Below are positions 1-64,000 of a DNA stretch of 64,000 nucleotides, in pieces (positions within the stretch are counted from its first letter, which is position 1; each line of letters starts with the position of its first letter). The position numbers and the translations under genes are program-made. The stretch spans positions 310,001-374,000 of the forward strand of contig BCIV01000010.1 of the NCBI GenBank assembly GCA_001600055.1. Reading direction: 5' to 3'. The notes beneath the pieces are model-generated. The model saw nothing but the letters and a program-made list of their open reading frames with translations, did not search any database and had not been told where the DNA came from. Source of the DNA: Filobasidium wieringae. Taxonomy: Eukaryota; Basidiomycota; Tremellomycetes; Filobasidiales; Filobasidiaceae.

Positions 1-199
1 CTATCCCGGATATTGAGCGCTGCGAGAGTACGTTTCGAGCGTTGGAGCGGGGCCCCGCGATAACATCAGAGATCCTCTGTGCACGGAGCAACGTTCATTA
101 GGCGTTTGAACTATGAATTACAGCTCGACTGATGCCTGACCGTCGACACTCAACAGCGCATCATGACACCAAGATCGTTCACATAGACTTCTCAACGAG

Positions 200-2674
200 A
201 TGGACTTTTCAAACACCCGATCCGCTGGATTCGGGCGACATACAAATCAGCCGGCTGTGCCGGGGATCTTTGGTAATCTCCCTTCTCAACCCAACGATCA
301 GCAAGCACAAGGATCTAACCCGTCCAATCACCTCAGTATATCAGGACCGGATGGTAGTAACGGCAGCAACAGCACGATCAACAATCGGCCTCGCTCTTCG
401 TCCAACGTATCGACCTCTTTCCCTTCCTCTCACGACGCCTTTGGTCTTTCGGCTTCTCCTTCTGCGACGTCCCAATTGACCCGTGCGGCGAATCAGGCGA
501 AACAACCTCATCCATGGGCTCAACCTGGTCCGAACGGGTATGGGCTGTATGGGACGGGTCATAATGCGACTCAGATGTCGGATACATCGTTCAATACGGT
601 ATCAGGCAATCAATTCGCTCATGGTGTCTTGCCCACGTCTACCTTGCTGGGAGATCCGTATTTACGGATGAACAGACCTTCTGGGTTGTGCAACACTTGG
701 GGAGAAGAGGATGCTGAGATCGAGGAAGGTTCGGTGGAAGAAGGAGGAAGGGTCGATGGTAATAACGATGTTGAACATTGGCGGAATACACTACATCCAC
801 ATTCAGGAATCAGGAGATCGCACTCTTCATTCGCTTCCCTACCTGATCCGAAATCACCACCTCTGGACAATCATTATGGCAATGGCATTCATTTCGGAGT
901 CCCATCGTCCTCGTCTTCCCGGATCTCTATGGCTTTGAGGAGAGTGTCGAGCGAGCACTCTGCCGTGAAGGATTCATCCGATTTGACCGCGAGTGATCCT
1001 GGTCGTCGACCTAGCTCTCTGCTCGGCAACAAATCGAACGAAACGATGAGTCATGGAGATTCCGAGATGATCACCCCTCGAAAGTCTGGATTTCCGTACG
1101 GGGCCGATCGTGGGAGGGAGAGCACGGGGAGCAGTATGGAAACCAGTCAGACGAGCGATCAAGGTCCTTCCCATCGAAAACCCTCTACCTCGAAGAAACA
1201 TCGCTCGGGAATGTTGGAACCCGGCTCGGGTCCTCAACCTCGACTGTTACCCGCGAACCTGAGGAAGACGTTGGCGGCCGATGCTAATCTAGGAATGCAA
1301 GAGATCCGTTCGGAAGCTCTGCTCCAGCGATTGATCCTGAGTAACCCGGAATCGCTGCCCATGACTCCGAGACCGTCGCGTCATGGGAGATTCCTCTCCA
1401 GCTTCTCCGATCGAGGCAGCGAGGGTAGTGAGTCGGGGGACGATGACGATGGGGATTCTTCGGACGAAGGTGGACCTTTCGAGGTGGACGATCTGCTTTC
1501 GCCCGGGACGGAAGATCACTCCGGGGTTCCAGGAGGGATGGATGTGGACATGTCCGTCCAGTCCAGCCCGTTCGCTTTCGACGCTCAATCGAACCGGACG
1601 CCCGGTCGGACGATACGTGGGACGAGCGGTTCTGGACGAAGAGCGTTGGCCAGTCGGGGTGGTTCGATGGGGGATGAACGAGGGGAAGGTAAACCGGGCA
1701 GTGCGAGGGGAAGCGATGTAGGTCCACCGATCTTCCGCTCGAGTGGTGATGATTGAGAGCGAGCGCTGAGAACGACCGTACGACCAGGCGAGTAATAACG
1801 GACTGAACAACGATCCGATGGCATGGCGAGAAAGCCCCGTCTCGAGCGGTCGAACGACGAAACGAAAAGGTCAGTCCCGGTCCCTCTCTCCCCCAGTCCC
1901 CTCCATCTGACCCGATCTGATCCCCTCTCCCCCCCCCCCCTTCGTGCGGCAGCGGCATTCGACGAATCCCGATTCGAGCCGTACCATAAACGGCACCGTC
2001 CACCGAACGGTCCGAACCCGGATCATTCTCCTTTACATTGGAACACCTCGCTCCCCTCGGGCTCGAACGCGATCGCACAACAAGTCATCCCCCTCTCACC
2101 CAACCATCATCCCAGTTCCGACCCCATGGACGCTACGGGGGGTGGAGGCGGGGGAGGATACGCCCGTTCGTTCGGGTACGTGAGGTCTAGGGGAAACTCG
2201 CCCGCTCCCGGGTTATCGCTCGGACCGACCTGTCACGGTGGTGGGGGGATCCCCGTGACGAACCCTACCGGCTCGAGTTCTTATTCTCAAGCGGGATCGG
2301 GGTTGGGAGGAACGATCCGGACGGTGAGCCCGGTGACTTCCTCCCCCTTGGCTAATTTCGGTACCCATGCGCACCCTGGGTCGGGCTCTGGGTCGGGGTC
2401 GGGGTCGGGGTCGGGGTATCGACCTACGATCGGGATGGGGGGGTTGGGGATGTTATTGATGAGTAAACGGAACGCGCAGGGGATGGGGATGGGGGGAGGC
2501 GGAGTGGGCACGGGGGTGGGGGGGTTGATGGGGGATACCAAGGGGGAGATGGAGGTCGCCCAGGGGATAGGGGGGATGGATGTCGCGGGGAGGAACGATG
2601 AGCGTGAGCCTTCTGATCCGCTGGATGAAGAGCGGGGGAGGGAGGTCAGTACGGAGAAGATGGAGTTTGATTGA
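200..2674 (+). CDS. Disordered Ser/Pro/Gly-rich protein, two exons, function unknown
   Basis: Two open blocks, 200-1756 and 1823-2674, lie 66 bases apart on one strand, so I read them as one gene with a single intron rather than two genes. The junction is not settled: a donor at GAT|GTAGGT near 1720 with an acceptor after AAAG near 1834 keeps frame, and others are possible. The product is low complexity throughout. It has many S/T-P sites (for example MTPRPS, ITPRKS, PLSPSP), an acidic block around codon 410 (SGDDDDGDSSDEGG), and Gly runs with a GSGSGSGSGSG stretch near the end. I see no folded domain. The density of proline-directed sites suggests a kinase-regulated nuclear protein, but that is inference. 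The start is the ATG at 200, the first in the frame. The stop at 2674 faces the convergent ATG16 stop 122 bases away. Confidence 0.55.
2378..2416 (+). repeat. G-rich coding microsatellite (GGGTCG units)
   Basis: Tandem GGGTCGGG-type units in the upstream disordered gene encode alternating Gly-Ser. Six or more G-runs of three to four bases sit within 40 bases, which fits the simple G-quadruplex pattern on the coding strand. No function is implied. Confidence 0.7.
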
Positions 2675-2796
2675 GCCCAGGGGTGGGTGGACGATTGTGG
2701 GATGGAGGTCATGTGGGGATTGAGACGAAGGGTATGATGATGAAATAACGATCACGAGATGATACAACGTAAGACGACCAGGCCCCAACTCGCTTC

Positions 2797-3985
2797 TCAC
2801 ACCTGCTCGCCCTTCTCCTCACCTTCACCCTCCGCCTCCGCCTCCGGCTCAGCCTCAGCCTTCCCACTCACCCCCTCCCCCTCCCTCTCATTCAACATAT
2901 TCATCAGATCCACACGCTCATTCATCTTGTCCAACCAACGCTGCAGCAGACTGGCGTTATCCGCCTGGAGCGCGGCGTTGCGGGTGGACAGGTGGGTGAG
3001 CTCTAGGTGCAGGGAGAGGAGCTCGTCTTGGAGGTGCTGCGAGAGGGAAGGGGGGGGGTTAGATTTTTGGTTCGGCGGGAGAAGAAGAGGGGGAAAAAGA
3101 GAGCGGGAGAAGGGAAGAAGGGAACGAAGGGGAAGAAGAGGGGGAGCGCCGAGCGGAAGAAGGAAGAGCAGAAGAAAAGCGGGAGAAGGGAATGAAGAAG
3201 AAGGATAAAGTGGAAGAAGGAAAGAAAGAGGGCGGGAGAAGGGGAGCAGAGAGGAAGCGAAGAAGAGAACGAACAAGAGGAAAGCGGGAGAAGGGAACGA
3301 AGAAGAAGACCGGCGGGAGAAGGGACGCCGAGACGAAGAAGAGCAGAGAAGAAGGGAAGAAGAACGAAACCGAACGAACCCAAACCGACACGCACCTGAA
3401 CGTCCCCCTCCCTGCCGCTATACCTCTCCTCCCACTCGCTCTCCCTCTTCCTCCCCGCGATTTCCCTCTCCCTGAACCCCCTGAGCTCGTCCCTCAACGC
3501 TCGACACTCGTCGTCCCGCTCCTTCAACGTGTCCCCGAGGTGCAGCTGTTTCTCTTGGGACGAGGCGCGGGAACGATAGGCGTCGGAGAGTTCTAGGCGG
3601 AGGTGGGAGAGTTGTTTTTCGATCGTTTGGATGTAGGTGCGTGGGTTGGGGTTCAGGTTGGCGTTGGCGGTGGTGCCGGGGTTGTTGTGGGTGGTGCTGG
3701 TGGTGGATGGGTGGGAAGGGGAGCTGGAATGGAGCCAGGCGGCATTACGTTCCCTAGCGTCTCTCAGGGAGATGGCCAAGTTCTGATCTATGTCACATCG
3801 AGGGTACGATCAGTGGCAGCAGCAGCGACACCCTCTCCCACACTCTGCCTCTACCGAGTGGACTGGACGATGTACGGACAAGCGTGGATGATCCGACTGT
3901 GCACCTGGTCGGTCGATTTACGTTGCTCCAGTCTGAGCCTGTAGGTGGATTGCCACGGTGGGATCGAGGGATGTGATTGGATCAT
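2797..3985 (-). CDS. ATG16: Autophagy protein Atg16
   Basis: Three exons (3985-3905, 3782-3396, 3036-2797) join in phase 0 to give about 235 residues. Atg16 binds Atg5-Atg12 and dimerises to form the E3-like complex that lipidates Atg8 at the phagophore. The N-terminus carries a W-x4-Y-R-L-R-L-E-Q-R helix followed by RDARERNAAW, the expected Atg5-binding type of sequence. The middle and C-terminus form a coiled coil with LQDELLSLHLELTHL and RNAALQADNASLLQRW, the most recognisable Atg16 signature. The protein ends in an acidic EAEPEAEAEGEGEE tail. There is no WD40 domain, as in other fungal Atg16 proteins. Intron 1 (3783-3904) separates the ATG exon from the rest; without it the frame starts only at a TTG. 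Intron 2 (3037-3395) is unusually long and almost pure purine on the plus strand. Family assignment is firm; the start could lie slightly elsewhere. Confidence 0.85.
3050..3380. repeat. Polypurine tract with GCGGGAGAAGGG units inside ATG16 intron 2
   Basis: About 330 bases that are almost all A or G on the plus strand (all C/T in the ATG16 transcript). A unit resembling GCGGGAGAAGGGAA recurs at least six times, at spacings of tens of bases, mixed with GAAGAAGAG runs. The tract spans nearly the whole intron, so the pre-mRNA carries an extremely long polypyrimidine stretch before the acceptor. Such tracts can form triplex DNA. Confidence 0.8.
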
Positions 3986-4668
3986 CGGGTGAGCTGGAGC
4001 TTGAGCTGGAGCTTGGGTGAGTGAACGGTGAAGTGTGCGACGGTGAACGGTGTTGTTGATGATGAGCAATAGCCATGGTTCAAGGTGGTGATACCGACAC
4101 CACGTTCAAGGTGGAAATAAAGCGATAGGTCCCGTCGTTTCACCCGTTCATCCCCACTCACTTTTACCACTCGATCACCGGCATCCGGCAGATTTGTCGA
4201 TGTTGCTGCTGACAGATGGATCGGTTGATGGACGATCGTGACAGCCGAAAACGGTAGTGTTCAAAACGACGCCACCATGCCACGTCCATCCGTTGACCGT
4301 TGGGTCCTTTGGATTGATGGGGGATGACGGATGATAAGGTTTGAGATTCGAGATCTGCACTGGAGGATCATTCCACGAGGAGCGATCGGAGCGAGGTGCA
4401 GCGTGGAGCGTGAGAATGGAGGGACGGTGATCTTGACATGACGCTCGACGTTGATCGCTTTGATCGCTGTGATGATCCCTTTGGAGGAGCGGGACTACGA
4501 CTGTGTTGTGCCTTTACGCGTGCGCTGTTGAAACGGATGAGCTGTGTTTCAAAGGTCAAAGGTGCGTTGTCTTTCTTTCTGTCTTTGTTATCGCTCGCTC
4601 GGTCTTCTTTCTTCGATCGAGGATGGGTTCGAGCTATACGACGTGAGGCTGAACAGATAAGAGCGGGG

Positions 4669-4675
4669 TATATAA
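4669..4675 (+). promoter_or_regulatory. Possible TATA box upstream of the hydrolase gene
   Basis: TATATAA follows a GC-rich GAGCGGGG stretch 236 bases before the chosen ATG at 4905 and just upstream of the GCATCAAC repeat. Assignment is by sequence only. Confidence 0.4.
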
Positions 4676-4686
4676 CCAATCACACC

Positions 4687-4718
4687 GCATCAACGCATCA
4701 ACGCATCAACGCATCAAT
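4687..4718 (+). repeat. Four tandem 8-base units GCATCAAC
   Basis: Three perfect GCATCAAC units are followed by GCATCAAT, whose last bases run into the ATG of a short upstream ORF. The repeat lies about 12 bases past the TATATAA element, so it probably sits at the start of the hydrolase transcript. Confidence 0.85.
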
Positions 4719-4904
4719 GTCCCCCCTCGCCCTCGACACGGACCACCCAGCCCCGTCCCTCCCTTCCTTCTCGAACCGTCTCTCTCCCCGGAGAACCACA
4801 TCCCAACCTCCATCTCGACCGCGATCACACTCCCGAACCCGAACCTCTGGATAAAGACCGGGATCGATCTCTTCCCCTCCAATTCACAGCGATCGCCAGG
4901 ACGG

Positions 4905-7787
4905 ATGATCCAGGTAGACAAGCACAGGCGACACAGGGCAGAGACGGGACTGTACGACCCCACCCCGACGCTGGGGGGGTACAGGTACAACCATGTCGCT
5001 CCCTGGGAGAACGTCACGCCTGGTCCTTCCCTTGGGGAAACTCCTTCCCACAACCACAACCACGGACTGCATACACATACGCATACGGGGAGGAAGAGGT
5101 TCGGGCTCCTCCGTCGACCTAGTCTAGCTTTCGACGGGTTGGGGAAAGGGGTGCCTCCAGGGACCTCGTATAACTCCTCCACGAACGTTCTTACCCCCTC
5201 GCCCTCGCCCGGATTTACACCCTCACCTGCGCCCTCGCCAGCGCACACGCACACGCCATCGACCGGTCAGACCATCAGGCCTCAAGGTTCACCGACCTTG
5301 TCCACCCTGGCCTCACCCGGTCTTACCCCCGTAGGAACCCGTACGACCGGCACTTCCCGTACTTCCCTCACGACCGGAACGACCGGAACGACCACCACGA
5401 CCTCCTCCACCTCGTCGAAAGAGAGACTGAAGAGACTCGCCTCGGCGGTCAAGAACAAGATGGCCGAACGACCCGTCAGTACCGATCCTAGGTATTCGCA
5501 TTTACTTCGACCGAGCGGGGCGTCGTCGGGTGATGCGGATGGGCACGGGCATGGCGAGCGTGGAAGAGGCGGCACGGGGTGGGAAGAAGGAGATTGGCCA
5601 GTCGGCGGACTCGTCGTGGCTCGATCGGGACGGGGAGGGATTCAGGGGAAATTGAAAGTCAAGGAGAAGGCTGTTAAGGAGAAGGCTGTTAAGGACAAGG
5701 ACAAGGACAGGGGGAACGGAAAGGGGAAGGACAAGGAAAAGGAAAAGGGCAAGGAGAGGGAGGAGGAAGGTGTAGGGAGGGAGGAGGATAGGGTTGGGAG
5801 TTGGAGGCAAGGCGTGTTGGGGGGTGGGATGGATGGTTAGTCCCTTTTGAGTTTGTTAAGAGGATGAATCGTTGAGCTTTGTTTTTCGGATAGGATATCT
5901 AACTAAACCCGACCTCCACATCGACGCCCACGCCCACATCTACAGCCACGCCCACACAACGCCCAGTCACCCATCCCAAACGGACATCCATCGAGTCGCG
6001 GCCCACCTCTCCCCCCGCTCCATCGTCCCCGTCCGGACAGCCTCTCGACCCAAGAACAGCCCGTTGAGTATCGACGAGATCGTCAGGAAACACGCCTCCA
6101 GGGAACCGAGCGTGTTCGGGTTGACGAGGAGTCAGGTTGAATCGCAGGGGCCGGTCAGGGAGGCTGACGCGTGCAGTGAACGGTCCAGCCGTCCGGAGAT
6201 CGTGATCGAGGATACAAGACCGAGACGAGATTCATGGGAATCACTCAAGAGGCGATTGAATCCCGTCCCCACCTGCACGGGGGATCCTTCAAACATCTCT
6301 CAATACCTAAAATCACGTCATCTGACTCGATACGTCACCCTCCGTCGACCCGCACAGGCCGGTCAGATCCTCTCCCTCGCTCAGGTGGGTGACCCCGTGG
6401 GGTACCCCGTGGTCGTCTTCCTCGGACTGGGATGCGTCAGGTACTTGGTAGCGCTCTATGACGAACTGGCCGTCTCCCTAGGGATCAGGTTGATCTGTAT
6501 CGACCGTTGGGGGTTGGGGAGATCACACTCCGTCCCCCCCGAATCACGTGGGCTGGTGGAGTGGGCAGAGGTCGTGAGGGAGGTGATGGATCAGTTGAAG
6601 GTGGAGACTTTCGGAGTGATCGCGCATTCCGCCGGCGCGCCGTTTGCGATGGCCACCGCGTTGAGGTTGAAGGAGAGGGTCGTCGGGACCGTACATCTGT
6701 TGGCGCCTTGGGTCGGGGGGGAGATGGAGGGACGTGAGTCGCGCCCGAGCGTCATCTCGTTCCGCCGCACTGACGACCCGACTCCGCTCTAGCTTATAAA
6801 TGGCTCAAATACGTCCCTTCAGGAGTGATCAAGACGGCTCAAGCGACCGAGTGGAAGTTGCAGGGATGGAGGTTGGGTCGACCACCTGTAGGTCCTTCCG
6901 AAGGGATTGGGTATGTCGTCCCCTCTTCCTCCGCCCAGGGGAGTAAAGGTCGGGTCGGTGGAGGTTATTTTGTCGGCGCTGGGGATCCGAGGTGGGAACG
7001 AGATGAGACGGACGGTGGGGCGGTCGATTGGGGTTATTCCTTGGAGAAGGAGGAGATGGGCGCGAATACTTCTTCTCCATGGACAAAAGTCGATTCCCAT
7101 CCACCCGTCTCCCCGCTCGTAGGCAAGATGGGAGGATTGGTACGACGCGCATCGAACAGGGGATTGAGAGCGATCCAATCCACCTCCAACCGATTGTCCG
7201 CGACCAACTCGCCCTACCTAGCGACAAGCGACCGGTCGAACACGTCCACCAGTTCTTTGGGAGCCGATTCGGTAGGGTCCAGCGTGCATCCGGGGGATAT
7301 GTCGGTCTTTGGGAAGAAGAGGAGATCGCGTCAACCTGTTCCGCGCAGGACGACGAGTTTGTTACAAGAAGCTGAACTGGGGATGGAGGGGGAACCGATC
7401 AGTCGACCGGGAAGTGTCGTCTCCAACAGGTCCAGCAATAGAGGTCTCAAGGGGGAGACCTCGTTTGCTACCTCTCTATTGCAGGCCTCTCACGCCGAGG
7501 CGCTAGAGGGAGGCACGGCGGATCTTTTATCCATCTTGGGGCGGGATTGTAAACCTTGGGGATTCTCTTACACCGATATCCCCCATCGAACACAAGTCTG
7601 GCTGGGCGATAGGGACGACAAGATCACGGAAAAGTCGGTGAGATGGATGGAGAGGGAGATGCACGATTGTCAGGTCCAGATGATCCCGGGAGAAGGACAT
7701 AACCTGATGACCAGTTCCCGGGTCATGCTGGATGTTTTCGCGAGGTTGAAGGAGGACGCGGAGGAATGGAATTCGAGGTTGTTGTGA
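4905..7787 (+). CDS. Alpha/beta-hydrolase-fold protein with long disordered N-terminus
   Basis: Three exons (4905-5835, 5894-6733, 6793-7787) give about 921 residues. The first 400 or so are disordered, rich in Thr/Ser/Pro and His-Thr repeats, with a Lys/Glu/Asp-rich segment (KDKDKD, KEKEKGKERE). The hydrolase core follows: VVFLGLGCVRYL, then DRWGLGRS, the nucleophile elbow GVIAHSAGAPFAMA (Ser in A-H-S-A-G), VWLGDRDDKI with the likely acid Asp, and GEGHNLM with the catalytic His. An insert of about 200 Ser/Arg-rich residues separates the Ser strand region from the Asp/His part. The complete triad suggests an active serine hydrolase; the substrate cannot be told. Introns of 58 and 59 bases restore frame exactly. 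The first intron's acceptor has a rival further downstream near a CTAAC. The start is the first ATG in this frame; the frame is open further upstream, so an extra 5' exon is possible. Confidence 0.7.
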
Positions 7788-7992
7788 TGGACCCTCTGTT
7801 GTAATTGCTCTGGTGGATGATGCAATGAGCGATGAGCGATGAGCAGCTCAGCTGGCCAATGTTTGGTTTTATTTCGAATCCGAGGCGTTCGCGGATAAAC
7901 TCGAGGTCGTTATCCGTTTCCGTTCTCCGCGTTTTGAAACATATTTGATCCCGCTACGCTGCTCAGATCTCACGGAATGTGACTCGTATATA

Positions 7993-10346
7993 ATGCAACA
8001 GAACAGACATCCCCCCACTGGCTCACGGGACAGACTTCCTGGCACCAGCAACACCGTACTCGCTACTACCCCAACACCCATGACTAAGGAGACCATGTCC
8101 AGAGCAGAGAGGAGACTCCTATGGAAGATAGATCTCATGCGTAAGTGACGTGACCTATTTATACGCCCGCCCGTATCTCACGTCATTCACCCGAACATCC
8201 AAAAGTCATGCCCATCCTCACATTCAGCTTCGGCTTGCAATACATGGACAAGGCCGTACTGAACAGCGCCTCCCTTTTCGGGATAATAAAGGATCTGAAC
8301 CTCTCCACGACTCATAACGGAGTCACCAGCACTTTGAAATACTCTACAGCCAACGCGGCGTTTTATTATGGCTACATCGTCGCCGTCCTCCCGATCGCGC
8401 TCTTGCTACAGAGACTACCCATCGTCAAGACGTTGTCGGCTTTCGTCTTTGTTTGGGGAGTGGTATGCATTCTAACGGTCGTAGTGAAAGACTACCCTGG
8501 ATTCGTCGTACAGAGGTTCTTCCTAGGTCTGACCGAGGTGAGCGAGTGACGGCGGGAGATCCAAAGTCCAAGCATCGTAGCTGCTGAATTTGCACATGGC
8601 TGTATTCTTTCAGGCAGCAGTCTCCCCAGGTTTCGTAGCGATAACGACCTTGTGGTATAAAAAGGACGAACGCAAGTCCAGTTCTTTCCTCCGAACATTC
8701 CCCCGAAAAAAAAAGTTGACTAGTGTTTACTGAAATAGAGGCGACGAGGTTGGGGATTTGGTACGGGGCCACAGGGGTGAGCGTGAACGGTTTTATCGAA
8801 GGGTGCCGCAGTGTTGACGAATCTCGAGTCGATGGTGCTCATAGTTATTCAGCATGTTTTCTGGACTGGTTTTCTATGGCTTGGGACACGCCGGTGGATC
8901 TTTGGCAGTTTGGAAATACATGTCCGCCTTTCCCCCCCTCACCAGGCCTTTCCATTCAGACAATAACACACCCCTTCATCCTTCAGGTACCTATTCGCCG
9001 GATCCCTTACGATCTTATGGTCATTCGTCATCCTCCTAATCCCCGATAGCCCTACGAACCCTGGTCGTTGGTTCTCTCAGGAAGAGAAAACGTTACTGAT
9101 CGTCCGATTGAAGGGGAACCAGACGGGGAGGGATCAGACGCGGTTCGATTGGGGTCAGGCTAGGGAGGCGTTGGGGGATTACAAGATCTGGATGTTCTTC
9201 TTCATGGGGTCAGTCGAGTCCTCTATGCGAGCGCGAGAAAGATGGGAGTCTTGATGCTGATCGGGTATGGTCACTGCGACGTCGGGATGTTACTTAGAGC
9301 GGCTACGTATATCTGTAATGGAGGAGTCACGGCGTTTGGGGCAAGGATCGTCAGCTCTTTCGGATACACGCCGTTACAGACCATCCTACTATTGATCCCT
9401 GGAGGAGCTGCTACGGTCGTACGTCCACATCACAACAGTCCCCGTTCTTCCTCTAAAGTCGAAAGCACGTTCGTCAAGCTAAATCGATAATTCCTTGACG
9501 CAAACAGATCAGTCTCTACATCTTCGGTTTCCTCGCCGGCCGTAACCCGAACCGCCTAACCCTGCTCATCCCGCTCTCTTGCATCCCCGTTCTCGTAGGG
9601 GCCATCATCATTTGGAAATCATCCTGGCATCACAGGGGATGGCCGCTTTTCGGGTATTACTTGTTACCCACGTTCGGAACGCCTTATGTCTTAATGTCAG
9701 TCACCCTGCAGTCTAGCGTGAGATATGGCGCCGAGGAGCTGATGATGGAATGACGATAGATTGGCGTTGAACGCTGCTAATGTTGCTGGGGGAACGAAGA
9801 AGGCGATCTCGACCGGGGCCATCTTTATTGGTTATAACGCTGGAAAGTGAGTCAGAAGAGGTAATGCATAGAGACTCAACATGCTGAGACGAGTATTTTG
9901 GGAATAGTATCGCAGGAGCATATCGTGAGTTGAATGACTGGATCGTATCTATTTCCCGATTACATACCAATACCTCTTATGTTTCTGCTAAACCACAGTG
10001 GTCTTCACGTAAGTGTGACCAGAGTTTATCATCGCTCGCCTCTTTTGACTGATTACATTTCTCATTCAGACCGGAGAAAACTATTCATTACCGATCCACT
10101 TGGATCTCAGTGATCGTCTGTATGATCTTTGTTAGCTGTAGTTCTCTCCTCTTAAGGTTCCTCCTTGGACGAGAGAACAAGCGGAGAGACGCCCTGAAGC
10201 CTCTGGAAGAGGAGCAGAGAGATGGGGAGGCGGTTCAAACTGGATTTGACGACAAGGACTATAGGGAGGATGCTGATACCGCCAGCACAGTATCCTTTGA
10301 GGATCTTACGGACAAACAACAGGTGGATTTCCGTTATCGTTTGTGA
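7993..10346 (+). CDS. MFS transporter, allantoate permease (Dal5) type
   Basis: Twelve exons join to exactly 525 codons (524 residues): 7993-8140, 8206-8537, 8614-8671, 8739-8776, 8845-8921, 8987-9208, 9298-9418, 9508-9695, 9760-9846, 9908-9924, 9999-10008 and 10070-10346. The product is a plasma-membrane major facilitator transporter with the order typical of the anion:cation symporter/Dal5 group: RLLWKIDLM before helix 1, FGLQYMDKAVLNSAS, YYGYIVAVLP, QRFFLGLTEAAVSPGF, ATRLGIWYGATG, LIPDSPTNPGRW, ICNGGVTAFGARI, and GTKKAISTGAIFIGYNAGN. Substrates in this group include allantoate, nicotinate, pantothenate and similar organic anions; which applies here is unknown. The third intron (8672-8738) starts with GC instead of GT, and exons 10 and 11 are 17 and 10 bases long. 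The start is uncertain: ATGs at 7993, 8081 and 8095 are all in frame, and the 7993 ATG overlaps a TATATAA-like string. Confidence 0.85.
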
Positions 10347-10873
10347 TTGCATGGATTGTACAAACCAAATGATATAATTTGACCTACACTCGCCAGCGTA
10401 ATTCGTCACTACTTGCCGCGATCTGATTATCAAACGTTCGATCTTAGTATTCAAGGGAAGCGTCGATCGCGGCAACATCGTCCGACTCTCTCGAATTAAA
10501 GATTGCCAAATGCTGGGTCCACAAGCTAACCTATCCAGTGCCGTCTTTGTGATAGTATGATGTGAGTGTTGAGGAACCGTCTAGGATCGATGTGAGGTTC
10601 ACGGAAAAGCAAGGAAGCAAAGGCTCGATGCGAAATGTGGCGCGGACGGCGGAGCGTTATCTCGGGCAAATGGGGCGTCGCGTATCGCTTTTCGGTGCGG
10701 AAGCAGATTTGGAAATAAGGGAAATAGGTTCGGGCCTTCGTTCTCGACTTTTTACCTGGCAGCACTCCACTTTCCATCAATCAAACATTTGTCCTCCACC
10801 TCCCTCTCTGTATCTTTCTGACCGTACATCAACAGTACTGTAACAAGAAACACAGACGAAAACAACACTAAAA
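10347..10873. other. Intergenic region upstream of ADE16/17
   Basis: It contains the 3' flank of the transporter and the promoter and 5' leader of the purine gene. An ATG-started 93-codon ORF from 10562 shows no recognisable family. No repeat or RNA gene was seen. Confidence 0.5.
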
Positions 10874-13152
10874 ATGTCTTCTGCACCTATCGGTAAGCTA
10901 TCCTCCATCAACAGCTCCTTGCCTGATTTGTATAAAGAACTTGACAACTTCGCTCGTTCTCCAGCTCTTTTGTCCGTTTACGACAAGACCGGGCTCTTGC
11001 CTTTTGCCAAGGGGCTCAAGGAGCTCGGATTCAGGCTTTTGGGATCCGGAGGTACCGCTAAACAGATCAGGGAGGCTGGTATTGAGATCGAGTATGTGCT
11101 GGGAGTCTGTCTAGAAGCAACGTCGTCAGCTAACGCTCAGATGGTCACCATCTATCAGAGATGTCTCTTCTATCACGAAGGCACCTGAGATGCTTGGTGG
11201 ACGAGTCAAGACCTTGCACCCCGCTGTTCACGGTGGTATGTACCGAATCGTAAAAGTTCATTTCGAATCGGCTCACAAACGTTTCATGACTTTTAGGTAT
11301 CCTTTCCCGAGAGATCGAATCCGACCTCGCAGATTTGGCTACCAACCAGATCTCCCCTATCACTTTGGTAGTATGCAACCTCTACCCATTCGTCATGCAG
11401 ACTGCCAAACCCGATTGCACCCTCGCTGCCGCCATTGAAGAGATCGATATCGGTGGTGTCACCCTCCTCCGAGCCGCCGCCAAGAACCACGCCCGTGTCT
11501 CCATCATCTCTTCTCCTTCCGACTACGACGTCATTCTCCAAGAATGGAAGCAGAGCGGCAAGGTTTCGGACGAGACCAAGAGGGGTTTGGCCATCAAGGC
11601 GTTCGAGAGCACCAAGGCTTACGACGAGGCCATTGCGGATTACTTCAGGAAGATGTACGCTAGCACCGATTCCGCTGAGGATTCCAAGGCCGCTGCTGGT
11701 GTATCTTACCAGCGAGTGCCTTTGAGGTACGGAGCCAACCCTCACCAGAAGCCCGCTCAGGCCTTCGTCGAGCAGGGTGAGATGCCTATCAAGAGTGAGT
11801 CGCCGTTGTCGTCTTTTTGGACCCGTTCAGTCGATTGAACTCGAATATCTAGTTCTATCTGGTTCCCCTGGATACATCAATCTCCTCGACGCCCTCAACT
11901 CGTGGGCTCTTGTCAAAGAGCTCGCGGCCGCTTTCGAGCCTGCTCTTCCCGCCGCTGCTTCATTCAAGCACGTTTCTCCTGCCGGAGCTGCCGTCGCCAT
12001 CCCCTTGGATGACAGGGAGAAGAAGGTTTTCGGAGTTGACGATTTGAAGGAGTTGTCTCCCTTGGCTACTGCTTATGCTCGTGCCCGAGGCAAGTCGTAG
12101 TCCGTGGAGAGCGAGATAGTATCGATGACTGACCGTGGTCATCTACATAATCAACAGGTGCCGACCGAATGTCATCTTTCGGTGACTTTATCGCTCTTTC
12201 GCACACCGTCGATACCCCTACCGCCAAGATCATCTCCCGAGAAGTTTCCGATGGTGTTATCGCCCCGGGTTACGAGCCAGAAGCTCTCGAGATCTTGCAG
12301 AAGAAGAAGGGTGGAAAATACTGTGTCCTTCAGATGGACGCTGATTACGTTCCTCCCGAGATCGAGACCCGTCAGGTTTACGGTATCTCTCTTCAGCAAA
12401 AGAGGAACGATTGCAAGATCGACGAGACTTTGTTCAAGAACGTTGTTACCAGCAACAAGGAGGTGAGCATTGATACTCGAAAGTACTATCGCTTCCTTCT
12501 GACTCGACCCTTGCCAATCAGTTCACCAAGCAAGCTATCACCGACTTGACCGTCGCTACCCTCGCTCTCAAATACACTCAGTCCAACTCTGTCTGTTACG
12601 CTCTGAACGGTGCCGTCATCGGTCTCGGTGCTGGTCAACAGTCCCGAATTCACTGTACCCGACTTGCCGGAGAGAAGGCCGACAACTGGTGGTTGCGTCA
12701 CCACCCTCGTGTTCTCGCTCTTCCTTTCAAGAAGGGAACCAAGCGTGCCGACAAGGCCAACGCTATCGATCTCTTTGTCACTGGACAGGCTTTCGAGGCC
12801 GACCCAAGTGAGAAGTCTCAGTGGGACAGCTTGTTCGACGAGGTCCCTGCTCCTCTTACCAAGGAGGAAAAGGAGGCTCACATGGACCAACTCAAGGGTG
12901 TCGCTTGTTCTTCCGACGCCTTCTTCCCCTTCCCTGACAACGTTCACCGGGTTAGGAAGTCTGGTGTTCAGTTTTTGGCTGCTCCTGGAGGCAGTATCAT
13001 GGATGCCGAGTGTATTAAGACTGCCGACAACTACGGTATCGTCTTTGCTCATACCGACCTTCGTTTGGTGAGTTCAAGGACAGTCTTCTTCCTGCACCCC
13101 TAGTTGACAACGGGACTGATGTTCTTATGTGATTACGCAGTTCCACCACTAA
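10874..13152 (+). CDS. ADE16: Bifunctional AICAR transformylase / IMP cyclohydrolase
   Basis: Seven exons (10874-11091, 11159-11235, 11297-11794, 11853-12089, 12158-12462, 12522-13067, 13141-13152) give about 630 residues. The enzyme (PurH family; yeast has paralogs Ade16 and Ade17) catalyses the last two steps of de novo IMP synthesis: formyl transfer to AICAR from 10-formyl-THF, then ring closure. The N-terminal cyclohydrolase domain shows [32 protein letters not shown] and HGGIL. The transformylase domain shows [24 protein letters not shown] (the catalytic Lys-His pair), [26 protein letters not shown] and [11 protein letters not shown]. The C-terminus [11 protein letters not shown] matches the family end. 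The intron at 12090-12157 uses a GC donor, forced by the conserved ARARGADRMSS sequence. Intron 1 has two in-frame acceptors 18 bases apart (ending 11140 and 11158); conservation favours the second. The last exon is only 12 bases. Confidence 0.95.
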
Positions 13153-13298
13153 GCATCGGATTGCATAAAAGAATTGTACAAAAGGAATTTCGTTAATGAC
13201 GTTAAGGGAGTCGCAGCTTCAACTGTGCTTGATCGTTTCAACATGACTTGAATGACAAGATGTAGATTATGAATTATGATTCGACTCGGTGAAACTTC

Positions 13299-15393
13299 TC
13301 ACTCAGAGTCCTCGTCGCTCGACATTGTTGGCGATTTCCGCAAAGCCAGTGGCGAGCTGACTCGGGCTAAGTGAACCAAGACCCCAAGCGCTCGTTGGCA
13401 CGCAGTCTCTCTAGAGCTGATATCGGGTTTGATTCACTCACGGACAAACTGCATGGATCGTCGTCGAGCCTGTGCCAGGCTTGCAAAGCTGGTCTCGGGT
13501 GCTAAGAGCGGGAGACGAATTCAGCTAAGTCACATCGCAATGGCTGGTCCGTAACGCACCAGTTACCGTAAAAGAAGGTACCTCCTCGGGCGATAATGCT
13601 AGTTGTTTGGGTTCCATCGATTTCCTCCTCTGTCGGATTGTAATGGACGTGAGTGGCATTCGCGGTCACGATAGAGTTATATGCTACTGACCTTCTTGAA
13701 CAGCGCCATCTCATCAGGATTGACCTCGTACGGATCTTCCTCGACCCTCTTTCCTGCCTCTTTACAGTGCGTGACCCAACTAATCCCGACCAATAACGGT
13801 TTAGGATCGGGTTGACGTCTATACCAAGACATTGTCGATGATTTTCCTGATTTGTAAATGATATGGGTGCACGATTCGGACGGTTTCGCTAGGACCTAGA
13901 AGAGAATCGCTCGTTCAAGTATAAGCGAGAGTCACAGGTCGGGAGATTGACAAACTCTCACCTTGGCTCCACATGTTCTTAACATGTCCGCGAAGACTGT
14001 CCCGGCATCATCACCTTCTGCCGTCCTCACATCGACGAAAGCCACGACCCCCTTCAAACATCCGTTCCCCGTCGCGCTCTCCATCAAGTCTTGTAAATTC
14101 GTACTCGATCGGGGCAAGTTCGATTCGCCAGTTGAACCCGTCATCGATGTGAGATGTTCGGAAGATTCCGCAGGCAGACTATTAGCGACCCCTGCAAGGG
14201 AAGAAAACCTTTTCGTCCCCGTCATCGTCGAGCTCCTCTTCAACCCCATCGCCGGTCGATCGATCTCAACAGGGGTCGTGACGGATTTCGCAGAACTACT
14301 AGCGGTAGGCATCGCGAACCCTCCCTGCCTCTTCAGCCCTGACCCGTTCGTCGTGTTGGAAGAAGTACTTGCTGTAGCCGTATCCATCACGGAGGCAGCT
14401 CCGAGGGAAGTCTTCACCTGTAGTTTCGCCAGAGCCGCGCTGAGCCCATAAAGACTCCCTTTGGCCTCCCCATTGAGACTTTCTCTTCGACTTGCGACGC
14501 GTTGTAAGCTCGCTCCAGAACTAGTGGTACCGAACGGTGCCAACCGTTCCGTCCCCGATACCCCGTCCCGCTCATCTTTGATCGGGACCACTGAGGTGGT
14601 GTTCAAACCGATCGTACCCTGAGGAGGAGCAGTGGGTCTTCTAACCTGACCCATCATAGGCAATCGACTGACGACCGGGACTTCCAGCACCTTCTTCTTC
14701 TCCCCACCCATATCCTCATTGGCGTCCATATCCACATCCCCTCCTCTTCCACCCGTCCCAACCATCCCAGTCTTCCTAATTACTATACCGGGTGTAGTCC
14801 CCCTCTCCCTCCTCCTCCCTACCATCATCGTACTGGCCGAATGCCCTGTAACTCCCGTTCTAGGTTTAGGGGGCGTAGGAGCTTTCCTCCTCATCTCACT
14901 AAACTTGTTCTTCTTCGTCCCTTCCTGAGAAAAAGGCGGGTTTCCTGTATTCAACGATGATGAGGAGGAGATGATGGGAGAGGTGGAAGAAGGGGCGAAG
15001 AGAAGAGGTAAAGCGTTCTTCCTGGTGGGCGAATCGGAGATCCGTCGTTTCTTCTTCACCGTCTTTTCCGGTGTTCTCCCTTCCCCCTGTCCCTGTCCCT
15101 GCCCCTCGACCCCCTTCCCCTTTGCCTTCGCATCCTCCAAACTCAATGGCCTTTCAGTTCTCCCCATCCCATTGAGACCGGAACTGGGGGACCCGACTAA
15201 GGAAACTCGTTTCCTCTTCCCCCCCATTTGATCGAGGTTCCGATCCTTGACCATCGGCGATCCGCTTTGTTTCAGGGACCGAGGTTTGCGGGGGGTGGAT
15301 ATGAGGAGTAATTCGTCCCTACTCTCATCCCCCTCCGAGGTCGGATCGAGGTCCATCAGTTCCTCTGCGAGTGGGTTCAACCGATGTGCGTTT

Positions 15394-15433
<40 letters not shown>

Positions 15434-16019
15434 CTGTCGGTATGGACTGTGTAGGGTGGAGGAAAGAAGGTCCAGATTTCTGTTTCCAATTGGGTTGAGG
15501 TTCCCAGTTCTTCCCTAACGGACTGGGGAGGACTAGAGTTGATGATCTACCTGGGGTTTTACGGGGAGGTGTACGCGGGGCCGTATTTGTATTCGATATC
15601 GAGGAGAGATTTGGGGTTATTGAAGAAGGAGGTAAACTGGAATGAGCCGGTCTCGATCCGAACACGTTCTTCCCATTGGTCGATCTCTTGACAACCTTCC
15701 TCTTCTCAAACTCATCCTCCCCCTCCATCCCACCCCCACCCGCACGCGTTTCATTCTCCATAGGACCCCCGACGTTCTTGAAACTATCCATCAAGACACC
15801 TCGCTTCCTCCTCGTCCCTCCGAAAACCGTCCGTCCTTTTTTCTCCTCGACTAAGAATTCTTGCAACTTGGTACGGACTTGAGAATTCTTGGTCATACTA
15901 CGTGTTTGTGCTGAGAGTGGACATGGGATGGGGGTGGGTCGCGGATGAGGATGGGGATGGGGTGTGGTTGTGGATGGTAGGGGTTGCGAGAAGTCGACGG
16001 ACGGGAAATCAGGGGGCAT
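13299..16019 (-). CDS. BRCT-domain protein, microcephalin (MCPH1)-like
   Basis: Five exons (16019-13962, 13895-13692, 13629-13560, 13501-13442, 13366-13299) give about 819 residues. The first 650 or so are disordered, Ser/Thr/Pro- and basic-rich. One BRCT domain follows: GVVAFVDVRTAEGDDAG, then CGAKVLAKPSESCTHIIYK, LLVGISWVTHC and ALFKKRRKSMEPKQL. This last basic tail closely resembles the end of the first BRCT of animal microcephalin, where the BRCT acts in chromatin and DNA-damage responses. A second BRCT is not present. The C-terminus carries ARRRSMQFVPRVSSP and ends SSDEDSE. The four introns are 58-75 bases and each restores frame; the last two junctions rest on splice signals more than on conservation. 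The start is the ATG at 16019. The frame stays open further upstream to an ATG at 16205, but that extension looks like leader. Confidence 0.7.
15396..15432 (-). repeat. Coding hexanucleotide repeat (GTTCGT)n in the BRCT gene
   Basis: Six consecutive near-perfect GTTCGT units on the plus strand encode alternating Thr-Asn on the minus strand, in the disordered N-terminal part of the BRCT protein. Repeat length probably varies among strains. Confidence 0.8.
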
Positions 16020-16890
16020 TATTCTTGGGTCAGTCCAGTGAGCGAGGATGTGGAGGTCGATGTTGAGGTTGAGATTCGAGAATTCTGATGAAAAGGAATT
16101 AGGTCGCGAATGTTTTGTTTGTTTGGGTTTCGAGTTGGATAGAAAATCAATCAACCGATATTCAAAACAAATAACAAACAACAACACACCGACGCTGCTC
16201 AGCATGCCTAGATCGCCCAAACTCGCCAATCGCTGGCTTGTTCAATGATATAATGGCTCATCGTTCTCATAGCTGATATGTTGTCATCGAGAATATGGAT
16301 GCAGGAGACTACCAGAGGAAGAATCTGAAGCTGCTAGCTGTCATTCTGTGTATAATCGCCGTACAACAACAGTGATATCACTCGGCGCGGGCTCGCCGTA
16401 CGACGGACGACGAAACCTTGAGACACATGGGACACTCGAACTGATCCATCCAATATCCAACAAGGTTCACATATCATTTGCTCAATTGCTCAAAGCTCAA
16501 GTCCAACGTTGAAACGCATCTCCCGCAATAGACCTACCAAGTCTCAATGGAGACCTGTACCCATCTAAAAGCGCATTCGATCTTAAGCGCAACTGGATTA
16601 GCCTACGTAATAATGCCCGGATCCGGTATTAGTCATCGTATCATGCCGCCTGCCGATCTCGTGATAACGTCGTCGTCGTCGCTTCTTCATCTTTCAATCC
16701 AGGAAAATCCAAGTTCACTCGAATTCGTATCACCTGCATCACTTTGCATCGACACGCTCAAAAGGGGACCATGTCTACCGTGTTGACGCTGAAATTTCAT
16801 CCACGGACCCTGTAAAAAGAACGAAAACCATGCGATACTCATCAACATCAAAGGGTCGTAACCACTAGTAGTCCTGCTCAGACTTCCGCT
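16020..16890. other. Intergenic region between divergent BRCT and NT-C2 genes
   Basis: I see no gene with support here. Short ORFs on both strands show no family resemblance. The 190 bases just above the BRCT start are open in the same frame and may be 5' leader. The rest should hold promoters for both flanking genes. Confidence 0.5.
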
Positions 16891-19586
16891 ATGCTTCAAG
16901 TCCCCTTCTCCTCCCTCCTACACCACGGGCCCAACCATATCCGCCCATCTTCGGAGGGTCCCCGACCACCCGTCAGCTCTAAGCTGAGGACGTTGGTACA
17001 TAACAAACACGCCAACTTTCTAGTAAAGTTGACTGTACATGATATAACCAATGTCCCTCTTGTCTCTGGTGGATTCAGTGTGAGGTGGAAGTTTAGGGGA
17101 ACTAAGGGGGAGTTGGATTTGAAACGTGAGTCGATAGCGGGAGGTGCGAGCAAGATGGACGAAGATCAAGAAAAGTTGATTAAGCATGTCCTGCTCTTCT
17201 TGGTACTCAGCGGACACCGAACAACCAAACGGGCGGATCAGACAATCGAATTCTTCCCATTCCTTACGACAAACCACTATCGCTCCCGGATCTTCCTCCT
17301 CCCAATTGATGAATGGGGGACGAGCGGATTCCCCTTCGATAGCCAGTACCACCGAAACAGCTCGATCTTCGTTCGACGAATCGTCACGTCCTTCTTCCAC
17401 CGGTGCTTCTACCCCTGAGCATCCTCCTACCAAGCAAGACGCGACCACAACGACGACGAGGACTCATAAAGCCTCACAATCTTCGGTGGATAGTAACACC
17501 TCCTCAGCATCCAACAACTTCAACGATCTAGTGGATTCGACTATCCGTTCGACCCTCTTACCTCTTCCCATAAACATCCGACCGCCCGAATCAAACGATA
17601 ACAATCAGAAATCTTCCCTCATCGATCCGTCCAATCCGATCAAGAAGGATAAATCCACGCATCCTCATGTCCCTCATATCCTCCTTCATAGGAGTGAGAA
17701 CGGGAGTCATTCTTCCCTCTCCAGCGCGTTCGGGTTCGGCCGGCATAAACGAGGGAATGATGAGGACGGGCATGGGATGGGGGGAGGAAGGAAAAGGTTC
17801 ACTTCACTCTCCTCGTCCGTTCAATCCGATTCCACATCTACCACCTCTGAACGAGCCAACACCCCGACGGGATCCACCCGACAATCCCTGGAATCCAATC
17901 GAGAGGGAGGATCTGGTTCTAAACGTATAGACGTCCCACTAGGGACCGCCTCCTCTTCCAAAGGTTGTACAGCCATAGAACCGCTAGAAGATCATGGAGC
18001 TTCTTGGGAATACGATATCGCTCAGATCGTCCGGATGAAAATCCGACCCATGGGGGAGACCGAGCTGAAGGAATTACAGCGGGCTCAGAAGAGTCGGGTT
18101 CCCAAGATCACCGCTATGACGGGAACGGGACATGGACATGGGCAGGGGGGACAGGGGAGCGTGAATTTCCCACAGGGGAGCGATGGGAGACGTCATAAAG
18201 GGGAAGAAGGGGAGATCGCGGGTTGGTTAGGCGGAGGTCCTCGGTCAGAGAGTGGACTCAAGTTGGTCGTCTATCAGCATACGAATTCGTTCTTGGAGAC
18301 CATCCGGAGCGTTTCCACTCGGAGTGGGGAGAGGACCGAGCAGGAGGATACGGCCTCCGTGACCTCCGCGAGGGAGGGGAGGATGGGGTTGAAAAGGGGC
18401 AAGGGTAAGGAGACCCGACCCGATCCGGGCGTCTATTTCGGGGAACTCGATTTGGACTTGGCCGAGTATGCGTCGGAGGAAGCTAGGATGGGAAAGGGAG
18501 GGGTCACGAGGAGGTATCTACTAAAGGGTGGAAAGACGAACGCTATGATAAAGGTCAGTAGGGGATGGAGTGGTTCGGTACAGATCCGAGCTGATGAGCG
18601 AGGTTTTGGGGATCGTAGTTGACCATCGAATTGGTTCATCATGGTGGTGAGACGAGATTCGTTACGTGAGTCGTTGTCGTCCTTGCCAGTGCAGGCGAGC
18701 ATCGCGCTGACGTATGAACATCCTCCCAGGCCGGCTTTACAGAGAGGACATGCTATCGCTGGAATCACGAATATGGAAGACGATATGCAGATAGATCGTA
18801 AGTCTCTTACCCGCTCTTGCGTATGTGATCGGAATGACGATGTTGATGTGACGTCTTTCAGAGCACCTGGGGAAACTCAACGCTCCTCCTCATAGTCCCG
18901 CTTCTTCGTCGTCGTTGTCACTCGTCAGTATCGTTGTTCACTTCCTTGAAAGATTATCCACTGATAGCGATCATGCTCCTTCCTCTCTACAGAGCCAGAC
19001 TAGTAGCCGAACGCCATCTGTCCTTGCCCGGACGGCTTCTGTGAATACGTTCACTGCACCGGACCATTCCCTAAGCAGACCAAAGAAACCCCCCGAGGCG
19101 CATTTCCTAGAACCTGAACAGAGAGAACGGTTCAATCATCTGTACAAACGAGGGTATAGAAACCACGGACATCGTGCGGTTCATAACGCTATCAAGGATG
19201 GACAGTCGGTCAATCGTCACCGTGCCAGAGGAGCGTATGCGGGCGATTGGTCGGCCGAACAAGTCATCAACCATATCTTCCAACCTACGCCGGTTCGTAG
19301 GGAAGACAAGGTCACACCTTTCACTTATTACGCTCCCGAGATCGACGAGGGCGAACTGACCGCGGAGGAAGACGAAAGTCGCGCGGATACCGCTTCCATC
19401 GTGGAATCGACCAACACGCTGAACGGTAAGCGATCCAAGAGGTTCTTGAACGTCCTCAAACATCGAAAGGACACTTGGTCCAGTACCGGGACCCCGCGTG
19501 AAGAGGGATCGGAAAAGGAGAAGGGTTTGCAGATCAGACCTCGTTGGGGGAGGAACAGAACGAAGCTGCAAACAGTGCATGTATAG
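16891..19586 (+). CDS. EEIG1/EHBP1 N-terminal (NT-C2) domain protein
   Basis: Six exons (16891-17125, 17211-18553, 18619-18665, 18730-18797, 18862-18923, 18993-19586) give about 782 residues. The NT-C2 fold is visible in pieces. NFLVKLTVHDITNVPLVSGGFSVRW lies within residues 40-70 (quoted here only as its start NFLVKLTVHD and end GGFSVRW in substance). DHGASWEYDIAQIVRMKI lies near 350, GVYFGELDLDLAEYA near 490, and NAMIKLTIELVHHGGETRF closes the domain. A Ser/Thr-rich insert of roughly 250 residues splits the first strands from the rest. The C-terminal part holds a conserved-looking block LEPEQRERFNHLYKRGYRN and a basic end. Family members link membranes, Rab GTPases or actin; the role here is not known. 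All introns are 62-85 bases and keep frame. The domain call is solid; the exact start is less so. Confidence 0.75.
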
Positions 19587-19649
19587 AATTTCGTAGCGCT
19601 TTGCCATTGCATGTAGCCATTTATCATGTTATGCATATCAAGTTCCATA

Positions 19650-20310
19650 ATGATGAGTGATGCTCGTTCCTTGAGAGGTGACGATCTTAACCAGGCAGGC
19701 AAGTATGATTCGGATAGGGAGGAGGATATGATCAAGGAGTTCCTCGTGCGCCTTCCAACCTGGATAGCAAAGAATCACAATCAAGGCTAGAATGTTCAAA
19801 CTCCAAAATCCTAGTCTCAGATTGGATCTTCGTTCAGGGGCTTCCAGAACAACACCAGTCCTTGCTTTTCTGAACAAACTGAAACCAATATACCGAAGAG
19901 CAGGTCAAGTGTTAAGCCTTCTTCAGCCAATGGCATATAAACGTTATATGGATACCTTTGATTTGCACATCAAAAAATTCAACAACGTTCCCTCTATACT
20001 CAAGGTGGACCCTGCAAACCCATTTATGGGAACTGCTCTTGTTATGAATAGGCGCACCTTACCACACACTGACAGTAAAGACCCCAAAGATGGGTGGACG
20101 ATTATATCTAGTTCAGGTGACTTTACTGGGGCGGATCTAATAGTGGGAACGTATGAACATCAGATCCGAGTCCCTTGCAAACCTGGTGATCTTATTCTTT
20201 TCAAAGCTGGCTCCTTAATCCATGGAGTCATGCCTTTTGAAGGCAAACATCAATCTCTGGTGTTGTATACTCACAATCAACATTTTCAGGAACTCCATGA
20301 AGTCGATTGA
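19650..20310 (+). CDS. 2OG-Fe(II) oxygenase-like protein, TET/JBP type, possibly mobile-element-derived
   Basis: The main open frame is 19792-20310 (172 codons). An upstream ATG at 19650 can be joined through an intron 19703-19790 (donor GTATGA, acceptor CTAG), giving about 190 residues; the choice is unresolved. The protein has the order of a double-stranded beta-helix oxygenase: LPHTDSKDPKDGW with the H-x-D iron ligands, SGDFTGADLIVG, VPCKPGDLILFKAG, and LIHGVMPFEG with the distal His. In remembered fungal TET/JBP-like proteins the 2OG-binding Arg follows soon after; here that site reads GKHQSLVLYTH, with His or Lys instead. Such genes in basidiomycetes often travel with KDZ-type transposons. 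Base composition is visibly more AT-rich than the neighbours, and tandem repeats start at its stop codon. It could be an active small oxygenase or a decaying copy. Confidence 0.5.
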
Positions 20311-20376
20311 AAATGAAATGTGGCGTTTGAATATAAGTAAGATTGAAAATGAAATGTGGTGTTTGAATATAAGTAC
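20305..20376 (+). repeat. 36-base tandem duplication starting at the oxygenase stop codon
   Basis: Two 36-base copies, 20305-20340 and 20341-20376, differ at one internal base and at the last base. The first copy includes the TGA stop of the oxygenase ORF, so the duplication extended only the 3' UTR. Confidence 0.95.
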
Positions 20377-20418
20377 ATGTAAGATGAATAAGACCATAAC
20401 CATACAACGAATAAGACG

Positions 20419-20454
20419 GTAACCATAAGGCGGAGCGTAACCATAAGGTGGAGC
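20419..20454 (+). repeat. 18-base tandem duplication
   Basis: Two copies of GTAACCATAAGGCGGAGC (second with one C to T change) lie side by side. A partial third relative, AGACCATAACCATAC, lies just upstream. Confidence 0.9.
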
Positions 20455-20468
20455 GATCCATCAATCCA

Positions 20469-20741
20469 TCAATCGTCTCCACTAGATGAATTGCTAGATG
20501 AACCGCTAGATAAACTGCTAGATGAACTGGCCAGCTTCTGCTTGATCCTCCTTTGCTTGCTCCTCCTTCGTTTTTGAATCCAATCATCACCACTAGACGA
20601 ACTGGCCTTCCGCTTGCTCCTCCTAGCCGGACTTGCTCCAGAACTGTCTACTACTGGTGCGTACTGAAATCTTTTCCCGGCGGGTTCGTAGCTGACGTCT
20701 AGGTTGAGGTGAGGCAACGGCCACTGGCTCACCGTCCTCAT
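20469..20741 (-). CDS. Basic and Ser-rich short ORF in the repeat island
   Basis: A 90-codon ATG-started ORF. It has RRSKRKASSSSGDDW, then KRRRSKQRRIKQK, then a Ser-rich tail encoded by 12-base repeats. The basic blocks look like nuclear targeting signals. An overlapping frame (ATG at 20757, 44 codons) reads MAVSSDEDGEP and then a basic stretch, so this may be the remnant of a longer reading frame broken by a frameshift. I do not recognise a family. It lies tail-to-tail with the oxygenase ORF and may belong to the same element. Confidence 0.3.
   Translation of the reverse strand: MRTVSQWPLPHLNLDVSYEPAGKRFQYAPVVDSSGASPARRSKRKASSSSGDDWIQKRRRSKQRRIKQKLASSSSSLSSGSSSNSSSGDD
20481..20528 (-). repeat. 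Four 12-base units of the ACTAGATGAATT type
   Basis: Four imperfect 12-base units (each containing CTAGATGAA or CTAGATAAA) run head to tail and encode the Ser-rich end of the minus-strand ORF. Confidence 0.85.
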
Positions 20742-21815
20742 CAGATGACACGGCCATGGCTTCCGACTCGGCGAAGCTTATTTCAAGCAGACAGGCGTCC
20801 AATAAGTGAAGAAGACTCAGTATGATTCAATCTGGACCGTGATCAGGCAGCTCGACTGGAAGGTCGAAGCCACCCTGCCTCAACCAGCAAATACCTCTCT
20901 TGTGACTATGGCCAAGGTAACCTGGAACTGAGCGCACAAGTCCACTGAGCGGTCGCATGTTCTCTGTTGTATGAGGTGTAATCGAGTTTCCTCTCGCTTA
21001 GTCCTCAGATAGTAGTGATGCCTCGAATAGTAGTGATGTGTACAATCTCTATCCACATCCATCGAAGGAAGTAAACAACCGATAGTGATCGGAGTTCGCC
21101 CTCGAGATGAACTGCAAGGCGACGGTAGAACGAACGATATTGTTATAGAAGGCTGATAACCATTCCAAACGGTAAAGACACCAGTATGGCAGGCTCATTT
21201 GCTCGAGCTATCAGGGGTCTGAAGCGAATTTGACGGTAGGCCTGTTTAGCTATCAGTAAAGGGATCGACCTTACATTCAAAAGAAGAAGTCTCGGAGCAA
21301 CAAGATCGGTCAATATTCGATTTGTGCAGGAAGATGGCGTATATCTGGGTCGCGAGGAAACTCTTTCGAGATGAGGATAGCCCTCAAACGGGCCACGAGC
21401 CGGTTCACCTCGTAAGACGATTCGGTCGAAGTGTTTTTCTTCCGACTTCTGATCCGGATGTGAGGAAAGGACCGGATATCGCAAAGAGAACTCGTTTTCG
21501 ATGTATCCTGTTCCCGCGAAGATAAACCAGATTTTGAGCTCAGGCAGACGTATCGAGTAGGGCAGGACGATTGAGGGGACGGAGTGGTATGCTCGATCTA
21601 TCCTGAGCCCATCGACCGAGGTGCTGGTTCTAGGAATTGTTGGTCCACATCCATTACACGAGATCTCAGGCAAGAAAGCGATATCCGAGCGTTCCCACCT
21701 CAGAAAGAAGCATGTCGTTTTCATCCAACTTTCAATCTGCTTGTATTACAAACCCAACCTCTTTCCCGTCGAGTACGCATCCTCGTCCATTCCTCCGAAC
21801 CATAGTTTGAATGGT
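20742..21815. other. Region with no supported gene; one long orphan ORF
   Basis: A minus-strand ATG-started ORF of 193 codons spans 21143-21724 but shows no family resemblance, no repeat structure and no recognisable domain, so I do not call it. CAGATAGTAGTGATGCCTCGAATAGTAGTGATG around 21005-21038 holds a short direct repeat (ATAGTAGTGATG twice). The rest shows nothing I can name. Confidence 0.35.
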
Positions 21816-22250
21816 CTAATGTTCGCTCGATTCGGCCTTCTTGCGCTCGTACTCTTCGTTCTCCTTGCGCCTGGCTTCGAGGAGCATCGTTCGTCGTTGA
21901 TCGATCATGATTTGTCTGTGAGACAGGAAGATGAGGGTTTAGCGAATGAGACGGAGAGAAAGGAGTAAGGGTCTTTGAGCGTACTGTCGGCCTTCCATCT
22001 CGTATACTCCCCAACCGACCAGTCCGAACCCAGCCATAGCTGCCAAATGAGTCTGAGGAGCTGTATTAGAGAATTTGGCACAACCGAATTGCAGAGCGGG
22101 ATAGCATTAGGAATTAGGACGTCGAAAGACTGTGATATAACTGAAAGTTGGCTAACCGGTGAACATATACTTCTGCTGGATTCCCAACTGCAAACACCGC
22201 GTAGCGAATCCAAAAGCGCTGAACCCGAGGACGTTGGCAATGAGGGACAT
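21816..22250 (-). CDS. Small mitochondrial-type protein, resembles complex I subunit NUXM
   Basis: Three exons (22250-22157, 22060-21985, 21915-21816) give 89 residues. The order is GFSAFGFATRCLQLGIQQK, then AAMAGFGLVGWGVYEMEGRQ, then the charged helix MLLEARRKENEEYERKK. Two hydrophobic segments with a basic, amphipathic tail and a QLGIQ motif resemble the fungal NUXM (14 kDa) accessory subunit of NADH:ubiquinone oxidoreductase as I remember it; small HIG1-type proteins are an alternative. There is no cleavable presequence. Both introns (69 and 96 bases) keep frame and have normal GT-AG ends. The coding structure is convincing; the family name is a guess. Confidence 0.6.
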
Positions 22251-22536
22251 GATGAGAGTGATTTGATGAGATGAAGGAAGGTCTGTATCTAGTAACGGCT
22301 GAGTCTAGAGATACCAATCATGATCATTGCAATGGCTCCTAGGTCGAGGGGAAAGATTGATAAGAACAACCTTCGAGATGGTAAAGTGACGTGTTATCAT
22401 AGCTCTGATTTACTGACAAAATCAACACATCTTCCGACCACAATCACAACAACCCACAAGTTCGCAAAGTCACTTCTGATCGTCCAAAATTCACCCTTTG
22501 ACCCTTAAAAACCAATACAGTCAGCCAGTCGACATC

Positions 22537-24609
22537 ATGGACTCCAACCAATACTCTTTTACTGAAGTGTACCGGCATACAGCTCCGTCGACATGCCAAT
22601 TCTCTCCCGGAACTACCTTCTTTGCAGTCGCGGTAGAAGATCATATTATCGTCCGTGTGACTGCAACCATGCAGCTCGTCCGAACGTGGGCATGTGCACT
22701 TCCAAGTTCAAACACTCAGAATAGCAGGGTAGAACTCAAGCAACTTTATTGGTCACCGGATTCGTCTTATCTGCTAGCTTGTGCCCCAAAATCAGGCTGT
22801 ACATGGGTTTTTGGAGTGGCAGATGCGGATGATAAACCAAGAGCTGTCATCCAATCGGGAATAGAGGGGTTGCTAAGGGCGGAGTGGAGTCCCAGTAGTA
22901 AAGAAGTTCTCTGTTTTTCGGATCAAAGAGTGAGCGACTCGGACTTGGAAGATGGCACATCGAGCTAAGCAGGAAGATGAAAACAGTTGCGCTTGTCAAT
23001 TTATAACCTTGTCGATGGTCGAGGTTCATATATCGAGAACTTCAAGTCTCCTGGCGGATGTAAGGCTCTCTTGTTCTCTGCCAGTATGAGCAGTATTGAA
23101 ACGGTGTGGACATATAGGTCACGCATACCGGCAAGATAAGCGATATCTGGCAATTGCGGAGAAACATAAGGGAAAAGAAGTCTTGTCCATCTACGATGCG
23201 GGGGACATGTACAACTTGATCCGAGTGAGTAATCGTATACACAGTAAGAAGAACTCTCTTGCTAATACTTTCTCATCTACGTAGAGCTTTCCGCTAGCCA
23301 CCCAGGATGTACAAGGTGTCTCCTGGTCCCCCTGCGGAAGATGGTTAGCGGTATGGGACGATCGCCTCAATGTAAGTATCGCAAGCGGTACCACACTTCG
23401 CGACATAACCTGACTTTTCTTTCCGAAGTACTCAATACATGTATATTCTCCTTTGGGTCCGCTCTTATCCACCTTCAACGCCTCGTCCCCTTCTTTCGTC
23501 GGTCCAGATCCAGGATTGGGGGTTCGGACAGTCAGTTGGGGACCTGGCGGACAGTGGTTAGGGATCGGAGGGTACGATGGCAAAGTGAGTGATTTCACTG
23601 TGACAAGGTATTTTGGGGTATTCCGATCTGAACATTCGGATTTCTTTGTAGGTTCGGATAGTAGAAGCGGATGGGTGGCGGTGTATGTGCACTTTAGATC
23701 CAGGAAGACGAAAGGGAAGCTCGAATTTGGTAAGTCCACTCGAAGTCGGATCAAACATTGTAGCCTGGCTGACTGATATGTTTTATGGGTGATCCAGTCA
23801 ACCTGGCGCGAACCCCCAAACTGGTACCACGACTCGGAGTCTACCGGACCGATCGCCTGTAAGAAGCATACCTGCTGACTCGCTCAAGTTTAGGACTGAC
23901 CCAAACCGTCCTTTAGTAAATCGTACGGGACAACAGGAATGGCCAACAGTACTCCAAGATCCTACTCGACCACACGAGAATATGGGAATCAGTCAGGTCG
24001 AATGGAACCCTGACGGTAGTTGTCTGATGATCCGAAGCGGTCAGTATGCTTTCACCGAAAGAGATGGTATCTGGGATTGATCGCTAACTCGAGTCACTCT
24101 TAGACGCGGTTCCTAGCATCGTACAGATTTATAGCTATTTGATGGAGCCTACCGGCACTCAAGCACCTGTGATCAGGCTCCGAACCGTGGTCTCGTTATC
24201 ACAATCGATCAAACAAGCTCGTTGGAACCCGTCACGATCTCAGCGACTAGCCATCATCGGCCTGCCACAGGAAGAGAACCTGAGGGGGATGGGCTCGGGC
24301 GTCTTCATTTGGGACGGGGAGTGGGAGGATGAAGATATGATGCTAGAGCCGAACGCGGATACGGCTGGGATCGCAGAGGTTCTGACTATTCCCATGGGTG
24401 AGCGATCGGCCTGAACTCTACGTTTCCACGATCGATACTGACAGCCTTTGATACTCGTAGCTTCGTTTGATACGCACGATATTCGCTGGGCACCAGATGG
24501 CGAGACGCTTTGTATTATCGATCGGTCGCAATTCTGTATGCTACGGGAAATCGATTCGGGCAATCGAACGCGAGATCAGGCTCAAGAATTGTCAACGATA
24601 ACGGAATGA
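22537..24609 (+). CDS. WD40-repeat protein WRAP73 (WDR8) ortholog
   Basis: Ten exons give about 506 residues: 22537-22929, 22987-23059, 23118-23224, 23285-23371, 23429-23584, 23652-23729, 23798-23858, 23917-24039, 24104-24397 and 24461-24609. WRAP73 is a beta-propeller protein that works with SSX2IP/Msd1 at spindle poles and microtubule-organising centres. Matching segments in order are FTEVYRHTAPSTCQFSPG, LKQLYWSPDSSYLLACA, LRLSIYNLVDGR, YLAIAEKHKGKEVLSIYD, QDVQGVSWSPCGRWLAVWDD, VRTVSWGPGGQWLGIGGYDG, KVRIVEADGW, MGISQVEWNPDGSCLMIRS, IKQARWNPSRSQRLAI, and HDIRWAPDGETLCI. The order and spacing follow human WRAP73. Every intron is 53-74 bases and keeps frame. Length is slightly above the human 460 residues. 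The ATG at 22537 gives the expected short N-terminus before FTEVY. Confidence 0.88.
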
Positions 24610-24720
24610 AAGAGGACTGGTCGACTGTATGTATATATTGTATTGTATGGTATGATACTGGTTGTCATGATTTATGATTCACGTCAAAGGGGGCGTTAAT
24701 GTAGACCAAGAGAGATTCCT

Positions 24721-26458
<1,738 letters not shown>

Positions 26459-27487
26459 CTGAGAGAGTGATGTGTTATGTGGTGATGTATAAGAACAATT
26501 GTGTTTTGGGGAGAAACGGGTGGAACGAGGGATGCAATGCGACTTTTATGCGGGGGCCCAGAGGGATGAGACGCTGTTATTGGTAATTCCGCGCGGACAG
26601 GCAAGGTCGAACGATGGTTGCTGGTCGCTAGCACACGGACAGGCAGGTGAGGGCGAGCAAGCAATAGGGTGAGCAGCTCCAGTAGGTGGTATACGTGGTA
26701 CGTGGTTCATGGAGCAGTACAATCGTTCGAGAGCATCCATTCGTGCTCAGCGTAGCCACAGGCAGCGGTCATCGGAGAAACCGGATTCGCAGGTGCAGGC
26801 TATAGTTCAATAACCGTACCCTCGCTATCAAATACACGTCACCTCCCGCATATTCTTCACCATGACCTGGAAAGGTGGGCAAGAGAAATGAGCGACAGCA
26901 TACAAGATAATATTGTATTCCATATATTCCAAAGTGTAGTACGTGTGGTCTTAGAGGTGTGACTACCATCCTCGTGATGAACCTGAGCGCTGCGAGACGC
27001 TGCAGTCAAGGGTAATTGACCCTATGACCGCCTCCAGGGAATATGTCACACCTGTTATCCTCATCAAACCCTCAGATGTCTGCAATCGCCGTTGGGGCCA
27101 GTCATAATCATGATACAATCGTTTCTGTCATGGAGTAGGGCCCCCGCCGTGATCTCTGAGTTGGGCCTTCCTGTCCGACGATCTTGTATCATTTTGGCGC
27201 TTGAGGAACCTCGCGGAACCGGAAAGTAAACAAACCATTTGATAATAATCAACATATGCAACATATCCCTTTCGAAGCATCATCTCGTTCTTCCTGATCT
27301 ATCTCCTTCTCCTCCATCGCCTTCCCTCGCTCTATCAGTTCTTAGATCACGACCACATCCTTCCAGACATCCACATCTCCACCCCCGAGACGACCTCGAC
27401 CACGATAAACGAAACGACCACCTCGTCATCGATCATTCCCGACTGTCAAACGCCCGAGACACCTCTTACTGAGAACGATAACGAATC
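26459..27487. other. Intergenic region between divergent thiolase and Rho GTPase genes
   Basis: It probably holds both promoters. Short minus-strand ORFs (for example 26440-26664) start at non-ATG codons or lack any family signal. The last 200 bases before 27488 are C/T-rich like a 5' leader. Nothing else was recognised. Confidence 0.5.
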
Positions 27488-28308
27488 ATGTCCGCTCGAC
27501 GAACCGATAAGAGTCAGAAATTAGTGACGGTCGGCGATGGTGGATGTGGGAAAACATGTCTCTTGACTGTATATTCCTCTGGACATTTCCCCGAAGTGAG
27601 CAATCCCCCTTTCCCAAACCCATCGTCGTTGATCACCGGACATAGGCTCACTCATCTATCCATGCACTTACCTCAGGAATACGTACCTACTGTATTCGAG
27701 ACGAATGACAAGACGCAACCCAACCCTTTGGATCCATCGAAATCCATAACGCTTATGCTCTGGGACACGGCAGGACAAGAGGATTTCGATCGGATCAGGT
27801 CGCTCGCTTACCCCGATACCGACGTGGTCCTGATCATCTTTGCTATAAATCATCGAGTCAGTATGGAGAATATAACAGACAAGGTGAGTCCCGTGTGCTT
27901 CATCGCCTTTCAAGGAGGGAGTGGGCTGGAGGACCTTTCGGAGGCTGATCTTGAAACTCGAACCTGAACCTCGTTTATCAGTGGTACCCCGAGATCCAAC
28001 ATTTCCTGGAGCACGTCCCCATCATCTTGGTAGGAACCAAAGTCGACCTCCGTTCCGATCCTCGGGAAATATCCCTGATGGCATCTCAAGGTCAAACCCC
28101 CATCTCTCGTACGGAAGGTGAAACGCTGGCCCATCAAATAGGCGCCAGACGGTATTTGGAGTGCTCTGCGAAGACGGGAGAAGGGGTCCAGGATGTTTTC
28201 GATTCGGCCATCAAGGAGGCATTGGGGAGGGGAGGGTTGAAGGAGGTTTGGAAGAGCGCTAGTGGCGGTGGACAAGGGGGAAGGAAGAAGAAATGTGTGA
28301 TCTTATGA
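27488..28308 (+). CDS. Rho-family small GTPase, Rho4-like
   Basis: Three exons (27488-27595, 27677-27883, 27982-28308) give 213 residues. The protein is a membrane-anchored molecular switch for actin, septation or wall synthesis. G1 is GDGGCGKT (residues 16-23), G2 YVPTVFE, G3 [12 protein letters not shown]4 GTKVDL and G5 ECSAKTG. A Rho insert region follows G4. The end is polybasic GRKKKCVIL, a CAAX box whose final Leu predicts geranylgeranylation. KWYPEI and the YSSGHFPE segment are closest to the Rho4/Rho2 branch as I remember it. Oddities: about five extra residues after switch I ([13 protein letters not shown]) and [13 protein letters not shown] where other Rho proteins have a serine-rich CFSVDS-type string. 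Introns are 81 and 98 bases, longer than average here. A RhoGDI gene lies 16 kb downstream. Confidence 0.88.
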
Positions 28309-29228
28309 TCCGCAGCTGGCGAGAAGGGGTTTGGAGAGGCGATCAAGGATCGCCCCAGGTTAGGCTACGGGACGCTTTCTACGGTTATGACGCTTGGGCT
28401 TACTGGTCTTTTTTGCTATTAATTGCTGTAATGATGAACCCTTCACGACGACGATCTTGTTTTTCTTGTTCTTGTATGCATTGGTTTTATCTACATAGAT
28501 CGGATTTGGATCAGACAGCATATGCAGGCCGCAACCAGAACAGATTTGTCGACGAGAGATGCACGAAAGAGTCTTGACGTTTCGGAAAAGACAAGCAAGG
28601 TCCGCGTCTCAGGTCGAAATCGATCGCGGTAGGGTTTTGGAAACAATCGCGTGAGATTTTGATCCTGGGTGATGCATCTGAAAAGTTCTTTGTCTGAATT
28701 TGAGAGTATGTGTAGCCAGAGACGAGCCCTGCGAACGCATCTCAATCAGAAGTCTCATGGCGGTTGTGGTCTGACCAAAAGAAAAGCACGGGATCCGTCA
28801 TCTTTCAATCAAGGAGACAAAGCACAGGCTGCGACCTAGATCGAAGTTTTTACTGACGTGCGGTAGTCGATCCTCAAACCGAAGTGTCTGACGGGAGAAG
28901 AAAGACCGCCCGTTTCCCAGCTTCAGCTCAAAGAATTCGGTTTCATGTTCAGAAGGATGGGAGTGACTGGCGCGGACGTACGTCGACATGGCAGCCGGCG
29001 TGGGCTGAGCCGTCAGTCACGTAGTCAACGGTCTTAGAGGGGTTTGAATGTACACAGCATAACATCTGAGTTTGAACCTGCAATGGACCGAGAACGATGC
29101 ACTATCACTGATGAGTCTAGCAGGCGATGCATATCGTCGATCATACAAATACAATCCAAAAAGGACGAAAAACAACAGCGAAAAAGAAACACAAGGGAAA
29201 ACAATGGGAGAAGCGCCAGTCGAAACGC
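28309..29228. other. Intergenic region between convergent Rho GTPase and NOP56
   Basis: About 0.9 kb between two 3' ends. A minus-strand ATG-started 63-codon ORF (28798-28989) and others of 60-94 codons show no family. No tRNA or repeat was recognised. Confidence 0.45.
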
Positions 29229-31433
29229 CTAAGCACCACCTTCCGATTTCCTCTTCTTATCCTTCTTCTCCTTCTTCTCCTTCTTTTCCTTCTTTACGCT
29301 AGCAGTCGTGTCATTGCCAGCCATGCTGACGTCGGCCATAGAAACATCCCCTGCGGATTTGCTCTTCTTCTCCTTCTTGTCCTTTTTGCTCTTCTTGGAT
29401 ACCGACTCGTCGATGCCAACGGCTGTCAGGTCACCGGGGGTATCGATCTCCATGTCCTCAGCGCCCAAAGCGGCAACATCAGACTTCCTAAAGATCGTGC
29501 AAGGCGAAAATTAGACATCAACCAGGAATCACAAGATGACGCCAGACTCACCTCTTCTTGCTCTTCTTGTCCTTCTTGCCAGGGGTAGAATTTATGGCAG
29601 AGCTGACACCGGGGATCAAAGAAGCAAGCTTCTGCAACTCTGGGTCGGTAGGTGCGTCGGCGTTCTCCTTGGCAGCATCCTTCTTGCCCTGCTCAACCAA
29701 CTTGATGGCTTCAGCTACCTCATCCTCCTTAGCGTTATCATCATCCTCGTCGTCATCATCCTCAGCAGCGAGATCAGCGGCGATGGCAGCCTGAGCCTTG
29801 GCGATGGCATCAGCGTTCTTGCTAACAGCAGTACCAGACTATACAGTAACAATGTCAGGTCGTTCCCAGTAGCAGTATCCTCTCATAGACTCACCTCGTA
29901 GAAGGCCAGGCGCTCCTCGACCTGAGCACGAAGAGCCTCACCATACTTGTTGGTTGGGTTGTCCGAGAAACAATCGATCCTGCAGGCAATGGAACACTTG
30001 TTGGCCAAGAACCTTGAGATCCTTCCCTTGTGCTTGGTTCCCGCTCGTCCGATGAAGGTACTACAATGGAAAGTATTGAGACGATGCGAGCAGACCAACG
30101 AGCTAAGGGCATCTTACCTGTGATAGATCAAACCGTATTTAGGGGTGTTTCCTTTCGTCTTCAGAGCTCGGAATAAGGCCTTCTCAGCACCGAGAATCTG
30201 AACAGTAGAGGCAGGGTATTTAGCCAAGTTGGTCAAAGAACCACTGGAATCAGATTGCGCAATCAGTATCATATCATCCCCTCTTGATCGTCTTGCTCGA
30301 CTTACGCGTGACTGATCAACCTGGCTCCGATGGTCTCTCCGAGCAAAGCACTAAGGTTGGGTGCAACGGCATGCATTTTGTCGATAAGGTATTGTCTCAA
30401 GCTAGTCCTATAATCGGATAGTTGTACGACACGCTCTGCGAACCTCTTAATGTTGATCAAGTCGAGCTCGTTGATATCGGCTCCCATGGAACTCTTAGCC
30501 GCGTCCATGACGTTTTTGGCCTTGGTCTCATCATCGTCCAAAATCTCCTGGATCTTGGCGGTCCATTCGCTGGCACCGGGCTCGGAGAAGTCGAGCTTAG
30601 ATTTATCTCCAATCAAGAGAACGAGACGAGCGTATTGACCAGGGGTGGATGGGGTAATCTTGACCATTTCTGGGAAGTGCCAGGAGTACCATTCTCGAAT
30701 TCGCATAGAAAATGTGTTGACGTCCTTGTCGAGCTGATCGGCCAGAGCGATGGCCTGTATGATCATGTTATCAGATCGGTTGACGTTGAACTAGTTTTCG
30801 AACACACGGATCAGCAGCCAAGTCAGCAAGCAAATATTTCGAGAAGATGAACGGGATTCGTCACACCTTGACCTTTCCTCGAGAATAACTATGACCCAAA
30901 CCCAACTGCGCCATCTTGACATCTCCCTTTGTCATCCCCGTCCCGGCCTTGCTTAAAAAGAGCTCAGCGTGCAACCTAATTCCACGGACCAATTCCAAAG
31001 TCCTCTCTCCAGTGTCACAAGGGATCTTCTGCTGTTGACTGATCGAAGATGCAAGAGTTCGCTCGCCGATTCCAAGAAGGACACGAGGGGAGTTTTTGGA
31101 GGAAGATGGGATGAGGAGTTGAAGCAAAGAGGAAAGCTGCTCAGAGACGATACCTATTGGGCAAGGTCGTATCATCAGCTGAAGAAGCCGCACGACCGTC
31201 CGAGCGACTTCTGACTAACCCTCGGAAACATCGTTCGCGTTGGCGAGAGCCTCAGCGGCAGAGGTGAAAGGCAAAAAACTCTTCAATTTGACCATTCGGC
31301 TGAACTTGGAGAAATCCAAAACGGCTTCCTGTACAGCCTTGCTCTTGGCAGCAACTTCCTCCTGCATGGTAACCTCGAAAAGGGCGTAACCCGAGGCATT
31401 TTCGAAAAGAACGTGGGTGAGATTTCCCGACAT
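29229..31433 (-). CDS. NOP56: Nucleolar box C/D snoRNP protein Nop56
   Basis: Seven exons (31433-31220, 31153-30867, 30790-30306, 30243-30118, 30060-29895, 29838-29552, 29487-29229) give about 607 residues. Nop56 is a core protein of box C/D snoRNPs that guide rRNA 2'-O-methylation. The N-terminal domain begins [16 protein letters not shown] and includes ANANDVSEG. The coiled-coil/NOP part includes [52 protein letters not shown] and [15 protein letters not shown]. The NOP domain signature is [51 protein letters not shown] and [14 protein letters not shown]. The C-terminus has acidic DDDDEDDD and KKE/KKD-rich tails typical of the family. All introns are 56-76 bases with normal ends. I looked for box C/D snoRNA motifs in the introns and did not find a convincing one. 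Confidence 0.95.
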
Positions 31434-31661
31434 TGGTGCAGGATTTTGTACTAAGTTTAACGGAGCTTCGGATATCGACTTGAGAGTGAAGTCTAAGTCT
31501 GGGATACCGTTGTCCAAGAGGGTAGGTGTGAAACCGAAGACAGCTCCTCCACCTCACCATTCAGAGAACTTTGCTTGAGACGTTGAATAATTCTCGGTTG
31601 GCAAGCGCGAATACGCGCGCTTCTGTTTGGTCTGCTCTACATCACGCCTTTCTATCCCATA

Positions 31662-33465
31662 TCAACCTAGAGATGTAATACCAAGACACGTCTTCGCCAT
31701 TGGTACATCCTGCAAACTGGTCAAAACAGCTGAACTAGAAAGCTCTTCCTCTTCCTGCTCCTCTTCTGCATCTTCTTCCTCTTGATCACTACTAGTGTCA
31801 TCGCTACTTGTGTCACTGGCCTGATCAGCGTATCGGTCTCCAGTATATCGTGAGCCATGCGCCGTCAGGATCAAGGGCTTGAATGGGTGCAACGAAGTGG
31901 ATCCAATCGTGTCTATAGTGTTGTGGCTCAACATCAGCTGCTGTAGAGAGTCTAGGATGATGTCCACATGCATACTGACCTTGGCCGATTTGATTGGTGC
32001 AAACACTGCTTTCAGACATGTCCGCTCCAATGTCGTAGAACCGTAGAATGCCATCCTATTCAAAGGAACAACAGCTCAACATAGACCGTCATCATTCCGC
32101 GACCGTGTGAACATACCGTTCCACCTGTAGCGAGATACCTGCCTGCCCAATCTATATCAAATGCTATGCGTTGTTGAGTGCGACCAGGCCTCGGCAACCT
32201 CATGAAGGGTCCTCCGTTTGGGTTCCGCATGTCATACACAGAGATATGATCCGACAAGCGGGAGGCGGAATAAAGGATGAGCGGGTTAAGAGGATGATAA
32301 GCGAGCTTTCCAGCGATAAAGTGTATACAATCAGAAATCCAGGGTATAACATATAAAGACCGGACAATCCGCTTACTTGGGTGATACCGGCACTGGTTTC
32401 CCCGAGAGCAATCTCTGCTAACCGGTCTTCCCCTGTGTCTTCGCTGTAGATACTAACGTTACCCGCATACGAACCAGCAGCAAAGGTGCCCGTTCCATCT
32501 GGTGAAAAGGATAGAGCGGAGATGATTCCTACAGTCATTCCAATAAGCCAAGCTTTTCTTCCACTACTGCAGCAGGTACGTACCTTTTTGACCTTCAGGA
32601 CTCTTCCTCGTGGGGGTTGTCTTCAGTCTCCTACCAGTAGATCCAGGGTGATTGAAATCGAACACCTCAATAGCCGAATCGAAACCGCAGTAAAGACTGG
32701 TTGCTAGCAAATCTGTAAATGAGGATGTGTTGATAGTACACTACAAGAACAAGACTCACCGAGACGCGGTACTGTTGAACGCCATTGATGAGGGTGCTAC
32801 AAATCGTTCGCTGTGGTCGATGATCGGGTAGGATGCTCTGGTCTGGTAAATGTGTATCGTCAATGTGGTTGTCAATGACACGATCTTGACACATTCTGAA
32901 TCTTACACGACCGGAGGTGCCATCAACCAAACGAGTAGGTGCGTCTGAACTCGCAATCAAGAAGCAAAATGTACCAGGATCTTGCAAGCTTGCAGTAGGA
33001 TACCATAGGGCTGACCAGATCGATGATGGTTGAGCAAGTTCTAAACGTGGTTTCCAATATTGTTGAGATTTTTCTATATTCGTTCCTTGAGGTTTGTCAC
33101 AGCTGTCTCGGTTTTTATAGCAGAGTGAATGATCGTTCACCGGACGACCAGTAGCCAGTAGAATCATTCTTACGTTGCTAAAATATGACAAGAACGGTTC
33201 TCGGTTATAGCTAACGCTGCGCTTCCGTCAGGACACCTTCAATGGTAATGTCGTTATTACTCATCTGTAGGTCGTCATGAATCGACTCTGCTAACCATTT
33301 GGCAGCACGATAGAAATTGTTCCAGCCATGAAGCGAGTTTGAGCTGGATTCATCCGTTATGTATTGCTCGTGAGATGCCGACGCAAATACGTATTCCGGT
33401 GGACTAGGTAACGATTCGAATGTTCCGGATTGCTGTGACTCTTGAAGATCTTGTGTGGCAATCAT
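31662..33465 (-). CDS. WD40 protein, WRAP53/TCAB1-like
   Basis: Nine exons (33465-33296, 33236-33174, 33102-32907, 32842-32773, 32712-32584, 32528-32377, 32305-32117, 32055-31976, 31926-31662) join to 438 codons. In animals WRAP53 (TCAB1) carries scaRNAs and telomerase RNA to Cajal bodies; fungal relatives are little studied. Matching segments in order are NNFYRAAKWCPDGSALAIT, SSIWSALWYPTA, FLIASSDAPTRLVDG, TRASYPIIDHSE, SLYCGFDSAIEVFDFNHPG, GIISALSFSPDGTGTFAAGSY, LAYHPLNPLILYSAS, SVYDMRNPNG, IAFDIDWAGRYLATGGTDG and TIGSTSLHPFKPLILTAHGS, followed by an acidic tail. The order mirrors human WRAP53. Two junctions are weak: exon 4 to 5 (donor GTACCG) and exon 8 to 9 (acceptor GAG). The start could be 33465 or in-frame ATGs at 33510/33519. 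NOP56 lies 228 bases downstream on the same strand. Confidence 0.75.
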
Positions 33466-33758
33466 ATCGGTATACCTGACTGTCTTATACAGGACGAGGA
33501 GGCTACTCATAAATCTCATAGAATACAGTAGTAGTGAGCTCAGGCGAGAAAGTTAGCTGACGTACCATCATTCATGGTGACTCACGCGTACTCACGTGAT
33601 GGGCGATTAGACATCATTGCGGTTCAGACCACTTTATATTGCAACTCTGACTCCCTCCTTCCCTCCCGCTACCAGCCACTCGCACACTCCCAGACACACT
33701 CGCCGGTCCATTAACTTCAAATTTTGATAATACTCGCCCAAGGAGAACGCTTGCAGAA

Positions 33759-34980
33759 ATGGAGACCTCTACTCATCCCAGTTCGAGGTGTTGTACTTCA
33801 GTAAGTCCTCGAGTACATCGTCATTACACCTCTCCATAACGATTACCCGGTTGGAATCGCTACAGCACCATTTTCGATATCAGCGCCCCCCACCAACTCC
33901 CAAGCTATCAGGTTCCCTCGCTTCCACTTTCCAAGCGCCCTCGTCTACCCATCAGATCGCTCAACTTCTATTGCAGAGGAATAACACGCACCAGAAGCGA
34001 CGTCCCGTCGTACACAAGAAGCGGCATACTACAATGGACCGATATTTTTCCTCATCACCACTGACTGCTCTATCATCCTTACCGTCTCCGCCCCCTTTAC
34101 CTTCACCGCCGTTGATCCCGGTCGTTCGATATCCATGGTCCGACCACCCCGCTTATGACGAAGATCCTATTCCAGAAATTCTACCTCTGAGTCCTGATTT
34201 CAATGAGATTTTGAAGATCTTCGCTCTCACAAAGAATACCTCTGGACCTCTGTCAGAGAATCAAGTTAAGTCTTGGATCACCAGGCTGGTACAGTCTTAC
34301 TTTCCGCCGCCGCAGTCAGCGTTAAATGGAGTGAGATTCTTTTCAGGGCGGTGAGTTATCGATTCGGTCTATCCACGTTGCAAGATTCGAGACATCTGGC
34401 ACTAAGTTCTTCAATCGACAGAGAGTCAGTGTACGGGAAAAGAAGGAAAGCGATCGATCTTACAATTCAGGCATTCACGGACGACGACCTCGACGACATG
34501 GAAGCTACATATGTATGCTTGATGGAGTTCAAACTTGAACAACATACTTTAGAAAAGAGGCTTGCAGCTGAAGAGCAACTGCACCAAAGGTTCGAAGAGC
34601 TTGTTCCTACATCTCGACACCGTTATATCATCGGAATAATCGTGTTGGGCAAGTACTTCAAGGCCTTCCTTCTTGACTGTGTGGAAATGACGGTCCTACC
34701 ACCCTTTCAACGACGCGACCTGAGGTACACCTCTTGTCTAGCAGATCAGGAAATGTACCTGGACAACCCTTATGTGGATTGGACAACCGACCTGGGCTCC
34801 AGGCATTTGTGCCAGGTGTTTGCTGATGTTGTAGGGATTGGTTTAGGTGCAAGGACGGACCGAGACGTCGACGTTGCTGAGTTAACGGACGGGAAAATCA
34901 ATTGTCGACTCAACGGAATTCGCTACCGATCACTCTATGCTACTCCTACCACTCAACCTGGTAGCCTCATGCTAGACTAG
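33759..34980 (+). CDS. Protein of unknown function, three exons
   Basis: Exons 33759-33800, 33866-34350 and 34422-34980 join in frame to 361 residues. The first 14-codon exon is kept because it provides the only upstream ATG in frame with a good GTAAGT donor and a TACAG acceptor; translation from the ATG at 34034 is an alternative. The N-terminal third is basic and Pro-rich (PVVHKKRHTT, LPSPPPLPSPPL). The rest looks folded: SENQVKSWITRLVQSYF, ESVYGKRRKAIDLTIQAF, MEATYVCLMEFKLEQHTLEKRL, RYIIGIIVLGKYFKAFLLD and YLDNPYVDWTTDLGS. I do not recognise the family. The alternation of charged helices and hydrophobic strands could fit a nuclease- or kinase-like fold, but nothing specific supports this. 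Confidence 0.6.
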
Positions 34981-35546
34981 ATGCAAAATGGGTTTCTAGC
35001 CGCCGTGATCGATCTTAGATCTTAGAGCGGATTGACGGACGCGAATTCTTGACTCGACAGCTTGTTCGATGGACGATCGCATGTGAGTGAGTGATGAGCT
35101 GGCGTCTTGTAGAGCAGTTCCAACAAGTTGTAAAGTCGATCATCAGATTTTCGATGGTCCAATGTCGCCGTACATATTCGTACCTTGCGCTGCTTCATGC
35201 CCTCGACGATCTATTCCGGCGCCCGCGCGAAACTCGAGATTTGAAGGAAGCTAAGATCTCGACATTTAGGCTCGATCAGATCGATCGTCGAACCAGGCAG
35301 CATTGACTCGAAACTCGTAAATCGACTCAGTCAAGCTTTTACCCAATACTTCTGTTCGTTCACAACCCGATCGTGAAGACCGTGCCGAAATCCGCTGCTT
35401 CTAGCTTCGCCAGATACAGCAGTATCGGCAGGCTTCGTCAGGCAGGTCCCTGTTTCTGGTCGAATCGTTCTCGTATCGCTCCGGGCATACTACACATAGC
35501 TCATCCAATAGTGTTCCACCATAACACCAGCACTAAAACGACAAGA
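34981..35546. other. Intergenic region upstream of tRNase Z
   Basis: Several inverted CGATC-containing short stretches occur, but no clear RNA gene. The frame of tRNase Z exon 1 stays open upstream to a GTG at 35373 without an ATG, so I treat that part as leader. Confidence 0.5.
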
Positions 35547-37780
35547 ATGGACCCCAGAACGCTTGAGAAATCGTCAGATATGAAACTCGGCAGGCCTATG
35601 AGCGTGACTTTTGTAAGTATAAGGATATGCCTGCCTGCTACAAGGCTTAACCAACGTTATATCCCTACGTCACGCAGTTAGGAACCAGTAGTGGTGAGCA
35701 AGTCCTGCTTACAAGTGTATCGTGATCTGTACTCAATAACGGTTCTCATTGTGGTCTCAGGTGGAGGTCCTATCGTCTCGAGAAACTGTTCTTCTTTGAC
35801 CCTGAACATGGATGGAACGTCATGGCGTGAGTCGCTGTGCAATCTAGTTCCTCGGCCTGAGCTGATCGTTGAGACACTTGTCTGAATAGTATTTGACTGT
35901 GCGGAAGGAACTCAGCTACAAATCCAGCGGTCTAGCCTGAAATTGAGTCGAATTGAGCGAATTTTCGTTACACACATGCACGCCGATCACACTCTAGGAC
36001 TCGTCCCTCTTCTGGGCTCTCTTCTTAGCGGCATCCAAACGACACCTGAAGATAGAGCAGCGATGGCAGCTTTGGGATTAAAGAAGAAGGCAAAACTCCA
36101 TATATACGGCCCCCCGGGACTGAGGCTGATGGTCAGGCAGATCCTGAATCTCACCTCTATGACTCTTGGAGACGCATACGCTGTTCATGAACTCATACCG
36201 AACAAACAGAGTGTAACTGGGGAAGCTTTCAATAGTACCTCTCCTAACGGCAACGGGAATGAACCTTCTTGTGAATGTAAAGAAGCAGACTTGCAGATTG
36301 CCGAAGCGGTGGGGAAGGACATCCATGCGGACAAGGACGGATGCTGGAAGGATATCCTCAAGATCGGCGAAGGGCAGCACGGTAATGAGGCTCGATCGTG
36401 GAGGGTAGATGCTGGACCCATCAAACATCGTGGTAAGTATGACATACACAGCCAGCTTAGTGCAGGGGACTGATGAGTTTGCTTAAAAGTCATGAGTTTG
36501 GGTTACATCGTGACTGAACCTCCTGCGTATGAACCTCTGGACTTGGACAGCATTCTTCCGATCATAGAATCGCAATTCGAGGCACTTTCCAAGCTTACCC
36601 CTCCTATCCGACATCCCCGACAAGTGACGAGTATTCTTACAAGAACGCTGCGGCCTTATACATTACCGGATGGCCAAATACTACAGCCTCCAGTTCGAGC
36701 GAAGACGACTCCCCGAAAGATTGTCATCTTCGGAGACTGTTGTGGTACCGACAATGCAGCGTTTCTGGAGATGGTCAAAGAACCGAGTTTGCTTGTGCAC
36801 GAAGCTACAAACGCTTGGATCGATCCTGAGCTTGAATTTGCGGGTAAAGCAAAAGGAACAAGTGCAGCTGAAGATCTTGCCGACGCTTCGTCTGGCGAAG
36901 TTGACGCAGCTCATCGAATAGCAAAAGACAGGGTCGCCAATCGATCAAAGGGAAGAGGCCACTCTGATGCCGAGACCACTGGGTTGTTTGCAAAGAGCAT
37001 AGCTGCTCAAAGAGTCGCCGTGAATCACTTTTCTGCTATGTGAGTTGCCGTTTCTGTCGAAAGATCCTGTTGATCGGCTGATGGAAGACTGTCTTCAGGT
37101 TCCCTTCTCCAAAGTACGCAATGGATGAGCCATTCCAATCGCTGATTTCGCCTACTCTCCCCCTTCCTCCTGGTCGGCCGGCACCTCCCATCCATCCTGG
37201 AGAGATTTCAAAGAGGCTCATCACTGCAAATATCGAGACACAAATCACAGATGCATGGGTTGGTAGCTCTTCTGGGACGACCAAGTTGCCACGAGCTGTA
37301 GCCGCCCGTGATTTGATGACGTACGCGATCCCCGCGCATGAGTTGCTGGAATCGGAACGGCAGATCATGCACGATGCGAATGTCGAGAGTGCCAAGCTTG
37401 AAGGAATCTGGAAGCAAGGTTCAGCTGAAGGATTTGTGCGCGAGACTGGGGTCAAGCTTATCGGGGTGTGGCTGGACAACCAAGGAAACGTTTCCGCTCC
37501 GGGCGCTGTCAGTGGCCATATCGCAAAAGGTTACAACGTCGGTCAAGGTAAGAGACATGGGCCCCTTTCCAATGCTGAGTCGAAACTGATCGAATCCTTG
37601 TGACTCTGATATCCGTTTGGCCAAGGCAGTAGCAGAGGTCGACCCGGCAATGAACGGTCTCGGGGCCGAGGGGGAGGTCGTGGCGGAGGTCGCCGGGGTG
37701 ATCGCGACCGGCACACCCGTTTCAACCACAGCCACGGTCGTTCCAAGCAAGAAGAAACAACAGAGGGTGGGCGACAGTGA
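35547..37780 (+). CDS. tRNase Z, short (ELAC1-like) type, with RGG tail
   Basis: Seven exons (35547-35612, 35678-35693, 35761-35826, 35890-36432, 36490-37039, 37099-37547, 37626-37780) give 614 residues. tRNase Z removes 3' trailers from pre-tRNA. The N-terminus matches the short form: SVTFLGTSSGGGPIVSRN, SWLFDCAEGTQLQIQRS, then the metal site THMHADHTLGLVPLLGSL (H-x-H-x-D-H). Later pieces are PIKHRVMSLGYIVTEP, RKIVIFGDCCGTDNAAF with the Asp ligand, LLVHEATNAW with the catalytic Glu/His region, and QRVAVNHFSAMFPSPKY. It is far longer than ELAC1 because of several inserts. Exon 2 is 16 bases. The final exon, read after acceptor CCAAG, encodes an Arg/Gly-rich tail (RGRGGGRGGGRRG) that overlaps the PUS3 start in another frame. 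Using the next acceptor, GGCAG four bases on, instead fuses the frame to PUS3. If the last intron is kept, translation stops at 37603. Confidence 0.82.
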
Positions 37781-39440
37781 GGGCAGTTTCGATCGTCATC
37801 CTCGACGACATGTGGCATTGCTATTCGTCTACCAGGGGTGGCATTATTCTGGACTAGCTATCCAACAGATGAAAACGCCTCTACCGACCGTCGAGGGGGA
37901 ACTGCTCAAGGCGTTGGAAAAGACTCATCTCATAGAAGAAGGAAAGGGATGGGACGGATGTGATCTTTCTCGATGCGGAAGGACCGATCGAGGAGTGAGC
38001 AGTGCGGGACAGGTGGTCACGCTGTGGATGAAGAGTAAAAGGCGACAAGGTGATGGAGGTCTACCTCTGAATGTGGGTGGGGATTGGAGGGAAGCCAAGA
38101 CCCCCGTGGTGAAGAAGGAGAACCCAGCCTCTCCTGACGGAGAAGACGAATCGGCGGTGGAGAGTCGGAAGGAAAAGATCGCGCAACGAATCGCTGGTCA
38201 ACCCACTACTTATAGTGAAGAGGAACTTTCCAAGATGAATGCGCGTCAGAGACAGAAAGCGTTGAAGAGACTCCAAGAGGGTCAAACGCCCTCTTCGACG
38301 AGCGTCACTGAGTTCTCCTACCCCCAGATCCTCAATCGAGTCCTCCCTCCCGAGATCAGGATCTTGGCTTGGTCCCCGCTCCCCTGGTCTGCAGACGATC
38401 CACCGGCGGATCCCGAACGTCCCGATCAACCTCCGGTGGACGCGAGGTTCTCTTGTACCACTCGGCACTACAAGTATTTCTTTACGAGACGACCGATCCC
38501 GGATCATCCACCTTTGGATGTCGAGCGGATGAGGGAGGCTGCCAGTCTGCTCGTCGGGGAACACGATTTCCGGAACTTTTGCAAGGTGGATGGGAGTAAA
38601 CAGATCGATAATCATGCTCGGAGAGTGGACGTGGCTGTCATCCGAAAAGACGACCGGACCGAGATGGCTGACGATTACGATTCGGAGAAGGCCAAGGAAG
38701 AGATCGAAGGGGAAGGGGAGGAATACGTCTTCGAACTGATCGGTTCGGCTTTCCTTTGGCATCAAGTTCGACACATCATGTCCGTCCTCTTCCACGTGGG
38801 ACACGGGTTCGAATCCCCCTCCATCGTCAGTCGATTGTTACATACCGGTTACCCTACCCCGGCCGCGCTCGCGAGCGGGACGGTCGCTCTGGAAGAAGGA
38901 CAGTTGAGGGTGAACGATCCTTCAGCGGTAGGAGCGAAGCCTCAGTACAATATGGGAGCCGCTCTGCCACTGCAGCTATACCAATGTGGGTACCCTGAGG
39001 GGCTCATCGACTGGAGGTATGGAGGGTACGATGGCCCCGTGGACAAGGTGCGAACGATGGATCAGGAGGTCCGGACCAAGGCGGGGGAGGGGAGCGGGAC
39101 GGTCTTGAGCTTTTTGAAATCTCAGGTGGAAGAAGCTAGAGTCAAGGCTCGTCAGATCGAAGCGTTTTACAACGAGTCTGTCAGGATCAATCGACCTGAA
39201 GGGCTCGGGGGGGATCACAAGATCATCACGGAGGGGGAGACGGGGACCAGTTACACGCTCGGAGCAGGGGAGAATTATTCGGGGAGAAAGTACGTGCCGT
39301 TCTTGGAGAGACCGAGGGGGGACCCGGTCGAGTTGCAGAACAAGAGGTGGAGGGAGGGGAAAGGGGAGAATCGGAGGTTGAGAAAGTTGGCGGAGAAGGA
39401 GGAAGCGGGGGCGGAGGCGGAGGGAGACAAGGAGAAGTGA
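37650..39440 (+). CDS. DEG1: tRNA pseudouridine(38/39) synthase (Pus3/Deg1)
   Basis: An intronless frame; from the ATG at 37650 it gives 596 residues. The enzyme isomerises U38/U39 in the anticodon arm of many tRNAs. It is a TruA-family protein: FVYQGWHYSGLAIQ, CGRTDRGVSSAGQVV with the catalytic Asp (residue 113 from this start), SCTTRHYKYFF, GEHDFRNFCKVD, and AFLWHQVRHIMSVLFHVG. The C-terminus is charged (EKEEAGAEAEGDKEK). The frame is open upstream of the ATG back to 37617, and can be joined in frame to tRNase Z by splicing at GGCAG|37630, which would make a 1166-residue fusion. No other ATG precedes the conserved core, so either this ATG or the fusion must be used. The region 37650-37780 would then be read in two frames. 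Confidence 0.88.
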   Translation: MNGLGAEGEVVAEVAGVIATGTPVSTTATVVPSKKKQQRVGDSEGSFDRHPRRHVALLFVYQGWHYSGLAIQQMKTPLPTVEGELLKALEKTHLIEEGKGWDGCDLSRCGRTDRGVSSAGQVVTLWMKSKRRQGDGGLPLNVGGDWREAKTPVVKKENPASPDGEDESAVESRKEKIAQRIAGQPTTYSEEELSKMNARQRQKALKRLQEGQTPSSTSVTEFSYPQILNRVLPPEIRILAWSPLPWSADDPPADPERPDQPPVDARFSCTTRHYKYFFTRRPIPDHPPLDVERMREAASLLVGEHDFRNFCKVDGSKQIDNHARRVDVAVIRKDDRTEMADDYDSEKAKEEIEGEGEEYVFELIGSAFLWHQVRHIMSVLFHVGHGFESPSIVSRLLHTGYPTPAALASGTVALEEGQLRVNDPSAVGAKPQYNMGAALPLQLYQCGYPEGLIDWRYGGYDGPVDKVRTMDQEVRTKAGEGSGTVLSFLKSQVEEARVKARQIEAFYNESVRINRPEGLGGDHKIITEGETGTSYTLGAGENYSGRKYVPFLERPRGDPVELQNKRWREGKGENRRLRKLAEKEEAGAEAEGDKEK

Positions 39441-40342
39441 GGAGATGTAGTAGGATAGTAGATGGGGTCGAATCGTCAGCATGCATGAATATGAATCGTC
39501 AGCATCAGGTACCCTTGCCCAGATGCCCAGCTGCCCAGTTGTGTCCCGTGTATGGCGGTGGTAAGAGAGCGAAGCGATAGTGAGAACACGCGTCTGAAAC
39601 CTTGGTATATGGCGCGCGTTGGGTTGGAATCGATGCGGCTGGACTCGAGGCTGGAATCGGGGATGATCGTGTTTCGGTTCGATTCCGATTGTGAATGAAA
39701 AGGGGGGATGATCACTCAGGGCGGGAGGCGGTCGGTATCGTCAATGGCTTGGACCGCGGTCTGAAGGCTTTGAGCGGGAGGAATCGGTAACTACCTCGGT
39801 GTGTTTCCAGAGCGCCGTGGGGGCGTGGTCGACCGAGGGAATCTCTGTGTTCCTGGCGATTACGTGTTTTCGGGTGATACAGAGGAGAAGCGAGAGAGAT
39901 GATCTCGACGCGACTCGATCGTAGATTTCTTGAACAGGGCAGGTGCACTACTTTACTGCTGCTGCTGCTGCTGACAGTACACTAGCTACCACCTACACCA
40001 CCACCACCACATCAACCACCACCACCTAGACACCTTTGTATCTCAAACCTATCCACTCATCAATCACAAGGTTCTGGTAACCCAAAGACGAGTCACCCCC
40101 GTGTATATATCAACCTAATCTAGTCATTCACACACCGTCACTACTCATACAACACCACAAACACACAATAACCTACACGGCACTCGGACACAACCTACCA
40201 TCAAGTGCAACGCGATTCAACACCTTGAACTCACATACACACAATTTGCACCGTCTCCGATAGTCGACTCTTGACAATATAAAGACAAGTATTACTCATC
40301 GCCAAAACCACCGAACGTATAAACAAAGAACATCAACGAACC
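39441..40342. other. Intergenic region and long 5' leader
   Basis: Contains (CTG)6 at 39956-39973 and, from about 39980, a C/A-rich ACCACCACC-type stretch that looks like an untranslated leader of the next gene. A possible TATATCAA lies near 40103. No ORF with support. Confidence 0.5.
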
Positions 40343-42624
40343 ATGGGTCTCAGCGCACGTCGACCAAAGCTCTTGAGCCTCGATCTCTCTAGGTACGTAT
40401 CCCCCAATCTCTTCTCCTGACTCTACAAACGAGCTCACCTGCTTTTTGGCTCGCGATCAGAGGGTTCTCCCAGACCAACATGCAAGTCGAACAGGTCCAA
40501 GATCAGGAAGAAAACAACGCGTCCCCTATCGTCACTCTCAGTCCAGCTGCTTTCGGACTAAGCCCTTCGACCCCCGTCACGCCTCTACCTGGAACTCCTC
40601 TGGCTTATGATCTCAAGGTCAGTCGTGTGTCGCCATGTACCCGTCTCACGAGCTCCAGGTCACTGATCGAGAGCGATCCCACTCAGCCGTCGACGTATTC
40701 TTCCAAAACCCCTATTACCCCGGGATTCGCAAACAGCACCAACCCATTCTCGTTCTCATTCTCCCTCCCCTCATCCGCCTCGAGCACGTCGACGTGTACA
40801 AGTACCCGGACCCCGAGCCCGGAACCTTCTTCCTTTGCTGAAAACCTCAAACCGACATTGTACCGTACCAAATCCCGAGGATCGGATTCCGGTTCCAGCT
40901 CCGGGGGGGCGAGTGCGGGGAGGGGGGAGTTGACGTTGATCCCTAATTTCGAGAGGCTGGCGGGGATGGGAGGGATGAAGAGGAGTAAAGCGTTGGGGAG
41001 CTTGCAGGTACAGAGTTTGGGTGGGAAGGAGACGAGGTATACGGGTTCTAATTCCGTTAAAGAGGAATGTTGGGATGAGAGGGAGATTGCGATCCTCGAA
41101 AGCGTGAGTGTCCAAGTGAGATGGGAATGGATCGGGAGCTGATCTTGTTTTTGCATTCTGTTCGATCAGTTCTTATTGAATCCGCTAAGACCATTATCGA
41201 TCCCTTATCCTCCTGGAACCCTTCCGCCCTCTGAAGCGCTGGACGAACTCACTTCCCAGATCTTACACTTCCACCGTCCTCTCTCCTCCGCCATGGCCAA
41301 ACCTAGCCCTACCGCTTGTGATCCTCCCACAATGACCTCGTCCCACTCTTCCCCCGCTTTACAGACCGACCTGACCGGACCGGCACTCCGACCCATCCGA
41401 GCCGTCAAACATAGAAGAACACACTCGGCCTCGGGATTACCATGGAAACATTCTTGGCCGAGCACGAGGAAGAAGCTGTATGAGATCGCTAGGAAAGAAG
41501 CCCTGGGTGATTCGAGGGAGGATCGGTTCAAGGGTCGGGCGGACGTCAGGTTGAACGGGAGGAACATCTTTGGACCGGCCGGGGGACTCGCTCAGGGGGT
41601 GGAGAATGGGCCCTTCAGTCCGATGCCAGAGTTGGTACCGGGCAGTAAGAGTTTCGATTTCATGCAGAACGGGACGACTGGATTGATCGGGTTGAGAGAG
41701 GGCGAGAAGGGGTTGGAGAAATCGGCTGGATTGGGGCCTGCTATGAGGTGAGTCATGAGATCGCGATCGTCTGGAAGTGAGGCATGGGGACTGATCTATT
41801 CCCGGGGTAATAGAGCTTCTCCTATCAGTGCTCCACCTAACCCGATCAAATCTGCTTTCAATCCCATGCAACACAACCCCTATTCTTCCCTGCCTGGAGC
41901 ACCCGCTAGACCTACAAGTCTCCTTCAACGTGGCAAGAGCTTCACCGCTGAGGAATTCGATCAAGCCCTCAAGCTCAATTCGTCGAAATCGGAAGAGAAT
42001 CTGAACGAGATGCAGGTGGAAGTCGAGCCCGTCGTTCAGGAAGGATCGCCCGTCCTTCAGACCGTACACAACACCCCGCTCGTCTCGATCAGTCAATCTA
42101 CCCCTCGTCAGTTGAAACCCACTTTCGGTTCTTCACCCGCTTCCAGCGATGGACCCGAGACGCCCGAAGCGGTACCGGGGATCACCTTGACTTCCCCCTC
42201 GCCGTCTTCCCGAAACCGCGACAAACAGATGAAGGAGATGGGTTCCCCTACACCCGGGTCGGATATCCCCGCCGGTCAGTTCGGGGAACTACTCACCATG
42301 GCCCGTCCACCTGGTTCCATCGGTAAACGAGCTTCGCCGGGGAACAAGAACGTCAGACCCGCTCCTCTTTATCGATCGAGGACGGCTTCCGATGGGTTCC
42401 CTAATACGTCCATCGTCGCGCAGTTCATGAACGGACCCGTAGAGACGCAAGGAGTGGAGAACATCAAAGCTCCCGGTCTCGATCGAGAGATTCCCCCTAT
42501 TGCGAAAAGGCAGAAGACCGTCAGTGGGAACGGACTCATCCTCGGTTTGGGGAACGCTTTCGACCCCCTCGAGCCTTCCGGATTACGCTCCCCCTTTGAG
42601 GAGGAGAACAAGAGTTGGAGGTAG
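40343..42624 (+). CDS. Disordered Ser/Pro-rich protein with many S/T-P sites, function unknown
   Basis: Four exons (40343-40392, 40461-41103, 41170-41747, 41814-42624) give 693 residues. The first exon encodes MGLSARRPKLLSLDLSR, a short basic start. Proline-directed sites are dense (LSPAAFGLSPSTPVTPLPGTP). Two likely folded or conserved stretches are FERLAGMGGMKRSKALGSL and CWDEREIAILES followed by NPLRPLSIPYPPG. A possible nuclear signal IAKRQKTVSG lies near the end. It resembles fungal phospho-regulated cell-cycle or signalling targets, but I cannot name a family. Exon joins are supported by normal GT-AG introns of 66-68 bases. A possible intron at 40619 was rejected because no acceptor keeps frame. 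Confidence 0.65.
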
Positions 42625-43604
42625 AGAAACAGAGAAGGAGCGCATTGAAAGTGGAACGAGTTCGTTTTGAGTGGTCGATTTTGGTACATCTCAGTCATTC
42701 CCGTCTTTTGGGATCATGGTTTTCCGTCAGTTCTCGTTCTTGTAGCACATCATCATATACGCCGTCGCATGTAGCTACTCTCATCATGTCTTGTCGTATC
42801 TCATTGGCATCTCGTTCTTCCATCTACTGCCTGAGTGACGATACTCGATCACATCGTTGACGTGTTCTCAGATTCCCGGTATGACTGTACATGTTCTCGA
42901 AGACGAGTTCGAACACGATAGCATCCCTAGATACACTGGCGTCGTTGAAATCAGTGGGAGGAACAACAGATGGAACGAAATCGGAGGACAAGGATCGAGA
43001 CCAGGAGCGATCACACGGGCTCATTTGTCGTTTTACTCTCATTCTTGATCGGTCACTTTCTGGAGGAACACAATCTTGACATCTTCCTACGATCAAGTGA
43101 TTTGATCAATAATATTCACTTGGCCTGCGAAATTCTCGGATTGGAGATAGGCGCGACTTGCGAGGATTTCCAGTGATCAAACGCAATGCAGAGTCTGAAA
43201 TACAAGTGAGATCTATTTGGCCTTGAGCCCCTACGCCATGACTAACAATCCATTTGTGGATGAAATCGAAAGTCCCAAGCCAGTACTCCTTTAACCAAAG
43301 CGATTCCAGACATTGAAGGGAGCGCCGTCCACCTAAAGTTAGGGATTGCTAGAGTGGGAACTGAATCATATGCGAGAGAGAGTTGCGACTAAACAGGACC
43401 GTCTAAGATCAACCTCGCTGGCTGTCTGCCAGATTCGTTCAGATGCATGAATGGAATAAAAGGGAATGAATGTAAGAACAAATCTCGTGAAAATGAACGA
43501 AAAGCTTCGTGAACAGGTCGTTTGCGACGTCGTATAAACTAGAGGTATCGAGTGGTATTGGTGAGTATAAAGAAGGAGATCACAGGACAAAGCGCTCTAA
43601 TGAT
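42625..43604. other. Intergenic region between convergent genes
   Basis: About 1 kb with no supported gene. Short ORFs of 60-90 codons on both strands show no family resemblance. No repeat of note. Confidence 0.45.
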
Positions 43605-44812
43605 TTAGGCCCATTCTTTGCCGATCTTGAAACCTGTGTAACGGAAGAGATTACTTCAGCATTGATAAGATTGGTCATCGGTACCGATCGTAAACTCACC
43701 CCATTCGAAGTCCAACCAAGTCTTGTTGTCGTCATCGATGATCCTGCTTCGAACTTCGTAGCTTCCTGAACGAGCGATCATACCAGAAGGTGATTCCTCG
43801 GCAGCGAACTGGAAGCAATATTGGGTTAGAGCAGAGTTCATGGCGCACGACAGGATTCACTCACGATCTTCGTGTACGGGTCACGTGCGGGTCCATAAGA
43901 ACCAATCATTGCCTGATGAAAACAGGTTTTCAGCTGATACCCCTTTCAAAGCATGTCATCTATCCGTACCTCCATCTTGTCGACTAATCAAAGAGCGAGT
44001 TGTCATTTTATATCGTCTGACATTTAAACAATGTCTGCACTTACGCTTCAATCCAGCACGCTTGACAACTTGTAGGTATTTCATTCCTGATACGATCTGT
44101 CCCTCAACGCTACAATCCGAATCGGACAAGTCAGTCCATGATCTTCAGTGAACTAAACACAAGAACTTGCGTGAAAGTAATTCCAACGCTGTAATCGACA
44201 CCCTAGAATGCATATGCTCAGCTTTAATCGGAGGTAGTACAATAATGGCAACTCACCTCTTTGATAACTAAGGGGTCTTTCTTGAGATTAGCCAAAGCTT
44301 GAGGACCTTGAGTAAGATCGAGTACGATCGGTTTCTTGAGAGTAGGAGATTCGAGGAACAAAGTCCTGGGCACGACCTGTCATGAAGAGGAGATTCACAA
44401 GTTAGCTGCGCGATCATTGAGAAGGTCACAGGATCTGCTTACCTTGCCATCAGCAGGACTACCAGAAGCTCCTGCGAGACCTAGAGATGCCTTCCATCTT
44501 TGCAATGATTCATCTTCCTGTGTAGCTTGTCGGATCAGTGAATCTAAACGCCCGATAAGTCACAAAGGAGCTGCCGACCTTGTCTAGAGCAGAAAGCTCA
44601 GCCAAAGTCTTGCTCTCTCCTACTTTGTATCCCTCAGTCTGAACGAGCCAATCAATCGTTCAATAGAATTTCCATTAATTGAATTTTGATCGCTATACTG
44701 ACAGTAGTAGGTGCCAAATCGTCTTCCTGCGTAAGCCGTTGAACATGAAGGGGATCAGCTTATTGAGCGATATTACGAATTAGCTTGAGCTCACATCAGG
44801 TCGGCCGGACAT
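43605..44812 (-). CDS. RDI1: Rho GDP-dissociation inhibitor
   Basis: Eleven short exons give 197 residues: 44812-44795, 44726-44703, 44638-44579, 44517-44443, 44376-44257, 44202-44171, 44109-44045, 43983-43970, 43912-43865, 43808-43700 and 43633-43605. RhoGDI extracts geranylgeranylated Rho GTPases from membranes and blocks nucleotide release. Family segments in order are EDDLAPTTTEGYKVGE, KTLAELSALD, ESLQRWKASLG, DLTQGPQALANLKKDPLVIKEG, ITFTVEGQIVSGMKYLQVVKR, MIGSYGPARDPYTK, EESPSGMIARSGSYEVRSR, IDDDNKTWLDFEWGFKIGKEW. Length and order match the family. The intron 44110-44170 starts with GC (GCAAGT), forced by the conserved sequence around it. Exon 8 has 14 bases and exon 1 has 18. The total exon length divides by three exactly. 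Confidence 0.93.
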
Positions 44813-45304
44813 CTTTGCTCAGTTCTTGTAGTATTCGTTTGATAAAGCTGAAGATATACACAGTCCCTTTCTTGAGAACTGGAATGGGTGCGGAGATGAA
44901 TAGGACAGCAGAGTGTTTGAATGATGAAGGTGATGATATGGTTATTAGGTGGAGAGCGAGCTGTAATGCTGGCTCACTATGAGCGGATCCAAATCCAACA
45001 TCACGTAAAGGCGGCTTCATTATTGTTGTTTTGTTTCACCTTGGTATAAGAATTCGAGGAGATCTGAACAGAGCCGTCTCCCTGCGGGGAGCAAGATGAT
45101 ACACAATGAGGTAGTAAAGGGGCAAGAATGAGAATGAAAGGAACGTCTATCCACAATTCTATACAAGAAAGTTCTTACATTTGTAATTCAGACTCTCACC
45201 TCGTGTGAGATCGCTTCCCCCCACCGTCCTCGTATCTCATCCCATTTCAACCAAGATATTGCTCATCCTTTCCCACTGCCCTGTACCTTTTCCGATCTTT
45301 GAAC
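44813..45304. other. Intergenic region between divergent RDI1 and small membrane protein genes
   Basis: Holds the two presumed promoters. A minus-strand 74-codon ORF (44796-45020) overlaps the RDI1 start and lacks a family. Nothing else seen. Confidence 0.5.
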
Positions 45305-45907
45305 ATGTCGTGGCCTGATAGTAACCTGATCCGTCTTCCTCTCGCTCGCGCCCTCAACGCCAGATCTCTCTTGCATGATCGGGAGCTTGCCATGCGGCAA
45401 TACGGATCCTCTTGTTCCGAGGGGAAAGTGTAAGCAGTCACTTGCAGATATATACAGAAACATGTTTAACGCTTATATCCAATATGACAGACCCATTCCG
45501 GGGAGTTATCCTGATAGCGTCAGTTGCGTTGATGCGAGTACCGCAAAAGGTCCTGGGCTCAATAAGGCGGCAATTATCGGGCTCAGTAAGTGACTGAGGA
45601 CCGGATGATTGAATTATTTATGTGCACCGTTGAACAAACGTTTTCAATAGTCATCACCGCTGTGGTGTTGGTAGTGATCGTCCCGGCATGTATCATCATC
45701 ATAAACCGCTATTTCAAGCACCGTCGGTCTCTCAACGCCACAAAGAGGGAAGAAGAACCAAATGATCCTATCCTGAGAAGCTTGCCTATATTGTCCAAGG
45801 ACGCTGAGTGGGTGCAAGAGGATGCCGAAAAATTCGGCGCAAAGAATGAGGAGAATGAGAGGAACGATCGGGGGAACAGGTGGTTAAGCAGGTTGTGGAA
45901 GCGATAG
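45305..45907 (+). CDS. Small single-pass membrane protein, unknown function
   Basis: Three exons (45305-45429, 45491-45585, 45651-45907) give 158 residues. One membrane helix, AAIIGLIITAVVLVVIVP and onward to IIIINRYF, is created across the exon 2-3 junction, which supports the intron. The N-terminal 72 residues carry no signal peptide, with two Cys (SSC and VSC). After the helix comes a basic patch (RYFKHRRSLNATKRE) and a charged tail ending WLSRLWKR. The positive-inside rule places the C-terminus in the cytosol. No family recognised. Confidence 0.6.
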
Positions 45908-47718
45908 GCGATAGGGCTGCGAGAATGGATGATGGTAGTTCTCGCCTATTGTGATCCGCTACCGGCTACTGTCCTATAAACTATAAAAACTGAGCACTGC
46001 GGTCATCTGAAGCCGTCTCGTATCTCGCAGCGAGACCTGCGCATATTATCTATACCCCCTACACTGTAACGACGACCCCATAAACGTCGCCTGCACGGGG
46101 ACCCCAAGCTCCCGGTTTCTCATTTCCGACGGAAGCGCCGAGGGTGATCGCCCGAGTATCATGACGCATTCACGTCCACCTCCTCCCGTTCTCTCGTCGT
46201 AAGTAAGCAATTCCCGCAGCGATGATACCATACATCTTTTCAACATCCATATGGAATGAAGGGGACGACCCTTGATCTTGAAAGTGTGAGGAGAACCCTG
46301 AACTTCCCGAGCTGGAAACGAGTGTGATGTGATTATTGTGATAACGCATGAGTTTAGCGCTTACATCATTCTTCAACCGAGCCAACACAGCCGAGAGGGC
46401 GAGAGGGATTGATCAGATTTCAGATGGTCAAACTGACGAGGTCTGAGAGTACCGTGATTGAAGAAGGATAGGATAAAGTGGACTTGCTCAGAGAGCATAA
46501 GGGAGGTTAGATATCGAGCCTAAAAAGCCAAGCCTGTGTCCAGGAAATGGTTAGTGATGTGCGGGTGTGTATGTGATTTGTAAAGTGAATTTAGTACGAG
46601 AGGAACCGAAGCAGCTATGATGCGCCGCGCGAGGGCAGCAGCCACAATAACCTCGCTCTAACGTTACTCGAACATGTCAACATCCGTGCTCCCTGTCAGT
46701 AGTGTAGTCAACGGCAGACTCCAGACTCCTTGCCTACTTCGACATCTTTCACCTCTACCTTATCATTACCGAGCTCAGTGACCCAGCGTGCATCACTATA
46801 TTTGATCCTGTAGTAACCTTCATCACCAAATCGCAAGATCAAATCACCAAAACAAACAAAACCGCCTTTCACTGCAACTCCGCCCAGATCAGTTCTTTAT
46901 TCCTTTCCATCAACTCGTGTCACCAGATTATACCCCCACACTTCCTGAGAGCGCTGAAAACATACTGAAACACTTCTTCACTACTCACTATCGATCATCG
47001 CTTGAAAAGAATCGGATCAAACCACAAATCACAACAACGCATCTGATTGCGACGAACGACATTCGTTTCTTCCAACTCTATCTCAGTACGATCCGACGAA
47101 CAACAAGAACCATACAAGGAGTCCTCATTGAAATAACCACTTTCCTGGCAGGTTGATCAGGTGAGCATTTCTTTTGTTTCTTGCGAAATCTTTCCATGTG
47201 GAGCGATGGTGAAAGGATCGTCGGTTGAAGCGCGAGGTATCTGGTCCTCACTTGCATGACAAGACAACCTCATGTTGTGCCATCAACAACCGACAAATAA
47301 CCTTCGCCTCGCTGAAATGACCCGTGAGGTAGTATATCGATCTCCTGTCCCCAGATCGATCGCAGCTTGGTGAAACCAAACCTTGCAGAGGGAGAGATTG
47401 CATATACAAGCACATTCTGCCTTTGATCACGGCGAAAGGAGGGGGGAAAGGCGAGGTCTTACCTGCCCTGCTACTATTACTATCTGAATCGATGGATCTT
47501 CCTGATCATGAAAGAAAATCTGGAACAGCCAAGCTGACGAAATCTCATTCCTTGTCTTCCTTCTCAACTCGAAAAATCACAGGATTCAACTCTGGCAACA
47601 CCTCGTCATCGATTTGATCTGATCCCTGATCCTTCACAATTCAGAGCCGGATTATCACATCACTGCCTATTTCTATCGAGAAAACCCATCGACCCTCTAC
47701 AAAAGTAGAACGGACCTT
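45908..47718. other. Long upstream region of the Bni4-like gene
   Basis: About 1.8 kb with no supported coding gene. The last kilobase is C/A/T-rich with scattered GTGAGC-like donors (for example after GATCAG at 47160), so one or more 5' UTR introns are likely. A minus-strand ORF (46170-46388) starts at a non-ATG codon and is not called. Confidence 0.45.
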
Positions 47719-50700
47719 ATGGCCGCTGTCGTGTCCCCCCGATCAGAACTCCCTCATTCACTCCACCAATCTTCTTACTCTCCCTCGGCTTCGCCCAGGA
47801 TCAGACCATCAGATTCTATTGGTAGAGAACGACATTCCTCTTCCTCTTCCATCCACCAGCAACAACAGCAACAACAAGCGTATAGACAATCTTGGACGAG
47901 CGATCGTTCAGGGAATAGACCTAGATCGGTTTCTTCTTCAGGCGGAGTGACTTTAAAGGATCAAGCGGAAAGACCCTCGTACGACCGTTCGCCCTCGACC
48001 TCTTCTGCTGTCACAGCTCCTACAAGAAAACCTCTGGAGCCTTCTTCTGCAGTGAATATGGGTGCCTGGGAAGCGCCTAAGCGGGGAGAGGTAGGGAGGA
48101 TGAGAAGACCGGCTAGTGATCAAGATTTGGATAGCCAGCGGGGTGGGAAGGGAAGTGCCTTTGGGCAACAACCGCAGCAAGGGTATCAGCAGTACCAATC
48201 TCAACAGCAACAGAGCTATTTCCCACCGCCGCAACAACCTTGGGCAGCGCCTCCTATGCGATCCGGGTCACCTTCTGGCTCCTTTAGCGGAGGCACGCCG
48301 ATGTATTATCCACAATACTCTCCTCAGATCCCGTTGCCTCCACAAATCCAACAGTTGACTCCTCTACAACAACAAGCATACATTCAAGCCATCAACACTC
48401 ATCAATTTCAGAATAACCAGGCGGGTATTGCCGCTTGGACTTCGGCTTATCAAGGGATGTTGATGGCCGCTCACCAGGGAAATAACGCGAACGGTGTTCC
48501 CCCTGGTCTAGGACATCCTGCACAATCTGGAGGGATGCCTAGGTCGGCTAGTACACCAAGCGTGACTGGGTTGATGGGAAAGGATGAAGAGCAGTATCGA
48601 TTGCATTACCCGCAATTAGGACAGCAGCAACAAGAACCGCAGGAACAGTTGCGTTCTGTCAGCAATTCGTCATCTAATCCTGGCAGTACGACTTCTGGAC
48701 CAGGCTTCCATCCATATAGAAGACAACCTTCCAAGCAGAACGTAGCCAAGGAAAAGGAGAAGGACAAGAAAAGGGAGAACGGATCGGTTGTCACGAGTTC
48801 CTCTAGGTCGTCCGCTTCGGTTGCCGCTTATCCTGAGGCGGATGAGATGCATCGACCTAACGTCCCCTTCGCGCGACCTGATTCAAGATCATCATCCGTT
48901 GATAACGGTAGACCAAGAGTCAGGCACGGGAGTAGTGCTAGTATTGACGGAGCTCCGGCTACTAAGATCACGACAGCGAGCAGGAAGCCTGTTCCTGATG
49001 CGTATAACACCGCACAGAACGGTCATTCGCGCATGAATGATTCGTCTGAGCAGACTCCAACCCGTCGAAACATGCATAAGCGACAGAACTCCAGTACTAG
49101 CAGTGTCGGAGAAGTGATCAAGCCTACCTTGATGCATGCGTCAGGGTCCTTGGCTATCGAACCGGTCACAACGTCTGCTAGTGCGCACGGTAGTGAATTG
49201 AACCCGACGACCAGAGAGTGGAAGCCTTCTCCTCTCGCTCAAGCACCTTCGGCACCATCGGAATCATTCCGTCCTTCAGGTGGACGTAGTGTTTCCGATA
49301 CGCTAAAGAAGGATGACAAAAAGGAAAAGGGAGGATTGAGAGGGAAACTGCAGAAAGCTATGAAGAGAGATGTCGAGCCTGTCAAGATGACACCGAAGAG
49401 CCCGGTTCAGCAGGCCCGTCCAGTTGTGACACCGTCGACTTCTGCTCCTGCAACTTTGCATCAGGTACACGACTCGATCGCTTCGACTTCCACTACTACG
49501 CGTTCTACCTCGCCGCCGATCACGCCGCCTCAACCGACCCCAGCAACTTTAGGCAACAGACGACCAAGTAATTCGAGCTTCGCTCCGTCCTTCATCGAGC
49601 CTCTTGACGGACGCGGAGGTAAACCTAAAAGAAGTCTCTTCAATATGAGGAATGCTTCAACAGATAACATCTCTATCAGCTCTACGGTTTCCTCCGCGAG
49701 TATGATGATCAGGAAGATGGGAGGATTGGCAAAGATCGCAAGACGTAACAGGTATAGCTAGTTTTCTTTTCTCACTCTAAGTTTGGTGATGCTGATTGCA
49801 ATACGCACGTAGTCTTGCTGGTATCTCCAAAATCTTCAAGGACAAGGACACGGAAGATGGCAAGATTGTGGATGAGCCAAAAGACAAGAAGAAAAAGGAG
49901 AAAAAGTTCCGGTTCGGAAGCAAGGCGGCTCCTTCGAATACCACCACCAGCCACGCAACGGCTGAGGCTAGCGGTCAGGATAGAGCATTGGACGGGTTGT
50001 CTCCCGCTGCTCAACTCGCTCGTCAGCATACGCTTCGCACGAAGCCGGAACAGAAGGAACGAGAATTGCCTGCTCCTCCTGACATGTCTCAGGACCCATA
50101 TGACAGCGATGACGCCAGCGTAGCGGATGATGATGTTACCCTAAGAATGGATAACTTGCAGGTAGCAGATGGATATCGACCGTCGATCGACAATTCAGGG
50201 GAATGGGACGAGAATGGATTGGAATGGGGCCAGACTGATGTCGATAGACATGCCATCCCGTCTAAGGGCATTTTGAAATGTGAGTTCAGCGATCATGCAG
50301 GTCATCAGAGTATCGCTAAATTCATACATCCGCCTTAGCCATCTCATCATATAGTGAGGATGCGGAACTCAAAACTCCAGGGGCACCGTGGGCTCGAGCA
50401 AGATCCAACTCGACCGAGATTTCCACTCAGCAATCAAAACCTGGTCCTCTGGCCCGAATCACGCCCGACCAGACTCATATCGACGGGCCTCGTCCGAGCG
50501 AAGCCATGGACCCGTTCTCACCTAGCTTCGACCCATTCGAAAGCGGAGGCGACAAGGGTCAGAACCCAGATCGTCTCAACTTGTACGCGAACGCTTCCTT
50601 GAACTCTTCGGCTCCTCTGTTGAGCCTCAACAACCAAGCTGGCAGGGCTCAACGTTCAGCCACCAGCCCTATGCCAAGGAAGAGGCTTAACTGGGCACCG

Positions 50701-50941
50701 GAATGTGCGATCTATCATACCTTCCATGCGACCGAGTACGATAGACGGAGCGAGCCGGCGACTTGTAATCGTTTGACGCCCGCTCTAGCACAAGAGATCA
50801 AGGACGAGCTGAACGGTTTCAAGATGGAGGAGATGGCTGTTCACCCATCGTCGCGTGTACACACGCAATTTTTGTGAGTAAAGAGCTGTCTGGCCGTCAT
50901 CGGATGAAGTTGAGCTGAATTTTGCTTTATTTAGCGTTTGA
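47719..50941 (+). CDS. Disordered scaffold with PP1-binding motifs, Bni4-like C-terminus
   Basis: Four exons (47719-49751, 49813-50279, 50339-50873, 50935-50941) give 1013 residues. The first 650 are disordered: Ser-rich with Gln tracts (HQQQQQQQ, QQPQQGYQQYQSQQQQ) and PPQ motifs. A short conserved-looking helix spans the first junction: MMIRKMGGLAKIARRNSLAG then ISKIFKDK. Exon 2 ends in SKGILKS, which fits the GILK-type PP1 docking motif, and KRLNW downstream is a loose RVxF form. The C-terminus, IYHTFHATEYDRRSEPATCNRL, TPALAQEIKDELNGFKMEEM, VHPSSRVHTQFFV, resembles the conserved end of fungal Bni4-type proteins as I remember it. Those place Glc7/PP1 and chitin synthase at the bud neck. The last exon is 7 bases and turns QFL-stop into QFFV-stop. 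Confidence 0.6.
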
Positions 50942-51835
50942 GCTGGCTCTGATCGCAAATTTTCCGCCCTCCTTTACTCCGACCAGGCTTTATTCACCAT
51001 ATACTCCTCTACTACCGGGTCCTTCATACCACCTGCATTTCCGCCTTCTACACCCCCCACCTTTCAACGAGTGTTCTGCATCCTCACGATTCCTTGACGT
51101 TATACGACCCAAACTTGCCCAAATGTACTCTAGTTATCTGCTTGGAATATGATGAATGAACGCATACGGCTCGAACGGCCCTTCCTTTCATGCTGTGAAG
51201 GGTTCGACAGGAGCGTTTCACTCGGTATGCTATATAGATATTCAGTGCCGATACTCTTCCTCACATACCACATCGCGAGCTGCATAACGCACTTTTCTCC
51301 TCAATTCCAGTCCTTTTTCCTTTCTTCGTTATGGCTCTTGTGACACAACTAAGCATAGGCGGCAGTTGTCTGAAGGTGTCTCACCAACGACGATACAAGA
51401 CGAGGCAGTAAGGATTGCAGCACCGCGGAGGCGCGTCGGTGAATGATCTGATTTCGAGCGCCTAAATAGACCATGGCTCATTCTGTGTCGCCTTCGTGCA
51501 GCTCGATCTCCTCCTTCAGATGCAGATTTGAGCCAATTTGATTCGATCACAGGGACATGTGGGCGGCCTATTAAGCTTGGAGGGGTTGACGAGGATCATT
51601 TATGTATCATTCAGTGATCAGCCAATATTGAATGTTATTGTTTACAATTTGGCGCACAATGTTCTGACCGAGCTCATAATTATATGTGATCGACTGGCGA
51701 CTTGGCTTATGTAAGTTAGCTTCATGTGCTCTTAGATCTGGCCTTGACGATCATACCAGGCTAGCGACTATCAAGCTATCAAGTAGTGCAACGATAGATT
51801 CAACACCATAACGTCTTTCACAAAACCAGCCCACG
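50942..51835. other. Intergenic region
   Basis: No supported gene. A plus-strand 76-codon ORF (50922-51152) continues the preceding 3' UTR without a family. Nothing repetitive. Confidence 0.45.
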
Positions 51836-52660
51836 ATGGATTTATACGTCCCATTCCCCGATATGACCCCATCGACGATCCTATCATTCTCAGCACAAAC
51901 ACAGCTTCCAACTTCAACGCCTGCTCAACGGCGTCAAGATGCTCGTCAAAAATTACTCAAGCTCAGACAAGAGCTTGATATAGGGTCTACCAGCTCTCAC
52001 CAGACCGATTCCTATCTACCTTCCGAGTTTGGAAACGAGCTGAATGAGACTTCGAGCGTGGATCGTCAACGAGCTATTGCCTGGTCTAGAGAGGTACAGC
52101 TCGACCAGTTCAGTTCGAGTCCGGAGGATACGGTCGGGACCTTCCACAGGCGGACGAACAACCCGAGTTTCGCTTTTAGGAAAGCTTTGGAGGGGGAATT
52201 GGAGATGCTTAGTGATCAGGAGGATCGGGTGTACCGGGCAGAGGTAAGCCGTGGCTACTGTACCATGACATGATGAGGTAATCGAGTCAATCCTGACTGG
52301 TAACGTTGTAACAGGCAAATCTAAGAAGTACAGGTGAAGATGTTCTCGTCCCGATCGGACGAATCCAAACGGCAATGGAATCAGCACAAGCTAGAGTGAG
52401 AAACATCCTCACTCTCTGAAACTTCTTCCACAACCATCTAAATCTGACATTCTCAAATACAGTCGGAATCCCCATCAGATCCCGGAGGCCCGGATCTTAT
52501 GCCGGAAGATTTCGGGTTCAACGGTCAGATACCTGGAGGATATGAGGATGGTCAAGAAGGGTTCGAACAGTCGGGTGAAGATGAAGAAGGACCTCAGGAT
52601 CTGGATGCGGATATGGAGGATAGGGATGTCAGTGAGGAGATGAGTGGGGAGATGGATTAG
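51836..52660 (+). CDS. Small acidic protein of unknown function
   Basis: Three exons (51836-52243, 52315-52395, 52463-52660) give 228 residues. The N-terminal half has QRRQDARQKLLKLRQELDIG, a charged helix, then SFAFRKALEGELEMLSDQEDRVYRAE. The C-terminal half is strongly acidic, ending DLDADMEDRDVSEEMSGEMD. No domain is recognised. The layout, short helices with an acidic tail, would suit a small subunit of a nuclear complex, but this is only a suggestion. Introns of 71 and 67 bases keep frame. Confidence 0.6.
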
Positions 52661-53481
52661 GTCTTGAGTTCCGCTTGGTGTGGTTTTGTCAAACGTTGTG
52701 GTGTTGTATTTCAAGGTTAAGCTCAGGCCGATCGGATCTTTAGATGGGCGCAAGGTCGTGGTGGCGGCGAGTTCAACCCCGATAGACTCGTCGTATGCGT
52801 GATTCTAGGCGAGCACTGGATTAGACCCTATCGATGTTCCGAGGTATCTCATATGCTCAACCTCCGGCGCATTCTTCTGCTTGGAACAGAGAAGAGCCCC
52901 CTTCAGTTATCGATCATGGGAACGTCGACAACGATGACTACAACAACAACCACGATCATCAGCACAAAGCAGAAATATTGATCTAGGACATAGGTACTCA
53001 CGGCAGCTTCAAAGTCTGCAATGAGCATGTCTGTAATGATCATGTTGCAAAGAAGGTGTTATAGTCAAAGGCAAAAGTGAACGTGGTGATTTGTGGTAGT
53101 GGTTGGTAGTAGTGAGTAGCTTAGTGAGGGGTATGAGAAGGGAGGGCTTTATGTACGTATCGACCAGGCCTGCAGGGTCACCAGACACCAGACGCTGACC
53201 ACCAGCAGCCTCCCGTGGACGGATATACCGACTCCGTACAGACTCTTCAAGCACTGTCTCCGGTTGACTTGGTGGTGGTCGCATCGCGTTCGTGCCTTTC
53301 TTGGTAAACACTGAGGAACCGGATTCCATCCAGTTGACCATCGATTTCTGATGATCAATGTTCATACATCCAGTCTGTGTTGCGGTGTCATACAAATACA
53401 ATCCACTCGTTCACTCGCTCACTCGTCCCTTGGACATTTCGATCATGAGCGAGTTCGGCGAGGGGCGTAAAGAGGATGGGT
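52661..53481. other. Intergenic region; possible tiny two-exon minus-strand ORF
   Basis: A minus-strand ATG at 53043 (14 codons to 53002, GTGAGT donor) can be joined to 52900-52805 (31 codons) to encode a 45-residue peptide (IITDMLIADFEAAGALLCSK at its start). I recognise no family, so I do not call it as a gene. The remainder shows nothing. Confidence 0.3.
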
Positions 53482-54033
53482 TCAAGCCGTCTTGGATTCC
53501 GTCTTTGGTTTCTCCTTCTTTGCTGGGATTCTCCATGGATGTTGACCCGTTAATACTCCGCCCTATAACGAAGGAAGGAAGGAAGAGAGAGCGAGTTGTA
53601 TGATCAGGTCGATGATCGAAAGAACGCGGACCATCTGCTAACCTTTTCCAAAAGCTTCACCACCGTATCAGTGGGTTCAGCCCCGTTCGCTAACCACCAC
53701 TTGACCCTGTCCACGTTCCAAACGATCTTCTTTTCCGGTACGACCCCCTCGACGGGTCCGTTCGCGTACAGCGCTTTCATCGAGAACGAATCCAAGTTGG
53801 GGTTGAATTCGGTCGAGCGGGAGAGAGAGGGGAGTCGAGGGATGGGATCGTATTCTCCTAGTTTCTCAATGGGAAGGGCGTCTCTTCGTTTCCGAGCGCT
53901 TATGGCGACCTGTAGAGGTGCGTTTTAATGGATCAGCTCGAGGCAGCTTGTGCAACGGGTGGCTGGGACTTGCGATATGGTAATAAGGGGTGTTTCTTTG
54001 ACCATGACGAGCCAACCGTATTCTTACAGACAT
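53482..54033 (-). CDS. MRPS16: Mitochondrial small-subunit ribosomal protein bS16m
   Basis: Three exons (54033-53974, 53909-53643, 53562-53482) give 135 residues. bS16m is a component of the mitochondrial small ribosomal subunit. Exon 1 encodes VRIRLARHGQRNTPYYHI and exon 2 continues VAISARKRRDALPIEKLGEYDP, the strongly conserved S16 N-terminus. KKIVWNVDRVKWWLANGAEP and TDTVVKLLEK match the second conserved half. Exon 3 adds GGVLTGQHPWRIPAKKEK and a basic tail as in other fungal bS16m. Intron 1 (53910-53973) begins GCAAGT, not GT. This is forced because conserved protein lies on both sides and phase is 0. No cleavable presequence is seen, as usual for this protein. Confidence 0.92.
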
Positions 54034-54253
54034 TTTGACGAGGAGAGCGTGGTTGTTCTAGCTTTTGAAGGGTGAAAGATGGACGACAAGTAAGAGAAGA
54101 TGAGTTGAAACGTTGAAAGTGACCTCGAGATGGACTCGACAACTAACGATCACGTGAAACCGTTGACCCGCCTCGACCGAACGACCTCTCCAATCCAGAA
54201 AACAAACACCCCTTATCATCCCCCTCGTCGCACTACTCTCCCCATTATTCCTT
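54034..54253. promoter_or_regulatory. 220-base bidirectional promoter with CACGTG
   Basis: The start codons of bS16m (minus) and the next gene (plus) are 220 bases apart, so this stretch must serve both. A palindromic CACGTG E-box lies at 54151-54156, near the middle. Regulators of mitochondrial or phosphate genes can bind this core; no more can be said. Confidence 0.4.
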
Positions 54254-56287
54254 ATGGACGAGGTCTCTTCGGATGTAGCTATGGCTCAGATCCCTGAGCG
54301 GGACGAACCCGACCCCTCCATATCTGCCCTTCCAGACGAACCATCCGATTGGCCTGAACTCGCGACGAGGGAAGATGAGGCCCGTGTTCGGTCGAACGAC
54401 GGGAAGGAGATCTGGAGCAAGGGGATGTGGAGTGAAGAGGAAGTCTATCTTGATCAGTTAGGTAGGTTCTGGTGGAGCTCTTTTTGGTGTGGATTGGAAT
54501 GGAACGGTTGATCGAGGAAGTGGATTTCGTGAATAGAGAACAAGTTGAGACGAGTCAAGAACGATCGGGAAGGTGTGATGGCTAAGGAGGAAGAAATCGA
54601 TGATGATTCCAATACGAGGGTGAAGCTTGTCCGACAAGGGTCCATCGGATCTAGTCTATCTTCCAATTCTGAGGACCTAGAGCGCAAAGAAGAACCGATC
54701 GTCGAAACGAACCAAGAATCGACGAGTGACGAACACCCAGAACAGACTTTAGAAACCGACCCCACCACACCTCTACTAGCGGATCAAGCCGATCGATCTG
54801 ATTCCCCCCTCCCCCCTCGTTCTCAATCACGTTCCAACCCATCCTCTCCTCCCCCGCCCCAACCTCCTTCAGTCCTAGGAACCCCGCTCTCGACCTCCCC
54901 AACGCCCATCTCTCTCCCGCTCCCCAAACCCCCCACTCATCTAGGCGTGACCGATGGGACGAAACCGAAAGATGATAAGACGATCAAACCGAGGTTACTG
55001 AGTAGCGATTCCAAGATCAGGTTTTCTCCCCGCGTGAGGGTCAAGAGCGGGATGAGCGGATTGAGAGGGGTCTCGGGGTTGGGACCTCATTCGGGTGCCG
55101 CCGCTACAGGTACGGGAATGGGGACGGAGGAAAGTTCACCCACACCGAGTAGGAGGAGCAGTAGGATCTCTTCCTCCCGCTTACCTTCCTTCTCCATGTC
55201 CACCACCCACCCCGCGCCGCCCTCGTCTCAACCGCAATCGCGGTCGCAAAGCCGAACCCAAACCCCGACGTCGACCCCGGGGTACGAACCCTCCTCCCTC
55301 CCGTCGAGCAGCTCCATCAGTCTCTGCGCCTCCCCGCCGGTCCAGTACAGTTGGTTGTTCGGGGGACCTTCCCTCGGTCGGATGGCGGAGAGGTTGAGTT
55401 TCGGGAATTCTCCCGCTTCTGCTTCTGGATCTGGATCTGGGTCTGGGGTTGGGGCTGGAGGAGCGCAGGGACAGAGGGAGGGGGATTATTTCTCTTTGAA
55501 CTTTGGGAATCTTTCGTCTGGTTCGGGTCAGGGTCAGGGTGAGAGTACGGGTGGGGAAGGGGAAAGGGGGAGAGAAGGAAGGAGGAGTAAGATCTGGGAC
55601 GTTTTCCCCAGTCCGGCCGGGTTCTATTCCCCCTCCGTCCTCCCCAGTCCCAGTCCCGGTCCCGGTCTTCGTTCGGGGCAAGGATTGATCCCCGCTCGGA
55701 GCCCCGCTTTGGGGACTGGGGATTTGAATTTGAACTCGCGGTCGGGATCTGGAATGGGAGTGGGAATGGGAGCAGGGACGGGGGCGGGGGCGATACAGAG
55801 GGATCCGGAGATTGAACGTCTGAGTGCTACGGCCGCTCGAAAGAGGGCGGAGGTCTGGGCGAGGGAACATTCGATAGGAAGGAGTGCGAGTGCGAGTGCG
55901 AGTGCGCGGGGGTCGAGTGGACGTGCGGCTTCTGCTTCTGGTGTCGAGGCTGGGCCAGAGACGGGGCTGAAAGGGAGTATGGGGAAGCGAACGGGGGATG
56001 GGTATGGGACCATGACCCATCCGAGCGAATTGACGCTGGGTAGAGGGGTGAGGAACGTCTCGGGTGGAAGCATCTTGTTGAACGCTTCGCCCGTCTCTCC
56101 CGATTTCTCAAAGGAGGAAGGGGACGAGGACGAGCCGAACGGATGGGGTCCTTGGATCTCGGGCGTACTGGGGGGAACGTGGAAGGGGTGTGAAGGGTTC
56201 TGGTGTGGGGCTGACGAGGAGGAGGAGGAGGAGGAGGCACAGGAACGTAGAGCGAGGAGGAGGAGGAGGCAAGGTCGATCGAGGTGA
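54254..56287 (+). CDS. Disordered Ser/Gly/Pro-rich protein, function unknown
   Basis: Two exons (54254-54461, 54537-56287) give 652 residues. The N-terminus (SDWPELATREDEARVRSND, EIWSKGMWSEEEVYLDQLEN then KLRRVKNDREG) looks helical and could be a small conserved domain. The rest is low complexity: Ser/Pro runs, SDSKIRFSPRVRVKSG (a conserved-looking basic patch), Gly-Ser repeats, SASASASARG, and a C-terminus with WGPWISGVLGGTWKGC followed by EEEEEEE and an Arg-rich end. No domain family was recognised. The 75-base intron keeps frame. Confidence 0.6.
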
Positions 56288-56738
56288 AACGTTTGGTGGA
56301 GATTCGAGTCGACTGATGACTTGTATGACTTTACGCTTGAATGTCAATGTTAAAATGTTGCTGTACGTTGGGTGTATCACGAGTTGTAACGATATGAAAC
56401 ACGCGATGAAACGTGTTCACGTGACGTTGTCGGCGTTGCCAGCTCGAACGCCGATGGGTGACGATGACGAGTGTACTACCAGCCCTGGCTCTAGCTCTGG
56501 CTTAGCGTGGACGTTGCTGTGCTGTGCTCCGCCTTGAAGTGTTTTCTACCAAGCCAGAGCACCGCACAGGAGCACCACTCACGGTGCACCACCGTGTGGG
56601 GGCTCCACGCCAAGGAAACAATCCGCCGAGCAGTAACACCGAGATTGCACCGTTTCGATCCATAAAGACGTTCTCTTCTCTCGATTCACTCGTTTTCAAC
56701 TTTGAACAAGTTTTGAATCGATTTGTCCACGTTCAAAC
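56288..56738. other. Promoter region of the beta-glucosidase gene
   Basis: Contains the 3' flank of the preceding gene and the promoter of the glucosidase. Short GCTCTGG/CCAGAGC-type inverted pieces occur around 56490-56580. No ORF or RNA gene with support. Confidence 0.45.
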
Positions 56739-59700
56739 ATGAATTGGCAATCGCTTCTACTCGTCTGGCTCGCAAGTTCTCAGCTGACACACGCTCAGGA
56801 CCAATCACAGCCCGACCCTTCCTCCTCCCCCGACCCCGCTCCATCCACGAACGCACAAGGGAATACGACCTACACCCCGATCTTCTCAAACCACACGAAT
56901 CCGCTATGGGACCCATCCCTCCCCGACCTCAATCCTTATTCGGTGGGCGTCAATAACAGTTATTCCCCACCCGTCAACTATACCAGGACAAGAGGTCATG
57001 CTTCTTGGGAATCGGCCATCGCTCGTGCGCGGGAGTACATCGCTCTCAACAACCTCACCACGGAAGAGAAAGTCGGACTGACGACTGGGTTGGGGTGGCA
57101 GGCGAAGGGGAACCTCGGACGGGCCTGTGTGGGGAATACGGCCCCGATCCCTCGACTGAACTTTACTGGGTTTTGTTTACAAGATTCACCCACCGGAGTC
57201 AGGTTCACGGATGGGGTTTCCGTCTTTCCTGCCGGGGTCAATATCGCCAGTACGTTCGATCGAGGGTTGATGAAACAGAGAGGAGTAGCGATGGGTAAGG
57301 AATTCAAGGGAAAAGGGGTCAACGTCGCGCTCGGACCTGGTCAGTCTTTTCCCTTCTCAGCTTGCTCTTCATCTCGATCGTATTTCAAGGGAATTTGGGA
57401 ATGAACCCGCTCCTCGCCTCTTATGACAGGGATGAACGGCGAACGCGTAATCAATGGGGGGAGGAATTGGGAGATGGCAGGTGCCGATCCTTACCTAGCC
57501 GGTAAGCTCTTTCTCTTTCCTTCCAAAATTGGGTGAGCACTTTTGACTGATCTGATTCTTCTCGTTCTTCCTCCCCTTTCTTCCGATAATGTCGATCGTA
57601 CCCATCCATACGACGATCCCATGTGCTTCATCCCCTGCACCCCTGGAACATACAAACGAAACCGAACGGATGTCATTGCATCACGGCGGGAATAGGGGAA
57701 ACGGCCTTTTATACCATTCAAGGGATCCAGGAGTCTGGAGTTCAAGCTACTGCAAAGCATTACATTTTCAACGAGTTTGTCATTTTTCCACTCGATCGCC
57801 ACGAGTTCCTGATCTCATGATCTCACAATATCACGCCTCACAATCTCACAATCTCACGTCCGGCCCGACTGACAGACAAGAACGAAACCGTACGACCTCG
57901 TCATCGAACGTGGACGACTATACCACCCACATGCACTACCTCCCGCCTTTCTTGAAATCCGTTCAGGCAGGGGTGGCAGCGGTCATGTGTTCCTACAACC
58001 TGATCAACAGCAGTTATGCCTGTCAGAACGCCCAGGCTCAGAACGGCTGGTTGAAGAGGGAGTTGGGGTTTCAGGGGTATATCATGTCGGTCAGTCCTGG
58101 ACCTCGCGCGTGGGGGTTGGAAAGGGGAGTGACTGATTGGGAAGTGATCTTGGTTAGGATTGGGCGGCTACTCATAGTGGGGTCGCTTCCGTGATGAATG
58201 GGTTGGATATGACCATGTGGGTGGGCTCTTGCCGTATGAATTTACCGAACGCTGACTCTCCCTCGCTAGGCCGGGGGACGTGACCTTTCTCTCCAACGAT
58301 TCCTACTTCGGTGCCAACCTCACCCAAGCGGTCAATAACGGTTCAGTCCCTCTAGATCGGTTGGATGATATGGCAGAACGAATCCTCGGCGCGTACTTTT
58401 TGGTAGGACAGGACGACCCTTCTTTCCCCGTCGTCAATTTCGATTCGTTCGATCGGAACAACTCGACGTTGAACGAGATGGTCGACGTGAGGGAAGATCA
58501 TGGGGATCTGATCAGGACGATCGGAGCGGCTTCGACCGTCCTTTTGAAGAACGTCAATGCCACTCTTCCTCTGAAGAAACCAAAGTCGGTCGCTGTCTTT
58601 GGATCGGGAGCTGGACCTGGTTCGCTGGGTCCGAACGGATATGCCGATAGGTACGTTTAAAGGATCGATGTGGTTACCGGGTGCTGTAGCTCACGTCACT
58701 TCTCGCATGCCTATAGAGGAGGCCTGGACGGAATCCTTGCAGTAGGATGGGGGAGCGGAACGACCGACTTTCCTTACTTGGTATCCCCCCTCGAGGCCTT
58801 GCAATCACAGGCGATAAAGGATCACACTCAGTTCTCTTGGTGGTTGCAAGATTTCGATCTCGCGGGCGCCAGCGCGTTGGCAGTCAACAAGGAGGTCGCG
58901 ATCGTTTTCATCGCGAGCGATTCGGGGGAGGAGTATATCACCGTCGATGGTAATGTCGGGGATAGGAACAATATCACCGCTTGGAAGGGGGGCGATGATC
59001 TCGTTTTGGCCGTTGCCAAGTAGGTACCCGCGGGGGGTCACACTATCTGTCAACGCTGACTTGACCCCTTTTCCCGTGACAAGCTCGACCAGCAACGTTG
59101 TAGTCGTCGTCAACTCGGTCGGGCCGATCTCGATGGAAAAGTGGATCGACCATCCTAATGTGACCGCCGTCCTCAATGCGGGTCTTCAGGGCGAGTTCGT
59201 TTTCGCTGGTTCTACATCTTTCTTATCGACTGAACCGTCACCGTTTCGTAGGCCAGGAAGCAGGGAACAGTATTGCAGATATCCTCTACGGAGCATACAA
59301 TCCTTCAGGAAGATTGCCGTACTCGATCCCTCGAGATGTCGAAAACCTGCCAGCCAAGTTAGAATTCATCAATACCGACCTGGATCCTCAGCCTCAGGTT
59401 GATTACGACGAGGGTAAAACCCGCCCGTCATAGCTTCTGCTTGTCAGCGCGCTGATGTTGAATCCCCGGCTGATACAGGCATTTACCTTGACTATCGATA
59501 CTACCAGCAATTCAACGTCACGCCTCGTTACGGATTCGGATACGGTCTCTCGTACACACAGTTCAACTACACCAACCTTCAAATAAGACCGGTCAATGAG
59601 AACTGGGAGGCAAAACGGTGGGAGGCTCAACAGACGTATACTAAACACGACGCGACCAATCAAATAGGAGCTTCCCTTTCCAAGTCGTACGTTGGACTCG

Positions 59701-60157
59701 TACCCCTCGCATCGAGACAGACGGCTTGATATTCCTCCTTGACAGATTGCATGCCCCACGATTCGAAGTCACGATCGATATTCAGAACACTGGCGGAATC
59801 TATGGATGCGAAGTACCTCAGCTTTACATTGGATTCCCTCAAAGTGTCGATCAACCACCCAAGGTGCTAAAAGGATTCGAAAGGTGAGACGACATTTTCC
59901 TGCTTACAGTTGACCCCTTTGAAACCCTTCAATCGAACAGAGTCACTCTGAACCCTTGGCAGGCAGAGCAGGTGGTCTTTCCTCTTTCCTATTATGATCT
60001 CGCTGTCTGGAATGTTGTCGATCAGAGATGGGAGGTTCCGGAGGGTGCTGATTTCCAGGTCTATGTCGGACGGTCGGCCTTCGACGAAGGTTCCGTCCAG
60101 GGTCAGATCACCGCTGATATGCTGCCAAGTGCAAGCGATGACATCTACGCTATGTGA
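56739..60157 (+). CDS. Secreted beta-glucosidase, glycoside hydrolase family 3
   Basis: Twelve exons give 852 residues: 56739-57339, 57430-57501, 57696-57774, 57876-58089, 58158-58216, 58270-58650, 58717-59019, 59084-59208, 59252-59413, 59479-59686, 59746-59883 and 59941-60157. The enzyme releases glucose from beta-glucosides such as cellobiose outside the cell. A signal peptide ([18 protein letters not shown], cut before QDQ) is clear. GH3 markers: [53 protein letters not shown], and the nucleophile [10 protein letters not shown] (Asp at 58158-58160, created by the exon 4-5 join). The second domain has SGEEY, and the fibronectin-III-like end has [11 protein letters not shown]. Many N-x-S/T sites fit secretion. 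The intron after exon 2 is 194 bases, much longer than the others. Introns with weak donors (GTTTGT, GTTCTA) are kept because conserved motifs flank them. Assignment is firm. Confidence 0.92.
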
Positions 60158-60302
60158 TCGAGCAGCAACGAATGCGCGCTCGGATCAGGAAGAAACACCA
60201 GGAATACATAGTGCATGGAAAGAACCAAGTAATTACAACCAAAGAAATGTACATCGTGATAATAATACAGCATCGTTAAAAGTCATGGCATGTGGTTCCT
60301 CA

Positions 60303-63300
60303 CTAGCTGAACAGTGGTTTTGGTCTCGTGTTCTCGTCGACATTATTCGATCTCATCGCTGCCAATACCTTTGGGGTCAATATCGTTCGCGTTGGCGTGA
60401 AGCCCAACCTAGGTTCGAATCGCTTCAGTGGTGTACGATTCATATCAAAGGGACTCGGGGCAATGACCACCTCAGGAGCGGTGGCAGTCTTCTTAGTAGG
60501 CGTGCCCGTTTCCCTAGAACGCTTTTGGCCTGCTAGAACTGCTGGTGATCCTCCAAGATTGCCCAACACCTGAGGGGCTGGCGCCTGTGCTGGGACGTCG
60601 GCAAGTGTTTTGATCTTGCGCTCCAGCTTGTCGACCTTTCGCTGGAGTTGCGCTTTGGCTTTGCTCGCATTACGTACTTCAGCCATCTGCTCTTCTAAAT
60701 CGATCTGAACAGCTTCAAGTTGTTTCTCGAGGCCTGGGCACATGTTTCGATTAGTACCAGGGGACGGGTAACCACGACCGAGACATGCTTACGTGTCACA
60801 TCGTCTGTCGACAAGGCTGCTTCCCGAGTGAGGTTCTCGATCTGAGTTTGAAGCTGTCGGGATCGCTCTACTATTCCCACTTGCTCTGAAGTAGTCTGCT
60901 CCAACAGTGCCTGCAATCGAGCGCTCTCCGTAACCGCCTTTGTCGTCTGCGTGAGCTCTGCAGCGAGCTGTTGCCGCAATCCATCGATCTCCTTGTCTCT
61001 GCAAATAGGCCATCATTAGAACGTGGAAAGTCCAACGACACGAACGAGACTTACCTCTTCGCGAAATCGATCTCAAGCTGTTCTCTAGCTGCATCGGCAG
61101 CGGAGGCGGCATTACGTGTCTCTTTCACTTCAGTAATGTGCTCTTCGAGTTGCTTCGAGAGCTTGTTATACTCAGCCTGCCAATTGGTAGACGCCTGCAA
61201 AGCATCCGACAACTCTCGCTCCATCGCCGCCTTTGTGGCGTTCAACTCATCTGTTACAGAGTCATGTTCCGTGATCTGGGCTAGCAATCGGTCGATCTCC
61301 ATCAGGGCTGCGTCGCGTTTGAGCTCGAGATCAGTTGCCCCAAGGGAGGCGGTGGATACCTCACTAGTCAACGCCGTCACTTGATGGTGGACCAAACCCA
61401 GCTGATCTTCCATCTCGGAGGTCCTTGACAAAAATTCGGTTTTCTCAGCTCCCAAGGCGGCGGCGAGTTCGACATGCTGGTCACGATCGTGCGATATCCG
61501 GGCGATCTCTTCCTTAGTCAAGGCCAAGTCACGTTCATGGGCAACGACTAGTCGCTGTTGAGATGCAGCCGCCTGTCGAGCTTCCTTCAAAAGTTCGGCC
61601 ATCGAGTTTACATTTGCCACCAGCTCTGCCTTTTCGGTTTCGGCTTTGCCCATTAAAGCCAGATGCTCGGCTTGTGCGCTGGAGATATTGGAACGCAAAG
61701 CTTCGCAAGTCATATGTAACGCTTCGAGATCGCTTCTCAGGCCGATCTCTTCCTCTGCTGATTTGCTGTCTAAACGGGAATGCTCCTGGGCCAACTGGCG
61801 GAGCTCATCTTGCACCGAGGCTAATTCAGCTTGTTTTGCCTCGACATCTTGCGAGAGAGCTGCAACCTTGTTGGTCTCAGACGCTAGATTCCTCTCTGCA
61901 GTCTCTAGCTTTGCAGTCAACTCCTCCAGACGAAGCTGGCCTTGACGAATCCCGTTTTGAAGGTCTTCTGATTCGGCTCGAGCGGCCTCGCTTGCTTCTG
62001 CTAACCTGGAGTAAAGCTCCATCACCAGGTCCTTTTGTTGCGACAATTCCAGCGCCGATTCTTCTTGAGCCTCTTGTAAACGGGTTGCATCAGACGACGC
62101 GCAAGCCAGCTCGGCAGTAGCACGATTAAGCGAATCCTCCATCGATTTGGTTTCGCTTCGCAACTTTTCAACAGCCTCTGCGTGAGCTTCTTGCTGTGCT
62201 TCGATACTGGCAGTTAGATCCCTGATCTTATCCTCCAGCTCAATGATCGCTGTCTCATGCTTAGACGCCAGCTGTGATAAATCGTCGAGGCTCTCGGCTT
62301 TCAGACGAGCAATCTCTTCAGTCAACTGTTTGATCTTCTCCGTCGACACAGTCTCTGCTCGATTGTGCTTCATTTCGAGTTCTGACAACTGGTTCTCCTT
62401 CAGCGTATTCGCAAAGTCGATTTGCTCTTGTAGTACGACACATCGTTGACTTGCTGTTTCTACTTGTGTCTGTAGTTTCTTAGCTTCCTGCAAATGAGTG
62501 TTGACGGAATCCTGCAGGGAAGCGATAATCGTATCTCTTTCTTCCAATCGAGCTGTATGCCTTACGAGGTCGGTCTTGAGTTCGTCTACCTCCCTTTCTT
62601 TATCGGAAACTGCCTCGTTCAAGGCTACGATCGTCTCTTCGTACTCGGCAATGGATTCGTTGGCCATTTCCAGGTTCATTTCAACCTTTTGCAGTTTGGC
62701 CTGCTCGACGGCTATCTGGTTAGTTCGCCTCGAAACTTTCCCTTCCAGCTCCCGCGCACTGTTCTGCAGATGCACCAATTTGTCTTCTGTGGAATCCGTA
62801 TTAGCAATACGAAGCTCCTCTTGTAGTTCTCGAATCTGGGTCTCCTTCTTGGAAACATCCTGTAGGAACGTCTTTATTTTATCTTCCACGCTGGCCTTAG
62901 TATCTAACAGATCATCGTACTCCAGCTGCAAAGCAGCAAAGTCGTCTTCAGTCCTGGTGAGTTTTTGCTGCAGCTGAGATTCGGAGTCCACATTGCGGTC
63001 TCTTTCCTCTTGAAGTAGAGTCTCGACCTCGGCAAGCTCTCGGCGTCCACGTTCTACTGCGGCTTCCGCGATAGTGGCTGCCGTCTTGTTGTCAACTAGA
63101 GCCTTGTCGAGGATATTATGTTCGACGTCAGCGAACTCTAGCAGACGCTGGCTTTCTTCAAGACTCTCTCTCAGCGCTGTTAATTCCGACTCCTTCTTCA
63201 ACTTGAAGTGATCTAGCTCAAGTTGCGATGTCTCATAGTCAGCCAAGCTTTGTCGGTGCTGCTCTGTAAGCTTTTGTAACGACAACGCTTGGCTTGTTAT

Positions 63301-63964
63301 TTCAGCTCGCAAGCCATCTACCAAATCCTTTCCCTGCGCTTCCATCTTCATGTTCTGGGATATCTTCTCTAGCTCTGCAACTTTTTCCTGCAGATCGTGA
63401 AGCTCTTGGTCGGATTCTGTGATTTGCGCAAGAAGCTCTCTAAACGAATTCAACGTTGTTATTACTTTGGTCACAGAAAGGGTCGGACGATGCTTAAACT
63501 TACTGCACTTCCGCGTCTTTCTGATGGATATTCTCGTTCTTCTCCTTCAGCTGTGCATGGGCCTTCAACTTTGCTGCTTGATTTTCGTTTTGCAGCAGTT
63601 CGTATGTCTTCTGCATCGCCAGGATCTCTGCCTGAGCCCGTTGCGATTCCCCTTTTGCAGTGTTCAGCTCGTCTGCTATACTGGTTTGTTCATCTGTCAG
63701 CGTTTGAAGATTTCTCTTGAGTTCCTCTAGTTGATGTTCCAGTTCCGCAGCCCGCACATTGCTCTCTATTAATCTCTTCGCCTGATCATCTCGCTCTGCG
63801 GCGACTTTCTCGTCATCACCAGCTCGAACAGCAATGTCACTCTGACAAGCAAGTGCTGCCGAGAGCTTCAAAGTAAGTTCCCCGACGCTAGCTTCTTTCG
63901 TGGCCAGATCGAGTTTCATAGCCGACAAGACTTCACTTTGACTCGCTAGACAGCTTCGTAGTTC
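60303..63964 (-). CDS. Long coiled-coil protein, 3' part, 5' end beyond the window
   Basis: Exons visible are 63964-63504, 63439-61055, 60998-60793 and 60733-60303; the acceptor at 63965 shows that more coding sequence lies past the window edge. About 1160 residues are seen. Nearly all is coiled coil rich in Glu, Leu, Ala, Gln and Lys, with almost no Pro (LEEKVAELEKISQ-like heptads such as LQEKVAELEK, ELEDKIRDLTASIEAQQEA). The end is different: GNLGGSPAVLAGQKRSRE, a basic TPTKKTA, then RTPLKRFEPRLGFTPTRT and a final PKPLFS. This tail with TP sites looks like a nuclear or spindle-targeting region regulated by Cdk. Candidates are a spindle-pole, kinetochore or nuclear-basket protein, but coiled coils do not allow a family call. 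It converges on the glucosidase gene 145 bases away. Confidence 0.8.
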
Positions 63965-64000
63965 CTGTATGAGGACAACAAAGCATTAATAAGTTGTACT

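Follow-up and report, generated by a model that had tools for sequence, protein, structure and literature searches.

The short-form tRNase Z (ELAC1/tRNase ZS) of the Basidiomycota has been surveyed previously (PMC2942849), in a paper whose main text uses neither 'fusion' nor 'fused'. The enzyme described here resembles the surveyed ones in having a single metallo-beta-lactamase nuclease with its histidine motif and a probable long form alongside; it differs in that its last exon continues into Pus3. The second enzyme is like Pus3 (Deg1), the tRNA pseudouridine(38/39) synthase, in its PF01416 domain and GRTDRGV motif, but unlike the usual form it is without the fungal N-terminal segment and has a tRNase Z in frame ahead of it. 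The original prediction knew of no tRNase Z–Pus3 fusion, and our literature search, whose coverage took in few subscription papers, likewise found none described among the matches listed. Closely spaced tandem alternative 3′ splice sites are a known phenomenon, and here too a pair of AGs 4 bases apart lies behind one branch-like site, with the difference that the outcome of the shift would be either a stop codon or a whole second enzyme.

We consider it a little better than an even bet (a probability of roughly 0.55) that this locus is a conserved tRNase Z–Pus3 fusion gene in which an older Arg/Gly tail survives in a second reading frame, and that alternative acceptors probably give both proteins, the splice choice being what we infer. 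The older tRNase Z tail would persist here underneath the Pus3-frame linker, and the choice between an AAG and a CAG acceptor would give either tRNase Z alone or tRNase Z–Pus3. The weight of the fusion reading is carried by the open joints in relatives, the lost Pus3 N-terminus and the arrangement of the two genes in Naganishia.

Organisation of the locus

All features lie on the plus strand of the window, the whole 64,000-nucleotide stretch of Filobasidium wieringae DNA analysed. A short-form (ELAC1-like) tRNase Z occupies positions 35547–37547 in six exons (35547–35612, 35678–35693, 35761–35826, 35890–36432, 36490–37039 and 37099–37547), whose stop-free spliced translation amounts to 563 codons plus one base. 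Splicing from there to the AAG at 37625 adds a tail exon (37626–37780) of 51 residues, starting GSSRGRPGNERSRGRGGGRGGGRRG..., whose first codon takes its first base from the end of exon 6 and whose stop is the TGA at 37778–37780; the product is a tRNase Z of 614 residues. Splicing to the CAG at 37629 instead gives a 1166-residue tRNase Z–Pus3 without a stop until that of Pus3 at 39438–39440. The linker of this fusion frame (VAEVDPAMNGLGAEGEVVAEV..., 37630–37805) overlaps the Arg/Gly tail over 37630–37780 and leads into the intronless Pus3 core (37806–39440). Re-deriving the spliced translations thus returned exactly the coordinates and frames of the original prediction, including the two acceptors 4 bases apart with their alternative outcomes, and the Pus3-frame ATG lying in the other frame within the tail exon.

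This ATG, at 37650–37652, is the putative start of a separate Pus3 and has the context acccggcaATGAA, with a purine at −3. The Pus3 frame is stop-free from 37590 through 39440, and 37650 is its sole ATG ahead of the core; P0001, a protein from another source whose Pus3 is 95% identical, has a methionine there too. The next methionine of the frame, at 37869, is already within the conserved core; the start of any separate Pus3 would therefore have to be either 37650 or some non-AUG codon. Going by residue counts, the products would measure roughly 130 kDa for the fusion, 67 kDa for tRNase Z and 66 kDa for Pus3. No tRNA genes were detected in the window by ARAGORN.

The tRNase Z part scores 27.8 bits against the PF13691 profile (cut-off 27) and its best solved relative is human ELAC1 (3zwf, E 1.8e-29), with which its HMHADH (an HxHxDH motif), GDC, HEAT and NHFS motifs align. 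At 563–614 residues it has a single catalytic domain. It scores 130.5 bits against the NCBIfam ribonuclease Z equivalog TIGR02651, below the cut-off of 292.95, but this shortfall weakens the short-form label only slightly, the NCBIfam models having been made for bacterial and archaeal annotation. A separate PF13691 gene, probably the long-form tRNase Z, lies elsewhere in the genome (G000 C4:637383-639465). The product of the short-form gene is a predicted tRNA 3′ nuclease. For the Pus3 part, PF01416 is found at 76.2 bits (cut-off 23.3), human PUS3 entries are the closest solved relatives (E about 1e-42, compared with 4.2e-13 for a Pus1 homologue), and the catalytic motif GRTDRGV aligns with GATDKGV of human PUS3. 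The TruA model TIGR00071 gives 137.4 bits, slightly below its cut-off of 142.85. This core is the sole match in its genome.

The last intron and its acceptors

The last tRNase Z intron has its donor, GTAAGA, at 37548 and measures 78 nt in the AAG version (37548–37625) and 82 nt in the CAG version (37548–37629). A branch-like CTGAT precedes both ends, with 17 nt from its A to the end of the AAG version and 21 nt to that of the CAG version; the corresponding distances in introns 3, 4 and 5 are 25, 17 and 18 nt, and no branch-like site was found in introns 1 and 2 with a CTGAT-type pattern. Intron 4 (36433–36489) is itself AAG-ended, with its branch-like A at 17. Further candidate acceptors, which the original prediction does not mention, follow at 37632 (TAG) and 37635 (CAG), both in the fusion frame as is the CAG at 37629, and a GAG at 37637 would restore the Arg/Gly frame.

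The expectation that CAG is usually a better acceptor than AAG agrees with this genome, where 118 candidate introns in 264 kb end in CAG 47 times, TAG 46, AAG 16 and GAG 9; resting on candidate introns, these acceptor statistics serve as a rough guide only. Three controls to this count gave AAG shares of 8 of 50, 16 of 52 and 10 of 49. With a loose donor and the window alone, CAG ended 48 candidate introns where 33.8 were expected, and AAG ended 28 where the expectation was 33.5. On this sequence evidence both AAG and CAG appear credible here, CAG being the better by frequency.

Two reading frames over the same bases

The original prediction pointed to the absence of stops in the Pus3 frame, but as evidence of dual coding the openness of this frame across the tail was rejected. 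When the Arg/Gly residues were kept fixed, the Pus3 frame was open in all 20,000 of 20,000 recodings, since a tail with no leucine, isoleucine, valine or methionine and a single phenylalanine leaves no room for a +1-frame stop; the openness is forced by the tail residues and says nothing about coding. The converse test does carry information. When it was the Pus3-frame residues that were kept, the tail frame was open in 6.3% of recodings, at least as many RG/GR pairs arose in 0.76%, and both occurred together in 0.14%, which makes the Arg/Gly frame the one that looks intended. Of the two, the Pus3 frame could well be a by-product of the other, while the Arg/Gly frame is unlikely to be one.

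Neither frame gains support from codon usage in the overlap. The synonymous score per codon is −0.174 for the Arg/Gly frame, −0.047 for the Pus3 frame and +0.052 for the third frame, compared with a mean of 0.094 and a minimum of −0.041 for windows in true frames. P0001 retains the Pus3 frame across the overlap and differs from the window there by five amino acids, each explicable by one change at the second position of a Pus3 codon. As inferred DNA changes, all five are silent in the Arg/Gly frame, and outside the overlap 10 of 22 one-step differences fall at the second codon position (one-sided Fisher 0.037), the DNA changes in this comparison being deduced from proteins and one two-step difference set aside. 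Pus3-frame changes affect 5 of 52 codons in the overlap and 23 of 538 elsewhere. The five silent differences are a modest signal that makes dual coding of the overlap plausible.

Arg/Gly-rich tails are also present on both Naganishia tRNase Zs among the matches listed (P0121 and P0144). Taking as criterion at least six RG/GR pairs within 50 residues of the last 150, 18 of 123 tRNase Z-type proteins have such a tail, including these two, several Agaricomycetes and two Tilletia, and none of the 25 Tremellales/Trichosporonales-type tRNase Zs listed. The tail is thus common to the sister group, Naganishia, but not universal, and to judge by the two Naganishia proteins it seems to be a genuine tRNase Z tail of older date. 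RG/GR pairs are few in the linkers of the fused relatives described below (0, 2, 1, 6, 0 and 2 for P0002–P0007).

These data bear on what we regard as the strongest, though still unlikely, alternative: that only the fusion is made, the CAG/TAG/CAG cluster being used almost always, and that the Arg/Gly frame survives from the older tail as a relic in decay. The dominance of CAG and TAG among candidate acceptors, against 16 of 118 for AAG, would fit, as would the fused joint in six related ORFs and the departure of Arg/Gly-frame codon usage from that of the rest of the gene. A decaying relic is harder to reconcile with a frame that runs intact to its stop and is left unaltered by all five inferred differences from P0001.

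The joint in related fungi

Pus3 homologues above threshold numbered 2065, of which the 120 listed were considered. Six of them, P0002–P0007, are 58–62% identical to the Pus3 of the window and begin within or just 5′ of the last tRNase Z exon. In all six, that is in every ORF of the clade that extends upstream of the Pus3 core, a stop-free run connects the last exon of tRNase Z with Pus3 by way of a linker of 65–105 residues; the in-frame joint of the original prediction thus recurs in 6 of 6. P0001 begins at the acceptor region and so does not bear on the joint, and P0013 and P0018, fragments within Pus3, were left out of the count. The relatives are known as proteins, those of P0002–P0007 apparently from callers that do not splice, so an in-frame intron may hide in these linkers. 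At the base composition of positions 39441–40340 of the window, a stretch of linker length would be open by chance in 0.7–4.6% of cases; these chances were not multiplied across the six because related sequences are not independent. The linkers of P0004 and P0006 share 60 identities over 94 residues without gaps, and those of P0003 and P0005 share 34 over 105 columns with six gapped positions. The linker of P0003 contains no methionine, so that in that species it seems impossible to begin Pus3 at an AUG without including tRNase Z residues. One tRNase Z ORF, P0131, is 64% identical to that of the window and shares with P0007 a longest contig of 50,525 bases, which is consistent with P0131 adjoining P0007. 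A search for full-length fusion proteins (641–2040 residues, the 7995 best by shared words being scored) listed none with a Pus3 domain; its ten listed matches cover the tRNase Z part only, and P0002–P0007 were missed as well.

The usual fungal Pus3 carries an N-terminal segment of the form ..LSREELIARL.., a pattern found in 106 of the 120 homologues listed and recognisable by eye in four more (P0041, P0048, P0103 and P0106); P0013, P0018 and P0023 begin too late to judge. The segment was not found in the Pus3 of the window nor in P0001–P0007, and a hidden native N-terminus can be discounted, with no such motif in any frame over 33500–37810. The segment is not essential to the Pus3 family, but its loss marks the fusion. 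Pus3 apparently lost its own start at the joining, and this speaks for its having been translated in fused form from the outset.

The window, P0001 and P0002–P0007 form an eight-member clade with support of 100/100, beside Naganishia, in two trees. Within it, the 59-row tree groups the six fused ORFs together (83/26), the 21-row tree of the core nests the window pair among them (85/89), and with p 0.099 in an AU test the monophyly of the six is not rejected. Given this conflict and the AU test, the window lineage may descend from a settled fusion or branch off just before it; an outside position of the window pair would allow it to represent a pre-fusion state. Among the matches listed, 13 other species, two of them Naganishia, have both proteins with a single contig each, and in all 13 the contigs differ in length and are therefore different ones: N. 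friedmannii, N. vaughanmartiniae, K. heveanensis, Kwoniella CBS 9459, K. pini, K. newhampshirensis, K. shandongensis, K. dejecticola, Cryptococcus DSM 104549, Naematelia encephala, Dioszegia hungarica, Cryptotrichosporon argae and Uapishka_1, some of them with short contigs that make the evidence of separation weaker. Cutaneotrichosporon oleaginosum, with entries on several contigs, was excluded. Within Filobasidium, a genome and apparently transcriptome data exist for F. floriforme CBS6241 and CBS6242 (PMC9210288).

Against this background we find it improbable, slightly more so than production of the fusion only, that the locus holds two overlapping but separate genes, with tRNase Z always AAG-spliced and ending at 37780, and Pus3 expressed from the ATG at 37650 by its own promoter inside tRNase Z. 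Such an arrangement would suit the genuine look of the Arg/Gly tail, the purine at −3 and the methionine shared with P0001 at 37650, and the tree in which the six fused ORFs group without the window pair. It would leave the loss of the native Pus3 N-terminus, the open joint in six relatives and the methionine-free linker of P0003 to be accounted for, and the promoter would need to sit in a tRNase Z exon or intron. A second intron carrying the Arg/Gly frame into Pus3 was also considered and rejected, as inspection by eye gave no convincing donor and acceptor between tail and core.

Ribosomal +1 frameshifting at the tail stop (CGA CAG UGA G) of an AAG-spliced message, with the tail acting as linker, seems very doubtful: the Arg/Gly stop is only about 25 bases 5′ of the Pus3 core, Pus3 is in the +1 frame, and regulatory +1 frameshifting is known for fungal antizyme mRNA (PMC4505036), but CAG acceptors 4 bases on render it unnecessary. 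Least probable is an assembly or sequencing error: in this G-rich region a single false indel could have divided one continuous frame, but P0001, from another source, holds the same Pus3 frame throughout.

Functional implications

Returning to the conserved fusion with a surviving tail, a fuller mechanism can be proposed, to which we would give somewhat less than an even chance. The acceptors 4 bases apart would produce a tRNA 3′ nuclease on its own, with an Arg/Gly tail that binds RNA, or else a bifunctional tRNase Z–Pus3, some 150 bases would be used in two frames, and splicing would couple or uncouple tRNA trimming or repair and anticodon-loop pseudouridylation. A fusion between enzymes with separate sites of action on tRNA suggests that these processes, tRNA 3′-end processing or repair on the one hand and pseudouridylation of the anticodon loop on the other, are coupled functionally or physically. 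It would also make a route to gene fusion visible, with the old tail and the new linker overlaid in one species and the in-frame linker settled in its relatives.

A second fusion of short tRNase Z is found in smut fungi, where P0182, P0190, P0197, P0200 and others join it to thiamin pyrophosphokinase. The layout is shared with the locus described here, with tRNase Z first and a second enzyme behind, whereas the smut partner is a vitamin B1 enzyme and the partner here a tRNA enzyme. We know of no splice choice for the smut fusion, and the best 8 of 91 literature matches included no paper on it. These proteins show that short tRNase Z has acquired partners other than Pus3, and suggest that in basidiomycetes it is prone to gaining downstream partners. 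Pyrophosphokinase domains occur in 11 of the 120 tRNase Z homologues listed, the named ones being from smut fungi, and tRNase Z comes first in all three in which the order was checked (P0180, P0182 and P0197).

Among the listed homologues of the window tRNase Z, the short form of the enzyme is joined to thiamin pyrophosphokinase in entries P0169, P0178, P0180, P0182, P0186, P0190, P0191, P0194, P0197, P0200 and P0227, the order of the two domains having been examined in P0180, P0182 and P0197. The named carriers of this fusion are smut fungi (Pseudozyma, Sporisorium and Ustilago), and one such protein was deposited as 'related to Ribonuclease Z / related to thiamin pyrophosphokinase 1'. In P0166, P0213 and P0128, tRNase Z is accompanied by a BCCIP domain, by ribosomal protein S21 or by a protein kinase domain, each pairing occurring in a single entry, and these combinations could be either annotation merges or additional fusions.

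The tRNase Z domain PF13691 is also found in a separate gene of the same genome as the window (G000 C4:637383-639465), which probably encodes the long-form tRNase Z.

In P0005, one of the fused clade ORFs, the in-frame linker between tRNase Z and Pus3 contains 6 RG/GR pairs over its 105 residues, perhaps a leftover of an Arg/Gly tail within the fusion frame. Within Pus3 itself, the differences between the window and P0001, a 95% identical protein from another source, are bunched at window positions 38679-38705, a short stretch that is probably a free loop, with 6 altered residues falling between 38679 and 38703.
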